Positions 1-64,000 of a stretch of DNA of 64,000 nucleotides are shown here, in pieces. The notes below the pieces were generated by a model. That model ran no database searches and had not been told where the DNA came from. It worked only from the letters and a program-made list of their open reading frames with translations. The position numbers and the translations under genes are program-made. Location of the stretch: contig NZ_ATXB01000001.1 in assembly GCF_000421465.1 (NCBI RefSeq), forward strand, positions 2,511,001 through 2,575,000. Reading direction: 5' to 3'. Positions within the stretch are counted from its first letter, which is position 1. Each line of letters begins with the position of its first letter. This DNA comes from Methylohalobius crimeensis 10Ki. GTDB lineage: Bacteria > Pseudomonadota > Gammaproteobacteria > Methylococcales > Methylothermaceae.

Positions 1-236
1 CACCCCATGGGCTGAAGCACGTTCTTGCCGAGCATCCTCTGGTAGCGGGCGATGGCGTCGCCGATGGTGTAGTTGCGCACATGGCCCATGTGCAGTCGGC
101 CGGAAGGATAGGGAAACATGGACAGGCAGTAAAATTTTTCCCGGTCGGGATCTTCCGTGACTTGAAAGGCGCGGCTTTCTTCCCAAAGCCGTTGTACTTT
201 TTCCTCGATGGCGTGGGGGCGGTAGTTTTCGTCCAT
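1..236 (-). CDS. leuS: Leucyl-tRNA synthetase, N-terminal part (cut by window edge)
   Basis: The first 78 codons of a class I leucyl-tRNA synthetase, which charges tRNA-Leu in the cytoplasm. The protein begins [18 protein letters not shown]. Near residue 50 it has the segment [18 protein letters not shown], which carries the HMGH form of the class I HIGH ATP-binding signature and is typical of bacterial LeuRS. The start is the ATG at 234-236. The gene runs off the left edge, so the editing and KMSKS regions are not visible. It diverges from the parA-like gene at 334 across a short AT-rich intergenic stretch. The identification is firm from the signature and flanking residues. Confidence 0.93.
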
Positions 237-291
237 TCGTTTTAAATTACCTTTTGGCAAAAATGTTAGAATGATTTGCTTTTTAAATATT

Positions 292-297
292 TATAAT
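292..297 (+). promoter_or_regulatory. Possible -10 element of the parA/ABC operon
   Basis: A perfect TATAAT lies 36 bases before the parA start, in the AT-rich gap between two divergent genes. I could not find a convincing -35 at 16-18 bases, so this is only a suggestion. Confidence 0.25.
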
Positions 298-333
298 CGT
301 GTGATTTTAAACGACAACACGAGGCAGGTCTAA

Positions 334-1110
334 ATGCGTAGGGTCATCTTCAATCAAAAGGGCGGCGTGGGCAAATCCACCATCACTTGCAATCTGGCGG
401 CCATCGCCGCGGCGGAAGGCAAATCCACCCTGGTGGTGGACCTGGACATCCAGGGCAATTCGACCCATTACTTGCTGGGGTCGAAAATCGAAGATCCGGA
501 GGAAACCCTGGCCAAATTCTTCCGCGAAACCTTGAGTATCAACCCGTTCGCCAAAAATCAAAAGTCATCGGCGCGGGAATTGATCCAGAGTACGCCTTTT
601 CCGAATCTGCATTTGCTCGCTTCCCATCCGGAAATGGAACCGCTCCAGAGCCGCCTCGAATCGCGCTACAAGATTTACAAGCTGCGCGAGGCCTTGGAAC
701 AGCTCAACGATTTCGATTATATTTTCATCGACACCCCGCCGATTCTCAACTTTTATAGCCGCTCGGCGCTGATCTCGGCCGAGAAATGCCTGATTCCGTT
801 CGACTGCGACGCTTTCTCCCGCGACGCGCTATACAAATTGCTCGAGGCCGTCACCGAAGTGAAACTGGACCACAATCCCGACCTGGAAGTGGAAGGGGTG
901 GTGGTCAATCAATTCCAAAGCCGCGCCCGCCTGCCCCAGCAATTGGTGGAGGAACTGACCAAAGAGGGGCACCCGGTGCTGTCCGCCCGCATCTCTCCCT
1001 CGGTCAAGGTACGCGAATCCCACAGTCAGGCCAAGCCGTTGATCCATTACGCGCCCGAGCACAAGTTGACCGAGGAATTCCGGGCCTTGTATCAAGAATT
1101 GCACGGTTAA
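334..1110 (+). CDS. ParA/MinD-family ATPase (orphan ParA)
   Basis: Deviant-Walker ATPase of the ParA/Soj type, 258 residues. The Walker A motif KGGVGKST is at residues 9-16, an A'-type segment with VVDLDIQGN is near residue 36, and the Walker B strand YIFIDTPP is near residue 128. Such proteins dimerise on ATP and position DNA, chemosensory arrays or other cargo. No ParB, centromere-like repeat or carboxysome gene is visible nearby, so the cargo is unknown. The stop codon (1108-1110) directly abuts the ATG of an ABC-type substrate-binding protein, which suggests co-transcription and translational coupling with a solute importer. A weak GAGG precedes the ATG. The family call is secure; the role is open. 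Confidence 0.88.
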   Translation: MRRVIFNQKGGVGKSTITCNLAAIAAAEGKSTLVVDLDIQGNSTHYLLGSKIEDPEETLAKFFRETLSINPFAKNQKSSARELIQSTPFPNLHLLASHPEMEPLQSRLESRYKIYKLREALEQLNDFDYIFIDTPPILNFYSRSALISAEKCLIPFDCDAFSRDALYKLLEAVTEVKLDHNPDLEVEGVVVNQFQSRARLPQQLVEELTKEGHPVLSARISPSVKVRESHSQAKPLIHYAPEHKLTEEFRALYQELHG

Positions 1111-2160
1111 ATGAGGTTGATATTGCGCTTTATCCCCACCCTGAAAACCCGATCGGAACGGCCGCGGAAATTCGCCCCCCACCGTCGTCGTCCCTGGTTG
1201 TATCTCGCGGCCTTGATGTGCCTGCCCTTCTCCGCCCACGCCGCCGCATCCCAATTGACCATCGGCGCCCTGGCCTACGGCACCCTCAATTGGGAATTGA
1301 CGGTGGTGGAACGGGAAGGGCTCGATAAGCAACACGGATTCGATTTGAAGATCCGTGAACTGGCCAACCCCCAGGCAGGTAGAATCGCTCTGCAAAGCGG
1401 CTCGGCCGATCTCATCGTCACCGACTGGCTGTGGGTGGCTCGGCAGCGCAACCGGGGCTCCGATTTCACCGTCATCCCCTATTCCCTCACCCACGGCGCC
1501 CTGGTCGTCCCCCCCGAGTCGCCGATTCGATCGATTCGCGATCTGGCGGGTCGTCGGCTCGGAATCGCCGGCGGCGCCTTGGACAAAAACTGGCTGCTGC
1601 TCCAGGCGCTTGCCCAGCAACGGCACCAACTGAATCTGGCCGAGGATTCCCGGCCGGTTTTCGGGGCGCCGCCGCTGCTCAGTCAACAACTCCTTCGGGG
1701 ACGCATGGACGCGCTGTTGACCTACTGGCATTACGCCGCCCCCCTGGAGGCGAAGGGTTACCGGCGTCTGCTCACCGGCGGGGATTTGCTCGAAGCCTTG
1801 GATGTCACCCCACCCATTCCCACCCTCGGTTACGTATTTCGGCAGACCTTCGCCGAGCGTGCTCCGGACACCGTGGAAGCCTTCTGGAATACCGCCTTCC
1901 AGGCCAAACAAGCCATTTGCACCGACGACCGCGTTTGGAGCTACATTGCACCCATGACCGGAAGCGAAGATTCCGATGTTCAAGCCTTGCTGCGCCGGCG
2001 CTATTGCGAAGGACGCCTGCAATCCTGGGGGGAGAGAGAATTGCAAGCCGCGGCAAAGCTGTACCGCTTGCTCCATCGAATCGGCGGCGAGCAACTGACC
2101 GGTCCCGCCGAGGAACTGCCCGAAGGAACCTTCTGGCCGGGTTTCACGCTCCCCAATTGA
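1111..2160 (+). CDS. ABC transporter substrate-binding protein, NitT/TauT (SsuA-like) family
   Basis: Periplasmic binding component of an importer of the nitrate/taurine/sulfonate class, 349 residues. A long basic N-region is followed by a hydrophobic stretch (YLAALMCLPF) and a likely signal cleavage after SAHA around residue 44. The mature protein shows the type II fold pattern of the family: TIGALAYGTLNWEL at the start, a DLIVTDWLWVARQR segment and SIRDLAGRRLGIAGG. The start directly follows the parA stop; a later internal start would shorten the charged N-region but there is no better ribosome site. The permease and ATPase follow. The substrate cannot be read from sequence. Confidence 0.82.
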   Translation: MRLILRFIPTLKTRSERPRKFAPHRRRPWLYLAALMCLPFSAHAAASQLTIGALAYGTLNWELTVVEREGLDKQHGFDLKIRELANPQAGRIALQSGSADLIVTDWLWVARQRNRGSDFTVIPYSLTHGALVVPPESPIRSIRDLAGRRLGIAGGALDKNWLLLQALAQQRHQLNLAEDSRPVFGAPPLLSQQLLRGRMDALLTYWHYAAPLEAKGYRRLLTGGDLLEALDVTPPIPTLGYVFRQTFAERAPDTVEAFWNTAFQAKQAICTDDRVWSYIAPMTGSEDSDVQALLRRRYCEGRLQSWGERELQAAAKLYRLLHRIGGEQLTGPAEELPEGTFWPGFTLPN

Positions 2161-2170
2161 CCGAATCTGC

Positions 2171-2908
2171 ATGCAGCGTTTGGTTTCCATTGCTTCGCTG
2201 CTGGGCTTCATAGCGATCTGGCAAGGGCTGGCCTGGTGGTTCCACTCCCCCCTCCTGCCTTCCCCCGTCGAAGTCTTCGCAACGGTGGGCCGGGATGTGC
2301 AATCGGGGGAACTGCCCTATCATTTGGGAATCACCCTCGCCCGCCTGAGCGTCAGCTTTCTGATCGCCATGAGTCTGGGATGCGCCCTGGGGATCGCCAT
2401 GGGCCGCCATCCTTGGCTCGATCGGGTGCTCGATGCCTGGCTGACGCTCTTCCTCAACATTCCCGCCCTGGTCATCATCATTCTCTGCTACGTGTGGTTG
2501 GGTTTGACCGAATTCGCCGCAATTCTGGCGGTGGTGGTGAACAAACTGCCCAACGTGGCGGTCACCTTGCGGGAAGGCGCCCGGGCATTGGATCCCAAAT
2601 TGTTGGAAATGGCCCATTGCTACCGCCTCGGGCGCTGGAAAACCTTCCGCCACGTCGTCTGGCCCCAGCTGTACCCCTTCGTCATCGCCGCCTCCCGCAC
2701 CGGCTTGGCGCTGATCTGGAAGATCATTTTGGTGGTGGAGCTGCTCGGCCGGAGCAACGGCATGGGCTACCAGTTGCACTTGTTCTTTCAATTGTTCGAC
2801 GTCACCGGCATCCTCGCCTATACCCTGGCCTTCGTGGTGGTGATTCAACTGCTGGAATGGAGCGTACTCAAACCCCTGGATCGTTACGCCAATCGGTGGC
2901 GCCCATGA
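2171..2908 (+). CDS. ABC transporter permease, SsuC/TauC-like
   Basis: Integral membrane subunit of the importer, 245 residues with about six hydrophobic segments. The cytoplasmic coupling loop (EAA-like) is recognisable: a run starting EGARALDPKLLEMAHCYRLG leads to the conserved WPQLYPF. It begins 10 bases after the binding-protein stop and its own stop overlaps the ATPase start (ATGA at 2905-2908), so the four genes from parA form one tight unit. Length and motif match binding-protein-dependent permeases of the sulfonate/taurine/nitrate group. Confidence 0.85.
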   Translation: MQRLVSIASLLGFIAIWQGLAWWFHSPLLPSPVEVFATVGRDVQSGELPYHLGITLARLSVSFLIAMSLGCALGIAMGRHPWLDRVLDAWLTLFLNIPALVIIILCYVWLGLTEFAAILAVVVNKLPNVAVTLREGARALDPKLLEMAHCYRLGRWKTFRHVVWPQLYPFVIAASRTGLALIWKIILVVELLGRSNGMGYQLHLFFQLFDVTGILAYTLAFVVVIQLLEWSVLKPLDRYANRWRP

Positions 2909-3636
2909 GCATCGAGATTGAAATCCGGCGCAAGGTTTTTCCCGGCCAAGACCGGGCCCGTCCCCATACCGCCATCGAAAATTTATACCTGACCCTGAGG
3001 GAAAATGAATTCGTCTGCCTGGTCGGACCTTCCGGCTGCGGCAAAACCACCTTGCTCAATCTGATCGCCGGCCTGGACAAAGACTTCGAAGGACGGATCG
3101 ATTTCCACCTCTCCCAACCGCCGAGGCTCGGCTACGTGTTCCAGGAACCGCGCCTACTACCTTGGCGGACGGTGAGACAAAACCTGGAACTGGTCCTGCC
3201 ATCCGATCACGACCCTGAAATCGTCACCGAACTGCTGGAAACCACCGGCCTGGCCCGCTTCCAGCACACCTATCCGAGCCGCTTGTCCCTGGGCATGGGC
3301 CGCCGGGTCGCCTTGGCGCGGGCGTTCGCGGTGGAACCCGATATTCTCCTCATGGACGAACCGTTCGTCTCCCTGGACGCGGCCATCGCCGAAAAAATGC
3401 GCCAACTATTGCACAAATTATGGCAGCGGCGTCCCCATACCATCCTGTTCGTCACCCACGATCTGCGCGAGGCGATCGCCTTGGCGGACCGCTTGGTGTT
3501 CCTGACGCCGCCGCCGACCCGAAGCGATTGGGAGTTCGTGCTTCCTCGGGCGCGACAAGTCCGCGACGAACACACCATCGAGACGCTCCACCGAGAATTG
3601 CGGAATCGAATGCAATTCCCCCACGCCCCAGAGTGA
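2905..3636 (+). CDS. ABC transporter ATP-binding protein, SsuB/TauB-like, with unusual signature motif
   Basis: Nucleotide-binding subunit of the importer, 243 residues. Walker A GPSGCGKTT is at residues 41-49, the Q-loop is in YVFQEPRLLPW, Walker B is ILLMDEPF and the H-loop is FVTHDLREA. The signature helix reads LSLGMGRRVALARAF instead of the usual LSGGMRQR: the first glycine is Leu and the Arg-Gln pair is changed. The start is the ATG at 2905, overlapping the permease stop; the long open frame upstream of it is antisense or shifted read-through of the permease. The stop codon lies inside the stem of the following terminator. Confidence 0.88.
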   Translation: MSIEIEIRRKVFPGQDRARPHTAIENLYLTLRENEFVCLVGPSGCGKTTLLNLIAGLDKDFEGRIDFHLSQPPRLGYVFQEPRLLPWRTVRQNLELVLPSDHDPEIVTELLETTGLARFQHTYPSRLSLGMGRRVALARAFAVEPDILLMDEPFVSLDAAIAEKMRQLLHKLWQRRPHTILFVTHDLREAIALADRLVFLTPPPTRSDWEFVLPRARQVRDEHTIETLHRELRNRMQFPHAPE

Positions 3637-3676
3637 GGCATTTGCCACAACAATAGGGCAAATGCCTCACTTTTTC
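3633..3676 (+). terminator. Rho-independent terminator of the parA/ABC operon
   Basis: Perfect 14-bp inverted repeat (GTGAGGCATTTGCC at 3633-3646 and its complement at 3657-3670) with a 10-base loop, followed by TTTTT at 3671-3675. The TGA stop of the ATPase gene sits in the left arm. Confidence 0.9.
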
Positions 3677-3880
3677 TCGCCCCCTCACGGGCCTGAAAGC
3701 CTGAAAAAAAAGCTAAACTATTGATTAAAAATAATATTTATTTTTTGGTACGAGGAATGCATAATATAAAGCGCATAACCTCTTCAACCTGGTATCCGGC
3801 GCCCTGCAATCTTTCGATCACTCCTCCTCTCTCGTCGAAAGACGCAGCCAACCGCACCTTCGGTAGGGCGCCGGCTTTTT
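3677..3880. other. Intergenic stretch, no secure gene
   Basis: AT-rich from about 3710 to 3770. On the minus strand a GTG-started frame of 27 codons (3738-3821) directly follows an AGGAGGA sequence and ends in CIPRTKK. The spacing between that ribosome site and the GTG is too short to be convincing and the peptide is not recognised. It could equally be the decayed end of a lost gene. Confidence 0.35.
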
Positions 3881-4969
3881 TCAGGCAGACCCATAGACCC
3901 GCTTCAACCAGCGCGACATCATCGGCACGCCGATGAGCAGAAAAGGGTAATAACTGACCGCTCGCCATAACAAGGCCAACGGCAACACCAAGCCGAGCGG
4001 CGCCATATCCGCGAACATCAAGGTAAACCCCACTTCGGCCACGCCGGCACTTCCGGGAGTGGGAGAAACCACCATGACGATGAACAACGCCGCCTGCCGG
4101 GCAAACGCCAAGACATGCGCTTCCCAGGCCAACGGCTGAGTCGCGAAAGCCGCCAGCAGGCAGTTCAACACCAAGTAGCGGGCCAACCAGGCCGTTCCGG
4201 TCACCGCCCATAATCGGAGCCAAAATCCGGTGGAGCGGTCGCGCAATTCCACCGAAGTGATGAACAGATCGCGCGCGGTCCGCAAACCCCAGCGGCGCCA
4301 ACGCTTGAAAATCCGAAACATGAACAAAATCCGCAACAGGCGATTGACCGCCCGGGGCCAAACGAACAGACTCGCTCCCAAAAGCAGAACATAGGCCGAT
4401 ATGGCGCCGTAAGCGCTCCAAAAGATGGTCAGCATGCCCGCGCTGACCCAATTCGAATCGATATGGGCCAAGGGCCGGAACACCCCCTCGTACCCCACCA
4501 TCCATAAACCCAGCGGAAGCATGGCCAGATAGAAAATTTCATCCAATAGAATATTGGTGAACACGACGGCCGTGCCGCGGCCGATTCCCAGACGCTCCTT
4601 GACCAGCATAAAGACCGCCACCGCCGCGCCGCCGACCACCGAGGGCGAAACCGCGGCGAAAAAGTCCCACAACAACATGACCTCCATCGCCGCGCGCCAA
4701 CTCAGGCGACGATCGGTCAAAATGCGCAACTGAACCATATAAGCCGCTTCGCGCAGGATCATCAGCAACACAGCCAAGCACAACCAACCGGCGGCACCCC
4801 AACCCACGCTCAGATTGTTCCAGGCCGACAAGAGCGCCGCGCCGTTGCGGCTGATATCTTCGTAGATCAGATACCCCGCCAGGGACAGACCGATCAGCAA
4901 AGGCAGTGCGATTCGCGCGGAACGAAACTGCAGGGTGATGTCTTCACGGCGCTCAGTGGCCAGATTCAT
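3881..4969 (-). CDS. YbhN/UPF0104-type membrane protein (LPG-synthase transmembrane-domain family)
   Basis: Polytopic membrane protein, 362 residues with about eight hydrophobic segments. It belongs to the flippase-like domain family found in MprF and YbhN; the family hallmark PTPGSAGVAE is near the C-terminus. Members are linked to lipid or glycolipid handling at the inner membrane, but the substrate is unknown here. The start is placed at the ATG at 4967-4969 because AAGGAGGAA lies about 8 bases upstream. A TTG two codons earlier (4975) is possible but too close to the ribosome site. It follows queA on the same strand after 56 bases. Confidence 0.82.
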   Translation of the reverse strand: MNLATERREDITLQFRSARIALPLLIGLSLAGYLIYEDISRNGAALLSAWNNLSVGWGAAGWLCLAVLLMILREAAYMVQLRILTDRRLSWRAAMEVMLLWDFFAAVSPSVVGGAAVAVFMLVKERLGIGRGTAVVFTNILLDEIFYLAMLPLGLWMVGYEGVFRPLAHIDSNWVSAGMLTIFWSAYGAISAYVLLLGASLFVWPRAVNRLLRILFMFRIFKRWRRWGLRTARDLFITSVELRDRSTGFWLRLWAVTGTAWLARYLVLNCLLAAFATQPLAWEAHVLAFARQAALFIVMVVSPTPGSAGVAEVGFTLMFADMAPLGLVLPLALLWRAVSYYPFLLIGVPMMSRWLKRVYGSA

Positions 4970-5025
4970 AAGCAATTCCTCCTTCCGTGGGAATCAAAAG
5001 GCATCATTTCAACAAGCAATCGTTA

Positions 5026-6042
5026 TTAACGGATGACGAACATGGCATCGCCGTAACTGAAAAAGCGGTATCCTTGCCGCACCGCATGACGATAGGCATC
5101 GAGCACGAATTCAAAACCGGCAAACGCGCACACCAACATCAACAAAGTCGACTCCGGTAGATGGAAGTTGGTAATCATGGCGTCCACGCAGCGAAACTCG
5201 AATCCCGGCCGGATAAACAGATCGGTTTCCCGCCGGCAGGCTTGCAAGCGTCCGCCACGCGCCGCCGATTCCAAGGCCCGCACCGCGGTGGTGCCCACCG
5301 CTATGACCCGACCACCGCGAGACCGGGCTTGTTCCACCGCCGTTACCGTTTCTTCTCCCACTTCGAAATACTCTCGATGCATCCGATGCCGATCGGGATC
5401 GACCACCCGCACCGGCTGGAAGGTGCCCGCGCCTACGTGCAGGGTGACGTAGGTCATCGCCACCCCTTTATCCCCGAGCCTTGCCAGAAGCGGTTCATCG
5501 AAATGGAGTCCGGCGGTGGGCGCCGCCACCGCCCCTGGTTTTTGAGCATACACGGTCTGATATCGTTCCCGGTCGGCTTGGGTATCGGGGCGATCGATGT
5601 AAGGCGGCAAGGGCATATGGCCGGATGTTTCCAGCACTTCGATGACCGGGGCGTCGAAACGCAGCAAGAACAGATCGCCCTCCCGACCCTCGACAATACA
5701 GCGGTAGCCTCCTTCGAGTTCGATCCGCGTCCCCGCTCCGGGGGCCTTGCTGGCCTTGAGATGGGCCAAGGTGCGCTCGCTCGACAGTAAGCGTTCCACC
5801 AATATTTCCACCCGACCGCCGGTTTCCTTACGCCCATACAAGCGGGCGGGAATCACGCGGGTATCGTTGAACACCAATAGATCGCGGGCATCGATCAAGT
5901 CCCCGATATCGATAAAACGGCGATCCTCGATCCGGCCGGCGATCGCGTCCAGCACCAGCAAGCGGCTGGCGCTCCGCTTCGGCAACGGGGCCTTGGCGAT
6001 CAGTTCGGAAGGAAGCTCGTAAAAAAAATCACGGGTAAGCAT
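5026..6042 (-). CDS. queA: S-adenosylmethionine:tRNA ribosyltransferase-isomerase (queuosine pathway)
   Basis: QueA transfers and isomerises the ribosyl part of SAM onto 7-aminomethyl-7-deazaguanine in tRNA to form epoxyqueuosine. The protein is 338 residues (E. coli about 356), begins [11 protein letters not shown] and carries the family blocks [45 protein letters not shown] and the terminal [12 protein letters not shown]. The open frame continues upstream through the tRNA-Leu gene, but homology begins at the ATG at 6040-6042, so that start is used. No tgt lies next to it; the next gene is the YbhN-like protein. Confidence 0.95.
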
Positions 6043-6044
6043 CT

Positions 6045-6072
6045 TTGCGGATTCCAAAAATTCCGATATAAT
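6045..6072 (+). promoter_or_regulatory. Putative promoter of tRNA-Leu
   Basis: A perfect TATAAT at 6067-6072 lies 11 bases before the mature tRNA 5' end. A weak TTGCGG -35 is at 6045-6050 with a 16-base spacer. It overlaps the leader of the divergent queA. Confidence 0.5.
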
Positions 6073-6083
6073 TATCCGTTCTT

Positions 6084-6170
6084 GCCGAGGTGGCGAAACT
6101 GGTAGACGCGCCAGACTCAAAATCTGGTGGTGGTGACACCGTGGGAGTTCGAGTCTCCCCCTCGGCACCA
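6084..6170 (+). tRNA. tRNA-Leu (anticodon CAA)
   Basis: An 87-nt class II tRNA. The acceptor arms GCCGAGG and CCTCGGC pair and are followed by A and an encoded CCA. The anticodon stem CCAGA/TCTGG encloses the loop CTCAAAA, giving CAA, which reads UUG leucine codons. The long variable arm (TGGTGACACCGTG) and the T arm (GGAG TTCGAGT CTCC) complete the leucine-type fold. Confidence 0.96.
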
Positions 6171-6178
6171 GACACGTC

Positions 6179-6212
6179 AAGGGCTTGGGATTTTCCCAAG
6201 CCCTTTTGCTTT
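6179..6212 (+). terminator. Terminator after tRNA-Leu
   Basis: Perfect 12-bp stem (AAGGGCTTGGGA and its complement) with a 3-base loop, ending in a short T-rich tail, 8 bases after the encoded CCA. Confidence 0.8.
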
Positions 6213-6394
6213 CCGAATGCCCGACGGGACAACCGTCCTGGGTCACCCCGAAAGCCATCCCCCACGCCTTTAATGAAAACTTTCCCAGGGATAGATACCA
6301 ATGGCGATAGGCTATCACACCGCCTTGTCTTTTTCAGGTCGCCTCAGTAACATGGTCTATTTCTGGCCAATCTATTTCTTTCCCAGGACACGGC

Positions 6395-7270
6395 ATGATC
6401 AAAGGCAGCATCGTAGCGCTTGTCACTCCCATGGATCCCGACGGCGGCTTAAACGAGTCCGCCCTGCGCAAACTGGTGGAATTCCACATTGAAGCCGGTA
6501 CCGACGCCATCGTGGCGGTGGGCACCACCGGCGAATCGGCCACTTTAACCCACGACGAGCATCATCAAGTCATCCGCTGGGTGGTGGACCAAAGCCGGGG
6601 ACGTGTCCCCGTGATCGCCGGCACCGGCTCCAACGCTACTCGCGAGGCCATCGAATTGACTCGCAAAGCGGCCGATCTCGGCGCGGATGCCTGCCTGCTG
6701 CTGACGCCTTACTACAACAAGCCCACCCAGGAAGGCTTGTATCGCCACTACAAAGCCGTCGCCGAGGCCGTGGCCATCCCCCAAATCCTTTACAACGTTC
6801 CCGGCCGCACCGCCTGCGATCTGCATCCGGAAACGGTGGCGCGCCTGGCGGCCATCGACAATATCGTAGGCATCAAGGAGGCCTCCCCCGATCCGGTCGC
6901 CCGGACCCGGGAACTCCAGCGCTTGTGTCCCGATTTTCCCCGCTACTCCGGTGACGATCACGCCGCCCGGCAGATCTGCCTGGACGGCGGCGCGGGGGTG
7001 ATTTCGGTCACCGCCAACGTGGCGCCCCGGCTGATGCGCGAGATGGTCGTCGCCGCCCTGGCCGGGGATGCCAAAATGGCCGCATCGGTGGACGCCAAAC
7101 TGGCCGCCCTCCACCGGACCTTGTTTTTGGAATCCAATCCGATCCCGGTGAAATGGGCGTTGCACGCCATGGGCTTGATTCCGCATGGCATTCGTCTTCC
7201 GCTCACTTGGCTGTCGGAGCGTTACCACCCCGAAGTGCGAAGCGCTCTGATCGAAGCCGGAGTGCTGTGA
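6395..7270 (+). CDS. dapA: 4-hydroxy-tetrahydrodipicolinate synthase
   Basis: DapA condenses pyruvate with aspartate semialdehyde in the first committed step of lysine and meso-diaminopimelate synthesis. The protein is 291 residues, the usual length. It shows the GTTGESATL substrate-binding segment, the tyrosines in LLLTPYYNKPTQEG and the Schiff-base lysine in GIKEAS at residue 161, the same position as in E. coli. It is the first gene of a dapA-bamC-purL unit; the dapA-bamC (nlpB) adjacency is classic for gammaproteobacteria. A CAGGA about 6 bases upstream supports the ATG. Confidence 0.97.
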   Translation: MIKGSIVALVTPMDPDGGLNESALRKLVEFHIEAGTDAIVAVGTTGESATLTHDEHHQVIRWVVDQSRGRVPVIAGTGSNATREAIELTRKAADLGADACLLLTPYYNKPTQEGLYRHYKAVAEAVAIPQILYNVPGRTACDLHPETVARLAAIDNIVGIKEASPDPVARTRELQRLCPDFPRYSGDDHAARQICLDGGAGVISVTANVAPRLMREMVVAALAGDAKMAASVDAKLAALHRTLFLESNPIPVKWALHAMGLIPHGIRLPLTWLSERYHPEVRSALIEAGVL

Positions 7271-7280
7271 CCGTCGGTCG

Positions 7281-7856
7281 ATGAGGAATTATCGGCTGCT
7301 GCTATTGTTGGCGGCTTTGCTCGGCGGATGCAGCTGGCTGATCCCGGATCGGGAAAAGCAATACCTTCAAGCGCGTCAATTGCCTCCCCTCAAGCTGCCC
7401 GCCGATACCGGCAGCTCAGGCATGGGAATTCAACCGCCGCCTCCGGCGGTGCCCGTCCAGACGCCGCCGCCCTTGCCGACGGTTCCGAGCAGCACCGCGC
7501 CCTATATCGAGCTGGCCCAACCTTTCACCGAAGCGTGGGTTTCCACCTTGAAAGCGCTCAATCGGCTCCGCCTGGAAATCACCGAACGCGATCCGGACCG
7601 CGGCCGCATCGGCATCGTCCATACCCCGGCGGAGGAGGAGCTGGCCGAGCCGGGGGGTTGGTGGGAGGATATTCTGTATTTCTTCACCGGCGCCGGAACC
7701 TTGCGCGAGGAAAACTACCAACTTCTGCTTCAGCCAAGCGACGACGCCACCCGGCTCTACTTGCTCGATTCCAAGGGCAAACCGCGCACCGACCCTTTGA
7801 CCATGGATCTACTGGAACGACTCAAACAAACCCTGGCCACTCTACCTCAGTCATGA
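7281..7856 (+). CDS. bamC: BamC-like outer-membrane assembly lipoprotein (short form)
   Basis: A 191-residue lipoprotein. The signal peptide is [17 protein letters not shown] with lipobox LGGC, so it is lipid-anchored and probably in the outer membrane. A proline-rich linker (residues about 45-75) is followed by one domain with the BamC-type pattern [20 protein letters not shown] and a VHTPAEEE segment. E. coli BamC is about 344 residues with two helix-grip domains; only one is seen here. Position directly after dapA supports the assignment. The stop overlaps the purL start. Confidence 0.75.
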
Positions 7857-10800
7857 CTACCTTGCTCCAATTGGCGGGCCCCCGCGCCCTTTCCGAATTT
7901 CGACGGACCAAACTGACTCAGGACCTCCAAGCCCGGATTCCCGGGATCACCGCCGTGGCGGCGCGCTTCGTTCATTTTCTGGAATGCCGGCGGGCATTGA
8001 GCGCCGACAAACGCAAGGTTCTGGCGCGCCTGCTCGACTACGGTCCCGCAGCCCACGCCGGATTCGACGGCGAGTCCTTCTGGGTCGTTCCCCGCCCCGG
8101 CACCATTTCCCCCTGGTCCAGCAAAGCCAGCGATATTCTTAAAACCTGCGGCTTGGAGGCGGTGGAACGCATCGAGCGGGGCGTTGAATACCGCATCGCC
8201 GCCGATGTGCCGCTGCGGGACCGGCGCCAGCTGTTGCTCCCCCTCTACGACCGCATGACCGAAATTTTGCTGGCGGAGAACGAGGAAGCGGACTTGTTCA
8301 GCCACCGTCCGCCCGCCCCCCTAATCACCATTCCCTTGCTCGCCGAGGGCCGCGCTGCCTTGGAACAAGCCAACCGGGAATTGGGGCTGGCCCTTTCCGA
8401 CGACGAAATCGACTACCTGATCGAAAGCTTCACCGAATTGGGGCGGGACCCCTCCGACGCCGAGTTGATGATGTTCGCCCAAGCCAACTCGGAACACTGC
8501 CGCCACAAGATCTTCAACGCCCGTTGGACCATCGACGGCACCCCCCGGGATCACACCCTGTTCCAGATGATCCGCCACACCGCCGAGTCCAGCCCCGACG
8601 GCCTCCTGTCGGCCTACCGGGACAACGCGGCCGCCATCGAGGGACCGGTGACGGAAGTATTCCTGCGCGACGCCGAGCATCGCTATGGTTACGTCGAGGA
8701 ACCGGCGCCGATTCTGATGAAGGTGGAGACCCACAACCACCCCACCGCCATTTCTCCCGATCCCGGCGCAGCCACCGGCGCCGGCGGCGAAATCCGCGAC
8801 GAAGGGGCCACCGGCCGCGGCGGGACGCCCAAGGCGGGGCTGACCGGGTTTTCCGTCTCCCACCTGCGCATTCCCGATTTCATTCAAGCCTGGGAAGCCC
8901 ACGATCCCGGCAAACCGGGACGGATCGTCTCCGCCCTCGACATCATGCTGGAAGGCCCCATCGGCGCGGCCGCCTTCAACAACGAATTCGGCCGGCCCAA
9001 TCTCGCCGGCTTTTTCCGCACCTTCGAGCAGGCGGTTCCGGGCAGCGATGGACGAGAACTGCGCGGCTACCATAAACCCATCATGCTCGCCGGCGGCCTG
9101 GGCAACATGTGCCGAGATCATATCGAAAAACGAGATATTCCTGCCGGCGCCCTAATCATCGTCCTGGGCGGCCCTTCCATGCTCATCGGCCTGGGGGGCG
9201 GGGCGGCCTCCTCCCAGGCTTCCGGCGCCTCGGCCGAAGCACTGGATTTCGCCTCGGTGCAGCGCGCCAATCCGGAAATGCAGCGCCGCTGTCAGGAAGT
9301 GATCGAGCATTGCCGGGCCCTGGGCCGAGACAATCCGATCCTGTCGGTGCATGACGTGGGCGCCGGCGGGCTCTCCAACGCGGTCCCGGAAATCATCCAC
9401 GACTGCCTCAAGGGCGGCAAGTTCGAACTGCGCCGGATTCCCTGCGCCGATACCGGTTTGTCCCCCATGCAGATCTGGTGCAACGAATCCCAGGAACGCT
9501 ACGTCCTGGCCATTCACCCGGACTCCCTGGCGCGATTCGAATCCCTGTGCGAACGGGAGCGCTGCCCCATGGCGGTGATCGGCTGCGCCACCGGCAAGGA
9601 AATTCTCCGTCTTCACGACCAGCCGTCCGATACCTATCCGGTGGATCTTCCCATGGAGCTTTTGTTCGGCAAGCCGCCGAAAATGCACCGGGAGGTGGCG
9701 CATGTCCCGCCCCGGGCGCCGATTTTCAACCCCCTCTCCCCAACCCCTCTCCCTGAGGGAGAGGGGGCAAGAATAGCCCCAACCCCTCTCACTGAGGGAG
9801 AGGAAGCAAGGACAGTCCCAACCCCTCTCCCTCAGGGAGAGGGGCCAGGGGTGAGGGTGGATTGGGCGGAAGCGGCGGACCGGGTGCTGCGCTTCCCCAC
9901 CGTGGCGAGCAAAAGCTTTCTCATCACCATCGGCGACCGCTCGGTGACCGGTCTGGTCGCCCGCGATCAAATGGTCGGCCCGTGGCAGGTGCCGGTCGCC
10001 GATGTGGCGGTGACCGCCTCCGGCTTCCGGGCCCATACCGGCGAAGCCATGGCCCTGGGAGAGCGGAGCCCGGTGGCGGTGATCGACGCGCCCGCCTCCG
10101 GCCGGATGGCGGTGGGGGAAGCCCTCACCAACTTGGCCGCCGCCCCCATCGCGGACATCGGCGCGGTCAAGCTGTCGGCCAATTGGATGGCCGCCTGCGG
10201 CCACCCGGGGGAAGACGCCGCCTTGTTCGACACGGTCAAGGCGGTGGGACTCGAGCTCTGTCCCGCCCTGGGCATCGCCATTCCGGTGGGCAAGGATTCC
10301 CTGTCCATGAAGACGGTGTGGCGCGACGATCGCGGGGAAAAGACGATGACCGCGCCGGTTTCCTTGATCGTCTCCGCCTTCGCCCCGGTCACCGACGTGC
10401 GCGCCACGTTGACGCCCGAGCTTAAAAACGATCCCGACACCCTGCTGATGCTGATCGATTTGGGCCAGGGACGGAATCGTTTGGGCGGCTCCATTTTGGC
10501 GCAGGTGTATGGCGGGTTAGTGCCTGTGGACGTGGGGGAGGGTTCCCCCCACCCAACCCTCCCCCCGCTGGGGGGAGGGCAAGGGAGGGGGGGCGTCAGC
10601 ACCTTTTACGGCGCCACCTCTAACCTCTTTGACTCGTTCACACCCGACTTGGAAGATCCCGAGCTATTCAAAGCCTTCTTCCAAACCATCCAGACACTCA
10701 ACCGCGAAGGACATCTGCTCGCCTACCACGACCGCTCCGACGGCGGCTTGCTCGCCGCCGTGGCCGAGATGACCTTCGCCGGCCGTTGCGGCGCGGCAAT

Positions 10801-11959
10801 CGATCTGACGCCTTTGGGAGACGACCCCTTGGCCGCGCTGTTCTGCGAGGAATTGGGCGCGGTGATTCAAATTCGCCGCCAGGATCTGGAGTCGATCAGA
10901 ACGAAACTGACCCAAGCGGGACTGGGGCAAATCAGCCATGTGATCGGCAGCCCCGATTCGCGACAGAAACTCCGCATTCAGCATCAGGGCCGAACCCTCC
11001 TGGATGCCTCCCGCGCCCGGCTGCAACAGACCTGGGCCGAAACCAGCTACCGGATGCAGGCGCTGCGGGACAATCCCGATTGCGCCCGGCAAGAATTCGA
11101 GGCCATCGCCGACGATGCCGACCCCGGTCTCCACGCCCGTCTGAGCTTCGATCCCCAAGAAGACATCAGTGCTCCCTTCGTCCATACCCGAAGCCCCCGG
11201 GTCGCCGTCTTGCGCGAACAAGGCGTAAACGGCCACGTGGAAATGGCGGCGGCCTTCGACCGCGCCGGCTTCGAGGCGGTGGACGTTCACATGAGCGATA
11301 TTCTGACCGGCCGCATGGGACTGGAAAGCTTCGCCGGCCTTGCCGCCTGCGGCGGCTTTTCCTACGGGGACGTGCTGGGAGCCGGCTCGGGCTGGGCGGC
11401 CTCCATCCTGTTCAATCCCCAGGCTCGGTCCCAATTCGAGGCCTTCTTCAACCGTCCGGAAACCTTCGGCCTGGGCGTCTGCAACGGCTGCCAGATGCTC
11501 GCCCAGCTCAAGGAACTGATTCCCGGCGCGAATCACTGGCCGAGATTCGTCCGCAACCGGTCGGAACAATTCGAAGCACGCCTGTCATTGGTGGAAATCC
11601 TGCCTTCCCCGTCCATCCTGCTTCAGGACATGGCCGGCTCCGTTCTGCCGGTGGCGGTGAACCACGGGGAAGGCCGCGCCCAGTTCGAAGGCGATCCTCA
11701 ATCGGTCCTCGACGCCGGCTTGGCATCCCTGTGCTACGTGGATCACCGCGACCGGCGCACCGAAGCGTTTCCCTTCAACCCCAACGGCTCCCCCTTGGGG
11801 ATCACCGGGCTGACCACCGACGACGGCCGCTTCACCATCATGATGCCCCATCCGGAGCGCTGCTTCCGTACCCTACAGCACTCCTGGCATCCGGCCGATT
11901 GGGGCGAGGACGGACCGTGGCTGCGGATGTTCCGCAATGCCCGGGTATGGGTAGGCTAA
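7853..11959 (+). CDS. purL: Phosphoribosylformylglycinamidine synthase (FGAM synthetase), large fused form
   Basis: PurL converts FGAR, glutamine and ATP to FGAM in de novo purine synthesis. At 1368 residues it is the single-chain proteobacterial type, but about 70 residues longer than E. coli PurL (1295). The synthetase halves carry [28 protein letters not shown], and [18 protein letters not shown]; the C-terminal glutaminase domain has the nucleophile in GVCNGCQM and the triad end in MMPHPER. The extra length comes from two low-complexity in-frame insertions encoded by genomic palindromic repeats (about residues 626-670 and 894-914). The start is the ATG at 7853 overlapping the bamC stop (ATGA); the open frame upstream of it lies within bamC. 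Confidence 0.96.
9728..9860. repeat. CTCTCCC palindromic repeat, three tandem units inside purL
   Basis: Three palindromes of the form CCCCTCTCCCTGAGGGAGAG start at about 9744, 9783 and 9822, exactly 39 bases (13 codons) apart, and end in GGGGTGAGGGTGG. They are translated as three variants of [13 protein letters not shown]. The same tail and palindrome type occur between genes at 43186-43300. Confidence 0.9.
10532..10592. repeat. CCCTCCCC-type palindromic repeat inside purL
   Basis: GC-rich element with CCACCCAACCCTCCCCCCG followed by a complementary GGGGGGAGGG arm. It is translated in PurL as a Pro/Gly-rich segment ([17 protein letters not shown]). Nearly the same sequence forms the end of the ubiJ gene at 63107-63145. 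Confidence 0.85.
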
Positions 11960-12064
11960 AGGCCTGTTGACATGCGCAGGGAATGAGCCGGAGAGAGCTT
12001 TCCGAGCGTGGATCGGGAAAACTCAATTCTTCGGCAAACATCGCCTTGGCTTCTATGCTGGATT

Positions 12065-12360
12065 GCGTGGTATGAGGCCATACATGGGAATACGCCCCTT
12101 TCGGGCCAATTCGTACTGCCGTCGGGTGGCTTTATCGGGAAGGCCGATCTCCGACGGATCGCGGTTTTTTTCAGCTCGAGCGCAATACAGGCGAAGCGGT
12201 GCTCAGGCCGGCCAAACGGGTGACAGCGATCGAGTTGCCGCGACCGTCGTATTTTCGAAGCGGCACTCGGCACCGAGGGCATCGGTGCCAGTGGTGACCG
12301 GGCATCGTAGCGGCCCTTTCCAACAAGACGACTCGGGTGTTGTTGAAATGTTAGACTTGA
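12065..12360. repeat. 296-bp direct repeat, copy A
   Basis: Matches 14289-14584 in the same orientation without gaps, with about seven substitutions (roughly 98% identity). No terminal inverted repeat or transposase is seen. The minus-strand frame contains KNRDPSEIGLPDKATRRQYE followed by a stretch ending MYGLIPR, which could be the tail of a protein, but neither copy has an intact gene. Confidence 0.85.
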
Positions 12361-12543
12361 CCCCTTCCACCCGGCTTGGCGTAAGCCTGCGTGACGTGGC
12401 GCTGCGCCTGGAGGATCGGGTTGGCCCGGCTGATGAACGACAAAACGGCGTCGTCCTCCCAGGCCACGGCCCGTAACGGCATCAGCAGCAACAACCCCCA
12501 GCCCGCGGTTCTCAGCAATAAGAATGATCGCTTAGCGCTTTAC

Positions 12544-12579
12544 TTGACCGGAAAAAAAGTATTACTATTTAGGTATTAC
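12544..12579 (+). promoter_or_regulatory. Putative vapBC promoter and operator
   Basis: TTGACC at 12544-12549 and TATTTA at 12566-12571 with a 16-base spacer. Two direct GTATTAC repeats (12559-12565 and 12573-12579) flank the -10, as expected of an autoregulatory antitoxin operator. GGAG precedes the vapB ATG. Confidence 0.55.
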
Positions 12580-12598
12580 CAACTGACCGGAGAGCGCG

Positions 12599-12844
12599 AT
12601 GCGCGTCACCAGCAAAGGCCAAGTCACCATTCCCCGGAAGGTCCGCGAAAGCATGGGCATCCAACCCGCCGAAACCGAGATCGAGTTCCTTCAGGACGAA
12701 AGCGGGCGCTGGTACATCGCCAAGGCCCAGCCCGGCCGCAAGCAGGCCAGCCGCTTCCGCACCGCCCACGGCAAGGCCAGGACGACCATGAGCACCGACG
12801 AGATCATGGCCCTGACGCGCGGCGAGTCATGGCCGTCATCCTGA
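12599..12844 (+). CDS. vapB: AbrB/SpoVT-fold antitoxin (VapB-like)
   Basis: An 81-residue antitoxin of a type II module. The N-terminus MRVTSKGQVTIPRKVRESMG is the AbrB-type swapped-hairpin DNA-binding domain. The C-terminal half is basic and ends in a short helix that would bind the toxin. Its frame overlaps the vapC start by 16 bases, the usual antitoxin-toxin arrangement that couples translation. A direct-repeat operator candidate overlaps its promoter. It lies between two copies of a 296-bp repeat, which suggests acquisition with an accessory segment. Confidence 0.88.
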   Translation: MRVTSKGQVTIPRKVRESMGIQPAETEIEFLQDESGRWYIAKAQPGRKQASRFRTAHGKARTTMSTDEIMALTRGESWPSS

Positions 12845-13254
12845 TCGACAGCTGCGTCGTCACTGACCTGGCCGACCCGGACAGCGCCTGGTTCGACTGG
12901 AGCGCCTCGATGCTGGAGCGGCTGGACCGGGACAACACGCTGGTCATCAACCCGATCATCTACGCCGAATGTTCGGTCGGCTTCGAGCGCATCGAGGACG
13001 TGGAGGACCTGTTCGGGCATCTGGGCTTCGCCATGCGCCCGCTCCCGAGGGAATCCCTGTTCCTGGCCGGCAAGGCCTTCCTGCGCTACCGCAGGCGCAA
13101 GGGCCAGAAAGGCAACGTGCTGCCGGATTTCTTCATCGGCGCCCATGCCGCCGTGGCAGGCTTTAGGCTGATCTCGCGCGACAAGGGCCGCTTCAGCACC
13201 TACTTCCCGAGCGTGGAGCTGATCCTGCCCGAATCCACCGGCGGAATGAACTGA
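12829..13254 (+). CDS. vapC: PIN-domain ribonuclease toxin (VapC-like)
   Basis: A 141-residue PIN-domain nuclease, the toxin partner of VapB; family members cleave tRNA or rRNA when freed. The acidic residues expected at the metal site are in place: D7 in ILIDSCVV, E47 in YAECS, D100 in LPDFFIGAHA and D118 in SRDKGRF. The toxin therefore looks catalytically intact. The start is the ATG at 12829 inside the end of vapB; the open frame continues further upstream but without homology. A short third gene follows. Confidence 0.9.
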   Translation: MAVILIDSCVVTDLADPDSAWFDWSASMLERLDRDNTLVINPIIYAECSVGFERIEDVEDLFGHLGFAMRPLPRESLFLAGKAFLRYRRRKGQKGNVLPDFFIGAHAAVAGFRLISRDKGRFSTYFPSVELILPESTGGMN

Positions 13255-13255
13255 C

Positions 13256-13429
13256 GTGAACCTGAAGGAAGCCGAACTGCTGTGCCGGGCGGGCGCCCTG
13301 GATGCGCCGGTCATCAGAAAGCACGATCAAAGCGAAGGCTGGACCGTCGCGCTGGCCGGCAGGCACCGGCTGGATCCGCTGCTGGAGACCGCGCGCGGCC
13401 GGGTGCGGGTGTTCAATGTAGGTCAGTAG
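13256..13429 (+). CDS. Small protein after vapBC, probably truncated
   Basis: A GTG-started frame of 57 residues beginning one base after the vapC stop. It reads VNLKEAELLCRAGALDAPVI, then a WTVALAGRHRLD core and LLETARGRVRVF. The pattern (a small domain following a toxin-antitoxin pair, with an LETARG..RVF end) resembles short plasmid- and island-borne partition-associated proteins, but the resemblance is from memory only. The sequence after RVF switches to NVGQ and a stop, and homologues would be expected to run on, so the 3' end may be lost at an insertion or deletion junction near 13418. Confidence 0.5.
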   Translation: MNLKEAELLCRAGALDAPVIRKHDQSEGWTVALAGRHRLDPLLETARGRVRVFNVGQ

Positions 13430-13454
13430 GTCAGGGTCAGACACGATTGATCTG

Positions 13455-13999
13455 TTATTTTCGGTAAGCTTTTAATTGCCGGTATCCGCCCTGACCCAGA
13501 GGTCGGGTCCGACGACCCAACTGCTTTTCAATCTGCGCAGCTAGCGTTCGCAGAAACGGCCCCAAAATCTCACCATTGGCAACGTACGCTACACCGGCTT
13601 CGCGATCATACACAACATAATTTTCTGTAACGCGGCTGAGCAAACTTAGCACCCAAAAGAAGCGCTGCGACGTTGAGAACTCTCCGATACAATGAATCTC
13701 CAGGCCCGAAGGCCTGCGTATTACGGCTTTCCCAACAAATCCCAATTTCCGTCAGCTGTGACGCGGAGACGTTGCAATGTCCGATGTCCGTTCCGGAAAA
13801 GCAACAGTGCGGAAACGGCGAGCAGTATAGTGACCGCGATCATAAAGACGAACAGACCAGGGTCGTCCGCAAACAGTGCTGGGCGACGCCAAACCTCATA
13901 ACCTAGATAACTCGGAAATATCAACAAAACAATGGCGCAAACAGGCATCACCCATAGGCCCCTCCCGTTTTCGCCATAGCGAGCATCACTGCAATCCAT
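13455..13999 (-). pseudogene. Two-TM membrane protein with soluble tail, frame-broken; possible immunity gene
   Basis: Two overlapping minus-strand frames that read as one protein. The first (13721-13999, 92 residues) has two membrane helices (PVCAIVLLIFPSYLGYEV and FMIAVTILLAVSALLLF) and ends NWDLLGKP. The second (13455-13745) continues naturally as GKAVIRRPSGLEIHCIGEF and runs to KAYRK. One missing base in a GGGAAAGCC context near 13730 would join them into about 185 residues. It starts 15 bases after an orphan Rhs C-terminal fragment, the position of immunity genes in Rhs loci. It is also possible that both short products are made separately. The family is not recognised. Confidence 0.45.
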
Positions 14000-14014
14000 A
14001 ACCGCTACCGTCGT

Positions 14015-14288
14015 TTACCGTTGTCCAACTGACTGACCAATGCCCCCGGCAGTGGCTTCAATAGCTGCCGAACGACCGGCTGTAGCAATCTGACCTGAAA
14101 CGCCTGTTGCACCGACAGACAATCCTGCCGATATAGCACCTCCTACTATTGATCCTACAAAAGAACCAACATTGAATTCGCGCGGAAAGGAGCGGCATGG
14201 GTCCAGTCCCAACGATATGCCCTGACCGATCGCGTTACCAATTCCGCCTATCCCCCCTCCGCGGATAATCATAGACGCGACCCCAGCC
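14015..14288 (-). pseudogene. Displaced Rhs C-terminal fragment (glycine-rich pre-toxin region)
   Basis: A frame reading MIIRGGGIGGIGNAIGQGI, then LGLDPCRSF and a Gly/Ala-rich helix (GSFVGSIVGGAISAGL) ending VGQR. This is the glycine-rich membrane-like segment that follows the Rhs core in many Rhs and polymorphic toxins. It has no start of its own: upstream it is joined to the second copy of the 296-bp repeat. It therefore looks like an orphan tip module left by earlier exchange of the Rhs C-terminus. No nuclease or other toxin motif is visible in what remains. Confidence 0.55.
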
Positions 14289-14584
14289 GCATGGTATGAG
14301 GCCACACATGGGAATACGCCCCTTTCGGGCCAATTCGTACTGCCGTCGGGTGGCTTTATCGGGAAGGCCGATCTCCGACGGATCGCGGTTTTTTTCAGCT
14401 CGAGCGCAATACAGGCGAAGCGGTGCTCAGGCCGGCCAAACGGGTGACAGCGATCGAGTTGCCGCGACCGTCGTATTTTCGAAGCGGCACTCGGCACCGA
14501 GGGCATCGGTGCCAGTGGTGACCGGGCATCGTAGTGGCCCTTTCCAACAAGACGGCTCGGGTATTGTTGGAATATTAGACTTGA
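14289..14584. repeat. 296-bp direct repeat, copy B
   Basis: Ungapped, same orientation as 12065-12360. It joins the displaced Rhs fragment on one side and about 30 bases of AT-rich sequence before the Sel1 gene end on the other. There is no other gene between 14289 and 14614. Confidence 0.85.
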
Positions 14585-14614
14585 TTCCATTTCTCCTCTG
14601 AGTATGCGCATCAT

Positions 14615-15217
14615 TTATAGTTCACGGATTCTGTCATCGTTGATGTTCATCCGACTAATCCTAAACGCTAAAATTCCCGCCTTTATCCTGTGCAACCAAC
14701 CTAGTAGCCTATGGCCAGATTTTTGTTCCGCGATCCCCAGATACGTCAGCCCGAATACATAACCGCGCTTCCAAGCCTTCTTAAAAAACTCCTTTGACTT
14801 CTCTATGTCTTTATCCACACAGCAGCCTTCCATGTAGATCCTGCCAATGTAAACATTAGCAAGTGGGTGATTTGCCTCTTCCGAAAGAAGCGTGCAGTAC
14901 TCAAGTGCCTTGCAGCAATCGCGTTCGACCCCCAGTCCATAATAATGAATTCGTATTAATCCAAGGTAGGCCTCTACAGCTCCAAATCTCTCTATAGACT
15001 GCTCGTAATAAAATTTAGCTTTTGCGTAATCTCGCGCTACGTTTTTTCCACCAAATTCGTAAATCGCACCAATAAACGCAAAAGCCTCATCATATCCTTC
15101 ATCGACAAGTCTTTTGAACGCTTCTAATGCGGAATCGGCGGTGTGATCCCAAAAAATCGAAATCGCCGTTGATAATTTCTTATCCTTTGTTTCCGGAAAC
15201 TGAATGACGTTTCTCAT
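14615..15217 (-). CDS. Sel1-repeat protein, candidate immunity protein of the Rhs toxin
   Basis: A 200-residue soluble protein with Sel1-type (TPR-like) repeats: ALEAFKRLVDEGYDEAFAFI, AKAKFYYEQSIERFGAVEAY, CCKALEYCTLLSEEANHPLA and EKSKEFFKKAWKRGYVFGLT. Its ATG overlaps the Rhs stop (ATGA at 15214-15217), the typical toxin-immunity coupling. The DNA is clearly richer in A and T than the neighbouring Rhs core, as is common for exchangeable tip and immunity modules. Sel1 proteins occur as immunity partners in several contact-dependent toxin families; binding to this particular tip is inferred only from position. Confidence 0.72.
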   Translation of the reverse strand: MRNVIQFPETKDKKLSTAISIFWDHTADSALEAFKRLVDEGYDEAFAFIGAIYEFGGKNVARDYAKAKFYYEQSIERFGAVEAYLGLIRIHYYGLGVERDCCKALEYCTLLSEEANHPLANVYIGRIYMEGCCVDKDIEKSKEFFKKAWKRGYVFGLTYLGIAEQKSGHRLLGWLHRIKAGILAFRISRMNINDDRIREL

Positions 15218-16908
15218 TTCGGCAAATGCGTCGTTTGTTGCCGTATCCGGCTTGTTTGGCTGATACGCTCCAACATTTTCAAATCGTCTCTAATCGTATC
15301 CAAATCATGCAGCTTCCCTTGCCCGCAGGCCGCTGCAAAACCCGCAGCACACGCCGCTTTCCTGACGCTCTCCTTGTTAATATTTTTCTTCGCAAATGCC
15401 TTACACATTCCGCCCGTTGCCGCACCTGACGGCCCACCAACACCAAGTTCATATGGCAAGGCGGTTGACTGAATCGCTGTGCTACGTATTTGGTTGACAG
15501 TGTTGGCATAACGAAGCTGCGCATCGACCGAGTCCCCAATGGGCTGTCTCGAGATCGGTGCTGTATATGCAGGAAACAATACTTGGAGTAGACCTGGCCC
15601 TGACGGACTCCCTTCCAGACCAAGAGGATCGATGAAGTTTAGAGGGTTATTTACAACATAGGAATACAAGTTTGCATCGCCTCCGGCGAACCCGATCGGG
15701 TCCTTGACGGTCCATCTGCCGGTCTCGGGATCGTAGTCCCGGGCCCCGAATCGCACCAGACCGGTATCCGGATCGTACAGTCCGCCGGCAAAACCGAAGG
15801 GCTGGAAGCCGGGGTAGGTATCGAGAATGACGTTGCCGAAGGCGTCATAGTCCATGCGTTGGGCGATGACACCCGTTGCCGCGTTGATGACCAGCCGCGG
15901 GCTGCCCAGGTGGTCCGAGATAATCCGGTAGGTCACCCCGCTCTTTATCATATAGGCCGGCACGTTGGGTTTGTCGGCATAGACGAAGCGCGCAATAACG
16001 TTGCCGGCATCATCCAGTTCGGCGATGGGGTTGAGTTGATCCTGGTACAGAAAGCCCTGGACGAGGCTGCCGTCGATCTTTTTGCCGATGCGGCGGTTGC
16101 GACCGTCAATGAGGTATTCAATCGCTCTGCCATCGGTCAGGGTGACGCCTCTGAGGTTGCCGAGGATGTCGTAGGCGTAGGTCGTCGTGCCTTCCGGGCC
16201 GGTTTTTGCCTTGAGCTCGCCGTTTTCGGTGTAGCTGTAGGTGGTGTCACCACCGGGGCCAGCGGCTTCGATGAGGCGGTCCTGAGCATCCACGGTGTAG
16301 GTAGTGGTGCCCGCCGGCGTGGCCTTGGTGCTGCGGTTGCCGTTGGCATCAAAGGTATAGCTTTCGGTGGGGACGCCGTCGCGATGGACGGCGGTCAGCC
16401 TTCCGGCCGGGTCGTAGGTGTAGGTGAAGTGGTGGGTGCCGCCCTGCACCATCTCGGTCTTGTCGGTGATGCGCCCTAAGGCGTCGCGGGACAGATCGGT
16501 CTGATACACCGTGCTGCCGGCGGCGGTGGCGGCCTCGGTGGCCAACTCGGCGAATGGATTGTAACCCAAGGTGGTCTTGACCTGATCGAGCGCGGTGGCA
16601 TCGAGCAGGCCGCTTTTCGGATCCCGGGTCAGGTTCAGGGCGCCGGTCTGGGTGAGGAAGCCGTCGGCGTCGTAGACGAAAGCGATCGGGTCGTTGTTGA
16701 CGCTGAGTTGGTTAATCCGTCGCTCGGTGTCATAGTCAAAGCCCACGATACCGCCCACCTCGCCGGTATATTTCTCGGCGGTGACCAGATCAGTGTGGTA
16801 GCGGTAGTCCAGCCGCTCGCCGTCCTCGCTCGTGAGCGTGACGAGGTTGCCGGTGGCCGAGTCGTAGCCGAAGCTGCGGGCGCCCAGGGGAGTGACGATG
16901 ATACTCAA
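15214..16908 (-). CDS. Rhs core with C-terminal toxin tip (3' part of the broken Rhs gene)
   Basis: A 564-residue frame of YD repeats (YDPAGRLTAVHRDG, YAYDILGNLRGVT) leading to the Rhs-associated core with YISDHLGSPR-like, FGNV, YDPETGRWTVKDPIGFAGG and SYVVNNPLNFIDPLGL blocks. DPLGL (about residues 425-430) marks the usual autoproteolysis and exchange boundary. The 134-residue tip after it has no recognised catalytic motif; it contains two Cys-bearing stretches (GMCKAFAKKN and AACAAGFAAACGQG) and ends in a charged helix. The nominal TTG start at 16908 is not a real start: the frame continues upstream to the break near 17093. The Sel1 gene follows with ATGA overlap. Confidence 0.7.
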   Translation of the reverse strand: MSIIVTPLGARSFGYDSATGNLVTLTSEDGERLDYRYHTDLVTAEKYTGEVGGIVGFDYDTERRINQLSVNNDPIAFVYDADGFLTQTGALNLTRDPKSGLLDATALDQVKTTLGYNPFAELATEAATAAGSTVYQTDLSRDALGRITDKTEMVQGGTHHFTYTYDPAGRLTAVHRDGVPTESYTFDANGNRSTKATPAGTTTYTVDAQDRLIEAAGPGGDTTYSYTENGELKAKTGPEGTTTYAYDILGNLRGVTLTDGRAIEYLIDGRNRRIGKKIDGSLVQGFLYQDQLNPIAELDDAGNVIARFVYADKPNVPAYMIKSGVTYRIISDHLGSPRLVINAATGVIAQRMDYDAFGNVILDTYPGFQPFGFAGGLYDPDTGLVRFGARDYDPETGRWTVKDPIGFAGGDANLYSYVVNNPLNFIDPLGLEGSPSGPGLLQVLFPAYTAPISRQPIGDSVDAQLRYANTVNQIRSTAIQSTALPYELGVGGPSGAATGGMCKAFAKKNINKESVRKAACAAGFAAACGQGKLHDLDTIRDDLKMLERISQTSRIRQQTTHLPK

Positions 16909-16979
16909 CCGCCCGCCGGCATCGTAACCGACATCGATGCGCCGGCCGTCCGGGCGCAGGATAGCAGTGAGCTGCTGAG

Positions 16980-19673
16980 TCAGGTTGTATTCGCGCCGGG
17001 TGACATCCTCCGGCAGGCCGCTGTCGGGTGGGTCGTAGGCGGCTTCGAGGTTCGCGGCGTTGTAGTCGAAGCGGTGGTCCGGCCGACCCGGCGGGTTACC
17101 GTCACGAGATTGCCGGCTTCGTCGTAGGCCAATCGGATGACCCGCCTGTCGGGCAGGGTCTGGCCGGTGAGCCGGCCGTGCGCGTCGTAGTCGAAGTCGG
17201 TGGTGCGGCCTTCGGCGTCGGTGATCGTATCGACGTAACCCTCGGGCGTATAGGTGATGTTGGTGATGCGTTGCTGCTCGCCTTCGCCTTCAATCAGGCC
17301 CGTGAGGTTGCCCTGGTCGTTGTATTGGAACTGGCGCACCGTGCCGAGCGGGTCGGTGCTTTGGGTGACCAAGCCTTTGGCGTCGTAGGCCAACGCAAGC
17401 GTGCGCCCAGACGGTGTGGTCAGTTGGGTGAGGTTGCCGCGCTCGTCGTAGGCCAGTGCGGTGGTGTTCCCCAGGCTGTCGGTGGCGGTGACGGGACGGT
17501 TGAAGACCGCTTCGTATTCAAAGCTCCGGGAGCCCCCGCGGACGGTGTCGCTGAAACTCGTAAGGTTGCCGCGCGGATCAAAGGTGGCGTCGAGCACGCT
17601 GCCGTCGGGGAAGGCAGTCTTTGTGGGGTTGCCGTCGGCGTCGCGGTCGATGATGGTGGTCAGCCCGGCTGGGTCTGTGCGCTGAGTGATCCGGCCCAGT
17701 TGGTCGGTCTTAAAGGCCTGCGTTCGGCCTTCGCCATCGGTAAAGCGGCTTTTAACATCGCTCGCCAAAACCGCCGGCGACGGGTTGGCCACCGAGGTGG
17801 TTTCCGGTTTGGCCACCAGCGCCCGGGTCCGGCTGGGGGTGATGGTGCGCTCGGCGCCGTCGGGCAGGCGCGCCATGGTCAGCCTGCCGGTGGCGTCGTA
17901 GCTGTATTCGGTCACCTGACCGCGTTCGTCGGTCTGGGCGGTCAGAAGGTGCTGGCTGTCATAGTTGAACTGTCGGGTGCTGCCGTCGGGGTTGGTGATC
18001 CGGATCAGGTTGCCGTCACCGTCGTGGGCAAACCGGGTGATGCGACCGGCTGGGTCTTCAATTTCGCTCAGGCGATCTCCTATATAGCGCAGCTGGGTGA
18101 CTAGGCCGGCCGGGTCGGTGATCGAAACCAGGTGTTGCTGGCCGTTGTAGGCAAAACTTGTGGTGTTGCCGTTGGAGTCGACCGCCGAGGTTTGAAGCCC
18201 TTCGGCGTTGAAGTGTGTCCGGCTGCCGTCGGGGAAGAAGCGGATGAAGGTGCCGTCCGGCTGGCGCTCGATGGTGGTGAAATCGCCGGCGGGTCCGGAA
18301 AGCCTGGCCGGATCCGTCTGATTAAGAAGTACGCTGACATTATCGGAAGTGAAATTCGAGGTTGCGATATCAGCCCGGCCATCTCCATTGATATCCACCA
18401 CTGCAATGCCGTCAGGAACATGACCATTGCCGATGGGAAAGCGTGACTCCGCCTGGAAGCTTCCATCCCCATTGCCGAGCAGTATACTGATGTCATCGGA
18501 ATTACCATTCGCCCTGATCAAATCCGGTACTCGATCACCGTTAATATCCTCGACCGAGATTCCCAGCGGGCCACCACCGGCATCAATGTTCAACTGTTCC
18601 CGGAATGAGCCATCGCCATTTCCGATAAATACGCTGATATCACCAAATGCGTTATTGGCGGTAACCAGATCCGGAACAGTGTCGCCATTCAAATCCTCGG
18701 CAGCAATTGATATGGGATGGATGCCAGTGACAAAACGGGATTCTTGCTGGAATGTTCCATCCCCGTTGCCTAGTAACACGCTGATGTCGTCCGAAGATGA
18801 ATTCGCCACCGCCAAGTCCACGATGCCATCGCCGTTGAAATCCACGGCGATAATTGAAAACGGTCTGCTGCCCACAGGGAATCTCTGTTCCGCCCCGAAC
18901 GTGCCATTTCCATTCCCCGGCAGGACACTCACATCATCCGCGCTACCATTTGCGGTCGCTAGGTCTGGAATACCATCGCCATTGAAGTCCGCCACAGCGA
19001 CAGCCAACGCTCCTTTCGGAGCAAACTGCGGTTGTTGTTGAAATGTGCCATCACCGTTTCCAAGTAGCACACTTACACCATCGAAGTAGTGGGTGACCAC
19101 AAAATCCAATATGCCATCACCGTTAAGGTCGTGCGCTGTTATGAATTGCGGGCCATTTCCTGCCGCGACGCGCCGTTCCGGCTGAAAACTCCCATCCCCG
19201 TTTCCGAGCAAAATACTGACGTCGTCCGTCTTCCTGTTACTTGTCGCAATATCCGGATGCCCATCGTTGTTGAAATCTCCCCACGTAATGGAGACTGCTG
19301 TGTCACCCACAGGGAAAACTCCGGCGGGAAGAAGCAATTCCCCATTGTTTGCTCCAACCCGAAAACTTCTTAATCCTCCATCCTCGGCTCGCAGCAGGAG
19401 CCCACCGGCAAGTTCAGTATCCACCAGCCGGGCGATGCCGGGAATCTGCCAGCCGGCGCCGATGGGGCTTTGGCGCTGGTTGTTGACCAGCACCTGGCCG
19501 GCAACGCGGCTGCCCACAATCGATTGTGGATAGTGGCTGGTGAGCATCAGTTCATACGGGTAGCGCCCGGTCGGAAGGTCGCGCGCATCGAAGGTGACGG
19601 CGTGGCGCTGAGCGCTTCGCAGCGGCTCGACAAAGGCGCGGAAATCCTGGGCGACGCCGCCGACACGGAGCAA
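16980..19673 (-). CDS. Rhs middle part: FG-GAP propeller and YD repeats
   Basis: An 897-residue frame. Residues about 150-480 hold seven FG-GAP/VCBS repeats, each with a calcium-loop-like D.N.DG..D motif (DFNNDGHPD, DLNGDGILD, DFNGDGIPD and so on) and a DDVSVLLGNGDGTF tail. Seven copies are enough for a complete beta-propeller. YD repeats follow (YDSQHLLTAQTDERGQVTEY, YDATGRLTMARLPDG). The frame is open beyond 19673 upstream to PAWRSLGQ near 19810, so the start at 19673 is arbitrary. The last 30 residues (after NLVTVT) are out of frame because of the break near 17093. Confidence 0.7.
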   Translation of the reverse strand: MLRVGGVAQDFRAFVEPLRSAQRHAVTFDARDLPTGRYPYELMLTSHYPQSIVGSRVAGQVLVNNQRQSPIGAGWQIPGIARLVDTELAGGLLLRAEDGGLRSFRVGANNGELLLPAGVFPVGDTAVSITWGDFNNDGHPDIATSNRKTDDVSILLGNGDGSFQPERRVAAGNGPQFITAHDLNGDGILDFVVTHYFDGVSVLLGNGDGTFQQQPQFAPKGALAVAVADFNGDGIPDLATANGSADDVSVLPGNGNGTFGAEQRFPVGSRPFSIIAVDFNGDGIVDLAVANSSSDDISVLLGNGDGTFQQESRFVTGIHPISIAAEDLNGDTVPDLVTANNAFGDISVFIGNGDGSFREQLNIDAGGGPLGISVEDINGDRVPDLIRANGNSDDISILLGNGDGSFQAESRFPIGNGHVPDGIAVVDINGDGRADIATSNFTSDNVSVLLNQTDPARLSGPAGDFTTIERQPDGTFIRFFPDGSRTHFNAEGLQTSAVDSNGNTTSFAYNGQQHLVSITDPAGLVTQLRYIGDRLSEIEDPAGRITRFAHDGDGNLIRITNPDGSTRQFNYDSQHLLTAQTDERGQVTEYSYDATGRLTMARLPDGAERTITPSRTRALVAKPETTSVANPSPAVLASDVKSRFTDGEGRTQAFKTDQLGRITQRTDPAGLTTIIDRDADGNPTKTAFPDGSVLDATFDPRGNLTSFSDTVRGGSRSFEYEAVFNRPVTATDSLGNTTALAYDERGNLTQLTTPSGRTLALAYDAKGLVTQSTDPLGTVRQFQYNDQGNLTGLIEGEGEQQRITNITYTPEGYVDTITDAEGRTTDFDYDAHGRLTGQTLPDRRVIRLAYDEAGNLVTVTRRVGRTTASTTTPRTSKPPTTHPTAACRRMSPGANTT

Positions 19674-19792
19674 ATCGATACCGAGTGCCTCAGGCGTGGC
19701 CGTAGCCGGGGCCAGCGCGGTCTCGACATTGATGATCGGGTTGGGGTGGGCAGTCGAGGAGCTGTAGGCCAGCTCCAGCCCCGCTGCCTGAC

Positions 19793-22300
19793 CTAGGCTG
19801 CGCCAGGCCGGCAGCCGGTGACGGTCTCGATCCGGCGGCCGTCGGCGCTGACCCGGCCGCGGCCGGTCACGGCGAAGTGGCCGGTCTCGTCCAACGACCA
19901 GATATCGGTCTCGGAGCCGGGTGGCAGGTGGTCGATATTCGGGAAGGTGATCGGCACCGGCTGAGAAAAGCGCGTGCCGGCAGGCTGGAGGGTGACCAGA
20001 AGGCCCGGCTGCAGGGTGTCCGGCAGTTGCTGGGGCGTCCTATCCGTCGGCACCTCGGAGATCGACAGCTGACCGCTGAAGGCGGTCCCGTCGGGGTTTT
20101 GGGCGGTATGGGGCGGAATCGTAACCGAGACGCCGAGGTTGGGATTCTCGACCACGGTGGTCTGGGCCGGATCGACGATCGCGGTGCCGGCCGGATCGAT
20201 GCGCGGAAGGAAGATCGGCCGTTCGAGGGGGTTGAGTGTATCAGGGGTCAGGGTCAGGGTGGTACGAAAACCGGCATAGGCCGAACCGTCCGGGGCGGGC
20301 TCGGCGGAGGTGGCATCCACGATCAACGCCGCCTCAGTGCCCTCGATGCCGCGCAGGGTGAAGGCGCCGCCGGCGTCGGTGGTGGTTTCAAGATCGCTGC
20401 CCAGAATCCCGACTGTCGCCCCCACGACCGGGACTTCAGGCACATCGGGTGCGATATGGGCATCCATGAGACGCCCCTGGAGAGCGGTTTCACCGCCAGA
20501 GCCGGTGCCGTTTATTTCAACCGCCGGGCTGGCGTTGCCGGCGCGATCTTGCAGGGTGAGCCGCAAGGGGTCGGAGCTTTCCCAAGCGATTTCGGCGCTA
20601 AAACTCCCGTCGGCGCCGGCGGTGACGGTCACGGTCTTGCCGCTGCGGGTGTTGGTGATCTCGACTTCACTGCCGGGCTCGACGCTGCCGGCATCGCCGG
20701 TCACCCGGACCTGGCCGGTCCCGGCCGGGGTCACGCTGATGCGCGCGCGGTCGGGCACCTCCGGCGGCACCGTGTCGAGGACGACGGTGCGCTCGATCGC
20801 CCCGACGTTGCCGGCCGGATCCCGAGCCTTGAGGCGGATCCGGTTGTCGCCTTCCTCGAGGAAGAGAGTCTTCTGAAAGCGAAGATCGTCGCCAACCTCT
20901 AGCGGCACGCCATTGACCGTGAGCGACGCCGCCTCGCTGAGGGTGCCGATCAGTTCGATCTGCGTTGTGTTGGTGGGGTGGCCTTTGGGCGGCTGGTCGA
21001 TCGTGATCGCAGGGGGGATGGAATCGAGTTCGAACACGACCGCCTCGGACGCAAAGCGGGTGCCGGCGGCGTTGACGACGGCGGCCACGATCTCGTTGGC
21101 GCCCTGGGACAATTCGTCGAGCGGAAAGCATAGGAAGGCGGCTTCGGCGAGATTCTGGCAGTCGGCCGCTACCTCCACCGTGTTGGCGGTCAGGACAATG
21201 CGCTCGGGCGCGACTTGAAGCCCTTGCACGGTCAGTTCGACCGGGGGCGGGTTTTGGTTGGTGAGAGCGCCGCCTTGGGGGGCGGTGACGACCACGCGAA
21301 CGGCCGGTCCCGGATCCCGGGCTAGATCGGCCAGAAGACGCCGGCGGCCGCGGTCCGGAGCAAATTCCGGAGCGTCCAGCAGAGTGCCGTCCAGGGCATA
21401 GTGGCGCAGCCGCTTAGGACCTGCCAGCCAGACAGTGCCGTCGCCCGGGTCGGCCACCAGCGCGCGCACCGGGGCGGGAACCTTGGGCGGGCGCAGGCTG
21501 AGATCAACCCGGCCTTCGAGGTCGAGGTGGTGGAGGGACGCCGGGGTCGCCAACCAAGCGCCGCCCTGGCCGTCGGCGGCAAGGTGGTCGACCCGGCGCG
21601 GGGCAGTCGCCTCGAAGACGCGCTCGCCGGCGCTATCGTAACGCTGCACGCGCCCACCGCCGGCGACCCAGAGGGCGTCGTGAAAACGGTCGAAGGCGAT
21701 CGCGCCGATCCGGCCCGGACCCGGGTCCGACACGGCGATCGGAGGGGTCTGAGTGCCGTCGGGGGCAAAGGCGAACAGGGCATCGCGCGTGGCCAGCCAT
21801 AACCGCGAGCGCGCCTCGTCCAGCGCCATCCCGACAAGGCGCGCGCCGGGGGGAAGATCGAACGCGTCCTGGAAGGTTCCATCTGTAGCAAACCGCTGCA
21901 GCGTCCAGGCCGTCCCCAGCCAGACAGTGCCGGAAGGCGCATCCACTACCAGTTCGGCCGAAGGACCGGGCGGGGCCGGCAGCACCGCCGCCGAGCGCAT
22001 CTGACCGGCCAGATCGAAAGTGAGCAGCTCGTCCCCCGACAGCACCCACACCAGGCTTCGATCGCGATCGAAGGCCACCGCTCGGGCCGGCCGGTCGGTG
22101 GGAAGCTCGATCCGGACCTCGCCTTCGCCATCGAGCGCCACCACCCCGCCCGATTCGGCGATCCACAAAAGGTCCGATCCCGCCGGCGGCGGGCCTTCGG
22201 CCTTCACCGCGAGCAGGAAGAACCCGCTCAAAGCGACCAGCACCGCCGCCAGAACCCACTGCAACAAACGACCATGGGCCAGCCAATCCCAACGCCTCAT
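19793..22300 (-). CDS. Rhs N-terminal part: membrane anchor, propeller and Ig-like domains
   Basis: An 835-residue frame. A single N-terminal membrane helix (LLQWVLAAVLVALSGFFLLA) anchors or exports it. Residues about 40-320 form NHL-like propeller repeats (LWIAESGGVVALDGEGEV, DGTVWLAGPKRLRHYALDGT). Then come Ig/cadherin-like domains (SIPPAITIDQPPKG, NRIRLKARDPAGNVG, DTVPPEVPDRARIS), and a carboxypeptidase-regulatory-like domain near 610-680 (VVGATVGILG, TTDAGGAFTLRGIEGTEAAL). The tail (DIWSLDETGHFAVTGRG) matches the end of the TcaC/Rhs-type pre-YD region. It ends six residues after the point where the YD part should begin, so I read it as the 5' piece of the broken gene rather than a separate protein. 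Confidence 0.72.
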   Translation of the reverse strand: MRRWDWLAHGRLLQWVLAAVLVALSGFFLLAVKAEGPPPAGSDLLWIAESGGVVALDGEGEVRIELPTDRPARAVAFDRDRSLVWVLSGDELLTFDLAGQMRSAAVLPAPPGPSAELVVDAPSGTVWLGTAWTLQRFATDGTFQDAFDLPPGARLVGMALDEARSRLWLATRDALFAFAPDGTQTPPIAVSDPGPGRIGAIAFDRFHDALWVAGGGRVQRYDSAGERVFEATAPRRVDHLAADGQGGAWLATPASLHHLDLEGRVDLSLRPPKVPAPVRALVADPGDGTVWLAGPKRLRHYALDGTLLDAPEFAPDRGRRRLLADLARDPGPAVRVVVTAPQGGALTNQNPPPVELTVQGLQVAPERIVLTANTVEVAADCQNLAEAAFLCFPLDELSQGANEIVAAVVNAAGTRFASEAVVFELDSIPPAITIDQPPKGHPTNTTQIELIGTLSEAASLTVNGVPLEVGDDLRFQKTLFLEEGDNRIRLKARDPAGNVGAIERTVVLDTVPPEVPDRARISVTPAGTGQVRVTGDAGSVEPGSEVEITNTRSGKTVTVTAGADGSFSAEIAWESSDPLRLTLQDRAGNASPAVEINGTGSGGETALQGRLMDAHIAPDVPEVPVVGATVGILGSDLETTTDAGGAFTLRGIEGTEAALIVDATSAEPAPDGSAYAGFRTTLTLTPDTLNPLERPIFLPRIDPAGTAIVDPAQTTVVENPNLGVSVTIPPHTAQNPDGTAFSGQLSISEVPTDRTPQQLPDTLQPGLLVTLQPAGTRFSQPVPITFPNIDHLPPGSETDIWSLDETGHFAVTGRGRVSADGRRIETVTGCRPGAA

Positions 22301-22639
22301 GGTTTTCTCCCTTGCGATCAGATCTTAGAGCTATCTCTCCAAGTATGGCCCACGACCGCAGTGGGGGTTTGTGACGATTGGCTAACAAATCAATACATTG
22401 CGCACCAGGTCACAAAATTTTTGCAGGTCAGGCGAACCGGTGCCGCTTTCCTGTCTACGCCGCCGGAAGAACGATACTCACATGCCCTTACCGCCGACCG
22501 GCGATCCCGACGACCCGGACAGCTTATCCAATTTACTGCGCTTTTCGGGCTGGTTCACGGTGCGGAACTACCCCAGGTGCCCGGTCGAGGAAGGTACCGT
22601 GGATCGTATCGACCTCGGCCGGCAGGCGCCCATCCTCGC
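22301..22639. other. Intergenic stretch upstream of the Rhs gene
   Basis: 339 bases between the Rhs start and the end of the multicopper oxidase gene. A plus-strand ATG frame of 53 codons (22482-22643) reads MPLPPTGDPDDPDSLSNLLR and ends RQAPILA. It lacks a ribosome site and overlaps the oxidase stop, so it may be only the tail of a lost gene. No promoter or repeat is evident. Confidence 0.35.
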
Positions 22640-24457
22640 CTAAACCACCTTGAAGTTCCGCATCATCTCGGCGTCTTCGTGCTCGAGATTATGGCAGTGG
22701 TAGACGAACAAGCCCTTGTAATCGCTGAAAGGCTTGATCAAGGTAATCCGTTCTCCGGGCATCACCAGCACCGTGTCCTGGAATCCCTCGTCCACGAAAC
22801 CGTCCTTGACCGTTTCGTAACCTTCTCCGCCGTGCATGGCGCCGGCTTCCGGAGACGTGCGTTTGACGATCTGGAAGTATTCGCCGTGAAGATGAATGGG
22901 ATGCTGCATCGCCATCATCATGGCCATGCCCATACCCCCCATGCCGCCGCCCATCATCCCGCCGCGGCCTTGGTGCCCGCTTTCCTCCATCGCCATCTCT
23001 TCATGATCACCTTCTCCGCCGTGCCCGGTGTCCTCCGCCATGGCCATTCCTTCCTCACCGTGGGCGTGGAAGATTTCCATCAACTGCTTGGTGTTGACGG
23101 GCATGGTTTCGATGGGGAGCGCTTCGAGCATCTCGAAAGACCTGCCGTTGAGGGTAAATTGGCGCCCTCGATTGCCGATGGCGATGGGACGCGGATCGTC
23201 GGGATTCATCGTTTCCTCGACCCGATAATGGGGTAGGCTGCGCAGTCGATCGGGCAATTCCAAATTGTCCTTGGCTTTGCGGGTGACCTGAAAGCGGGCC
23301 ACGGTGAAGCGGCTGCCCTGGGGAATATGCCGGGCGAGCAGCGCCATCGGCCCCATACCCCCCATACGGCCCATGCCGCCGCGCATTCCCATGCCCATGC
23401 CGCCACGGCCACCCATCATCCCCATGGCTTTCATCATGCCGTCGACGTCGCCCCAGTGTCTTTCGTAAGGAGGCGGCATGGCGCCGTGGTATTCCAGGCT
23501 TTCCAATACCACTTCGCGGCCTTGGGAGCGGCTGAAATCTTTCCACAACTCGTAACGCTCCCCCGGACCGACCATCAGATAAGGACGGGTCACCGGCCGT
23601 TCCAGCAGGCCGCCGTCGGTGCCGATCACGGTCACCGGCTCGCCATCGCTCCAAGCCAGTTTGTAGAGACGGGAATTGGAACCGTTCAGAATGCGGAAGC
23701 GATAGGCCCTACTCGCCACATCCACGCTGAAATCGGGCTTGCCGTTGACCAGGATGCGCTCGCCCAAAAAGCCGAGCATGGCAATCGGCCCCCGGCGGTT
23801 GTACATCAGCTGATTGTTATCGTCGAAGGTCCGATCTTGAATGACCAGAGGCAAATCGTATTCTCCGCGCGGCAAGGGGAGATTTTGCTCTTCCTCGTCT
23901 TCCACGATCAGCAATCCGGCCAGACCGGCATAGGCCTGAGCGCCCGTGTTCCCATGGGCATGAGGGTGGTACCAATTGGTGCAGGCACGGTTTTTGACCT
24001 CGAACTCATAGACGTAGGTCTCGCCCGGTTGGATAGCGTAGCTGGGATGGCCGTCCACCTCGAAGGGCGAATGCATACCATGCCAATGGGTGATGTGCAT
24101 TTGAGGGAGGCGATTATGGAGACGAATCCGCACTTTTTGCCCCGTTTTGTATTTAAGAATTGGACCCAGGTAGGTATCGGGCAGAGGCACCACCGCTCCC
24201 GGATCGCCCCGGACCACCTTGGCCTCGTACTTCCACACCCGGGTGGGGACCCCCGGAAGAATCGGTACTTGCGTAATGCCGGCCACCATATCGATTTCCA
24301 CATCCGGTGAGAAGCCCTTCGTGGCGGAACGGGCCTCGCCCTCAAAGGCGTCCTTTTTGAGCACGATGGGGAAAGCCGGCGAGGTCGCCAGCGCGGCGGC
24401 GCCTACTCCAGCGATTCTGATGAGTTGCCGCCGCTTCCGATCAATTTTGTCAGTCAT
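22640..24457 (-). CDS. Multicopper oxidase (CueO/CopA-like) with Met/Gly- and His-rich insertions
   Basis: A 605-residue periplasmic copper oxidase, likely cuprous-ion oxidation or copper tolerance. A twin-arginine signal (KRRQLIRIAGVGAAALATSP) implies Tat export. All four copper motifs are present: HWHGMH (about 124-129), WYHPHAHG (161-168), HPIHLHG (518-524) and HCHNLEHEDAEMM (585-597). Between them lie a Gly/Met-rich run (MMGGRGGMGMGMRGGMGRMG) and a second acidic, His/Met-rich insertion (HGGEGDHEEMAMEESGHQG then MMGGGMGGMGMAMMMAMQ), in places where CueO has its methionine-rich copper-binding segment. The start is the ATG at 24455-24457, with GAGAGGAGA about 7 bases upstream; a TTG six codons earlier is inside that ribosome site. 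Confidence 0.9.
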   Translation of the reverse strand: MTDKIDRKRRQLIRIAGVGAAALATSPAFPIVLKKDAFEGEARSATKGFSPDVEIDMVAGITQVPILPGVPTRVWKYEAKVVRGDPGAVVPLPDTYLGPILKYKTGQKVRIRLHNRLPQMHITHWHGMHSPFEVDGHPSYAIQPGETYVYEFEVKNRACTNWYHPHAHGNTGAQAYAGLAGLLIVEDEEEQNLPLPRGEYDLPLVIQDRTFDDNNQLMYNRRGPIAMLGFLGERILVNGKPDFSVDVASRAYRFRILNGSNSRLYKLAWSDGEPVTVIGTDGGLLERPVTRPYLMVGPGERYELWKDFSRSQGREVVLESLEYHGAMPPPYERHWGDVDGMMKAMGMMGGRGGMGMGMRGGMGRMGGMGPMALLARHIPQGSRFTVARFQVTRKAKDNLELPDRLRSLPHYRVEETMNPDDPRPIAIGNRGRQFTLNGRSFEMLEALPIETMPVNTKQLMEIFHAHGEEGMAMAEDTGHGGEGDHEEMAMEESGHQGRGGMMGGGMGGMGMAMMMAMQHPIHLHGEYFQIVKRTSPEAGAMHGGEGYETVKDGFVDEGFQDTVLVMPGERITLIKPFSDYKGLFVYHCHNLEHEDAEMMRNFKVV

Positions 24458-24572
24458 GATAAATCTCCTCTCCAACCGAAAATGTCAATTTACAATTAGA
24501 GCATTCTAATATAATTCCGCACCCGCTTGACAGATGGTTCATGCCGCCCTACCCCCCTGTACACCTTGGGAA

Positions 24573-26222
24573 TCATTTCCGGTCCCACCAGCGGCGGCAG
24601 GTTTCGATCAAGGCGGCGGTGGAGGCGTCGTGATCGCCTGTCCTCCCCTCTTCCAGCTCGGGCAGAATCGCCTGGGCCAATTGCTTGCCCAACTCCACGC
24701 CCATCTGATCGAAGGAATTGACATTCCAGATCGTTCCCTGGACGAATACCTTGTGCTCGTACAAGGCGATCAGACGTCCTAGAATTTTGGGCGTCAGGCG
24801 CTTGAATAAAAACATATTGGAAGGACGGTTGCCGGGAAAGGTCTTGGCCGCCGCCAATGCGGCCAGCTTGTCCTCGGGCAAATCCAGATCGACCAGTTCA
24901 TCGCGCGCCTCGGCTTCGGTCTTCCCCTTCATCAACGCTTCCGCCTGAGCCAGGCAATTGGCCAGCAGGATGGCGTGATGCTCGCCCAATTCATGCTGGC
25001 TCTCGGCGGCCACCAGAAAATCGCAAGGGACCAGGTGGGTGCCCTGGTGGAGCAATTGAAAAAAGGAATGTTGGCCGTTGGTGCCCGGCTGCCCCCAAAC
25101 GAGGGGGCCGGTGGTATAGTCCACCGGTTTTCCGGTCAGATCCACGCGCTTGCCGTTGCTTTCCATGTCCAGTTGCTGAAGATGGTCGGGAAAATGGCGC
25201 AAATACTGATCGTAAGGCAGCACGGCGTGGGATTCGGCACCCAGGAAATTGGCGTACCACACGCCCAAAAGCCCCATGATCACCGGAATGTTGCGGGAAA
25301 ACGGCGTGCTCCGAAAATGCTGGTCCACCTCAAAGGCGCCTTGCAAAAGTTCCTCGAAGCGACCCATGCCCACCGCCAAGGCGATGGAGAGCCCCACCGC
25401 CGACCAAAGGGAATAGCGTCCCCCCACCCAATCCCAGAATTCGAAGATATTTTCCGGATCGATCCCGAACGCTTGCACCGCATTATGATTGGTGGAAATG
25501 GCCGCGAAATGCCGGGCCACCGCCGCGGAGTCGCCACCGGCGCCCGCGATCAGCCAATCCCGGGCGGAACGCGCATTGGTCATGGTTTCCTGGGTGGTGA
25601 AGGTCTTGGAAGCCACCAGGAACAAAGTCGTTTCTTGATTCAAATTCCGCAAGGTTTCCAGCAGATCGGTCTCGTCCACATTGGACACGAAATGAACCCG
25701 AAGATCCTGCTTTTGATATGGAGTCAGGGCGGCAGTGACCATACGCGGCCCCAGATCGGAACCGCCGATGCCCAAATTGACCACGTCGCTGATCGGCTTG
25801 CCGCTGAAACCGCGCCACTGGCCGCTGTGAACCTGGTCGGTAAAGCGGCGCATTTTGTCCAACACCCGACGGACATCGGGCATGACGTCATATCCGCCTA
25901 CCTCGATCGAGCGTTCGGAACGATTGCGCAGCGCCACGTGCAACACCGCCCGGTCTTCCGAGAGATTGATTGACTCGCCGTTGAACATGGACTCGATGCG
26001 CGCCGCCAAACCGGACTGCTCGGCCAATTGGAACAAGAGCCCCAAGGTTTTGTCGGTGATGCGGTTTTTGGAAAAATCAAAGAAGATCTCCCCCCAGTCA
26101 AGGGAGAAACGCTGGCATCGCTGCGGATCGCTCGCGAACCAGTCGCGCAAATGGGCCGTAGCGATTTCACGGCGATGCTCGGCCAAAGCTTTCCAGGCGG
26201 GCAGAATGGTCGGGTTGGTCAT
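24573..26222 (-). CDS. pgi: Glucose-6-phosphate isomerase
   Basis: Pgi interconverts glucose-6-phosphate and fructose-6-phosphate. At 549 residues (start [16 protein letters not shown]) it equals E. coli Pgi in length. Signatures seen: [25 protein letters not shown], the family pattern [32 protein letters not shown] and the C-terminal [13 protein letters not shown]. An upstream TTG would add 20 residues without homology, so the ATG at 26220-26222 with GGAGAG 10-11 bases upstream is preferred. It stands alone, between the multicopper oxidase and a 281-base gap before a small frame and rsmI. Confidence 0.96.
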
Positions 26223-26503
26223 GGGAACGATACTCTCCAGTGCTCTGTAACTGGGAACAATGGTAAACCAAGGTCGGTCCAAGGGAAACGTAAGGGAAAG
26301 CGTTTTTCATCCCCTTGTCACAAAGGATCGGTAAATTGACTCGAACAGAATGATCGGTGACAATTTCCCATCGATTTCGTCAATTTTTTTTACATCCGAA
26401 CGGTCCTGGCAATCTAGGTCTTTGAATCTTCATCTAAACTTTTTTTGGCGCAAAACCTGCTTATTCCGTGATAGGCATCACAGTCTGCAATGAGGCTCCT
26501 CCG

Positions 26504-26638
26504 ATGAAACGCATTTCAGGTTATTTAACGATCGGTAAACTTCTGTTGGGAATCTACTGGCTGGTACTGCGCCAACGGTGTTATTTGGGATATCGTAAAC
26601 TCACCCATCGGCTGGGAGGGCGTACCGTCGCCGCCTAA
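26504..26638 (+). CDS. Possible 44-residue small protein upstream of rsmI
   Basis: An ATG frame reading MKRISGYLTIGKLLLGIYWL, then VLRQRCYLGYRKLTH and ending VAA. It has one hydrophobic stretch flanked by basic residues and a Tyr/Arg-rich tail. It ends nine bases before the rsmI start, so the two could be coupled. The upstream sequence (GAGGCTCCTCCG) is a poor ribosome site. The 280 bases before it, back to pgi, contain only T-rich tracts and no other gene. It is not recognised and could be chance. Confidence 0.35.
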   Translation: MKRISGYLTIGKLLLGIYWLVLRQRCYLGYRKLTHRLGGRTVAA

Positions 26639-26647
26639 TCCGAATTG

Positions 26648-27514
26648 ATGGAGCACGAACCGGGCAAGCTTTATGTAGTCGCCACCCCCATCGGCAATCT
26701 GGACGATATGACCTTCCGGGCGCTGAACATCCTCCGCCGGGTGGATGCGATCGCCGCCGAGGATACCCGCCATTGCCGCAGGCTGCTCGACCACTACGGC
26801 ATCACCGCATCCACCCGCTCTTTTCACGAACACAATGAAAGAGCCAAGACGGCGGCGCTATTGGAACAGCTGCGGAGCGGTCGCAGCATCGCCCTGGTTT
26901 CCGACGCGGGCACCCCGCTGATCAACGATCCCGGCTTCCCGCTGATTCAAGCCGCGCATGAAACCGGGATCACCGTGGTTCCCATTCCCGGTCCTTGCGC
27001 CGCCATCGCCGCCTTGTCGGCGGCGGGGCTGCCCACCGACCGCTTCGCATTCGAAGGATTCCCGCCCCGCACACGCAATGCCCGCCGCACTTACTTCGAA
27101 CGCCTGGTGGAGGAACCCAGGACATCGGTATTTTACGAATCCAGTCACCGATTGATCGCTTGTCTCGAGGATCTGGCAGCCGTCTTCCCGCCGCAAAGGC
27201 GGGTGGTGATCGCCAAGGAATTGACCAAACTGCACGAGCGCTTACTCTCCACATCGGTGGGCCAAGCGCCCGATTTGTTTGTCCATCAACCCGAATTGAG
27301 CAAAGGCGAATTCGTGCTTCTGGTGGCGGGCGCCCCGCCGCTTTCTACCGAGGAGTTAACCGGAGAGCAGCGCCGCACCCTTCATTTGCTGCTGAAAGAA
27401 TGTTCCCTCCGCACCGCCGTCTCCTTGGCGGAAAAAATCACCGGCGCGCGCAAAAAAGTCCTTTACCGCGCAGCCCTGAACTGGCAGGCAGCATCAACAA
27501 ACCAGGAACTTTGA
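26648..27514 (+). CDS. rsmI: 16S rRNA (cytidine-1402-2'-O)-methyltransferase
   Basis: RsmI methylates the ribose of C1402 in the ribosomal P site using SAM. It has 288 residues and the tetrapyrrole-methylase fold: LYVVATPIGNLDDMTFRAL at the N-terminus, AEDTRHCRRLLDHYGI, the glycine-rich SDAGTPLINDPGFPLI, VPIPGPCAAIAALSAAGLP, FYESSHRLIACLEDL and a terminal TGARKKVLYRAAL helix. The frame opens with a TTG directly before the ATG at 26648; the ATG is used. It precedes rnpB, an arrangement seen in many gammaproteobacteria. Confidence 0.95.
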   Translation: MEHEPGKLYVVATPIGNLDDMTFRALNILRRVDAIAAEDTRHCRRLLDHYGITASTRSFHEHNERAKTAALLEQLRSGRSIALVSDAGTPLINDPGFPLIQAAHETGITVVPIPGPCAAIAALSAAGLPTDRFAFEGFPPRTRNARRTYFERLVEEPRTSVFYESSHRLIACLEDLAAVFPPQRRVVIAKELTKLHERLLSTSVGQAPDLFVHQPELSKGEFVLLVAGAPPLSTEELTGEQRRTLHLLLKECSLRTAVSLAEKITGARKKVLYRAALNWQAASTNQEL

Positions 27515-27538
27515 GTCGATTTCTGGTTCAATAGTCTT

Positions 27539-27900
<362 letters not shown>

Positions 27901-27959
27901 CGCTTTTGTTTCCCTTTGATCTACACTTATAATTCTAAAGATTACACAAGGATTTCCGT

Positions 27960-29675
27960 GTGTCGGCACAGACCCATTCCTATTCGACCGATCCCGACCG
28001 GCTGCAATCGTGGCTGGCGGAACTCTCCTGGCTCGACGAGGATCAAACCGCGGCCAAGCTCTTACCTCCCTTGCAAGCACTCGCGCGCGCGCCGATTCCT
28101 CCCCGGCAGCGATACCGCTTGCTCGAACTTTATCAACCCCGGTTGTTTTCCCTGACAGAAGCGCTGGAAAACCGTCTTCTCGATGCCGCCCTTCCCTTGC
28201 AAGACCGGGATCGGGAAACGGCCCGCCAACTTTTGGCTCTGTGCCGCCAGATGATCGCCAACGCCATCCAGGTGACCCTCGAGCCGGAATTTTTCCACCC
28301 CCGGTCATGGGGTCCCAGCGAACGGGTAGCCCTCTTGAATCATACCCTGGACTGGCTGGCCCGCATGGCCCGCCATAGCGCTCAAGTTTATCACTCCCTG
28401 GACGAAAACTACTGGCGCACGGTCTATCGACTCTATTTATTGCTGGAAGCACAAGGGATGCTGGCCGGCATCTCCCACCCCAAAAACCAAGCAGCCACAC
28501 CCGAACCGGATCCCGATATTCGCACCCATTTGTTTAGGATTCTGCTGTTCGGATTGTGCACCCCGCAACAGTTCAGACCAGAGGAACTGAAACAAATCGA
28601 TGGTTTTCTCCGACGTTTCGCCGGCTACGCCGAAATCCATTACTTAAGCAGGCGGCAACCCCTCAAGGCCGCTTTCTTTTTCGACGGCGCCCGCCCCCAA
28701 GCACCCTGTTCCATCAAGCGCTTCAAACAGATCGAACCGCCACCGGAAATTCCCCGCTTCATTCATACTCGACCGGTGACCCAAAAGCTGCTTGCTTATG
28801 TCGCTTCCTCTCATTCCTTGGGAGACGAGATCCTACCCCTCTCGCGCGCGAAAAAATTGGCCTTGCGCCTGGCCCATATTCTGGGGGCGCCCGCTCAGCG
28901 CAAATGGCGTCGGATACCCGAACAAAAAGACTGTTTCCTGATTGCCGGTCTTTCCGAGCTCATCGCCGCCCTGGCCCGGGAAGATTCCACCGGCCGCTCC
29001 TTGTCCCATTTGCTTCCGCCGACTCCGGAGAGGGACGCGAAAACGGAATATAACATCGATTTCGAGTTGATCCCGCTGGACGATGCGCCTGAATACGAAT
29101 ATCAAGCCCAGCGCAGCGAAGCGAATATCTTTCAGCAACTCCTCGATAACCACAACCAACTCGATCCCCAAGAGATTTGGCCCCGAAAGCCATCCCCCCC
29201 CTCTTCTTCCCAGCGGATTCGATTTCCGGGTCGCTTCGCCAACGTATGCGCCCAAGGATATTGCCTGATCTGGCTGGATCACAGCTGTGCCAAGCTCAAA
29301 GTAGGGGAACTCCTGGGCATCAACCACACCCAAGATGAAATCGAAGTGGGCGCAATCCGTTGGCTGCGCCAAGAAAGTGAACGTCAAGTAACCGTGGGGG
29401 TGGAACTATTGAGTTTTACCGCCCGATTGGTGGTGGTTGGGAAGGAGTTGCCTGATGCCGACGCCCTCCAACCCCAGCGTGAATGGGGGTTGTTTTTTCC
29501 GGCGCAACCGGCAACCCGCTGTCCTCCCTCCCTGCTCGCACCGGCTTCCGTATGGCAACGGGGTCAATGGGTGGAAATTTATCGGAATCGCAAAGAAAAG
29601 GAGCGTTTCTGCCTGAAACAACGCTCGGATGCCACGCCCGCCTACGATCTATTCGAGCTGGAACCGATCAACTGA
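27960..29675 (+). CDS. Large protein with PilZ-like C-terminal domain
   Basis: 571 residues, no signal or membrane helix, so cytoplasmic. The N-terminal 390 residues are helix-rich and not recognised. Around residues 418-490 a beta-rich segment (RIRFPGRFANVC, LKVGELLGINH, IEVGAIRWLRQESERQVTVGVELLS) resembles a PilZ domain, the c-di-GMP receptor fold. The usual RxxxR plus D-S-x-x-G binding signature is not complete, so ligand binding is uncertain. The start is a GTG at 27960 with AAGGA 8 bases upstream, 60 bases after rnpB. It converges on and overlaps the GIDE-type gene by 8 bases. Confidence 0.68.
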   Translation: MSAQTHSYSTDPDRLQSWLAELSWLDEDQTAAKLLPPLQALARAPIPPRQRYRLLELYQPRLFSLTEALENRLLDAALPLQDRDRETARQLLALCRQMIANAIQVTLEPEFFHPRSWGPSERVALLNHTLDWLARMARHSAQVYHSLDENYWRTVYRLYLLLEAQGMLAGISHPKNQAATPEPDPDIRTHLFRILLFGLCTPQQFRPEELKQIDGFLRRFAGYAEIHYLSRRQPLKAAFFFDGARPQAPCSIKRFKQIEPPPEIPRFIHTRPVTQKLLAYVASSHSLGDEILPLSRAKKLALRLAHILGAPAQRKWRRIPEQKDCFLIAGLSELIAALAREDSTGRSLSHLLPPTPERDAKTEYNIDFELIPLDDAPEYEYQAQRSEANIFQQLLDNHNQLDPQEIWPRKPSPPSSSQRIRFPGRFANVCAQGYCLIWLDHSCAKLKVGELLGINHTQDEIEVGAIRWLRQESERQVTVGVELLSFTARLVVVGKELPDADALQPQREWGLFFPAQPATRCPPSLLAPASVWQRGQWVEIYRNRKEKERFCLKQRSDATPAYDLFELEPIN

Positions 29676-30597
29676 GGCGCAATTGGACGGCCCAGGTCAA
29701 GGCGATACAACCGACTAAAAACAAGGCCAGCGCACCGGCCGCCCCTTGGCGGTAACGGGACGCCAACTCCGATTGCCGGCTGGCAGCCAAGATAAACGGC
29801 CGCCTGTCCCGAGGTTTGCAGATCAAATGTACCGTCTCGTCCGCAGGCTCTCGCATGCGTGTCTGCAATACCTCGCGAGCGGCCTGTTTACGCACGATCT
29901 GCCACTCTTTCATATCGATCTGACCGTCGCCGTTGAGATCGAAACGCTGCAATAAGGATTTTTGGTCCCCTTTCCACCGCCTCAGCAAGGCTCGGGTTTC
30001 TTCCGCCAATCCTCGTTCGGCGGACTCTTTGAGGGAATGAAACCAGCCCAAGGCGTACAGAAAATCCCCCGGTTCGATGAAGCTTTCCACATAACGGTAG
30101 GGCCCCAAAAAATCGCTGTGACCGGGCGGCGTATTGCGAGGATATCGCTCATGCCCCCGCCAATTCAACACGTGAAGAGGATGCATTTCCGCCCCTTCCG
30201 GGTCCACCACACAGCGTCCGGTACCGTCCTCCAGGCCAAAAAGCGCATCGCTGGTATCGTGCTCCAAACTCACCCAGCGCTGGCGTCGACGCCCCTTTTC
30301 GAACACCGTTTCCCGATGTTCGATCCGATACTCGTACCAGACACAGGGGCGACCGCTCAGAGGCGCGTACACCGGTTCGCCGGGCAAAATCACCGCCTCA
30401 CCCTCCAACTCCACATAGCCTTGGGGCGCGGAGCGGATTCGAGCGGTGGGGGTATCCTCGATCAGGCGGGCGCGGCGCAGCCCACGAAAGCCTCGATAAA
30501 ACAGCCACAGGGTCACCAATATCAGCACCGCTGCCACCCCCCAGAACTGTACCGGGGATGCCCCGGTGACGATGTCGCGCAACTGGGACCCCATCAA
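29668..30597 (-). CDS. GIDE-domain (E3-ligase-like) membrane protein with an EF-hand motif
   Basis: 309 residues with an N-terminal membrane helix (FWGVAAVLILVTLWLFYRGF), a C-terminal helix (AAGALALFLVGCIALTWAV) and a GIDE-type domain between them: GYVELEGEAVILPG, PLSGRPCVWYEYRIE, WVSLEHDTSDALFGLEDGTG, then EPGDFLYALG. The domain is shared with mitochondrial MUL1/GIDE, but no RING finger is present, so ubiquitin ligase activity should not be assumed. Residues about 217-228 contain FDLNGDGQIDMKEW, a complete EF-hand loop. The gene overlaps the lemA stop (ATGA), and LemA-GIDE pairing is a known neighbourhood. Confidence 0.82.
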   Translation of the reverse strand: MMGSQLRDIVTGASPVQFWGVAAVLILVTLWLFYRGFRGLRRARLIEDTPTARIRSAPQGYVELEGEAVILPGEPVYAPLSGRPCVWYEYRIEHRETVFEKGRRRQRWVSLEHDTSDALFGLEDGTGRCVVDPEGAEMHPLHVLNWRGHERYPRNTPPGHSDFLGPYRYVESFIEPGDFLYALGWFHSLKESAERGLAEETRALLRRWKGDQKSLLQRFDLNGDGQIDMKEWQIVRKQAAREVLQTRMREPADETVHLICKPRDRRPFILAASRQSELASRYRQGAAGALALFLVGCIALTWAVQLRLS

Positions 30598-31169
30598 TCG
30601 AACAGGGGCGTCAGGTTTACGTCCTGCTTTTCCTCGCGGCTGAACTCCAACAGCTTGAAGGGCTGAAAATTGAGCCAGCGGGCGATCACGATGTCCGGGA
30701 ACTGTTCGATGCGAACGTTGTTCTGATTGACCGCGGCGTTATAGAATTCGCGCCGGTCGGCGATGGCCTCTTCCAATTGGGTGATGCGGCTTTCCAGATG
30801 ACGGAAGGACTGATCCGCCTTGAGCTCGGGATAGCTTTCCGCCACCGCGAACAAGTTCATCAACCCCTGTCGCAATTGATTCTCGGCTTGTCCCAAGCGG
30901 GCGACATCGCCTTGCTGTTGGGCGTGGAACACGCTGCTGCGGGCGCGCATCACCTTTTCCAGGGTATCTTGTTCGAATTTCATGTAGCGCTTGCACACTT
31001 CCACCAACTTGGGCAACTCGTCGTGGCGTTGCTTGAGCAGCACGTCGATGTTGGACCAGGATTGGGAAACCGCGTGTTTCAAGGAAACCAGACGATTGTA
31101 AATGACAATCCCGTAAACGATCAGGATAATGAAAATCGCCGCGAAAACACTCAGGACGATAAGCACCAT
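30594..31169 (-). CDS. lemA: LemA family protein
   Basis: 191 residues: a single N-terminal membrane helix (LIVLSVFAAIFIILIVYGIVIY) followed by a long helical bundle. The LemA blocks are clear: YNRLVSLKHAVSQSWSNIDV, LLKQRHDELPKLVEVCKRYM, AVAESYPELKADQSFRHL, RREFYNAAVNQNNVRIEQFP and the C-terminal FSREEKQDVNLTPLFD. LemA proteins have no settled biochemical role; they often sit beside membrane or quality-control proteins, as with the GIDE-type gene here. The ATG at 31167-31169 is used; the frame continues upstream into the divergent gene without homology. Confidence 0.92.
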   Translation of the reverse strand: MVLIVLSVFAAIFIILIVYGIVIYNRLVSLKHAVSQSWSNIDVLLKQRHDELPKLVEVCKRYMKFEQDTLEKVMRARSSVFHAQQQGDVARLGQAENQLRQGLMNLFAVAESYPELKADQSFRHLESRITQLEEAIADRREFYNAAVNQNNVRIEQFPDIVIARWLNFQPFKLLEFSREEKQDVNLTPLFD

Positions 31170-31230
31170 GTTAAGCTCCGTTTTTTTATTGAACCTTGGA
31201 TTACAAGTATAGCCGCCTAGGAGGTATCCC

Positions 31231-31761
31231 TTGCCCCGTGAAGTTTTCGAAGGCAACGCCCCCCATCTCGGAGAAAGGGTGTATGTGGCCGACACCGCCT
31301 TGGTGATCGGCGATGTCCATTTGGACGAAGACGTCTCCATCTGGCCCGGCACCGTGGTGCGAGGAGATGTCAATCACATCCACGTCGGTCCCGGCACCAA
31401 CGTCCAGGACGGCTGCGTGCTCCACGTGACCCACGCCGGCCCCTACAGCCCCGACGGCTTCCCGTTGACCATCGGAGAAAACGTCACCATCGGCCACCGG
31501 GCGGTGGCGCACGGATGCCGGATCGGCGACCGCTGCCTGATCGGCATCGGCGCCATCGTCATGGACGGGGCGATATTGGCGGATGAAATCATTCTCGGCG
31601 CCGGCGCCCTGGTGCCTCCCGGCAAACACCTCACCGGCGGTCATCTCTACGTGGGCGCGCCGGTCCGTCAAGTCCGTCCCCTGACCGAAGAAGAAAGGGC
31701 ATTTTTACGCTATTCGGCCGATCATTACATCCAGCTCAAGAACCGTTATCTGAACCGTTGA
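31231..31761 (+). CDS. Gamma-carbonic-anhydrase-like protein (YrdA/CaiE group)
   Basis: 176 residues forming a left-handed beta-helix of hexapeptide repeats (VIGDVHLDEDVSIWPGTVV, GDVNHIHVGPGTNVQDGCV). The histidines expected to bind zinc are in VLHVTHAG and in the TIGHRAVAHGCRIG turn. A C-terminal helix follows (LTEEERAFLRYSADHYIQL). Members are predicted metal-dependent hydratases or acyltransferase-like proteins; activity is often undetected. It starts at TTG (31231), supported by a perfect AGGAGG six bases upstream. The yheS-like gene begins five bases after its stop. Confidence 0.87.
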   Translation: MPREVFEGNAPHLGERVYVADTALVIGDVHLDEDVSIWPGTVVRGDVNHIHVGPGTNVQDGCVLHVTHAGPYSPDGFPLTIGENVTIGHRAVAHGCRIGDRCLIGIGAIVMDGAILADEIILGAGALVPPGKHLTGGHLYVGAPVRQVRPLTEEERAFLRYSADHYIQLKNRYLNR

Positions 31762-31765
31762 ACCG

Positions 31766-33655
31766 ATGCTTAGCTTTTACGACGTTTCCCTCCGCCGCGG
31801 CGGACGCCTGTTGTTCGAACATGCGGACTTCACCCTTCACCGCGGCGTCAAAACCGGGCTGGTGGGCGCGAACGGCGCCGGCAAATCCAGCCTCCTGAGC
31901 CTGATTCACGGCGATCTGAATTCCGACAGCGGTCAGATCCGGATGCCGCCGGATCTGACCATCGCTTCCGTCGCCCAGGAAATCAACGATCTGAAACGCC
32001 CCGCCCTGGAATTCGTCCTCGACGGCGACCGGGAATTGCGCCGTCTGGAACAAGCGCTGGACCAAGCCGCGGCTGACGGGGACGGCCTCCGCCAGGGTGA
32101 CCTCCACGCCCACATGGAAGCCATCGACGGCTACCGGGCCAAGCCGCAGGCGGCCCGACTGCTGGACGGCCTCGGTTTCGCCGAGACGGATCACGCGAAG
32201 CCCGTGGCAAATTTCTCCGGCGGCTGGCGGATGCGACTCAATCTGGCCCAAGCCCTGATGTGCCGCTCCGATTTGCTGCTTTTGGACGAACCCACCAACC
32301 ACTTGGATCTGGACGCGGTCATCTGGCTCCAGGATTGGCTTAAGGGATATTCCGGCGCGTTGTTGCTGATTTCCCACGACCGGGATTTTCTGGACGAGAT
32401 ATGCGATCAAATCCTGCATCTGGAACACGGCCGCGTTCAGGTGTATTCCGGCAATTATTCCGCCTTCGAAAAGCTGCGCGCTCAATCCCTGGCCCAACAG
32501 CAGGCCGCCTATCGCCGACAGATGCGGGAAAGAGACCGCCTGCGCCGGTTCATCAACCGTTTCCGGGCCCAAGCCACCAAAGCGCGCCAGGCGCAAAGCC
32601 GCATCAAGATGCTGGAACGGCTGGAAAAGATTTCCCCGGCCCATGCGGACTCGCCCTTCCATTTCCAGTTGGGCCGGCCGCAGCATCTGCCGTTTCCCCT
32701 CCTGCGCCTGGAGGAAAGCCGGTTGGGCTACGGCGAACGAACCGTGCTCCGAAACGTATCCCTGACTTTCAATCCCGGCGACCGGCTGGGTCTGCTGGGA
32801 CCCAACGGGGCGGGAAAATCCACCTTGATCAAAACCCTCGCCGGCGCCATCGAGCCGCTGGATGGACGGCGGGAAACCGCCGAGCATCTCCATATCGGCT
32901 ATTTCGCCCAACACCAACTGGAACAGCTGAGCCCGGAAGTCTCCGCCCTGCAAAGCTTTCAGACCCTGGACCCCCAAGCCCGGGAACAGACCCTGCGTTC
33001 CTTCCTGGGAGGTTTCGGTTTCAGCGGCGAGCGCGCCACGGCCCGGGTTTCCACCTTCTCCGGTGGGGAAAAAGCCCGTTTGGTGCTGGCCATGCTGGTG
33101 TATCGGAAACCCAATCTGCTGCTGTTGGACGAGCCCACCAACCACCTGGATCTGGAAATGCGCCACGCCTTGACCATCGCCTTGCAGGATTACCCCGGCG
33201 CCTTGGTCCTGGTCTCTCACGACCGCCATCTGCTCCGCTGCATCACCGATGCGTATTGGCTGGTAGCCGACGGTCAGGCCCAACCTTACGACGGCGACCT
33301 GGAAGACTACCGGAGCTGGTTGTTGGAATCGCGCAACCGCGACTCAACCGCTTCTCAGACCGAGCAAACCACGCCTTCGCGCAAGGATCAACGCCGCCGG
33401 GAAGCCGAACGCCGGGACCGGCTGCGCCCCCTCAAACAAGCCCGGCAGCGGGCCGAAGCGGAACTGACCCGCCTCAACAAGGCCAAGTCGTCCCTGGAAC
33501 AGCAACTGGCCGACCCCGCTTTGTACCAGGAGGAAAACAAGGCTCGACTACAAGACTTGCTGCTGGAGAAAGGAGAATTGGACCGCAAACTGTCGGCGGT
33601 CGAAGAAGCCTGGCTGGAAGCGGAGGAAAAATTGGAGGCCGCCGAGCGAAGCTAA
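31766..33655 (+). CDS. yheS: ABC-F family ATPase, YheS type
   Basis: 629 residues with two ABC cassettes and no membrane segment, so a ribosome-associated ABC-F protein that probably relieves stalled translation. Cassette 1: Walker A GANGAGKSS, signature FSGGWRMRLNLA, Walker B LLLLDEPTNHLDLD. The linker (about residues 230-300) is arginine-rich and helical, as in YheS. Cassette 2: GPNGAGKST, FSGGEKARLVLA, LLLLDEPTNHLDLE. The C-terminal 110 residues form a charged coiled coil (KQARQRAEAELTRLNKAKSS). E. coli YheS is 637 residues. It is probably co-transcribed with the beta-helix gene just upstream. Confidence 0.93.
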   Translation: MLSFYDVSLRRGGRLLFEHADFTLHRGVKTGLVGANGAGKSSLLSLIHGDLNSDSGQIRMPPDLTIASVAQEINDLKRPALEFVLDGDRELRRLEQALDQAAADGDGLRQGDLHAHMEAIDGYRAKPQAARLLDGLGFAETDHAKPVANFSGGWRMRLNLAQALMCRSDLLLLDEPTNHLDLDAVIWLQDWLKGYSGALLLISHDRDFLDEICDQILHLEHGRVQVYSGNYSAFEKLRAQSLAQQQAAYRRQMRERDRLRRFINRFRAQATKARQAQSRIKMLERLEKISPAHADSPFHFQLGRPQHLPFPLLRLEESRLGYGERTVLRNVSLTFNPGDRLGLLGPNGAGKSTLIKTLAGAIEPLDGRRETAEHLHIGYFAQHQLEQLSPEVSALQSFQTLDPQAREQTLRSFLGGFGFSGERATARVSTFSGGEKARLVLAMLVYRKPNLLLLDEPTNHLDLEMRHALTIALQDYPGALVLVSHDRHLLRCITDAYWLVADGQAQPYDGDLEDYRSWLLESRNRDSTASQTEQTTPSRKDQRRREAERRDRLRPLKQARQRAEAELTRLNKAKSSLEQQLADPALYQEENKARLQDLLLEKGELDRKLSAVEEAWLEAEEKLEAAERS

Positions 33656-33696
33656 GTTTTGGTATGATGCCTTCAAATCAACCATGAGGAGCCAAG

Positions 33697-34140
33697 ATGC
33701 AAGCTTATCGACACGTCTTACTGGCAGCGGATTTCTCCGAGCATGGCGAAGAGGTGGCCGAACGGGCCAAAGACTTGGCCGATCGCTACGAGGCCAAGCT
33801 CAGCGTCCTGCACGTGGTGGACAATCTGCCGATCACCGACTCCATTTACGGCCCCATCATCCCCTTCGACGTGGACATCACCGAACAATTGATCAACGCC
33901 TCCCAGGAGAAACTGGCTCAAATCGGACAAAAAAATAATATTCCCGAAGATCGGCGTTGGGTCGAGGTGGGCAACCCCAAGGCGGAGATCGTGCGGGTGG
34001 CGGCGGAGGAGAAAGTGGATCTCATCGTGGTCGGTTCCCACAGCCGCACCGGCCTGGGCATCCTGTTGGGTTCGACCGCCGCCAATGTGATCCGCCACGC
34101 CAACTGCGACGTGATGGCGGTGCGCTTGATAGAGGAATAA
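33697..34140 (+). CDS. UspA-type universal stress protein
   Basis: 147 residues with the alpha/beta UspA fold: YRHVLLAADFSEHGEEVAERA at the start, LSVLHVVDNLP, and the ATP-binding signature VVGSHSRTGLGILLGSTAANV (the G-x2-G-x9-G-S/T pattern). This places it in the nucleotide-binding UspFG-like class. GAGGAG lies 8 bases before the ATG. It converges on the CBS protein with only two bases between the two stop codons. Confidence 0.93.
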   Translation: MQAYRHVLLAADFSEHGEEVAERAKDLADRYEAKLSVLHVVDNLPITDSIYGPIIPFDVDITEQLINASQEKLAQIGQKNNIPEDRRWVEVGNPKAEIVRVAAEEKVDLIVVGSHSRTGLGILLGSTAANVIRHANCDVMAVRLIEE

Positions 34141-34142
34141 CT

Positions 34143-34553
34143 TTATTCCAACAGTTGGTACAACCCATCCAACACCAGGGCATTGGGACTGACCATGCCA
34201 ATCACCCGGCGACTGTCGATCACCGGGGCGCGGACCAGATTATAGCGGGCGAACAGGCGCGAGCAGTAGCGGATATCCATGTCCGGATGGACCGCGATTA
34301 CCGGTTTTTCCATGATTTCATAAACATTGACCCGTTGGGGAGAACGATCCCGCGCCAAAACGTGGCGAGCGATATCGCTGGAAGTAATCAACCCGTATTC
34401 GTCGTCGTCGTGGCGTTTCTCCACCACCAACACCGAGGTCTTGAGTTCTTTCATCTTGCGCAACGCCTCGTCCACGGTGGCGATACCGTCGATCGAACCG
34501 AAATCGGTGCGCATGATATGACGCACTCGAATAATGGTTTTATTTTTCTCCAT
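34143..34553 (-). CDS. Stand-alone CBS-pair protein
   Basis: 136 residues with two CBS motifs: VRHIMRTDFGSIDGIATVDEA through YGLITSSDIARHVLARD, and VYEIMEKPVIAVHPDMDIRY through RVIGMVSPNALVLDGL. CBS pairs bind adenine nucleotides or SAM and regulate partner proteins. Last gene of a four-gene minus-strand operon after two DUF1538 membrane proteins and a PII-like protein; the gap to the PII-like stop is two bases. The context suggests an energy- or nucleotide-sensing regulator of the DUF1538 transporter. Confidence 0.88.
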   Translation of the reverse strand: MEKNKTIIRVRHIMRTDFGSIDGIATVDEALRKMKELKTSVLVVEKRHDDDEYGLITSSDIARHVLARDRSPQRVNVYEIMEKPVIAVHPDMDIRYCSRLFARYNLVRAPVIDSRRVIGMVSPNALVLDGLYQLLE

Positions 34554-34555
34554 TG

Positions 34556-34906
34556 CTAGATTTCCTCTTCCACCAGCGGGGTCAATTTTTCCATTTGATG
34601 CTGCACGCCGACGGCATCCTCCACATCGATCTGAAAAGCAATACCGGTTCCAGGAGAGGCATCGAACTCGGCCGCCTCGGCGACCGCCTCCAAGATAGTT
34701 CGGCTCAAATGCTCTTCCACCAGCATCAACACCACGTCGCGCTGGGCTTCCAAAGTCAGTCCCAGAAAAGTTTTGGCCCGCTCGATGCCCTCCCCGCGGG
34801 CGCTGGTAATCACCGTCGCCCCGGTCGCCCCGAAATCGCGGGCGGTTTTGAGGATCAACTCGGTTTTACTGTCTTGTACGAATGCAATGATCAATTTGAA
34901 ACGCAT
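34556..34906 (-). CDS. PII-like signalling protein
   Basis: 116 residues with the PII ferredoxin-like pattern: MRFKLIIAFVQDSKTELILK, ATGATVITSARGEGIERAKT in the T-loop region, QRDVVLMLVEEHLSRTILEA and GTGIAFQIDVEDAVGVQHQ. It lacks the GlnB/GlnK uridylylation tyrosine context, so it belongs to the broader PII-like group that sits beside transporters and binds nucleotides or other small ligands. It starts five bases after the second DUF1538 gene, which points to control of that membrane pair. Confidence 0.85.
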   Translation of the reverse strand: MRFKLIIAFVQDSKTELILKTARDFGATGATVITSARGEGIERAKTFLGLTLEAQRDVVLMLVEEHLSRTILEAVAEAAEFDASPGTGIAFQIDVEDAVGVQHQMEKLTPLVEEEI

Positions 34907-34911
34907 CGCGA

Positions 34912-35658
34912 TTACCTCTTTTGTTGCGCTAACCAGGCCACCAGTTGAGCGTAGCCCAACACCGCCATAATCGGGAACACACTCGCAAAAGCAATCAAAC
35001 CGAACCCGTCCAAAAGCACATTCCGCCCCGGTACCGCTTTGGCCAAACCCAACCCCAGCGCGGTGACTAACGGCACGGTAACGGTGGAGGTGGTCACGCC
35101 TCCGGAATCATAGGCCAAGCCGACGATCATCCGGGGCGCGAAAACGGTCTGGGCTAGAACGATCACATACCCTGCAAGAATATACAAAACCAACGAGCCT
35201 CCGCTGACGATGCGATAAGTCCCCAACGCGATCCCGAAAGCGACGCCCACCGAAACCGCCAACCGCAATCCCCAGGGATGGATGGCACCTGCAGAGATCG
35301 ACTCGGCTTTGAGGGCGACGGCGATCAGGGACGGTTCGGCCAAGGTGGTGGCAAACCCCAGACTGGCGGCGAACAAATACACCCAACCATAATCCTTCCA
35401 ATCGCCTCCGCCAAGCGGGATACCCGGTCCCGTCAATTGGGCGGCCATCATTTCCCCCAGCGGAAATAGAGCCGTCTCCAGCCCTTTCAAGAACAGGGCC
35501 ATCCCCAGGATCACGAACAGGAAGCCTTGAAGCAATCGGCGCAGATGGGGAAGCGGATGCCGAATCACGCCCAATTGAAATACCAGGATGGTGACTGCAA
35601 TGGGGAGAATATCCCGCACCGCCACCAGGACACTTTCCAGCAGCCCGATAAAGTTCAT
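34912..35658 (-). CDS. DUF1538 membrane protein, second of a pair (UmpB/UmpA-like)
   Basis: 248 residues with about seven hydrophobic segments. It shares with its neighbour the DUF1538 blocks [20 protein letters not shown] and [20 protein letters not shown] plus [13 protein letters not shown]. Paired DUF1538 proteins (UmpAB) from halophilic bacteria have been reported as two-component Na+(Li+,K+)/H+ antiporters; that function is inferred here. The ATG overlaps the stop of the first DUF1538 gene (ATGA at 35655-35658), so equal synthesis is likely. Confidence 0.87.
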
Positions 35659-36386
35659 CCCATCCAGAGCCCGTAAAGCATAACGAAAATCATCGGCGTC
35701 AAGGATGCAAAGGCGATCAAGCCGAAACCGTCCACCATCGGGTTGCGTCCTTCGATCGACTGGGCAAGCCCTACTCCCAAAGCGGTCACCAACGGCACGG
35801 TGATGGTGGAAGTGGTCACCCCGCCGGAATCATAAGCCACCCCGGTGATCTCGGGCGGCGCGATCAGCGTCACCCCCATCACTCCGCCATAGCCGATCAC
35901 CATCAGCCAATGGAGGGGCCAACCCTTGACAATGCGGATGACGCCGATCACCAAAGCGATTCCCACCGCCACGCCGACGGTCAAACGAAGTCCCAGAGCA
36001 TAGCTTTCCCGGGCCGCCTCGCCGGATTCGATCATCCCACCGTCGGCCGCTACTTCGGCGGCTTTGGCCGCCACCGCGATCAACGCCGGCTCGGCCACCG
36101 TGGTGGCGAACCCCAAGGCGAAAGCGAAAATCAAAAGCCAAACCAGGCTCCCTTTGCGCGCGAAGGCATAGGCCATGGATTCCCCCAAGGGAAACAACGC
36201 CTGCTCCAAGCCCTGCACGAAAAATGTCAACCCCACCACGACCAGAATCATGCCGGTGATCAGGTCCAAGACGTTCGGCAGGGGCTGGCGGATCACCAAC
36301 AGTTGGAATACCAGAACCACCGCCAATACCGGCGCCAGGTCCAGGCAACTGGCCCCCAATTGACGCAGAAAGGGATGTACGCGAAT
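35655..36386 (-). CDS. DUF1538 membrane protein, first of a pair, probable ATT start
   Basis: About 243 residues if translation starts at ATT (36384-36386). It has the same membrane pattern and DUF1538 blocks as the next gene ([52 protein letters not shown]). A TAA stop lies four codons above the ATT and there is no ATG or GTG at a sensible place. The first common start, TTG at 36359, would remove nine residues of the N-terminal helix region and has no ribosome site. The ATT has AGAGGA seven bases upstream, and starting there puts exactly 28 residues up to the shared LVFQ, the same as in the paralogue. Confidence 0.8.
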
Positions 36387-36438
36387 GGCCTTATCCTCTT
36401 ACCATTCAATCGATCGGCTGATTGTAACCCGATCGACG

Positions 36439-36463
36439 AAAAAACGCCCCGCTTTAACGGGGC
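36439..36463 (-). terminator. Terminator after the periplasmic coiled-coil gene
   Basis: On the minus strand, GCCCCG-TTAAAG-CGGGGC followed by GTTTTTT. It lies between the coiled-coil gene (ending at 36575) and the DUF1538 operon. Confidence 0.75.
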
Positions 36464-36483
36464 ACTCGGAATAGATTGAGATA

Positions 36484-36569
36484 AGAGCTTGTTTACAAAT
36501 GGCTGTGGGGTATCGGCCATTCGGACGAACGCCCGATACCCGCCTTTTCGAATTTTGTAAACCAGCTCT
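36484..36569. repeat. 86-bp imperfect palindrome, MITE-like
   Basis: The ends AGAGCTTGTTTACAAA and TTTTGTAAACCAGCTCT are near-perfect inverted repeats. An inner pair, GGGTATCGG and CCGATACCC, also pairs. It contains no gene. Clear target duplications are not seen, and I found no second copy in this window. Confidence 0.6.
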
Positions 36570-36574
36570 AAAGA

Positions 36575-37099
36575 TCAGTGGGTTTCCTGTTCCTGCTCCT
36601 TGAGTACGTGATCGAGCTTGGTCTGGATATCCTGCAGGGTTTGGTGGGTCTCCGCCTCCCGCTCCTTGAGGATATGTTCCAGCTTGCTGGAAATACCCTG
36701 GAGCACCTCGTGACTTTCCTTCTCCTGCTCTTGGTACAAATGATCCAGTTTTTCGTCCAGGTGCTTCAGGTTTTGATCCAAGTGTTGCAAATTCTCGTCC
36801 AGATGGGACAGATTGGAATCCAGATGCTCCAGGCGTTCGGCGGTTTTCCGGTGCAGCTCCATACACTGCTTCATCATGGGCATTTGCCCGCCTTGCATGG
36901 ACATTTTTCCATTTTGCCCCGATTGCTTCATCATTCCCATGCCTCCTTGCATTTTTTCCTGGCCACCTTGGGCTGCCTGCCCGGACACGCCTTTCAAGCG
37001 GACACCGCCGTTGCCCGTGGACTGATCGCTACCCGCCCAGACCGTCGTACTCAGGGCCGCCGCGCACACTGCCGTGGCCATCCATAAGGGTTTACGCAT
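36575..37099 (-). CDS. Periplasmic Met-rich coiled-coil protein
   Basis: 174 residues. The signal peptide MRKPLWMATAVCAAALSTTVWA is Sec-type. After it come a Gly/Gln/Met-rich part (residues about 45-78, MQGGMGMMKQSGQNGKMS) and a long regular helix. The helix has five consecutive seven-residue units of the form HLDxNLx (LEHLDSNLSHLDENLQHLDQ), followed by two longer similar units (ESHEVLQGISSKLEHILKER and ETHQTLQDIQTKLDHVLKEQ). It should form a rod-like coiled coil with histidines at fixed spacing. A strong AAGGAGGA ribosome site precedes the ATG. It is not recognised as a named family; methionine and histidine content would fit metal binding, which is inference. Confidence 0.72.
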   Translation of the reverse strand: MRKPLWMATAVCAAALSTTVWAGSDQSTGNGGVRLKGVSGQAAQGGQEKMQGGMGMMKQSGQNGKMSMQGGQMPMMKQCMELHRKTAERLEHLDSNLSHLDENLQHLDQNLKHLDEKLDHLYQEQEKESHEVLQGISSKLEHILKEREAETHQTLQDIQTKLDHVLKEQEQETH

Positions 37100-37134
37100 A
37101 ACCTCGTCCTCCTTATATATTCGTTTTTTATTGC

Positions 37135-37443
37135 TCAGGCGAGCCGGAAAACCTCGGTTCGCCCGTCCCGCTCGATGATGAGCTTCCCTTCCCTAGCCAA
37201 CCAGCCGACAGCCCGTTGGATCTCCTTGGTACTGAGACCGGTTTCCGCCGCCAATTTGGAAGGCGACGCATCGCCGACCCGGTCCAAACACTGCCAAATT
37301 CGACCGGCCGCCACGCCGATATCCTCACCCCGGCTCACCTCCCCACCGGCCTTGGCGACCGTCTTTTTGGCAGGCGCTTGCTTGGTAGCGCCCCGTTTTG
37401 CCGCACGCGCTTGCTTGGTCGAAGTTTGTGTCTTCTCGCTCAT
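37135..37443 (-). CDS. DUF2582 winged-helix protein with basic Ala/Lys-rich N-terminal tail
   Basis: 102 residues. The C-terminal 60 residues form a winged helix-turn-helix of the DUF2582 type: AAGRIWQCLDRVGDASPSKL, AAETGLSTKEIQRAVGWLAR, EGKLIIERDGRTEVFRLA. The first 40 residues are low-complexity and rich in Lys, Ala, Thr and Gln (TKQARAAKRGATKQAPAKK), similar in style to histone-H1-like tails, and would add general DNA affinity. GGGGG precedes the ATG. The gene follows minE after a short gap on the same strand. Targets are unknown. Confidence 0.8.
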   Translation of the reverse strand: MSEKTQTSTKQARAAKRGATKQAPAKKTVAKAGGEVSRGEDIGVAAGRIWQCLDRVGDASPSKLAAETGLSTKEIQRAVGWLAREGKLIIERDGRTEVFRLA

Positions 37444-37472
37444 GTCATACCCCCTAAGTCCAGTCCAAAAAC

Positions 37473-37742
37473 TTAGTTCCGTCCCGTCTCCTCGCTCTCC
37501 GGTAGCACGATATTGAGCTCGAGGATTTCACGATCCTCATCCTGCTCCCTTTGAATGGAAATCGCATCGTTATCCACATTCACGTATTTGCGGATCACCG
37601 CCAACAGCTCTTGCTGCAACTGCGGCAGATAATTGGGCGCGTCGCGCATTCCGCGCTCATGGGCGACCAGAATTTGCAAGCGCTCCTTGGCCACTTGAGC
37701 GCTTCGGGGTCGAGAAGAACGGAAGTAATCCAACAATGCCAT
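37473..37742 (-). CDS. minE: Cell division topological specificity factor
   Basis: MinE stimulates the MinD ATPase and drives Min oscillation, keeping the MinCD division inhibitor from midcell. 89 residues: the N-terminal amphipathic helix MALLDYFRSSRP, the anti-MinCD segment QVAKERLQILVAHER, and the topological domain (YLPQLQQELLAVIRKYVNVD, LELNIVLPE). It starts three bases after the minD stop, in the order minC-minD-minE. Confidence 0.96.
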   Translation of the reverse strand: MALLDYFRSSRPRSAQVAKERLQILVAHERGMRDAPNYLPQLQQELLAVIRKYVNVDNDAISIQREQDEDREILELNIVLPESEETGRN

Positions 37743-37745
37743 GGC

Positions 37746-38555
37746 TTAACCTCCCAATAACCGACTCAACAAGCCTTTCTTTTCGGGGCTGATAAAACGG
37801 TGGGGCCGGTCTTCCCCCAGATAACGCGCCACCGCGTCTCGATAGGCTTGGCCGGCGTCGCTCTTATCATCGAGGACCACCGGCACCCCTTCGTTGGAAG
37901 CATTCAGCACCGCCTGGGACTCGGGAACGACCCCGAGCAAAGGCAGCGCCAGGATTTCCAATACGTCATCCACGGCCAGCATTTCACCTCGCTTGACTCG
38001 ATCCGCCACGTAACGCGTGAGGAGCAAGTATTCCTTGATGGGCGCCTCCCCCAATTCGGCCCGCCGCGACTTGCTCGCCAGAATCCCCACCATGCGGTCG
38101 GCATCCCGCACCGACGACACCTCCGGATTGCTGACCACGACCGCATCGTCGGCGTAATACATCGCCAGGAACGCGCCCTGCTCGATTCCGGCGGGGGAAT
38201 CGCAGATCACGTATTCGTATTCCTTCGACAGCTGCTCCAGCACCCGGCCCACGCCGTCCTTGGTCAAGGCTTCCTTATCCCGGGTCTGGGAAGCCGGCAG
38301 GATAAATAAATTGTCACAGCGCTTGTCCCGGATCAAAGCCTGGCGCAACGCCGCCTCTTCATTGATGACATTGACGAAGTCATAGACCACCCGGCGCTCG
38401 CAACCCATGATTAAGTCCAGATTACGCAACCCCACGTCAAAGTCAATCACTACCGTTCGATATCCCCGCAAAGCCAACCCCATCGCCAAAGAGGCGGCAG
38501 AGGTGGTCTTACCGACCCCCCCTTTGCCCGAGGTGACCACAATGATTCTTGCCAC
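37746..38555 (-). CDS. minD: Septum-site-determining ATPase
   Basis: MinD binds the membrane in its ATP form and recruits MinC and MinE. 269 residues with the deviant Walker A SGKGGVGKTTS (residues 9-19), VIDFDVGLRNLDLIMGCERR, Walker B EYVICDSPAGIEQGA and a C-terminal amphipathic membrane-targeting helix (EKKGLLSRLLGG). All landmarks of a functional MinD are present. It is located 34 bases after minC. Confidence 0.97.
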   Translation of the reverse strand: MARIIVVTSGKGGVGKTTSAASLAMGLALRGYRTVVIDFDVGLRNLDLIMGCERRVVYDFVNVINEEAALRQALIRDKRCDNLFILPASQTRDKEALTKDGVGRVLEQLSKEYEYVICDSPAGIEQGAFLAMYYADDAVVVSNPEVSSVRDADRMVGILASKSRRAELGEAPIKEYLLLTRYVADRVKRGEMLAVDDVLEILALPLLGVVPESQAVLNASNEGVPVVLDDKSDAGQAYRDAVARYLGEDRPHRFISPEKKGLLSRLLGG

Positions 38556-38589
38556 GGATAAATTCCTCCCGTTTTGATCTGCCTTAGTT

Positions 38590-39324
38590 TTACAAAGCTT
38601 CGATGATCAATGCGGTATCCCGCATGTAAATTTGGACCGAGCGCCGCTGGACCGAGTCATCCAAATCCTCGTTGACCCGATAATGGCCGGCGATGGAAAC
38701 CAGCTCCGCTTGGAGATCTTGGCAAAAGATTCGGCACTCGGTATCCCCGCGCACACCGGCCAAGGCCCGCCCGCGCAAAGTTCCGTATATATGAATATGC
38801 CCGTCGGCCATGATCTCCGCACCGTTTCCCACCGAGGCGAGCACGATCAAGTCGGTCCCCTTGGCATACACGCGCTGGCCGGAACGGACCGGTTGATCGA
38901 TCAACAGCGAACGGCCGGGCGGTTCGCTCTCGGCTACCGCGGAAGTGGCGACCACCTTGGGCCGAGGCGGCGCCTCGCGGGGCTCCGGAGTCGCGGTATC
39001 GGCCAGCAGCGCCAGGTCGAGCGCAGCGGCGGACTGCTTGAGGACGTCGTCGCCACCTCGAAGACCGACCGCAACCATTCCCAATTCCCGCAGCAGCTTC
39101 AAAAGCGATTCGAGATCGACCGCGGATTGATCGGCCAATGCGGAAGCCTCGATCACCACCGGAGCGCTGCGGAAAAACTCCGGCGCCTGCTCGACCCGCC
39201 GCGCCAATTGCGTGGCCACGGCGACCATATCGCCGCTCAACAATCGAATGATGGGAAGAGTTACCGACCCCCCCTTGATCTCCACCGCAGACGAGCGACT
39301 GCGATCGTTGGAATGCGTGGTCAT
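38590..39324 (-). CDS. minC: Septum-site-determining inhibitor
   Basis: MinC blocks FtsZ assembly away from midcell. 244 residues. The N-terminal FtsZ-interacting domain (VEIKGGSVTLPIIRLLSGD) is followed by a variable linker and the beta-helical C-terminal domain (QPVRSGQRVYAKGTDLIVLA, VGNGAEIMADGHIHIYGTLR, GRALAGVRGDTECRIFCQDL) that dimerises and binds MinD. First gene of the minCDE operon. Confidence 0.95.
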   Translation of the reverse strand: MTTHSNDRSRSSAVEIKGGSVTLPIIRLLSGDMVAVATQLARRVEQAPEFFRSAPVVIEASALADQSAVDLESLLKLLRELGMVAVGLRGGDDVLKQSAAALDLALLADTATPEPREAPPRPKVVATSAVAESEPPGRSLLIDQPVRSGQRVYAKGTDLIVLASVGNGAEIMADGHIHIYGTLRGRALAGVRGDTECRIFCQDLQAELVSIAGHYRVNEDLDDSVQRRSVQIYMRDTALIIEAL

Positions 39325-39542
39325 GAAACGGTTCTAAAGCGGCGGGCAATTTGGTTACACATTGGCCGATTGTAGCACCCTCCTTCCGGGGGGGTAAATG
39401 ATTGCCGCGCCCACTTCTTTTCCGCTTGCAGGCCGAGTTGTCGGTCAGGGGCGGACTTGTGTGTCCGCCCTGCTTCTTTCCTACCATTGCGATCAGGATT
39501 GGCTTGCATTTGCCTGGCCGATGCTTTAGCTTTACCGCAACG
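39325..39542. other. Divergent intergenic region between minC and the thiC leader
   Basis: No gene seen. It should hold the promoters of both minCDE and thiC, but no clear -35/-10 pair stands out. It contains a palindromic repeat at 39447-39471. Confidence 0.5.
39447..39471. repeat. GGGGCGGAC palindromic repeat
   Basis: GGGCGGAC and GTCCGCCC arms around a 6-base loop, preceded by AG. It has the same AGGGGCG lead as the 28-bp palindromes inside two coding regions (52725 and 59974), so it may be a diverged intergenic relative. Confidence 0.6.
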
Positions 39543-39630
39543 GGCTAGGGGTGCGCCGCCGGGCCCGAAGCGGCGCTGAGAGATACCCTTTGAACCTGAT
39601 TCCGGTTAATACCGGCGTAGGGAAGCTCGG
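39543..39630 (+). promoter_or_regulatory. TPP riboswitch (THI element)
   Basis: The conserved blocks are present in order: AGGGGTGCGCCG, CTGAGAGATACCCTTTGAAC, CTGATTCCGGTTAATACCGG and CGTAGGGAAGC. It lies 40 bases before the thiC start and should turn off thiC expression when thiamine pyrophosphate is abundant. Confidence 0.95.
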
Positions 39631-39656
39631 GTCTTTCCCCGCGCCGACCGTGATAG

Positions 39657-41522
<1,866 letters not shown>

Positions 41523-41538
41523 TCGCACTTATATACGG

Positions 41539-41566
41539 AAGGGCGAACCCGAAGTTCGCCCTTTTT
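41539..41566 (+). terminator. Terminator after thiC
   Basis: Stem AAGGGCGAAC / GTTCGCCCTT with a 5-base loop and a T tail, 17 bases after the thiC stop. Confidence 0.85.
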
Positions 41567-41619
41567 CGTGCTTGCTTCCACGATTTTCGCTGAAAGGACG
41601 TACTTGCGATCGCCCCCTC

Positions 41620-41865
41620 TCAGGCAAAAAACTGGTGGAGCATCTTTTCCACCATCTTCCAAGTCACCAAAGCCGGTTTCTTGACGACTTCGACGACGAG
41701 CACATCGTTCTCGAACCGGTAGGTACCTTGCAACCCTTTGCCGGAAAAGTGTCCCTGGACTTCGTCGGCGATAAAATGAATCGCGTTGGCCTGAGCCATG
41801 ACACTGGCTTTTTGCACCAGGATTTCGGGATGTTCTTTTACGTGGATTTCGAAGGTTCGAGACAT
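41620..41865 (-). CDS. Small conserved protein, possibly PHA-system-like
   Basis: 81 residues, start MSRTFEIHVKEHPEILVQKA; no signal. A beta-rich core (VQGHFSGKGLQGTYRFENDV, LVVEVVKKP) precedes a C-terminal helix ALVTWKMVEKMLHQFF. The length and the F-x-G-x-G-x-x-G-x-Y strand pattern recall small proteins annotated as polyhydroxyalkanoic acid system family members, but the match is by memory and weak. It diverges from moaB with 45 bases between. Confidence 0.6.
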   Translation of the reverse strand: MSRTFEIHVKEHPEILVQKASVMAQANAIHFIADEVQGHFSGKGLQGTYRFENDVLVVEVVKKPALVTWKMVEKMLHQFFA

Positions 41866-41910
41866 TTATCATTCAACGTCAGTGATCTCTAAACTTGTTA
41901 TGATACCGTC

Positions 41911-42429
41911 ATGACCGATCAACGCCAATTCATTCCCCTGAATATCGCCGTTCTCACCGTCTCCGACACGCGTACCGAAGCCACCGACGCTTCGGGGAAA
42001 CACCTCGCCGAACGTCTGACCAAGACGGGCCACCGGCTGGCGGAAAAAGCCATCGTCCCCGACGATATTTACCGGATTCGCGCAAGGGTTTCGGCCTGGA
42101 TCGCCGCGCCCGAGGTTCAGGTGGTTCTCGCCACCGGCGGCACCGGCGTCACCGGTCGAGACGGCACCCCGGAAGCCGTCGCCCCCTTACTGGACAAGGT
42201 ATTGGACGGCTTCGGTGAGGTGTTTCGAATGATCTCCTACGAGGACATCGGCACTTCCACCCTTCAATCCCGCGCCTTGGCCGGGGTGGCCAACGGGACC
42301 TATGTCTTTTGTCTGCCCGGCTCCCGAAACGCCTGCGCCACCGCCTGGGACAAATTGATCCAAACGCAATTGGATTACCGCACCCGTCCCTGTAATCTGG
42401 TAGAGTTGATGCCGCGTTTGACTGAGTGA
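41911..42429 (+). CDS. moaB: Molybdenum cofactor biosynthesis protein B
   Basis: MoaB/MogA-fold protein of molybdopterin synthesis, proposed to adenylylate molybdopterin before metal insertion. 172 residues with LNIAVLTVSDTRTEATDASG, VVLATGGTGVTGRDGTPEAV, DGFGEVFRMISYEDIGTSTL and FCLPGSRNACATAWDKLI. The GGTGVTGRD loop is the family hallmark. No other moa gene is in the window; the following NnrU-type gene begins 10 bases later and is probably co-transcribed. Confidence 0.93.
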   Translation: MTDQRQFIPLNIAVLTVSDTRTEATDASGKHLAERLTKTGHRLAEKAIVPDDIYRIRARVSAWIAAPEVQVVLATGGTGVTGRDGTPEAVAPLLDKVLDGFGEVFRMISYEDIGTSTLQSRALAGVANGTYVFCLPGSRNACATAWDKLIQTQLDYRTRPCNLVELMPRLTE

Positions 42430-42439
42430 GGGTGAAACC

Positions 42440-43123
42440 ATGCTGCAATTGATTCTCGCCGCCGCTTTTTTTCTAGGCATCCACCTGGGGGTTTCCGGCA
42501 CCGGGCTGCGCTTTAGGCTCATAGAATCCTACGGGGAAAAACCGTACCGCATCGCCTTTGCGATCGCAGCCTCGCTGGGACTGATCTGGCTCGTCTATGC
42601 CTGGCGGGGGGCGCCTTATCTGCCCTTGTGGGGGCAGCCGGCGGTGTTCCGCTATCTGGCGGTGGGGCTGATGCCCGTCGCCTTCTACTTGGTGGTCGTC
42701 GCCCTGACCACCAAAAACCCGGCCATGATGGGGCAGGAAAATCTTCTCGACAGGGAAAACGGCGGCATCGGCCCATTGCGCATCACCCGTCACCCGCTCA
42801 TGTGGGGCATCGCCCTATGGGCTCTGCTCCATCTGTTGGCGAACGGCGATTGGGCGGCATTGGTCTTCTTCGGCTCCTTCCTGGTCCTGACTGTCAAAGG
42901 CACCTTCGACATCGATCGCAAACGCCTCCGGGAATACGGCGAAAGCTGGCAGCACTACATGGAAAAAACCTCCAATCTCCCCTTCCAAGCCATCGTCCAG
43001 GGACGGCAAAAGTTCGATTGGCGCGAATTGAGTTGGTGGCGGATCGGCGTGGCGCTGGTGGTCTACGGCGGACTGCTTCATGCCCACGCCAGACTGTTCG
43101 GCGTTTCTCCCTTGGGGTTTTGA
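42440..43123 (+). CDS. NnrU family membrane protein
   Basis: 227 residues with about six membrane helices. The blocks GTGLRFRLIESYGEKPYRI, ITRHPLMWGIALWALLHLLA and FGSFLVLTVKGTFDIDRKRL match the NnrU/isoprenylcysteine-methyltransferase-like superfamily. NnrU is linked to nitrite/nitric-oxide reduction in some proteobacteria, and relatives isomerise carotenoids, but no denitrification gene is nearby. The start is supported by GAGGG ahead of the ATG. Confidence 0.85.
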   Translation: MLQLILAAAFFLGIHLGVSGTGLRFRLIESYGEKPYRIAFAIAASLGLIWLVYAWRGAPYLPLWGQPAVFRYLAVGLMPVAFYLVVVALTTKNPAMMGQENLLDRENGGIGPLRITRHPLMWGIALWALLHLLANGDWAALVFFGSFLVLTVKGTFDIDRKRLREYGESWQHYMEKTSNLPFQAIVQGRQKFDWRELSWWRIGVALVVYGGLLHAHARLFGVSPLGF

Positions 43124-43185
43124 ACCAATGATGACACTTGTAAAGTGCGCGCCAGCGTTAAGAATCTTTTTCAAAACTCGATCTC

Positions 43186-43300
43186 GCTCTCCCGCTGGCG
43201 GGAGAGGGTCGGGGTGAGGGTGGTTTAAATCAAAAAATGTCTTTCATTTCAATTAGATCCACCCTCTTCCTAACCTTCTCCCTCCTCGAGGGAGAAGGGA
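43186..43300. repeat. Inverted pair of CTCTCCC-type palindromes between genes
   Basis: Palindrome 1 (GCTCTCCCGCTGGCGGGAG, 43186-43207) is followed by GGGGTGAGGGTGG. Palindrome 2 (CTTCTCCCTCCTCGAGGGAG, near 43276-43300) is preceded by the complementary CCACCCTC, so the two point towards each other as in REP doublets. The rest of 43124-43384 has no gene. The repeat tail matches the array inside purL. Confidence 0.8.
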
Positions 43301-43384
43301 CCCATATTGTTGCGACTTCCTCGCCAGAGAGGGAGAAGGAACCCACTTGAGTCATTCCCGGATGATGAGAAGGCGTTACCGATC

Positions 43385-43753
43385 ATGCGTAAAAATCTGT
43401 TCTATGCCGCCGTTCTAGCCGGATTGGCCGTGGTAATGGGCGCCTTCGGCGCTCACGCCCTGAAGGCGAGTTTGAGCGGCGAAATGCTCTCGGTCTGGCA
43501 CACCGCGGTCGATTATCAAATGTGGCACGCGCTGGGATTGGGGCTGATCGGCTGCCACCCCGGCGCCTCCCCGCTCAAAGATTGGAGCGCCCGATTGATG
43601 CTGGCCGGCATCGGACTGTTCAGCGGCACCCTGTATTTACTGGCGTTGACCGATATCCAATCATTGGGGATGATTACCCCCTTCGGCGGCCTGGCGTTGA
43701 TTGCCGCTTGGATTTTGTTCGCATTGCATCTTTGGAGAATCCCCCATGCGTGA
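43385..43753 (+). CDS. DUF423 (YgdD-type) membrane protein
   Basis: 122 residues, four membrane helices. Family blocks: AGLAVVMGAFGAHALKASLS, WHTAVDYQMWHALGLGLIG, GIGLFSGTLYLLAL and ITPFGGLALIAAWILFAL. No function has been assigned to the family beyond an inner-membrane location. The start is the ATG at 43385 (MRKNLFYAAV). Its last codons overlap the pepN start by eight bases. Confidence 0.9.
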   Translation: MRKNLFYAAVLAGLAVVMGAFGAHALKASLSGEMLSVWHTAVDYQMWHALGLGLIGCHPGASPLKDWSARLMLAGIGLFSGTLYLLALTDIQSLGMITPFGGLALIAAWILFALHLWRIPHA

Positions 43754-46382
43754 AGGCACCCCCGAGCCCATTCGCCTAGAGGATTATCAACCACCCGCCT
43801 ATTGGGTGGATCGGATCGACCTGACCTTCGATCTCGATCCCGAAATCACACGGGTCGAGGCGAAACTGGATGTGCGCCGCAACCCCGCCTCCGACAGCCC
43901 CGATCCCCTGATTCTAAACGGGGAGGACCTGGAGCTGGAAAACATCGTTTTGGATGGTCAAACCCTCGCGCCGGAACGCTACCGGATCGAGGACGATCGA
44001 TTGATCATCCCCGCCGTTCCCGATCGGTTCACGTTGGAGACCCGGGTGCGAATTCGTCCCGACCGAAACACCCGCTTGGAAGGCCTATACGTCTCCAAGG
44101 AAATGCTCTGCACCCAATGCGAGGCGGAAGGCTTCCGCCGCATCACCTATTTCCCCGACCGACCCGACGTGATGGCGCGCTTCCGGGTAACCTTGCGCGC
44201 CGATAAAACGCGTTATCCGGTTTTGCTGGCGGGCGGCAACCGGGTAGCGCAACAAGATTTGCCCGACGACCGCCACGCCGCGGTATGGGAAGACCCGTTC
44301 CCCAAGCCTTCCTATTTGTTCGCCCTGGTGGCAGGCCGGCTGGCCAAGCGGACGGACACCTTCACGACCCATTCGGGGCGCGAGGTGCTGCTGGAGCTCT
44401 ACGTGGAATCCCACGACCTGGACAAATGCGATCACGCCTTGGACTCCCTCAAGCGGGCGATGCGCTGGGACGAAGTCAGATACGAGCGCGAATACGATCT
44501 GGACCGTTACATGATCGTGGCGGTGGGCCACTTCAATATGGGCGCGATGGAAAACAAGGGATTGAACCTGTTCAACACCCAGTACGTCCTGGCCAAACCG
44601 GAAACCGCCACCGACGCCGATTACGAAAACATCCTCGCGGTCATCGGCCACGAATACTTTCACAACTGGACCGGCAATCGAATCACCCTGAGGGACTGGT
44701 TCCAGCTCAGCCTCAAGGAAGGATTGACGGTGCTGCGCGAGCAGCAATTCAGCGCCGACGAGGGCTCTCCCGCCGTGCGTCGGATCGAAGACGTGAATCT
44801 GCTCCGCACCCGCCAGTTTCCGGAAGACGAAGGCCCGCTGGCCCATCCGGTCCGCCCCGACACCTATCTCGAGATCAACAATTTCTATACCATGACGGTG
44901 TACGAAAAAGGCGCCGAAGTGGTCCGGATGCTCCATACCCTGCTGGGAGAACAGGATTTCCGCCGCGGGATGGACCGCTACTTCGAGCGCTACGACGGCC
45001 GCGCCATCACCTGCGAGGATTTCGTCGAAACCCTGGCCGAGGCGAGCGGCATGGATTTGTCCCAATTCATGCGTTGGTACACCCAGGCCGGCACGCCCCG
45101 GGTCGAAATCGGCACCGTTTACGACCCCGACCGTCGTACCTTCACCCTGACCTGCCGGCAATCCTGCCCCCCCACCCCGGGACAGCCCCGCAAGGAGCCG
45201 TTGTTCATTCCCATCGAGGTGGGACTGCTCGACCCAAACGGCCGGGAGCTACCGCTGCAATTGCAGGGGGAAGCCGAAGCGGACGGCACCTCCCGGATCC
45301 TGAAATTCACCCAAAGCGAACAAAGCTTCACTTTCGTCGATCTCCCCCATGCGCCCGTTCTCTCGGCCTTCAGAGGATACTCGGCGCCGGTCAAACTGAG
45401 CATCGACCGGCCCCTGGACGAATGGCACTTCCTCTGGCAGCACGACTCGGACGCCTTCAACCGCTGGGACGCCGGTCAAATCCTGGCCTCGACTCTCCTG
45501 CTCGAACAACTCGACGAGGGCGCTCCCGAGCTCGATGCCCGGCTGATCGAAGGTTTCCGAGCCATACTGGAAGCGCCCGGGGAGGATTTATCGCTGAGCG
45601 CGCAACTAATGAGGCTGCCGGACGAGGATTATCTCGCCGAGCAGGTGCCGGTGATCGACGTGGACGGCATTCACCAGGTCCGGGAACACGCCCGGCGGAC
45701 CCTGGCCGAACGCCTCAAGGACGATCTCCTTGCCGCTTACCGCGATCATCACCGCCCCGAAGAGGCACAGGACGTTTCGGCCGGGGCCATCGGCCGGCGG
45801 CGACTGAAGAACGTTTGCCTGGAATACCTCGCCTGCCTGGAGGAAGACGTTTCCCACGCTTTGGCGTTGAGCCAATTCCGCCAGGCGGGCAACATGACCG
45901 ACCAGCTCGCCGCCCTCCGGATCATCGCCCATACCTCGCACCCGCAACAGGCGGAATGCCTGGAGGCGTTCCGCTATCAGTGGCGCGATGAACCGTTGGT
46001 CATCGACAAATGGTTCGCCGTTCAAGCCACCTCGCCGCTGCCCGGTGCTTTGGCTCGAATCGAGTCGCTGCTGGCCCGTCCCGAATTCGATCTTGCCAAT
46101 CCCAACCGAGTGCGCTCGGTCTTGGGCGCATTCACACGCCGCAACCCGACCCATTTTCACGCCCGCGACGGCGGCGGTTACCGCGTACTCGCCGAGTCTC
46201 TCCTCGAATTGGATCGGATCAACCCCCAGGTGGCTGCCCGCCTGGCCCAGCCCCTTACTGCGTGGCGGCGCTACGATGAAGCCCGGCAGGCAACGATGCG
46301 CGGCGAGCTGGAACGCCTGTATAAAACACCGGAATTATCCAAGGATCTGTTCGAAATCGTGGACAAGGCGCTGGCCTCATGA
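43746..46382 (+). CDS. pepN: Aminopeptidase N (alanyl aminopeptidase, M1 family)
   Basis: A cytoplasmic zinc aminopeptidase that removes N-terminal residues from peptides. 878 residues, like E. coli PepN (870). GAMEN is at 266-270 and the zinc site HEYFH at 302-306, continuing NWTGNRITLRDW with the third ligand in LKEGLTVLREQQF. The C-terminal helical domain is of the bacterial PepN type. The start is the ATG at 43746 (MREGTPEPIRLEDYQ), inside the end of the DUF423 gene; further upstream codons have no homology. The stop overlaps the PsiE-like gene (ATGA). Confidence 0.97.
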   Translation: MREGTPEPIRLEDYQPPAYWVDRIDLTFDLDPEITRVEAKLDVRRNPASDSPDPLILNGEDLELENIVLDGQTLAPERYRIEDDRLIIPAVPDRFTLETRVRIRPDRNTRLEGLYVSKEMLCTQCEAEGFRRITYFPDRPDVMARFRVTLRADKTRYPVLLAGGNRVAQQDLPDDRHAAVWEDPFPKPSYLFALVAGRLAKRTDTFTTHSGREVLLELYVESHDLDKCDHALDSLKRAMRWDEVRYEREYDLDRYMIVAVGHFNMGAMENKGLNLFNTQYVLAKPETATDADYENILAVIGHEYFHNWTGNRITLRDWFQLSLKEGLTVLREQQFSADEGSPAVRRIEDVNLLRTRQFPEDEGPLAHPVRPDTYLEINNFYTMTVYEKGAEVVRMLHTLLGEQDFRRGMDRYFERYDGRAITCEDFVETLAEASGMDLSQFMRWYTQAGTPRVEIGTVYDPDRRTFTLTCRQSCPPTPGQPRKEPLFIPIEVGLLDPNGRELPLQLQGEAEADGTSRILKFTQSEQSFTFVDLPHAPVLSAFRGYSAPVKLSIDRPLDEWHFLWQHDSDAFNRWDAGQILASTLLLEQLDEGAPELDARLIEGFRAILEAPGEDLSLSAQLMRLPDEDYLAEQVPVIDVDGIHQVREHARRTLAERLKDDLLAAYRDHHRPEEAQDVSAGAIGRRRLKNVCLEYLACLEEDVSHALALSQFRQAGNMTDQLAALRIIAHTSHPQQAECLEAFRYQWRDEPLVIDKWFAVQATSPLPGALARIESLLARPEFDLANPNRVRSVLGAFTRRNPTHFHARDGGGYRVLAESLLELDRINPQVAARLAQPLTAWRRYDEARQATMRGELERLYKTPELSKDLFEIVDKALAS

Positions 46383-46840
46383 ACCCGATGAGTCAACTCG
46401 CCCTGCGATTCTTCTTCCGTTTCACCGACGTCATCTTCGCCTTGATGCTGGCGATCTTGTCCTTGGCCATCCTGCTGGGAACGGGAAAAATGTTCCTCCA
46501 TCTCTGGCCACTGCTGCAAAGCGCGGACGTCACCAGCAGCTACATGGACATCATCACCGACGTTTTGTCCCTGTTCGTGGTGATCGAACTGTCGCGCTCC
46601 TTGGCGGAGTATTTCCACCTGCAGCGCTTGCGTTTGACCTTCATCGCCGATGCCGCCATCATTTCGGTGCTTCGCGACGTGATGATCGGTCTGTTTAAAC
46701 AGCAACTGACCATCGAGTTGATGCTGTCTTTGAGCGCCATGCTGCTGGTACTGGGCGCCCTGAGAACCTCGGCGGTTCTGACATTCCAGCGGGAACGCGT
46801 GATCGACCGTTCCCTGAAACCTCCGGTTTCCAATCCGTAA
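46379..46840 (+). CDS. PsiE-like (phosphate-starvation-inducible E) membrane protein
   Basis: 153 residues with four membrane helices. Pattern of the PsiE family: VIFALMLAILSLAILLGTGK, DVLSLFVVIELSRSLAEYFH, LRLTFIADAAIISVLRDVMI and MLLVLGALRTSAVLTF. The family is named from an E. coli phosphate-starvation gene but has no known activity. It lies directly before pstSCAB, which fits a phosphate link, although its tight overlap is with pepN. Confidence 0.85.
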   Translation: MNPMSQLALRFFFRFTDVIFALMLAILSLAILLGTGKMFLHLWPLLQSADVTSSYMDIITDVLSLFVVIELSRSLAEYFHLQRLRLTFIADAAIISVLRDVMIGLFKQQLTIELMLSLSAMLLVLGALRTSAVLTFQRERVIDRSLKPPVSNP

Positions 46841-46925
46841 TGCTTTGGGCCTTACGGTTTTCATATGGGCGTAACATGCCCCTGATAGATTTGTTCAGTT
46901 ATCAATCACCGATTGAGGGAAAACT

Positions 46926-47990
46926 GTGAAATTTCGCTTACTGAGACATCGAGTCCAGCAATTTACTGTCGCCGCCGCCCTTGCGACCCTGACTTTCAAC
47001 ATTCAGGCCGCCGGCCGCGACTACATCTACGCCGTGGGCTCCTCCACCGTCTATCCCTTCACCACTACCGTCGCCGAGCACTTTGGCCGGGCGACCCAAT
47101 TTCCCACGCCGAAGATCGAATCCACCGGCACCGGCGGCGGAATGAAGCTGTTCTGCGAAGGCGTTGGCACCCAACACCCGGACATCGAAAACGCCTCCCG
47201 ACGGATCAAGCAATCCGAATTGGACACTTGCCGGAAAAACGGCGTCAAAGATGTTCTCGAGATCAAAATCGGCTACGACGGTATCGTCATGGCCCACTCG
47301 CGCAAATCGCCGTCCTGGGAACTGACTCTGCGTCAAGTCTGGTTGGCCTTGGCCAAACAAGTCCCCGACCCGCAAGGAGGAGAAAAGCTGATTGCCAATC
47401 CGTACCAAAAGTGGCGCGATATCGATCCCTCCCTGCCCGATCTGGCCATCAAGGTCTACGGTCCTCCGCCCACCTCGGGCACCCGGGATGCTTTCGTGGA
47501 ACTGGCCATGGAAGGGGGGTGCAAACGCTTCGATTGGATCAAGGCCATCAAAGATCAAGACAAGCATCGCTTCAAGACAATCTGTCATACCATTCGTGAA
47601 GATGGGGCCTACGTTCAGGCGGGCGAAAACGACACCCTGATCGTACGCAAGTTGGAGGCCGATCCCAGCTCACTGGGGATCTTCGGCTTCAGTTTCCTGG
47701 ATCAAAACATCGACCTGATTAACGGAGCGTCCATCGAAAAGGTGGCCCCCACCTTCGAAAATATCGCCGAAGGCGCCTACCCGATTTCGCGCCCCCTTTT
47801 CATCTACGTCAAAAAAGCGCACGTCGGCGTCATTCCGGGCATTAGCCAATTTCTCGATGAATACACCAGCGAAAAAGCCTGGGGAGATGAAGGTTATCTG
47901 TCCTATAAAGGTTTGATTCCAATGCCCCGGCAGGAACGGGAAAAATATCGTCGGGTTGCCCGGGAATTGATTCCACTGCAATCCTTATAA
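46926..47990 (+). CDS. pstS: Phosphate ABC transporter, periplasmic binding protein
   Basis: Captures inorganic phosphate for the Pst importer. 354 residues, GTG start with GAGGGA ahead of it. Signal peptide about 28-30 residues (VAAALATLTFNIQAA). The mature N-terminus YIYAVGSSTVYPFTTTVAEH carries the phosphate-contacting GSST motif; TGTGGGMKLFCEG and YGPPPTSGTRDAF supply further ligands. First gene of pstSCAB. A hairpin after the stop probably lowers transcription into pstC, so the binding protein is made in excess. Confidence 0.94.
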   Translation: MKFRLLRHRVQQFTVAAALATLTFNIQAAGRDYIYAVGSSTVYPFTTTVAEHFGRATQFPTPKIESTGTGGGMKLFCEGVGTQHPDIENASRRIKQSELDTCRKNGVKDVLEIKIGYDGIVMAHSRKSPSWELTLRQVWLALAKQVPDPQGGEKLIANPYQKWRDIDPSLPDLAIKVYGPPPTSGTRDAFVELAMEGGCKRFDWIKAIKDQDKHRFKTICHTIREDGAYVQAGENDTLIVRKLEADPSSLGIFGFSFLDQNIDLINGASIEKVAPTFENIAEGAYPISRPLFIYVKKAHVGVIPGISQFLDEYTSEKAWGDEGYLSYKGLIPMPRQEREKYRRVARELIPLQSL

Positions 47991-48018
47991 CCGGATCGCA
48001 GTAAAAATCAAGTAAAAT

Positions 48019-48056
48019 GGCGGGCGGGCACGGCAAGGTGCCCGCCCGTGGTTTTT
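48019..48056 (+). terminator. Hairpin between pstS and pstC (attenuator-like)
   Basis: Perfect 11-bp stem (CGGGCGGGCAC and its complement at 48021-48031/48039-48049) with a 7-base loop and GGTTTTTGG after it. The T tract overlaps the upstream edge of pstC, so it most likely acts as a partial terminator within the operon. Confidence 0.7.
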
Positions 48057-48072
48057 GGAAACTCAAATCATC

Positions 48073-49449
48073 ATGCAGCCCGATACATTAATTCTGATTC
48101 TCTTAGGCTTAAGCGCTTGCGCCTATTATATCGGTATCAGACGCGCGCTTGCGGTCAGCGGCGGCCACCCCCGCAAGCTACACTCCCTACCCCGTTATTA
48201 CGGCTATTTCGCCGTGCTGTGGTGCGCGTTGCCGGCACTTCTCATTCTGATCTTATGGCTCGCCCTGGACGATAAAGTCATCACCCAACTGGTGATCGCC
48301 GCCCTTCCGGAAGAAGTCCGCGAGCTACCCGAAGAGCGGCTAAACCTGTTTTTCAATCAAGTGCGTAACGCGCTTGCCGGCGTGATTCCCCCGCGAGATC
48401 CCACCGTTCAAGCCGCAGCCGAACATTACCGCAACCTACAAGCCATCAGCGGCGGGTGTCTGACGGCATTGACCCTAGTCGCCGCCATCGCGGGGGCGAT
48501 TTGGGCCAGGAACCGAATCCGGCCGGATCTATGGGCCCGCAATCAGGTGGAAAAAATCCTCCGATTCTTTCTCATTTTAAGCTCCGTCCTGGCGATTCTC
48601 ACCACCATCGGCATTGTCTTGTCGGTCCTGTTCGAATCGCTGCGCTTCTTCAAGCAGGTTCCGCTCCCCGATTTTCTATTCGGGCTTCACTGGAGTCCCC
48701 AGATCGCCATTCGTCCCGGCCAAGTGGGTTCTTCCGGCGCTTTCGGTTTCATTCCCCTGCTCGCCGGCACCCTTCTGATCTCCGCCATCGCCATGCTGGT
48801 GGCGGTTCCCTTGGGACTACTGGCCGCCATCTACCTGGCCGAATTCGCGCATCGCAAAGTACGCGCGGCGACCAAACCCCTGCTGGAGGTCCTGGCCGGC
48901 GTGCCCACGGTGGTTTACGGTTTTTTCGCCGCCCTCGTGGTCGCCCCTTTCCTGCACGGCTTGGGAGAGACCGTGGCATTGGAGATTTCATTCGAAAGCG
49001 CCCTGGGCGCCGGATTGGTCATGGGCATCATGATCATTCCGTTCGTTTCCTCCCTGTCCGACGACGTGATCCACGCGGTTCCGCAGAATTTGCGCGACGG
49101 CGCCTACGCCCTGGGGGCGACCCGCGCCGAAGCCATCACCCAAGTGGTCATTCCAGCCGCCCTGCCGGGCATCGTGGGGGGGGTCCTGCTGGCGGTATCG
49201 CGCGCCATCGGCGAAACCATGATCGTGGTCATGGCTGCGGGACTCAGCGCCAATCTGACCCTCAACCCCCTGGAGTCGGTCACCACCATCACCGTACAAA
49301 TCGTGGGCCTATTGGTCGGCGATCAGGAATTCGACTCGCCCAAAACCCTGGCCGCATTCGCCCTCGGCCTGGTGCTTTTCCTGATCACCCTGAGCCTTAA
49401 CGTTCTGGCGCTCCACGTGGTTCGCAAATATCGGGAAGAATATGAATAA
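48073..49449 (+). CDS. pstC: Phosphate ABC transporter permease PstC
   Basis: Membrane subunit of the Pst importer, 458 residues, longer than E. coli PstC (319). The extra N-terminal part has additional membrane helices and a periplasmic region (ALPEEVRELPEERLNLFFNQ). The permease core shows SSGAFGFIPLLAGTLLISAI, the EAA-like loop ALGATRAEAITQVVIPAALP and IGETMIVVMAAGLSANLTLN. The ATG at 48073 is used; a TTG at 48055 in the same frame lies in the hairpin tail. The stop overlaps pstA by eight bases. Confidence 0.92.
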   Translation: MQPDTLILILLGLSACAYYIGIRRALAVSGGHPRKLHSLPRYYGYFAVLWCALPALLILILWLALDDKVITQLVIAALPEEVRELPEERLNLFFNQVRNALAGVIPPRDPTVQAAAEHYRNLQAISGGCLTALTLVAAIAGAIWARNRIRPDLWARNQVEKILRFFLILSSVLAILTTIGIVLSVLFESLRFFKQVPLPDFLFGLHWSPQIAIRPGQVGSSGAFGFIPLLAGTLLISAIAMLVAVPLGLLAAIYLAEFAHRKVRAATKPLLEVLAGVPTVVYGFFAALVVAPFLHGLGETVALEISFESALGAGLVMGIMIIPFVSSLSDDVIHAVPQNLRDGAYALGATRAEAITQVVIPAALPGIVGGVLLAVSRAIGETMIVVMAAGLSANLTLNPLESVTTITVQIVGLLVGDQEFDSPKTLAAFALGLVLFLITLSLNVLALHVVRKYREEYE

Positions 49450-50737
49450 TCAGCCATCCTCCTCCCCCGCCGACCGCCTCGCCCGTACCCTGGGACGGCG
49501 CCGCGCCCGGGAAACCCGTCTGAAAATCTACGGCATCCTGGCGGTGGCCACCGGTCTGGTGTTGCTGACGGTTCTTTTGTCCAGCATCCTCCTTTTGGGC
49601 TACCGCGCCTTCCAGCAAACCTATATCGCACTGGATATTCATTTCGATCCTCAAGTCATCGCGCCCGATGGACGCTTGGACCTGGATTCCCTGCGCGGCG
49701 CGGACTATAGCGCCCTGATCAGACGCGCCCTGCAAGACAAGTTCCCGGAGGTAACCGGCCGACGATCCAAAAGATCGCTTTATCGATTGTTAAGCGTCGG
49801 CGCACCCAATCAACTGCGCAAGATGGTATTGGCCGATTCACACCTCATCGGCACCACGCGGACGGTCTGGCTCATCGCTCACAGCGATGTGGACATGTAC
49901 ATGAAGGGTTATTTCGAGCAGAACGGGCCATCCCAACAAGGTCGCCTAAAGGATGCGCAAACCGGTTGGATCGAACAATTGGCGGCCGAGGACCGTTTGG
50001 AGAAACGCTTCAACTGGGTTTTCTTTACCTCGGGGGATTCTCGGGAGCCGGAGTTGGCCGGCATTCTGGGAGCCCTGATGGGCTCGATCTATGCGATCGG
50101 CCTGACCCTGGCGCTGTCCTTTCCTCTGGGGGTTGCCGCCGCCGTCTATCTGGAAGAATTCGCCCCCAAGAAAAATTTTTGGGTCGATCTGATCGAGGTC
50201 AACATCAACAACCTGGCGGCGGTCCCTTCGATCGTCTTCGGCCTTCTGGGTCTGGCGGTCTACTTGAACTTCTTCGGCCTCCCCCGCTCGACACCGTTGG
50301 TGGGCGGCTTGGTCCTGACCCTGATGACCCTGCCCACCATCATTATCGCCAGCCGGGCCGCTTTGAAAGCGGTTCCGCCTTGGATTCGCGAGGCCGCGCT
50401 GGGGGTCGGCGCTTCCAAAATGCAAATGGTCACCGACCACGTATTGCCCCTCGCCTTGCCGGGAATGCTCACCGGCGCCATCATCGGCATCGCCCAAGCC
50501 CTGGGGGAAACCGCGCCGCTGCTGATGATCGGCATGGTGGCCTTTATCGTGGATATTCCCCAGGGGCTCACCGATCCGGCCACCGCCCTACCGGTGCAGA
50601 TTTATCTTTGGGCCGACAGCGCCGAGCGGGGATTCGTGGAACGCGCCGCGGCCGCCATTCTCGTGCTGCTCTTGTTCATGTTGATCATGAACGCTCTGGC
50701 CATTATTCTCAGGCGGCGTTTTGAACGCCGCTGGTAA
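49442..50737 (+). CDS. pstA: Phosphate ABC transporter permease PstA
   Basis: Second membrane subunit, 431 residues (E. coli 296). After the first helix (LAVATGLVLLTVLLSSILLL) there is a large extra-membrane region of about 150 residues (AYSALIRRALQDKFPE-like, DMYMKGYFEQNGPSQQGRLK) before the permease core: SIYAIGLTLALSFPLGVAAA, YLEEFAPKKNFWVDLIEVNI, AALGVGASKMQMVTDHVLPL, ALGETAPLLMIGMVAF. Long PstC and PstA forms of this type occur together in several gammaproteobacteria. It precedes pstB by 25 bases. Confidence 0.92.
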   Translation: MNNQPSSSPADRLARTLGRRRARETRLKIYGILAVATGLVLLTVLLSSILLLGYRAFQQTYIALDIHFDPQVIAPDGRLDLDSLRGADYSALIRRALQDKFPEVTGRRSKRSLYRLLSVGAPNQLRKMVLADSHLIGTTRTVWLIAHSDVDMYMKGYFEQNGPSQQGRLKDAQTGWIEQLAAEDRLEKRFNWVFFTSGDSREPELAGILGALMGSIYAIGLTLALSFPLGVAAAVYLEEFAPKKNFWVDLIEVNINNLAAVPSIVFGLLGLAVYLNFFGLPRSTPLVGGLVLTLMTLPTIIIASRAALKAVPPWIREAALGVGASKMQMVTDHVLPLALPGMLTGAIIGIAQALGETAPLLMIGMVAFIVDIPQGLTDPATALPVQIYLWADSAERGFVERAAAAILVLLLFMLIMNALAIILRRRFERRW

Positions 50738-50762
50738 CCAGCAATCAATCTGAACAGCGACT

Positions 50763-51656
50763 ATGCCAAACATCAGCGATACGCCTCTGGCCACTCAATA
50801 TCCTTCGGCCACTTCGGCTCGACAAACCGTACCGGAAGATACTTCCCGCAGCCATCTGGAGGAATTGCCCAACGTCACTCTCGGCGACTACACCGTCTCC
50901 GACCCCCGGATGACCTGCCGCAACGTCAGCGTGTTCTACGGCGAAAAACAAGCCGTTCACGACATCGCCCTGGACATCGGCCGCCAGGAAGTGATCGCCT
51001 TGATCGGCCCTTCCGGCTGCGGCAAATCCACCTTTCTCCGTTGCCTCAACCGAATGAACGACACCATCGAAGGGTGCCGGGTGAAAGGAGAAATCAAGCT
51101 GGAAGACCACGACATTTACCGCAGCAACCTGGATCCGGTGATTCTGCGCGCGCGGGTGGGGATGGTATTCCAAAAACCCAACCCCTTCCCCAAATCCATT
51201 TACGATAACGTCGCCTACGGTCCGCGCATCCACGGCCTGGCACGCAACCGCACCGAACTCGATGAAATCGTGGAAACCTCCCTCAGGAAAGCCGGCCTGT
51301 GGAAAGAGGTCAAGGACCGTCTCGACCAAGCCGGGACCGGTCTTTCCGGGGGCCAGCAACAGCGCCTGTGCATCGCTCGCGCCATCGCTGTGGGTCCCGA
51401 GGTGCTGCTCATGGACGAACCCTGCTCGGCCCTCGATCCCATCGCCACCGCCACCATCGAGCAGCTCATCGACGAACTGCGCACCCAGTACTCCATCGTC
51501 ATCGTCACCCATGCCATGCAGCAAGCCGCCCGGGTGTCCCACCGCACCGCTTATTTCCATCTGGGCCGGTTGGTCGAAATCGGCCCGACCGCCAGTATTT
51601 TCACCAACCCGAAACATCCCCTGACCGAAGATTACATCACCGGGCGCTTTGGTTAA
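50763..51656 (+). CDS. pstB: Phosphate ABC transporter ATP-binding protein
   Basis: Powers phosphate import. 297 residues. Walker [11 protein letters not shown]-loop [20 protein letters not shown], signature [16 protein letters not shown], Walker [17 protein letters not shown] and the H-loop [13 protein letters not shown]; the [12 protein letters not shown] block is specific to PstB. The first 45 residues are a non-conserved extension, so a later start is possible, but no clear ribosome site decides. No phoU follows, unlike the usual pst operon. A GCGCTTTGGTT palindrome covers the stop codon without a T tract. Confidence 0.95.
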
Positions 51657-51683
51657 AACCAAAGCGCTACGCCCACCCGCCCC

Positions 51684-51711
51684 CTGCCAAATTTTGGCTA
51701 AACTCTATAAT
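51684..51711 (+). promoter_or_regulatory. Putative promoter of the HDOD-REC-GGDEF gene
   Basis: CTGCCA at 51684-51689 and a perfect TATAAT at 51706-51711, 16-base spacer, about 110 bases before the gene. The leader also holds a GAAGCGC/GCGCTTC hairpin near 51761-51782. Confidence 0.45.
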
Positions 51712-51821
51712 GAGCGATTACCCAAAAAAAGATCGCCAGTAGTCCCTGTTGATAACGAGGAAGCGCCGAAGAGAGCGCTTCGACTCCCAAGCAGCGTTAG
51801 GAGTGACCACAGACCTCATTC

Positions 51822-53717
51822 ATGCTGAATAAGTTTAACTTCGACGAGTTGAAGGCGACCGACCGTCTTCCTTCCCCTTCGGGAATTGCCTTGAAAGTGC
51901 TGGAATTGACAAGCCGGGAAGACACCACCTTGGACGACCTGACGCGCCTCATCCAAGCCGATCCAGCACTCAGCAGCCGCCTGCTCAAATTCGCCAACTC
52001 CTCCTTGATTGCTCACCGAAGACCCATCGTCGCGATCCAGGAGGCGGGGGTCCGAATCGGCATGACCGGTGTGCGCAATCTGGTATTGGGGTTATCATTG
52101 GTGGGTAAATACCATAGCGGCGCTTGCCTGAGTTTCAATTACGATCGCTTCTGGGCCGGCTCTCTGGCGATGGCGGTGGCATTGAGCGCTTTGGCCGTCC
52201 GCCGCCGCATCATCGCGCCGGAAGAAACCTTTACCCTAGGCCTCTTGGCCGAGATCGGGCAACTGGCTCTCGCAGCCGCCTGGCCGGAGGAATACGCTCG
52301 ATGCCTTGAACAGGCTGGAGGCAAGGAATTTGACTCGGAAAAATCCTTTCCCCTCCTGGCGCTGGAACGTAAACATTTCGCCATCGACCAAGAAAAGCTC
52401 ACCTTGCTGCTCTTGGCGGATTGGGGGCTGCCCAAAATCTTCCGCGATGCCTTAGCCCTCTCCAAGGACCTTGCTTCCGCCCCCGACCCCCGGATCCAAA
52501 CCCTGGCTCGCCAAATCGCCTTCGCCCGGTCCATCGCCGCCTGGTGCCTAACAGAGACACGCGAAGATCACCTGCCGAACCTCGAACGGCACGCGAGCTG
52601 TCATGAATTGGATCCGGACAGCCTGACGGGTTTTCTGGAAGAGATCGAAGCCGCTTGGCATTCGTGGGGAAAAGTAATCGAAGTGCGCACCGACCTGCCG
52701 CCGGAATTACCCTCCCAGGAGCAAGTAGGGGCGACCGGCCGGTCGCCCCTACTCCCATCCATGCCGGGATTGGATATTGCGCTGGTGGATAACGATCCCG
52801 TGCTCTTGGCTGAATTGTCCAAGGAACTCCAAAAAGCCGACCATCGGGTACGTATCTACCGAGACGCCCGGGAGGCGTTCAAAATGATTCTCCAAAATCC
52901 GCCCCAATTGGTGGTTGCCGACTGGTCCATGCAACCTGTGGACGGTCTCACCCTATGCCGTAATTTGCGTCGGTCTTCCCGGGGGCCGCATCTTTATCTC
53001 ATCTTGCTCACCGCCCATGAAAACGAGGACGATTTGGTGCGGGCCTTCGAGGCGGGCATCGACGATTATGTGACCAAACCCATCAATATCAAAGTACTCT
53101 TGGCGCGCATTAGCGCCGGCCAACGGATCGCCATGTTGCAGTCCGAGCTTGCCAAAGAACGCACCGAGCTGGAACACAAAGCCAAAGAACTGGCCCTCGC
53201 CAACCGCAAATTGGAACAGCTCGCCAATACCGATCTATTGACCGGCCTGCCGAATCGCCGTTACGCTCAGCGGCGGTTGCAGCAAGAATTGACCACCGCC
53301 CGTCGCCATGCCCAACCGCTGGGGATCATGGTCCTGGATCTCGATCACTTCAAGGACATCAACGACACGCTCGGCCATACCGCCGGCGACGAAGTGCTCC
53401 AACATGCCGCCCGTATCATGCAAAAGGCGTTGCGCGCGTCCGATGTATTATGCCGCTGGGGCGGGGAGGAGTTTCTCGCCATCGTTCCCAACACCGATCT
53501 TGCCGATACCCGGAAATTGGCCGAACGCATCCGCGGTCAACTCGCCGAGCATCAACCCGCGGAATTGACGTTGAAACGCCCGGTCACCGTCAGTATCGGC
53601 GTGGGGACTTTCCCCCCCGCCGCTGATCTGGAACAACTGCTCCGCCTAGCCGACGACGCTCTTTACCACGCCAAGGGAAAAGGGCGCAATCGGGTGGAAT
53701 CCGCCCGATACTATTAA
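51822..53717 (+). CDS. HDOD-REC-GGDEF signalling protein (probable diguanylate cyclase)
   Basis: 631 residues, cytoplasmic. Residues 1-290: HDOD domain (LPSPSGIALKVLELTSREDT, DPALSSRLLKFANSSL). Residues about 315-440: receiver domain with phospho-acceptor D367 (QLVVADWSMQPVDGL) and DDYVTKP. After a helical linker (LAKERTELEHKAKELALANR) comes a GGDEF domain with active-site GGEEF near 546, an RASD inhibitory site five residues before it and TDLLTGLPNRR at its start. It should make c-di-GMP in response to a phosphorelay. Between HDOD and REC the protein carries VGATGRSPLL, encoded by a 28-bp perfect palindrome that looks inserted. Confidence 0.9.
   Translation: MLNKFNFDELKATDRLPSPSGIALKVLELTSREDTTLDDLTRLIQADPALSSRLLKFANSSLIAHRRPIVAIQEAGVRIGMTGVRNLVLGLSLVGKYHSGACLSFNYDRFWAGSLAMAVALSALAVRRRIIAPEETFTLGLLAEIGQLALAAAWPEEYARCLEQAGGKEFDSEKSFPLLALERKHFAIDQEKLTLLLLADWGLPKIFRDALALSKDLASAPDPRIQTLARQIAFARSIAAWCLTETREDHLPNLERHASCHELDPDSLTGFLEEIEAAWHSWGKVIEVRTDLPPELPSQEQVGATGRSPLLPSMPGLDIALVDNDPVLLAELSKELQKADHRVRIYRDAREAFKMILQNPPQLVVADWSMQPVDGLTLCRNLRRSSRGPHLYLILLTAHENEDDLVRAFEAGIDDYVTKPINIKVLLARISAGQRIAMLQSELAKERTELEHKAKELALANRKLEQLANTDLLTGLPNRRYAQRRLQQELTTARRHAQPLGIMVLDLDHFKDINDTLGHTAGDEVLQHAARIMQKALRASDVLCRWGGEEFLAIVPNTDLADTRKLAERIRGQLAEHQPAELTLKRPVTVSIGVGTFPPAADLEQLLRLADDALYHAKGKGRNRVESARYY
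52725..52752. repeat. 28-bp perfect palindrome inside the GGDEF gene
   Basis: GTAGGGGCGACCGG followed by its exact reverse complement. In frame it reads VGATGRSPLL. An almost identical copy (one mismatch at the edge) is at 59974-60001 in another gene. Confidence 0.95.
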
Positions 53718-53819
53718 ACTGCTTTATTGCAAATCTGTTGGCGAAAATCGCCCGATCAGGTATTTTTCTGACTCAAGTTACCGTACCACCAAGCAGCACA
53801 CATCATCAGGAACTTCATC

Positions 53820-54464
53820 ATGCGTCATTTAATATTTCTCATTGGCCTGGCTCTCTCCTTGGGCGCCTGTTCAAGCGTCTATTACGGAGCGATGGAGGAA
53901 GTCGGCTTTCACAAACGGGATATTCTCGTTCACCGAATCAATAAAGCCCGGGAGGAACAGTCCGAAGCCAAGGAACAATTCCAATCGGCGCTGGAACGGT
54001 TTACCGCGCTGACCCAATTCGACGGCGGAGACCTCCAGGACAAGTATGAAGAACTCAATGACGCCTATGAAGGGAGCGCAGCCAAAGCCGAGGCGGTCGG
54101 CAAGCGCATTGCCGACATCGAAAACGTGGCCGAGGCACTGTTCGAAGAATGGGAAGCGGAGCTTTCCCAATACAGCAATCCCTCTTTGCGTCGCCAAAGC
54201 GCGCGACAGCTGCAAGAAACCCAACGCCGCTATCAACGCCTGATCACCGCGATGAAACGCGCCGAGGCGAAAATCGATCCCGTGCTCAGCGTCTTTCAAG
54301 ATCAGGTCTTGTTCCTCAAACACAACCTCAACGCCCGCGCCATCGCTTCCCTGCAGACCGAACTGAAGGCCATCGAAGACGACGTGGCGGCCCTGATTCG
54401 GGAAATGGAGCGCTCCATTCAGGAGGCGGACGCGTTCATTCAAGCGATGCAGGAAAACACCTGA
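53820..54464 (+). CDS. DUF2959 coiled-coil lipoprotein
   Basis: 214 residues. Lipoprotein signal MRHLIFLIGLALSLGAC with lipobox LGAC. The mature part starts SSVYYGAMEEVGFHKRDILV, the DUF2959 hallmark, and is almost all helical with predicted coiled coils (REEQSEAKEQFQSALERFTA, QLQETQRRYQRLITAMKRAE, DDVAALIREMERSIQEADAF). Function unknown; probably a periplasmic rod attached to a membrane. It is followed after 63 bases by a VWA protein and two membrane coiled-coil proteins on the same strand. Confidence 0.88.
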   Translation: MRHLIFLIGLALSLGACSSVYYGAMEEVGFHKRDILVHRINKAREEQSEAKEQFQSALERFTALTQFDGGDLQDKYEELNDAYEGSAAKAEAVGKRIADIENVAEALFEEWEAELSQYSNPSLRRQSARQLQETQRRYQRLITAMKRAEAKIDPVLSVFQDQVLFLKHNLNARAIASLQTELKAIEDDVAALIREMERSIQEADAFIQAMQENT

Positions 54465-54527
54465 TGTCCGGAAGGGATGACGATTTGGTCTATCCTTCTA
54501 GCATAATCTCGGAAGGATGGAGCATTC

Positions 54528-56213
54528 GTGCGAATTTTGTGTCTGGGTCTGTTTGTATTGACCGTTGCCGCCCATGCCGGGGAAAGCGATCTACGCGTTC
54601 TCATCGACGTATCCGGGAGCATGCGCCAAAACGATCCTCACGGCCTGCGTATTCCGGCGCTCAAATTGCTATTGGAATTGCTGCCGCCCGCCACCCGCGC
54701 AGGCGTTTGGCTGTTTTCCGAGACCCCGGAAAATTTGATTTCCCTGGCACCGGTGGATCGACAATGGAAGAATGCGGCCGGCGAGGCCGCTCAACGCATT
54801 CATTCCCGCGGCCGCTACACCGACATTGAAAAGGCCCTCCAAACCGTCATCGCCGACTGGGAAGCCCCCGGCGAGGATCGCCATATCATCCTCTTGACCG
54901 ACGGCATGTTGGACGTTGCACCCGATCCGGCGCTCGATTCCGCCTCCCGAAATCGAATCGAGCGACAGCTCATCCCCCGCCTGCAGGCGCTCGGCGCCCG
55001 GATCTACACCATCGCCCTCTCGGATCAGGCCGATCATCACCTGATGCGGCAATTGGCCATCGCCACCGACGGCTGGAACGAGACCGCCCGCTCGGCCGAA
55101 CAATTGCAGCGCGCCTTTCTCAAAATCGTGCAGAAAGCCACCCCCCGCGAAGGCCTGCCTTTACGAGACAACCGCTTCACCGTCGACGCCAACGTGCGCG
55201 AATTTTCCCTCCTGGTTTTTCGGCGACCGGAAAGCCCGGCCACCGAATTGATCCGGCCCGACGCCACCCGTTGGAGCGCCGCCGACCATCCGGACACCGT
55301 GCATTGGCACCCAGAAGACGGCTTCGACTTGATCACCGTCGACCAGCCCATGCCCGGCCCCTGGCAACTGGCCGCCCGACTGGACCCGGACAATCAGGTC
55401 ATGATCGTCACCGACCTGCAACTGAAAACCGCTGCCTTGCCCAATCATCTGGCGGCGGGTGAAACGCTCGCCGTCCGCGCCGAGTTGACCGAGCACGACC
55501 GGCGCATCACGCGAGAACACTTCCTGGGCTTGGTCAAGTTTCAGCTTCTGCAAAAAGGGCCCGAGGAAGTGCAAAAAACCCTGATACCGGCCCCGGAAGA
55601 AGCCGGAGTGTTCAGCGCCGCCACGAAGCTGGAGAAACCCGGTATCTACACTTTTGAGGTGACGGTGGACGGCAAGACTTTTCAGCGCGTCCGGAAGCAA
55701 CGGATCGAGGTGCTCGCGCTTCCCGTCGCCACCGAGGTCATCCCTCCCCGAGCCGCGGGGGAACCCTTGATCGTCCGTCTAACCCCCGACCCCGAACGCA
55801 TCGATCCGGCCACTTTCGAGGCCGCGGCCTTGATCGCTTCCGCCTCCGACCCGCCCCGTGAGATGCCGTTCAGCTCCGGAAACGAAGCCTTCTGGGAACT
55901 TCCCCTATCCGCACCGGAAGCCAAGCGCCGGCTGACCGTCAATTTCCACATCCAGGCCCGGGATCGCGAAGGCAATCCGCTTCAAGTCCACCTCCGGCCG
56001 ATCGAGCTGGAACCGAGCCAGTTTCAAACCCATTCGACCGAGGCGGATAAAGCACCGCAACCAACGGCGAAACCCATCGATTGGCTCTGGTCCGGGTTGA
56101 TCGCGGCCGGCGTCAATCTGATTTTGGGTGGGGCCGGATTTTTCGGCTGGCGGAAGCTGCGCCAACACGCCCGGCAGCGGCAAGAACAGTTACTGAATCG
56201 TCTCACCACTTGA
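54528..56213 (+). CDS. VWA-domain protein, secreted with C-terminal membrane anchor
   Basis: 561 residues. Signal peptide MRILCLGLFVLTVAAHA, then a von Willebrand A domain with a complete metal site: DVSGS at 27-31, the threonine in GRYTDIEKAL and the aspartate in ILLTDGM. Residues about 210-500 look like Ig-like or beta-sandwich repeats (EEAGVFSAATKLEKPGIYTF). A terminal helix (LWSGLIAAGVNLILGGAGFF) and basic tail (WRKLRQHARQRQEQ) anchor it with the C-terminus in the cytoplasm. The GTG start has GGAG five bases before it. Next gene begins within three bases of the stop. Confidence 0.82.
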   Translation: MRILCLGLFVLTVAAHAGESDLRVLIDVSGSMRQNDPHGLRIPALKLLLELLPPATRAGVWLFSETPENLISLAPVDRQWKNAAGEAAQRIHSRGRYTDIEKALQTVIADWEAPGEDRHIILLTDGMLDVAPDPALDSASRNRIERQLIPRLQALGARIYTIALSDQADHHLMRQLAIATDGWNETARSAEQLQRAFLKIVQKATPREGLPLRDNRFTVDANVREFSLLVFRRPESPATELIRPDATRWSAADHPDTVHWHPEDGFDLITVDQPMPGPWQLAARLDPDNQVMIVTDLQLKTAALPNHLAAGETLAVRAELTEHDRRITREHFLGLVKFQLLQKGPEEVQKTLIPAPEEAGVFSAATKLEKPGIYTFEVTVDGKTFQRVRKQRIEVLALPVATEVIPPRAAGEPLIVRLTPDPERIDPATFEAAALIASASDPPREMPFSSGNEAFWELPLSAPEAKRRLTVNFHIQARDREGNPLQVHLRPIELEPSQFQTHSTEADKAPQPTAKPIDWLWSGLIAAGVNLILGGAGFFGWRKLRQHARQRQEQLLNRLTT

Positions 56214-56215
56214 CC

Positions 56216-56884
56216 ATGATCCAACTCGACCCCGTCATTGCGCTACTGATCGCCGAAATCCTCGCGGGACTGGCCTTGGCCGCTCTGCTTGGGATTGGCT
56301 TCTTATTTCGCCGCAAACACCGCGAACGGCACGCCGTAGGGCATTTGATCAAACGCTTGAAACAAGCCACCCACGGCCATTCCCACCGGATCGGCTCGAT
56401 TCTGGAGAAAATCCACGCCCTGCCGGAAGACAAACGCGAGGCCCTGATCCAGGAAACGATCCAGCGGGAGCAGGCCTTGTACAAGCAGATCCTTCAATCC
56501 TTCCTGCAGCGCGACGTGGCGGGGCTGGGACAACTGGGATCGCAACTGCAGGCTTATACCGAACCCTACCATCGGCTCTTGCAGGAAATGCCCAGCGGGA
56601 AGCACCCGTCTCTCAGCCATGAACTGGCGGAAGCGCGCGATGAGCTCGCCCGATCCCGGGCGGAAAACGAACAGCTCGCGGATCAACTCCAGGTGGCGAT
56701 GGAAACCATCAGTCACCTGTCCTCGGAATATTCCCGCCTGTTCGCCTCGGAGCGAACCGCCGAAGAACTCAAAGTCAGCAGCGACCGGGTACTCAACACC
56801 TTGCGCGCCAACGCCGATCGTCTGACGGCGCCGGGCGAAGCCCCTCAAGCCGAGGAAACTTCCATCGTCCGGAGCGCCTCATGA
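56216..56884 (+). CDS. Membrane-anchored coiled-coil protein, partner of the VWA gene
   Basis: 222 residues. One N-terminal membrane helix (IALLIAEILAGLALAALLGIGF) is followed by RRKHRERH and a long cytoplasmic helical region (HRIGSILEKIHALPEDKREA, ELAEARDELARSRAENEQLA, VAMETISHLSSEYSRLFASE). No known domain recognised. The start is the ATG at 56216, since upstream codons lie in the VWA gene. Its stop overlaps the next start (ATGA at 56881-56884). Confidence 0.75.
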   Translation: MIQLDPVIALLIAEILAGLALAALLGIGFLFRRKHRERHAVGHLIKRLKQATHGHSHRIGSILEKIHALPEDKREALIQETIQREQALYKQILQSFLQRDVAGLGQLGSQLQAYTEPYHRLLQEMPSGKHPSLSHELAEARDELARSRAENEQLADQLQVAMETISHLSSEYSRLFASERTAEELKVSSDRVLNTLRANADRLTAPGEAPQAEETSIVRSAS

Positions 56885-57432
56885 ATCCCCCCATCCTCTG
56901 GCTGCTCCTGGGCGAATTAGCGCTCCTCCTGAGCGGCACCGGCCTGGCTTGGATCGTTCTCGGTTGGCGCCGCCAACGCCAACGCAGCCGGGCGATCACC
57001 GATTTCATCGATGGGACCGAAAAAAATCACCGCGAACGCGCCGAAATTTACCGCCAGTGGCTCCAGCAGCATTTAAAACTCAACGATGAACAAATCGACC
57101 ACACCACCGATCAGTGGCTGGAGGCGGAAAAACTATTCTGGCGCGCAGCCCTCTCCTGGCAGCTCCAACCGAGTCCCCTGACCCTAGCCGAGATGCCCGG
57201 CCACCTCCGGCGGCTCATCGATGACCGCCTGGAAGCCCTGGCCCAAGCGGTGGAAAAATCTTCCGCGCCGCAGGAAAATCAGGCGGACTTTCCGGATACC
57301 GCCACGAATGAATTATCGATCCTGGAGGAATTCACCGACAACGACGAAGCCAACCGGGAAACCGCCGGCGACGATGTCACCTCCGCCGGGGAGGCTTCGG
57401 CCGAGACCACAGGAAACCCACCCCCAAAATGA
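56881..57432 (+). CDS. Membrane-anchored helical protein, last gene of the VWA operon
   Basis: 183 residues. An N-terminal membrane helix (ILWLLLGELALLLSGTGLAW) with a basic stop-transfer (GWRRQRQRSR), then a helical domain (TEKNHRERAEIYRQWLQQHL, QWLEAEKLFWRAALSWQLQP) and an acidic, probably disordered tail (TNELSILEEFTDNDEANRET). Same topology as the preceding gene, so the two may pair in the membrane. Its 3' end overlaps the convergent GtrA-YfhO gene by 56 bases. Not recognised as a named family. Confidence 0.72.
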   Translation: MNPPILWLLLGELALLLSGTGLAWIVLGWRRQRQRSRAITDFIDGTEKNHRERAEIYRQWLQQHLKLNDEQIDHTTDQWLEAEKLFWRAALSWQLQPSPLTLAEMPGHLRRLIDDRLEALAQAVEKSSAPQENQADFPDTATNELSILEEFTDNDEANRETAGDDVTSAGEASAETTGNPPPK

Positions 57433-60400
57433 GCCAAGCACTTAGAAATCCGGCCACGATCCAAGCGTAAAAACGGGGATGATAGGTAAACCGGATCTCG
57501 GCGTGTCCGCGAGGCAGCGCCACTTGCTGGAACAAACCCTCGGTTTCCTCCACCGGAACCGGCTTGCCGTTCACTTCCGCGCGCCAGCCGGGATAAAAGG
57601 TTTCCAACCGCACCAACCGACTGGGACGGTCGCATTCCGCCATGACCGCATTCCGACCATCCGCCCGCAAGCGGCATCCTTCGGCGCTGAAGTAATCGCG
57701 AAATTCATCCAGAGCATAAATGTTCATGACCGGATCGCGGTGGACAAGATACACACCGGAACGGTTTTTTTCCCGATACCAAAATTTCAAACGCAGTCCT
57801 CTGCCGTTCAAATTCTGATGGCTTGCGTGAAGATCTTGAAGTGAATCCGGAACTTGCGGCCACAACCACAGCGCTACCGGCTGGGTCGCAGTTAAATAGC
57901 GAAACTCGATCTCAATCGGCACCTCGGGGATAAGCTGGACAGGTGGGGACAAATTAAATCTCAAAAAAGCATTATCCCTGGCGTTTTTCACATCGCTTAC
58001 GGCGGTGCGGCAATAATCCAGCTGGCACAGCTTGGCTTCGAGCCGCCCATCCGCCTTTCCATGATAAGTGCCGATAAACACGCCAAAAATCCGCAACTCA
58101 CCCGGCGGTATATTAGGCAAGCGAACTCGAAGCACTTCTCCTCCATACACCGCCAAAGCCTCATTGTCTCGAACTTGAATGGGGACTTCGTATTGATCTA
58201 GATCGAGACTTTCATACGGATAAGTAATAATGTGCGATACGCCTGCCTTCGAATAAGCACCGATCCGATTGCGCAGAACCTGAAGCGGGTCAGGGTCCGA
58301 AGGGTTGGGATGAAAATGGCCGTCGAAAATAATAGCGCTGCTATAAGGATCGAAATGCGTCCTGCGATAGTCGGCGAGATTTTTCGGGATCGGCAAGTCG
58401 TTATAATTCAGCTGGGCGATCTCAAAAACCGAACCATAATTGGGCGCCAAAGGACCGGTCGTATAAAACCGTTGCAAGCCGAGCTTTTGTTCGAGATATG
58501 CCACTCCCTCCAGATGAAGATTTCCTCTTTTAGGAGAGGAGAAGACCGGAATCAAAAACAAAATCGTCGATTCAAACAGGACTACCGCTGCCACCAGGGG
58601 CGCCGAATCGTGACGCTTGAAATACCCCAACCAAGCCGTGCAAGCAAACACCAAGGCGCCCAAAGCCAACGAATCGAGCGTCCACCAGATCAAGGACGAA
58701 GCGGTATTTAATTGCCAAAGAAAATCCCACGTCAATCCAAACGCGAACGCCACTAGCGCCATCACGCTCAAAAGCGGAATCCAGGATAATTTCATATGCC
58801 CATTTCGCCGGACCAAATCATCCAGTGCGAAGGCGGCAAGAACGACTATTCCCATGGATAAGGAAGGCCAAACATAGCGGAAAAATGCCGCAAGCTCCAC
58901 CATCGGCAATAGGTTGAGCAATTGAGTAATCCCCGGCATACCCAAAGCCTTGGCCAGACCGAGCAGGATCCAAGCGAGAATACCGATCTTCAACCATCGT
59001 TCCCGCTTCCCGAGCAAAGCAAACGCCGCCAGAAAAACCGGTCCAAAGCCCAAATAACCGCCGATGCTTCCCCACCAAGTCGCGCTTCCCGACCATCCAC
59101 CATAGCCGATGGGGCCGAAGAAATAAGGAAAAAACGAAGCCATCAATCCATGTGCTGGCAACGATTGATTGCCTAGAGCCGAGGCTTGATGCCCTCCCAC
59201 ATCGGCCATGGTCAGAAACTCGAAAAACGGCACGACCACGGGCAAGCTCAAAAGAATTCCCGCCGTGCCTCCCCCCGTGATCCAACCCAAGAATCGCCAT
59301 CGCTGGCTTCCCTGAAGTTGACCCAAACGCACCAGCGTCCAAATCAGGACCAGCAATCCATTGATATAAGCCACTTCGGGAAAACCGGCATAGAGAGATA
59401 ACGACAAGGCCAGAGGAAGGCAAAGCCAGCCGATCCCATGCCCTTCTCGAACGAGTCGGACCGTTTCCTCCACCCCCAATAAAAACCAGGGTAAAAAACA
59501 GATTGGATTGATCACTGCATTGGCCAGCCAGGCATAGGTACCGTTCATTTCGAACAACAGTCCGCCGGTTACCGCCGCCAACATGCCCAACCCCAATCTA
59601 CGCAACAAAAAGAAGGTTCCCCATCCCGCCATTACTTGGAGGCAAAGATGAAACCAAAGTTGTCCATGGGGGAGCGCGTAGAAAAGTATGAACGGCAGAA
59701 ACAACGCGGCGCTTTGCATTTCCGCCGCCAATAGGGTACCGGTTCCCTCGTAGGGGTTCCACCAGGGTATTTTCCCCGCTAGCCAATCATCCGCCGCCCT
59801 TTGCCCCAATGCATCCGACGTAAAAGCAATGTTGTTATCGATAGTGGGTAAACCGGGCAGTATTCGCCCTCCCACATCGAGAGCCAAGTCACCAAAGCTA
59901 ACGAAGGGATCGGAGATAAACCATCCAGTCCAGAGAGGTGCCTTAAGAAGAAAAGGGTAAACCAACAACCACAGCAGGGGCGACCGGCCGGTCGCCCCTA
60001 CGGAAATTGAGGCGATGGTAAGAAAGGGAAAACGCCTCTGAAACGCGGGAACAGAAGCGTTTGACCGATGCCCCCCACTAAAGACAAAATAGCGCGACAA
60101 TCCGAAATTGAAGAACATCCCCGCCACCGAACCCACCGCCACGGCGAGAACGGGGTAACGGTGAAACAGGGCCGACTGGGTCACCAACAAGACATAACTG
60201 CCGTTATTGGCCAACCATCCGATCCCGTTGGCGCTCACGTAATAAGCCCATTCCCGCCGCAAGGAACGCTCACTGGGGCCGAAAGTAAAATGCCGATTCA
60301 ACCACCAAGTAAACGTCGCCGCCAGTGGGAATCCGACCGCCTGGGCCCATAACGGGCCGATATGAGGAGACAACCAGGCCACCCCCCCGCCGTTGACCCC

Positions 60401-60451
60401 AAACCCCAATACCCCGACCCACGCAAAGCGGAGGAATTGCCGGACGATCAT
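57377..60451 (-). CDS. GtrA-YfhO fusion membrane protein
   Basis: 1024 residues. Residues 1-130 are a GtrA-like four-helix domain (QFLRFAWVGVLGFGVNGGGV, WWLNRHFTFG, GMFFNFGLSRYFVFSG), a family involved in moving lipid-linked sugars. Residues about 160-1024 are a YfhO-type protein: a dozen membrane helices with loops such as IPWWNPYEGTGTLLAAEMQS, then a large extracytoplasmic domain and a last helix near the C-terminus. YfhO proteins act with GT2 enzymes in lipid-linked glycosylation. The joint contains VGATGRSPLL, encoded by a palindromic repeat. The ATG overlaps the GT2 stop (ATGA). Confidence 0.85.
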   Translation of the reverse strand: MIVRQFLRFAWVGVLGFGVNGGGVAWLSPHIGPLWAQAVGFPLAATFTWWLNRHFTFGPSERSLRREWAYYVSANGIGWLANNGSYVLLVTQSALFHRYPVLAVAVGSVAGMFFNFGLSRYFVFSGGHRSNASVPAFQRRFPFLTIASISVGATGRSPLLWLLVYPFLLKAPLWTGWFISDPFVSFGDLALDVGGRILPGLPTIDNNIAFTSDALGQRAADDWLAGKIPWWNPYEGTGTLLAAEMQSAALFLPFILFYALPHGQLWFHLCLQVMAGWGTFFLLRRLGLGMLAAVTGGLLFEMNGTYAWLANAVINPICFLPWFLLGVEETVRLVREGHGIGWLCLPLALSLSLYAGFPEVAYINGLLVLIWTLVRLGQLQGSQRWRFLGWITGGGTAGILLSLPVVVPFFEFLTMADVGGHQASALGNQSLPAHGLMASFFPYFFGPIGYGGWSGSATWWGSIGGYLGFGPVFLAAFALLGKRERWLKIGILAWILLGLAKALGMPGITQLLNLLPMVELAAFFRYVWPSLSMGIVVLAAFALDDLVRRNGHMKLSWIPLLSVMALVAFAFGLTWDFLWQLNTASSLIWWTLDSLALGALVFACTAWLGYFKRHDSAPLVAAVVLFESTILFLIPVFSSPKRGNLHLEGVAYLEQKLGLQRFYTTGPLAPNYGSVFEIAQLNYNDLPIPKNLADYRRTHFDPYSSAIIFDGHFHPNPSDPDPLQVLRNRIGAYSKAGVSHIITYPYESLDLDQYEVPIQVRDNEALAVYGGEVLRVRLPNIPPGELRIFGVFIGTYHGKADGRLEAKLCQLDYCRTAVSDVKNARDNAFLRFNLSPPVQLIPEVPIEIEFRYLTATQPVALWLWPQVPDSLQDLHASHQNLNGRGLRLKFWYREKNRSGVYLVHRDPVMNIYALDEFRDYFSAEGCRLRADGRNAVMAECDRPSRLVRLETFYPGWRAEVNGKPVPVEETEGLFQQVALPRGHAEIRFTYHPRFYAWIVAGFLSAWLILGVGFLWSRPKPPRRR
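59974..60001. repeat. 28-bp palindrome in the GtrA-YfhO linker
   Basis: Second copy of the GTAGGGGCGACCGG palindrome, 27 of 28 bases identical to 52725-52752. On the minus strand it encodes VGATGRSPLL at residues about 151-160. Confidence 0.95.
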
Positions 60452-61419
60452 CCGCCCTCCTGCCCGCCCATGGCGACTTTCCCCCTGGTGCCCGGGGACG
60501 GGTATTGAAGATAAATCAGCCGCTTAAACTCCCGTCGACCGCTGGTCACGGTATCGAGAATCAGCCCGATGGTGCCGCAAATGGCCGCGATGATCATCAG
60601 GGAAGCGGCCAGAAAGGCGGTGGGAAAACGGGGCACCAAGCCGGTTTGCAAATATTCGGCAACCAAGGGAATGCCAAGCCCCAAGGAGGTCACCGCAAAC
60701 ACGGCACCGATGGCAACGAAAAACCCCAAGGGATGCTCCAATTTGTACAGGCCGAGGATGAATTTGAAAATCCTTCCGCCGTCCTGGAAGGTATTGAGCT
60801 TGCTTTCCGATCCTTCCGGCCGGGCATAATAAGGCGCGCTGATTTCCTCCCAGGGCAACCCCAATTCCAGGGTGTGGATCAAAATTTCGGTCTCGATCTC
60901 GAAGCCGGTACTGAAGGAGGCGAACGTTTTGACGAACCTTCGGGAAAACACCTTGAATCCGGACAACATGTCCCCCGGCGGCTGGCCGAAAAAACGCCGG
61001 ACGATGTGATGAAACACCCGGTTTCCCCAGCGATGCCCCGGGCGGCTGATATCGGAAGCCACATAGCGGCGGGCGATATTCACCAGATCCAGCCGCTTTT
61101 CGATCAGCCGCTTCACCGCCTCGGGAGCAGCTTTGGCGTCGTAGGTGGCGTCTCCGTCCACCATCACGTACACATCCGCCTCCACATTAGCGAACATGGC
61201 CGCCACCACATTCCCCTTGCCCTTGCGGGGAACGTGGAAGACACTTGCCCCGGATGCGCGGGCCACCTCGGAAGTCTTATCCGTGCTGGCGTTGTCGAAG
61301 ACGCAAATCTTCGCCTCGGGCAAAACACCTCGAAAGTCCGATACGACCCTGGCCACGGTTTTTTCCTCGTTGTGGCATGGAATCAATACGGCTACCCGAA
61401 CCTCCGAATCGGCCCCCAT
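60448..61419 (-). CDS. GT2 family glycosyltransferase (DPM1/polyisoprenyl-phosphate type)
   Basis: 323 residues. GT-A fold with VAVLIPCHNEEKTVARVVSD, ICVFDNASTDKTSEVA, the metal-binding aspartates in YVMVDGDATYDAKAAPE and the GQPPGDMLSGFKVFSRR acceptor region. Two C-terminal membrane helices (LGFFVAIGAVFAVTSLGLGI, FLAASLMIIAAICGTIGLIL). It likely moves a sugar onto a polyprenyl phosphate for the GtrA-YfhO protein encoded next. The start is placed at the ATG at 61417-61419 because GGGAGG lies five bases before it; the longer frame has no homology. Confidence 0.88.
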   Translation of the reverse strand: MGADSEVRVAVLIPCHNEEKTVARVVSDFRGVLPEAKICVFDNASTDKTSEVARASGASVFHVPRKGKGNVVAAMFANVEADVYVMVDGDATYDAKAAPEAVKRLIEKRLDLVNIARRYVASDISRPGHRWGNRVFHHIVRRFFGQPPGDMLSGFKVFSRRFVKTFASFSTGFEIETEILIHTLELGLPWEEISAPYYARPEGSESKLNTFQDGGRIFKFILGLYKLEHPLGFFVAIGAVFAVTSLGLGIPLVAEYLQTGLVPRFPTAFLAASLMIIAAICGTIGLILDTVTSGRREFKRLIYLQYPSPGTRGKVAMGGQEGG

Positions 61420-61448
61420 ATCAACCTCCCTTTTGGTTCCACGATCGT

Positions 61449-63092
61449 TTATCTCGAATCCGCTCCCCACCAGGCGCGGGTGAGGAGCATCCCCCCCAAA
61501 CCGGCCAATCCCCAAGTGACCGGCATCACGAGTCCCTGCCCCAGCAAGACGCTGGCGGCCACCACCAACGCCCCGCCGCCGATGGCGGATACCGTCCGGC
61601 GGTGATTTCGGCGAAGCTGCGCCTGGAGCTCCAGCAATTCCTGGGACCGCCAGCGGACCGTCAATTCGCCCCGGCTCGCCTCATGAAGAACGCGCAGGGC
61701 CCAGGTGGGCGCCTCGGGGAATTGTTCGGCCCAAACCGGCAACTGCTCGAGGGTTTTGTCGAACAGGGTCTTGGGATGGACCCGCTGTTTGAACCAGTTT
61801 TCCAAATAGGGCTTGGCGGTCTGCCACAAATCCAATTGGGGATACAGTTGGCGTCCCAAGCCTTCGATCTGGAGCAAGGTTTTCTGCAGGAGCACCAATT
61901 GAGGCTGGACTTCCATCCGGAACCGGCGCGCGGTCTGGAACAAACGGAGCAACAGCCGGCCGTAGGAAATTTCCCCCAAGGGCTTGGCGAAAATCGGCTC
62001 GCACACCGAGCGGATCGCCGCCTCGAATTCATCCACCCGCACATCGGGCGGCACCCAGCCCGATTCCACGTGCATCGCCGCCACTTTGCGGTAATCGCGA
62101 TTGAAGAAGGCCAGCAGATTGGCCGCCAAATAATACTGATCGGCCTCGGTGAGGCTGGCGACGATGCCGAAATCCACCGCCATATAACGCGCTTCCCGGG
62201 CGGGATCGACGAAGATATTGCCCGGATGCATATCGGCGTGAAAGTAATTGTCCCGGAACACCTGGGTGAAGAAGATTTCCACGCCCCGCTCGGCGAGTAA
62301 TTTCAAATCGACCCCGGCCTGCTCCAAGGCCGGCCGGTTGGCCACCGGAATGCCGCGAATCCGCTCCAGCACCAACACCCGAGGACAGGTCCAATCCCAA
62401 TACACCTTGGGCACATAAAGAATGTCGGAGTTTTGGAAATGCCGCCGGAGCTGGGCCGCATTGGCCGCCTCGCGCACCATGTCCAATTCGTCCAGGATGG
62501 TTTTTTCGAATTCGGCCACCACTTCCACCGGCCTCAAACGGCGGGCCTCGGGAATGAAGTTCAGCGCCAAGCGGGCGAAGGCGTACATCAGTCTCAGGTC
62601 CTGACGGATGCGGGCCTCGATGCCCGGACGCAACACCTTCACCACCACCTCGGCGCCGTCCCGAAGCCGGGCGGAATGCACCTGGGCGATGGAGGCCGAA
62701 GCCAGCGGGACCTCGTCGAATTCGGCGAACAGCTCGGTCACCTCGGCGCCCAAACCCGCCTCGATCATGCGGCGTGCTTGCACGCCCGGAAACGGGGGCA
62801 CCCGGTCCTGGAGCTTTTCCAGTTCCAAGGCGATGTCGTCGGGCAACAGGTCGCGGCGGGTGGAGATCGCCTGGCCGAACTTGACGTAGATCGGTCCCAA
62901 TTCCTCCAGCGCCAGGCGAATACGCTCCCCCCGCGGAGGCCGCCGGCGCCGGCGCCAGGTGTTGGGGGAAAACCACCGCAGGAAACGCAGCGGACGCAGC
63001 CAGGGGAGCCCCAGGATCAATTCGTCCAAGCCGTGGCGCAGAAGAATCTGCTGGACCCCGATCAGACGCCAAAGAATCTTTATACCCAACAC
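61449..63092 (-). CDS. ubiB: Ubiquinone biosynthesis kinase-like protein UbiB
   Basis: Atypical ADCK/UbiB ATPase that supports ubiquinone synthesis at the membrane. 547 residues (E. coli 546). The KxGQ motif is in [16 protein letters not shown]; the Ala-rich nucleotide loop [13 protein letters not shown], the ExD-type [10 protein letters not shown], the catalytic [13 protein letters not shown] and the VDFGIV metal site are all present. Two C-terminal membrane helices ([18 protein letters not shown]). The GTG at 63090-63092 with GGAGAG about 6 bases upstream is the best start; the ORF above it is inside ubiJ. Confidence 0.95.
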
Positions 63093-63103
63093 GGTTGCTC
63101 TCC

Positions 63104-63748
63104 CTAGCTCTCCCCCCGACGGGGGGAGGGTTGGGTGGGGGGGTGTTTCCGCACCAGTCGCCTCACCCTCGCCGCCAAGCGTTCGGTGTCGTCGCGCAGC
63201 CGGGCGATCTCCCGGTATTGATTCTCCGCCTCCAGGGGCGCGGGCAAGGCGTGGGTTTCTTCTTGCAGAAATTCGGTCAGATTCCACTGAAAAGTCCGCC
63301 AGGCGTGGCGATGCCAATCCGCAACCGATCGGATCGGGGCGGCCATTCGCTGGGCGACCTGTTCCCCGGCCAACTCCGCCAACCATGCTTCCCAGTCCAG
63401 ATCCAAGCGCTGGACCAGGTTCTGAAGCCTGCGGGCCGCATCCATGTCTCCCTCCACCTCGATATCACTCCCGAACAGTTCGTGCTGGGGCTGACGGCTC
63501 AGAGCCATTCGCGCGAATGCCAAGGGAGTTCCGCGCAAGATCACATCGGCGGGGGCATCACCGTCCGCCAGAACCAATACCGAATCCCAAGTGGGGCTCA
63601 AGACAATACGTCGCCGCCACGGCAAGAGTTCCACCACGAAGATCTTACCCGCCACGGGCCTCAACAGGCGGACATGGTTGGGGTCGAGCGCCAAGAACCG
63701 CTTGAGTGCCGCCGTGAAGGCTTCGGAAAAAGCCGTTTCCGCCAACAT
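63104..63748 (-). CDS. ubiJ: Ubiquinone biosynthesis accessory factor UbiJ (SCP2 domain), repeat-derived C-terminus
   Basis: 214 residues. UbiJ binds isoprenoid lipid through an SCP2-like domain and organises the Ubi complex with UbiK. N-terminal SCP2 part: [61 protein letters not shown]-terminal helices: [20 protein letters not shown]. The last 13 residues ([13 protein letters not shown]) are encoded by a genomic GC-rich palindrome, so the original C-terminus has been replaced or extended. The start is adjacent to the ubiE stop, and ubiB follows 11 bases later. Confidence 0.9.
63107..63145. repeat. CCCTCCCC-type palindromic repeat at the ubiJ 3' end
   Basis: CTCTCCCCCCGAC and its complementary arm, followed by GGGTTGGGTGGGGG. 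Read on the minus strand it shares CCACCCAACCCTCCCCCCG with the second purL insertion at 10532-10592. Confidence 0.85.
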
Positions 63749-64000
63749 TTACAGTTTATATCCGCGGTGGATGGCAACCACCCCTTGAGTCAGATTGAAA
63801 TATTCGATCCGGTCGAACCCGACCGCCGCCATCATCCCCTTGAGGGTATTCTGATCCGGATGAACGCGGATGGATTCGGCCAGATAGCGATAGCTGTCGG
63901 CGTCCCCTGCCACCAGCTTGCCCATCAGGGGCAACATTTTGAAGGAGTAAAAATCGTAGAACTTGCCGAACAACTCGCCCTTGGGCTTGGAGAACTCCAG
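63749..64000 (-). CDS. ubiE: Ubiquinone/menaquinone methyltransferase UbiE, C-terminal part (cut by window edge)
   Basis: The last 83 codons of UbiE, the SAM-dependent C-methyltransferase of ubiquinone and menaquinone synthesis. [60 protein letters not shown] and [15 protein letters not shown] closely follow the E. coli C-terminus. The stop codon touches the ubiJ start, confirming the ubiE-ubiJ-ubiB order. Confidence 0.95.

What the first reader, a model, noticed from the sequence alone, without database searches (positions are those of the whole stretch)
52725..60001. The same 28-bp palindrome is translated as VGATGRSPLL in two unrelated proteins
Copies at 52725-52752 (HDOD-REC-GGDEF gene, plus strand) and 59974-60001 (GtrA-YfhO gene, minus strand) differ at one edge base. 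Because the element is a perfect palindrome, it reads identically in either orientation, and both insertions fell in the same phase and at domain boundaries. A short mobile or template-switching repeat that is tolerated as a universal in-frame linker is unusual and would be a source of new inter-domain peptides.
Basis: seen in the sequence. Interest (0 to 1): 0.8.

Follow-up and report, generated by a model that had tools for sequence, protein, structure and literature searches.

The report
Mobile palindrome inserted inside protein genes
The shared ten-residue peptide comes from copies of a known kind of tiny bacterial mobile DNA hairpin (a REP element) whose likely transposase gene lies elsewhere in the same genome; such hairpins inside genes have been described before.

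Summary
GTAGGGGCGACCGGCCGGTCGCCCCTAC lies at 52725-52752, and a copy with one changed edge base at 59974-60001. Both read VGATGRSPLL, in an HDOD-REC-GGDEF and a GtrA-YfhO protein. Relatives lack the peptide: 19 of 19 fetched for the first, 2 of 2 full-length ones for the second.

The genome holds 24 distinct copies at up to 2 mismatches; 12 lie inside Pfam-supported reading frames (RecB, RecD, HisS, DhaL and others). About 27 kb past the window sits the likely cognate transposase: a REP-associated HUH tyrosine transposase with a copy on each side and one in frame in its own HUH-Tyr loop.

This matches the 'double foot' REPs of TnpAREP subclass 2.4 (Quentin 2018), where in-frame copies inside the transposase gene are described. 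REPs inside recBCD and pseudouridine synthase genes are in Di Nocera 2013.

The shared phase needs no special mechanism: on either strand one phase meets TAG, one gives VGATGRSPL, one RGDRPVAP, and the last is used in DhaL and the transposase. Net length change varies between sites, which fits selection of tolerated insertions.

Verdict: a new member of a known kind. The repeated hits on recB and recD are the part worth following.

The parts
52725..52752 (.). REP copy 1, perfect 28-bp palindrome GTAGGGGCGACCGGCCGGTCGCCCCTAC, read VGATGRSPL(L)
51822..53717 (+). HDOD-REC-GGDEF gene carrying copy 1 at residues 302-311, between HDOD and REC
   Evidence: Pfam HDOD 16-214, Response_reg 319-430, GGDEF 468-624; position
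52326..52358 (+). Probable decayed REP copy (EFDSEKSFPLL) in the same gene, at the site where the paralogue has AGATGRSPLL and relatives have 7-9 residues fewer
   Evidence: the decay is inference
59974..60001 (.). REP copy 2, GCAG...CTAC, one edge base different, read VGATGRSPL(L) on the minus strand
57377..60451 (-). GtrA-YfhO membrane protein gene carrying copy 2 at residues 151-160, after the GtrA domain
   Evidence: Pfam GtrA_DPMS_TM 8-124, YfhO best stretch 954-995; position

Best explanation
The palindrome is a 'double foot' GTAG-type REP element, a miniature non-autonomous mobile hairpin. It was most likely spread in this genome by the REP-associated HUH tyrosine transposase (RAYT/TnpAREP, subclass 2.4-like) encoded at G000:C1:2601906-2602469, minus strand, about 27 kb past the end of the window. 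Proposed mechanism, taken from work on other TnpAREP and not shown here: the enzyme acts on the single-stranded hairpin with its GTAG foot and strand-transfers copies, often to nearby sites. Copies that land in genes mostly destroy them; those that leave the frame open and sit in tolerant loops or linkers survive. In frame the palindrome can only read VGATGRSPL or RGDRPVAP, because the third phase meets TAG on either strand, so two unrelated proteins have a fair chance of the same peptide. Shown here: the repeat family, copies in genes, absence in relatives, copies on both sides of and inside the RAYT gene, the association in the RAYT subfamily, clustering, no target-site duplication. Inferred: that this RAYT moved the copies, that spread is local, and that the peptides are neutral.
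For: 24 distinct copies; unit is exactly the 28-bp palindrome, with no flank consensus (17 own and 81 foreign copies) and no target-site duplication of 3, 4, 5, 6, 8 or 9 bases, as expected for an HUH enzyme. RAYT ORF with PNHIH and WQRNYYEHIIRD, palindromes on both sides and one in frame in the loop; Y1_Tnp 34 bits over cut-off 23. Homologues: an arm GTAGGGGC or GCCCCTAC within 180 nt after HUH in 22 of 32 readable ORFs (35 loci tried) against 0 of 20 (25 tried) other Y1 transposases; perfect palindromes nearby in 9 of 35 against 0 of 25; inner sequence differs between lineages and matches between internal and outer copies in L236 and L241. 8 of the 80 listed foreign palindrome loci also hold a RAYT of this family. 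Relatives lack the peptides; exact palindrome absent in 9 of 9 other genomes of the genus, present in 5 of 151 of the order, own included. Clustering: 10 neighbour pairs within 5 kb, shuffled mean 0.77, 0 of 20000 shuffles as high.
Against: No empty site at DNA level: the closest relatives are about 53-63% identical in protein. At one RecB site the REP is not a net insertion (-2 residues against four relatives). The RAYT scores 73 bits against the NCBIfam REP_Tyr_transpos cut-off of 80 and was missed by the PF01797 genome search. Of the 5 genomes of the order with the exact palindrome, G135 has only a short weak hit to this RAYT, and G098 only a partial one. Many genomes have a related RAYT but not this exact palindrome, G001 of the same genus among them (48%). 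10 of 32 homologue ORFs have no arm in the loop, and some of the 22 are near-duplicates of each other. The RAYT's own internal copy may have altered it; activity is untested.
Confidence: 0.9

Rival explanations
1. The copies inside genes are kept because they are useful: as hairpins in DNA or RNA that tune expression, or as peptides that alter the proteins, notably RecB and RecD.
For: Two internal copies each in recB and recD, plus a further recD copy near the N-terminus; Di Nocera 2013 found recBCD and other repair genes carrying REPs in other species and doubts that it is fortuitous.
Against: Targets are otherwise unrelated. The palindrome is not specially conserved between the two HDOD paralogues: 72 of 620 nine-codon windows have 2 or fewer differences, as the REP has. 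One copy seems to have decayed in the window gene. Copies cluster, so recB-recD may reflect one or two local events.
Confidence: 0.05
2. The repeats spread by template switching or recombination between palindromes, without a transposase.
For: Clustering of copies; a perfect palindrome is a plausible substrate; no target-site duplication.
Against: Copies on both sides of and inside a RAYT gene, the 22 of 32 against 0 of 20 association, and sites in unrelated genes with no shared flank sequence.
Confidence: 0.04
3. The peptide is an old protein motif shared by the two proteins by homology or convergence, and the palindrome is incidental.
For: Only that both proteins have it at a domain boundary.
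Against: 19 of 19 fetched relatives of the HDOD protein and 2 of 2 full-length relatives of the GtrA-YfhO protein lack it; the same DNA lies outside genes and is read in another phase in DhaL and the RAYT.
Confidence: 0.01

Closest known systems
TnpAREP subclass 2.4 (RAYT group 4) with 'double foot' REPs, Quentin et al. 2018, PMC6006769 (section 13 read whole, other passages read)
   Same: REP with GTAG at one end and CTAC at the other; copies flanking the transposase gene; in-frame copies inside the transposase gene between HuH and Y; NH[IFV]H and WQ motifs; scattered over phyla.
   Different: Here about half of the copies in one genome lie inside supported genes other than or including the transposase. 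The Y motif here is YIAVNP where the paper's table gives YIxNNP.
GTAG-tagged REPs inside genes, Di Nocera et al. 2013, PMC3733652 (sections 15 and 16 whole, section 17 part 1 of 2)
   Same: GTAG REPs translated inside unrelated proteins, including recBCD and pseudouridine synthases; proposed tolerance in loops and linkers; RAYT-REP units called REPtrons.
   Different: Their GTAG families have an unpaired tag at one end; here the tag pairs with CTAC and the element is a full palindrome.
Rickettsia palindromic elements (RPE), as cited in PMC3733652
   Same: Palindromes kept in frame inside many unrelated protein genes.
   Different: RPE-4 and RPE-6 are placed there among CGTC repeats, which have no associated transposase; here the repeat is of GTAG type with a RAYT. 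The original RPE papers are recalled, not read.

Membership tests
[quoted passage not shown]
   15 of 15 palindromes from the pattern search start GTAG and end CTAC, but the pattern required that; of the 24 copies some have changed edges such as GCAG
Double-foot GTAG REP of TnpAREP subclass 2.4 | Copies flank a tnpAREP gene | tested here: met
   Palindromes at C1:2601879-2601906 and 2602495-2602522 on either side of the RAYT ORF
Double-foot GTAG REP of TnpAREP subclass 2.4 | In-frame REP inside the tnpAREP gene between HuH and Y | tested here: met
   Copy at C1:2602147-2602174 in frame in the loop; an arm there in 22 of 32 homologue ORFs
TnpAREP/RAYT protein | HUH motif and catalytic tyrosine in a Y1 transposase domain | tested here: met
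   PNHIH and WQRNYYEHIIRD in P0001; Y1_Tnp 34 bits, cut-off 23. NCBIfam REP_Tyr_transpos 73 bits, below its cut-off of 80
TnpAREP/RAYT protein | Subclass 2.4 signature NH[IFV]H, WQ, YIxNNP | tested here: inconclusive
   NHIH and WQ fit; the Y motif is YIAVNP, so the N before NP is V (table). No tree with reference subclass members was made
TnpAREP/RAYT protein | Cleaves and strand-transfers its cognate single-stranded REP | not testable with these tools
   Needs the purified protein
Di Nocera GTAG REP families | GTAG tag unpaired at one end | tested here: not met
   GTAG pairs with CTAC at the other end
MITE of a DDE transposon | Target-site duplication | tested here: not met
   0 of 17 own and 0 of 81 foreign copies with a duplication of 3, 4, 5, 6, 8 or 9 bases

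The most novel reading that the evidence does not exclude
The insertions of this REP into recB and recD (two internal copies each, out of 12 internal copies in the genome, with a probable third in recD) are not accidental: altering RecBCD favours the spread or persistence of the REP and its transposase, a case of a REPtron feeding back on host recombination.
Probability: 0.06. Interest if true: 0.7.

Novelty: new member of a known kind. Interest (0 to 1): 0.27.

Why it matters
It shows how one mobile hairpin can put the same peptide into unrelated proteins without any special linker mechanism, and it offers annotators a rule: VGATGRSPL or RGDRPVAP in a protein suggests a REP insertion. It adds a genome in which half of the copies found lie inside supported genes, among them the only hisS above the family cut-off and both recB and recD. 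The recurrence of REPs in recBCD genes, proposed in 2013, is seen again and can be tested.

Tried and rejected
Special conservation of the palindrome between the two HDOD paralogues: the core is identical and both edges changed in a paired way, which looked striking, but 72 of 620 nine-codon windows of the gene have 2 or fewer differences. Dropped.

Other Y1 transposases as the mover: the 7 PF01797 rows in the genome have no GTAGGGGCGACC arm in their loci, which hold 1.5 kb on each side, and several carry other inverted repeats. The likely transposase was not in that list; it came up in a Pfam scan of an ORF over one palindrome.

my script took wrong-strand ORFs for several of those transposases, so its tblastn is not used; one search repeated the search with the right protein and hit 8 of the 80 listed foreign loci (L063, L075, L081, L083, L098, L113, L124, L126).

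Foreign copies inside genes: for 19 of the 80 foreign loci a spanning ORF was sent to Pfam, chosen mostly for length and a central copy; 9 of 19 gave a hit. By Pfam span L067, L074, L079 and L121 are internal; L053, L057, L060 are C-terminal tails; L107 and L109 have uncertain starts. The rest were looked at by ORF length only, apart from the RAYT ORFs.

Papers: 'GTAGGGGCGA' as a letter string gave 15 papers, by their titles unrelated (listing only); 'VGATGRSP' gave 0. Searches gave no further paper on a RAYT carrying its own REP beyond those cited (listings only).

A first attempt to align all HDOD relatives used too strict a motif and read 1 of 19; one search repeated it with blastp and read 19 of 19.

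It had wrongly placed the GtrA-YfhO peptide at about residue 170-179 (it is 151-160) and gave +8 for a RecB site (it is +7 against three of four relatives); both are mended here. Confidence in the odds did not change.
Full report
Observation. The first is a perfect 28-bp palindrome; the second has GCAG in place of GTAG on one side. In the whole genome (3.51 Mb, 5 contigs; the window is C1:2511001-2575000) the 23-base core occurs at 24 distinct places with up to 2 mismatches, 16 of them exact, and the reversed control gives none (my count of its rows). The pattern GTAGGGGC-N-GCCCCTAC gives 15 palindromes, all of 28 bp. Flanks of 17 own and 81 foreign copies show no consensus and no target-site duplication of 3, 4, 5, 6, 8 or 9 bases, so the 28-bp palindrome is the unit.

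Where the copies lie. I looked at ORFs over each copy and ran Pfam on those that might be genes and NCBIfam on seven proteins. Of 24 copies, 12 lie inside a reading frame with a Pfam hit: the HDOD-REC-GGDEF gene of the window (1), its paralogue (2), GtrA-YfhO (1), hisS (1), recD (2), recB (2), a ClpP-phage capsid fusion (1), dhaL (1) and the RAYT (1). One of the recD copies is near the N-terminus and counts as internal if the gene starts at the methionine at residue 11 of the ORF, which fits the alignment to the recD model. Three more are at gene ends or have uncertain starts: a third copy in the recD ORF still closer to the N-terminus, the C-terminal end of a pseudouridine synthase, and the N-terminus of a phage cement protein. 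For the other 9 no supported gene was found in frame; one of these (C2:380591) has a 110-residue ORF that was not sent to Pfam. The REP-bearing hisS is the only match above the family cut-off (1 of 5 matches), so that protein is probably functional; that is inference.

Phase. On either strand the palindrome has three phases: VGATGRSPL, a TAG stop, and RGDRPVAP. Two survivors taken at random would share a phase about half the time. Among internal copies here, counting the site shared by the two HDOD paralogues once, VGATGRSPL is used 9 times and RGDRPVAP twice (dhaL and RAYT). Adding five internal foreign copies (L067, L074, L079, L083 against L121) gives 13 to 3; a two-sided binomial figure worked by hand is about 0.02. 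This is a modest preference on a small, hand-picked set; it could come from what proteins tolerate.

Absence in relatives. In 19 of 19 fetched relatives of the HDOD-REC-GGDEF protein (41-61% identical; one, L170, aligned from residue 285 on) the peptide is missing, and none of the 19 loci holds the paired DNA core. In 2 of 2 full-length relatives of the GtrA-YfhO protein it is missing; the other six hits cover the GtrA part only. Net length differs by site: +10 residues in GtrA-YfhO; +9 against five of seven relatives and +7 against two at the second site of the HDOD paralogue; +7 against three of four relatives at one RecB site, the fourth having other sequence of nearly the same length; and -2 against all four at the other RecB site, where the REP seems to replace rather than add. 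As 28 is not a multiple of three, a bare insertion would shift the frame; varied net lengths fit small accompanying changes and selection. The exact palindrome, with any four bases in the middle, is absent from 9 of 9 other genomes of the genus and occurs in 5 of 151 genomes of the order, own included. Among named genomes it occurs in Chloroflexi, Planctomycetes, Deltaproteobacteria, Gemmatimonadota, Methylobacter and others (a capped list).

Paralogue. The genome has a second HDOD-REC-GGDEF gene (C1:44034-45923, minus strand; 82% DNA identity) with the REP at the same site and another REP at a second linker, where the window gene has what looks like a decayed copy, EFDSEKSFPLL at 52326-52358. 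So insertions can be inherited and can decay.

The transposase. Three palindromes at C1:2601879-2602522 lie on either side of and inside an ORF on the minus strand (P0001) with an HUH motif (PNHIH) and a tyrosine region (WQRNYYEHIIRD). Pfam gives Y1_Tnp, 34 bits over a cut-off of 23; the one NCBIfam hit is REP_Tyr_transpos at 73 bits, below its cut-off of 80. Homologues show the same anatomy with other inner sequences: L236 has GAATGATTATTC or GAATAATTATTC palindromes in the loop and beyond both ends of the conserved core, and L241 has an AAAT type in the loop and upstream. Of 35 homologue loci 32 had a readable HUH ORF, and 22 of the 32 carry a GTAGGGGC or GCCCCTAC arm within 180 nt after the HUH motif; of 25 other Y1 loci 20 had such an ORF and 0 of 20 carry an arm. 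Some homologues are near-duplicates, so the 22 are not all independent. A strict test for perfect palindromes nearby gives 9 of 35 against 0 of 25. Against the link: among the 5 genomes of the order with the exact palindrome, G135 has only a short weak hit and G098 a partial one, and related RAYTs occur in genomes without this palindrome, such as G001 of the same genus (48%).

Clustering. Ten neighbour pairs lie within 5 kb against a shuffled mean of 0.77; none of 20,000 shuffles is as high. Local spread is my reading; duplication of short stretches is not excluded.

What is known. Quentin et al. 2018 (PMC6006769; section 13 whole, other passages) describe, for TnpAREP subclass 2.4, double-foot REPs, REPs flanking the gene and in-frame REPs inside the gene between HuH and Y, in a range of phyla. 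Di Nocera et al. 2013 (PMC3733652; sections 15 and 16 whole, part 1 of 2 of section 17) describe GTAG REPs inside genes, among them recBCD and pseudouridine synthase genes, and tolerance in loops and linkers. Corneloup et al. 2021 (PMC8266576; abstract and outline) report that E. coli TnpAREP processes single-stranded REP in vitro. The present case fits these. In the searches I ran I did not find this sequence family or peptide named; supplements could not be opened.

Host. Two genes match PF02461 well above its cut-off, so the host oxidises methane or ammonia; a methanotroph is my inference, and I could not name it.

Verdict. A known mechanism in an attractive example. The part worth following is the repeated hit on recB and recD, noted in print for other species and seen again here, although clustering means these may be few events.

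Noticed in passing
G000:C1:44034-45923 (locus L196): Second HDOD-REC-GGDEF gene, 82% DNA identity to the window gene, with the REP at the same site (edges GCAG...CTGC) and a second REP at another linker.
   Followed up: yes
L041 (G000:C1:2491600-2498100): recB carries two REP copies and recD two or three, while hisS elsewhere carries one; matches the recBCD recurrence in Di Nocera 2013.
   Followed up: partly
L032, L033, L034, L036 (other Y1 transposases of the genome): Each has its own inverted repeats of other sequence, such as GGGGTCAGA and GTAGGTTGGGGTGA types, so several REP or TIR systems coexist here.
   Followed up: no
L033:1127-1652: A 263-bp perfect tandem duplication at the start of a Y1 transposase gene.
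   Followed up: no
L242 (G082:C104): The HUH-Tyr loop of a related RAYT holds many tandem GDRPDCCT repeats and then a run of N; it looks like an expanded REP half.
   Followed up: no
L040 (G000:C2:10200-22100): Four REP copies within about 9 kb around phage capsid and cement protein genes, one inside a ClpP-capsid fusion ORF, so the REP also sits in a prophage-like region.
   Followed up: partly
window 48055-51656: Two permease-like ORFs and an ABC ATPase ORF directly before the HDOD gene look like a phosphate (pst) transport operon; named from recall, no family search was run on them.
   Followed up: no
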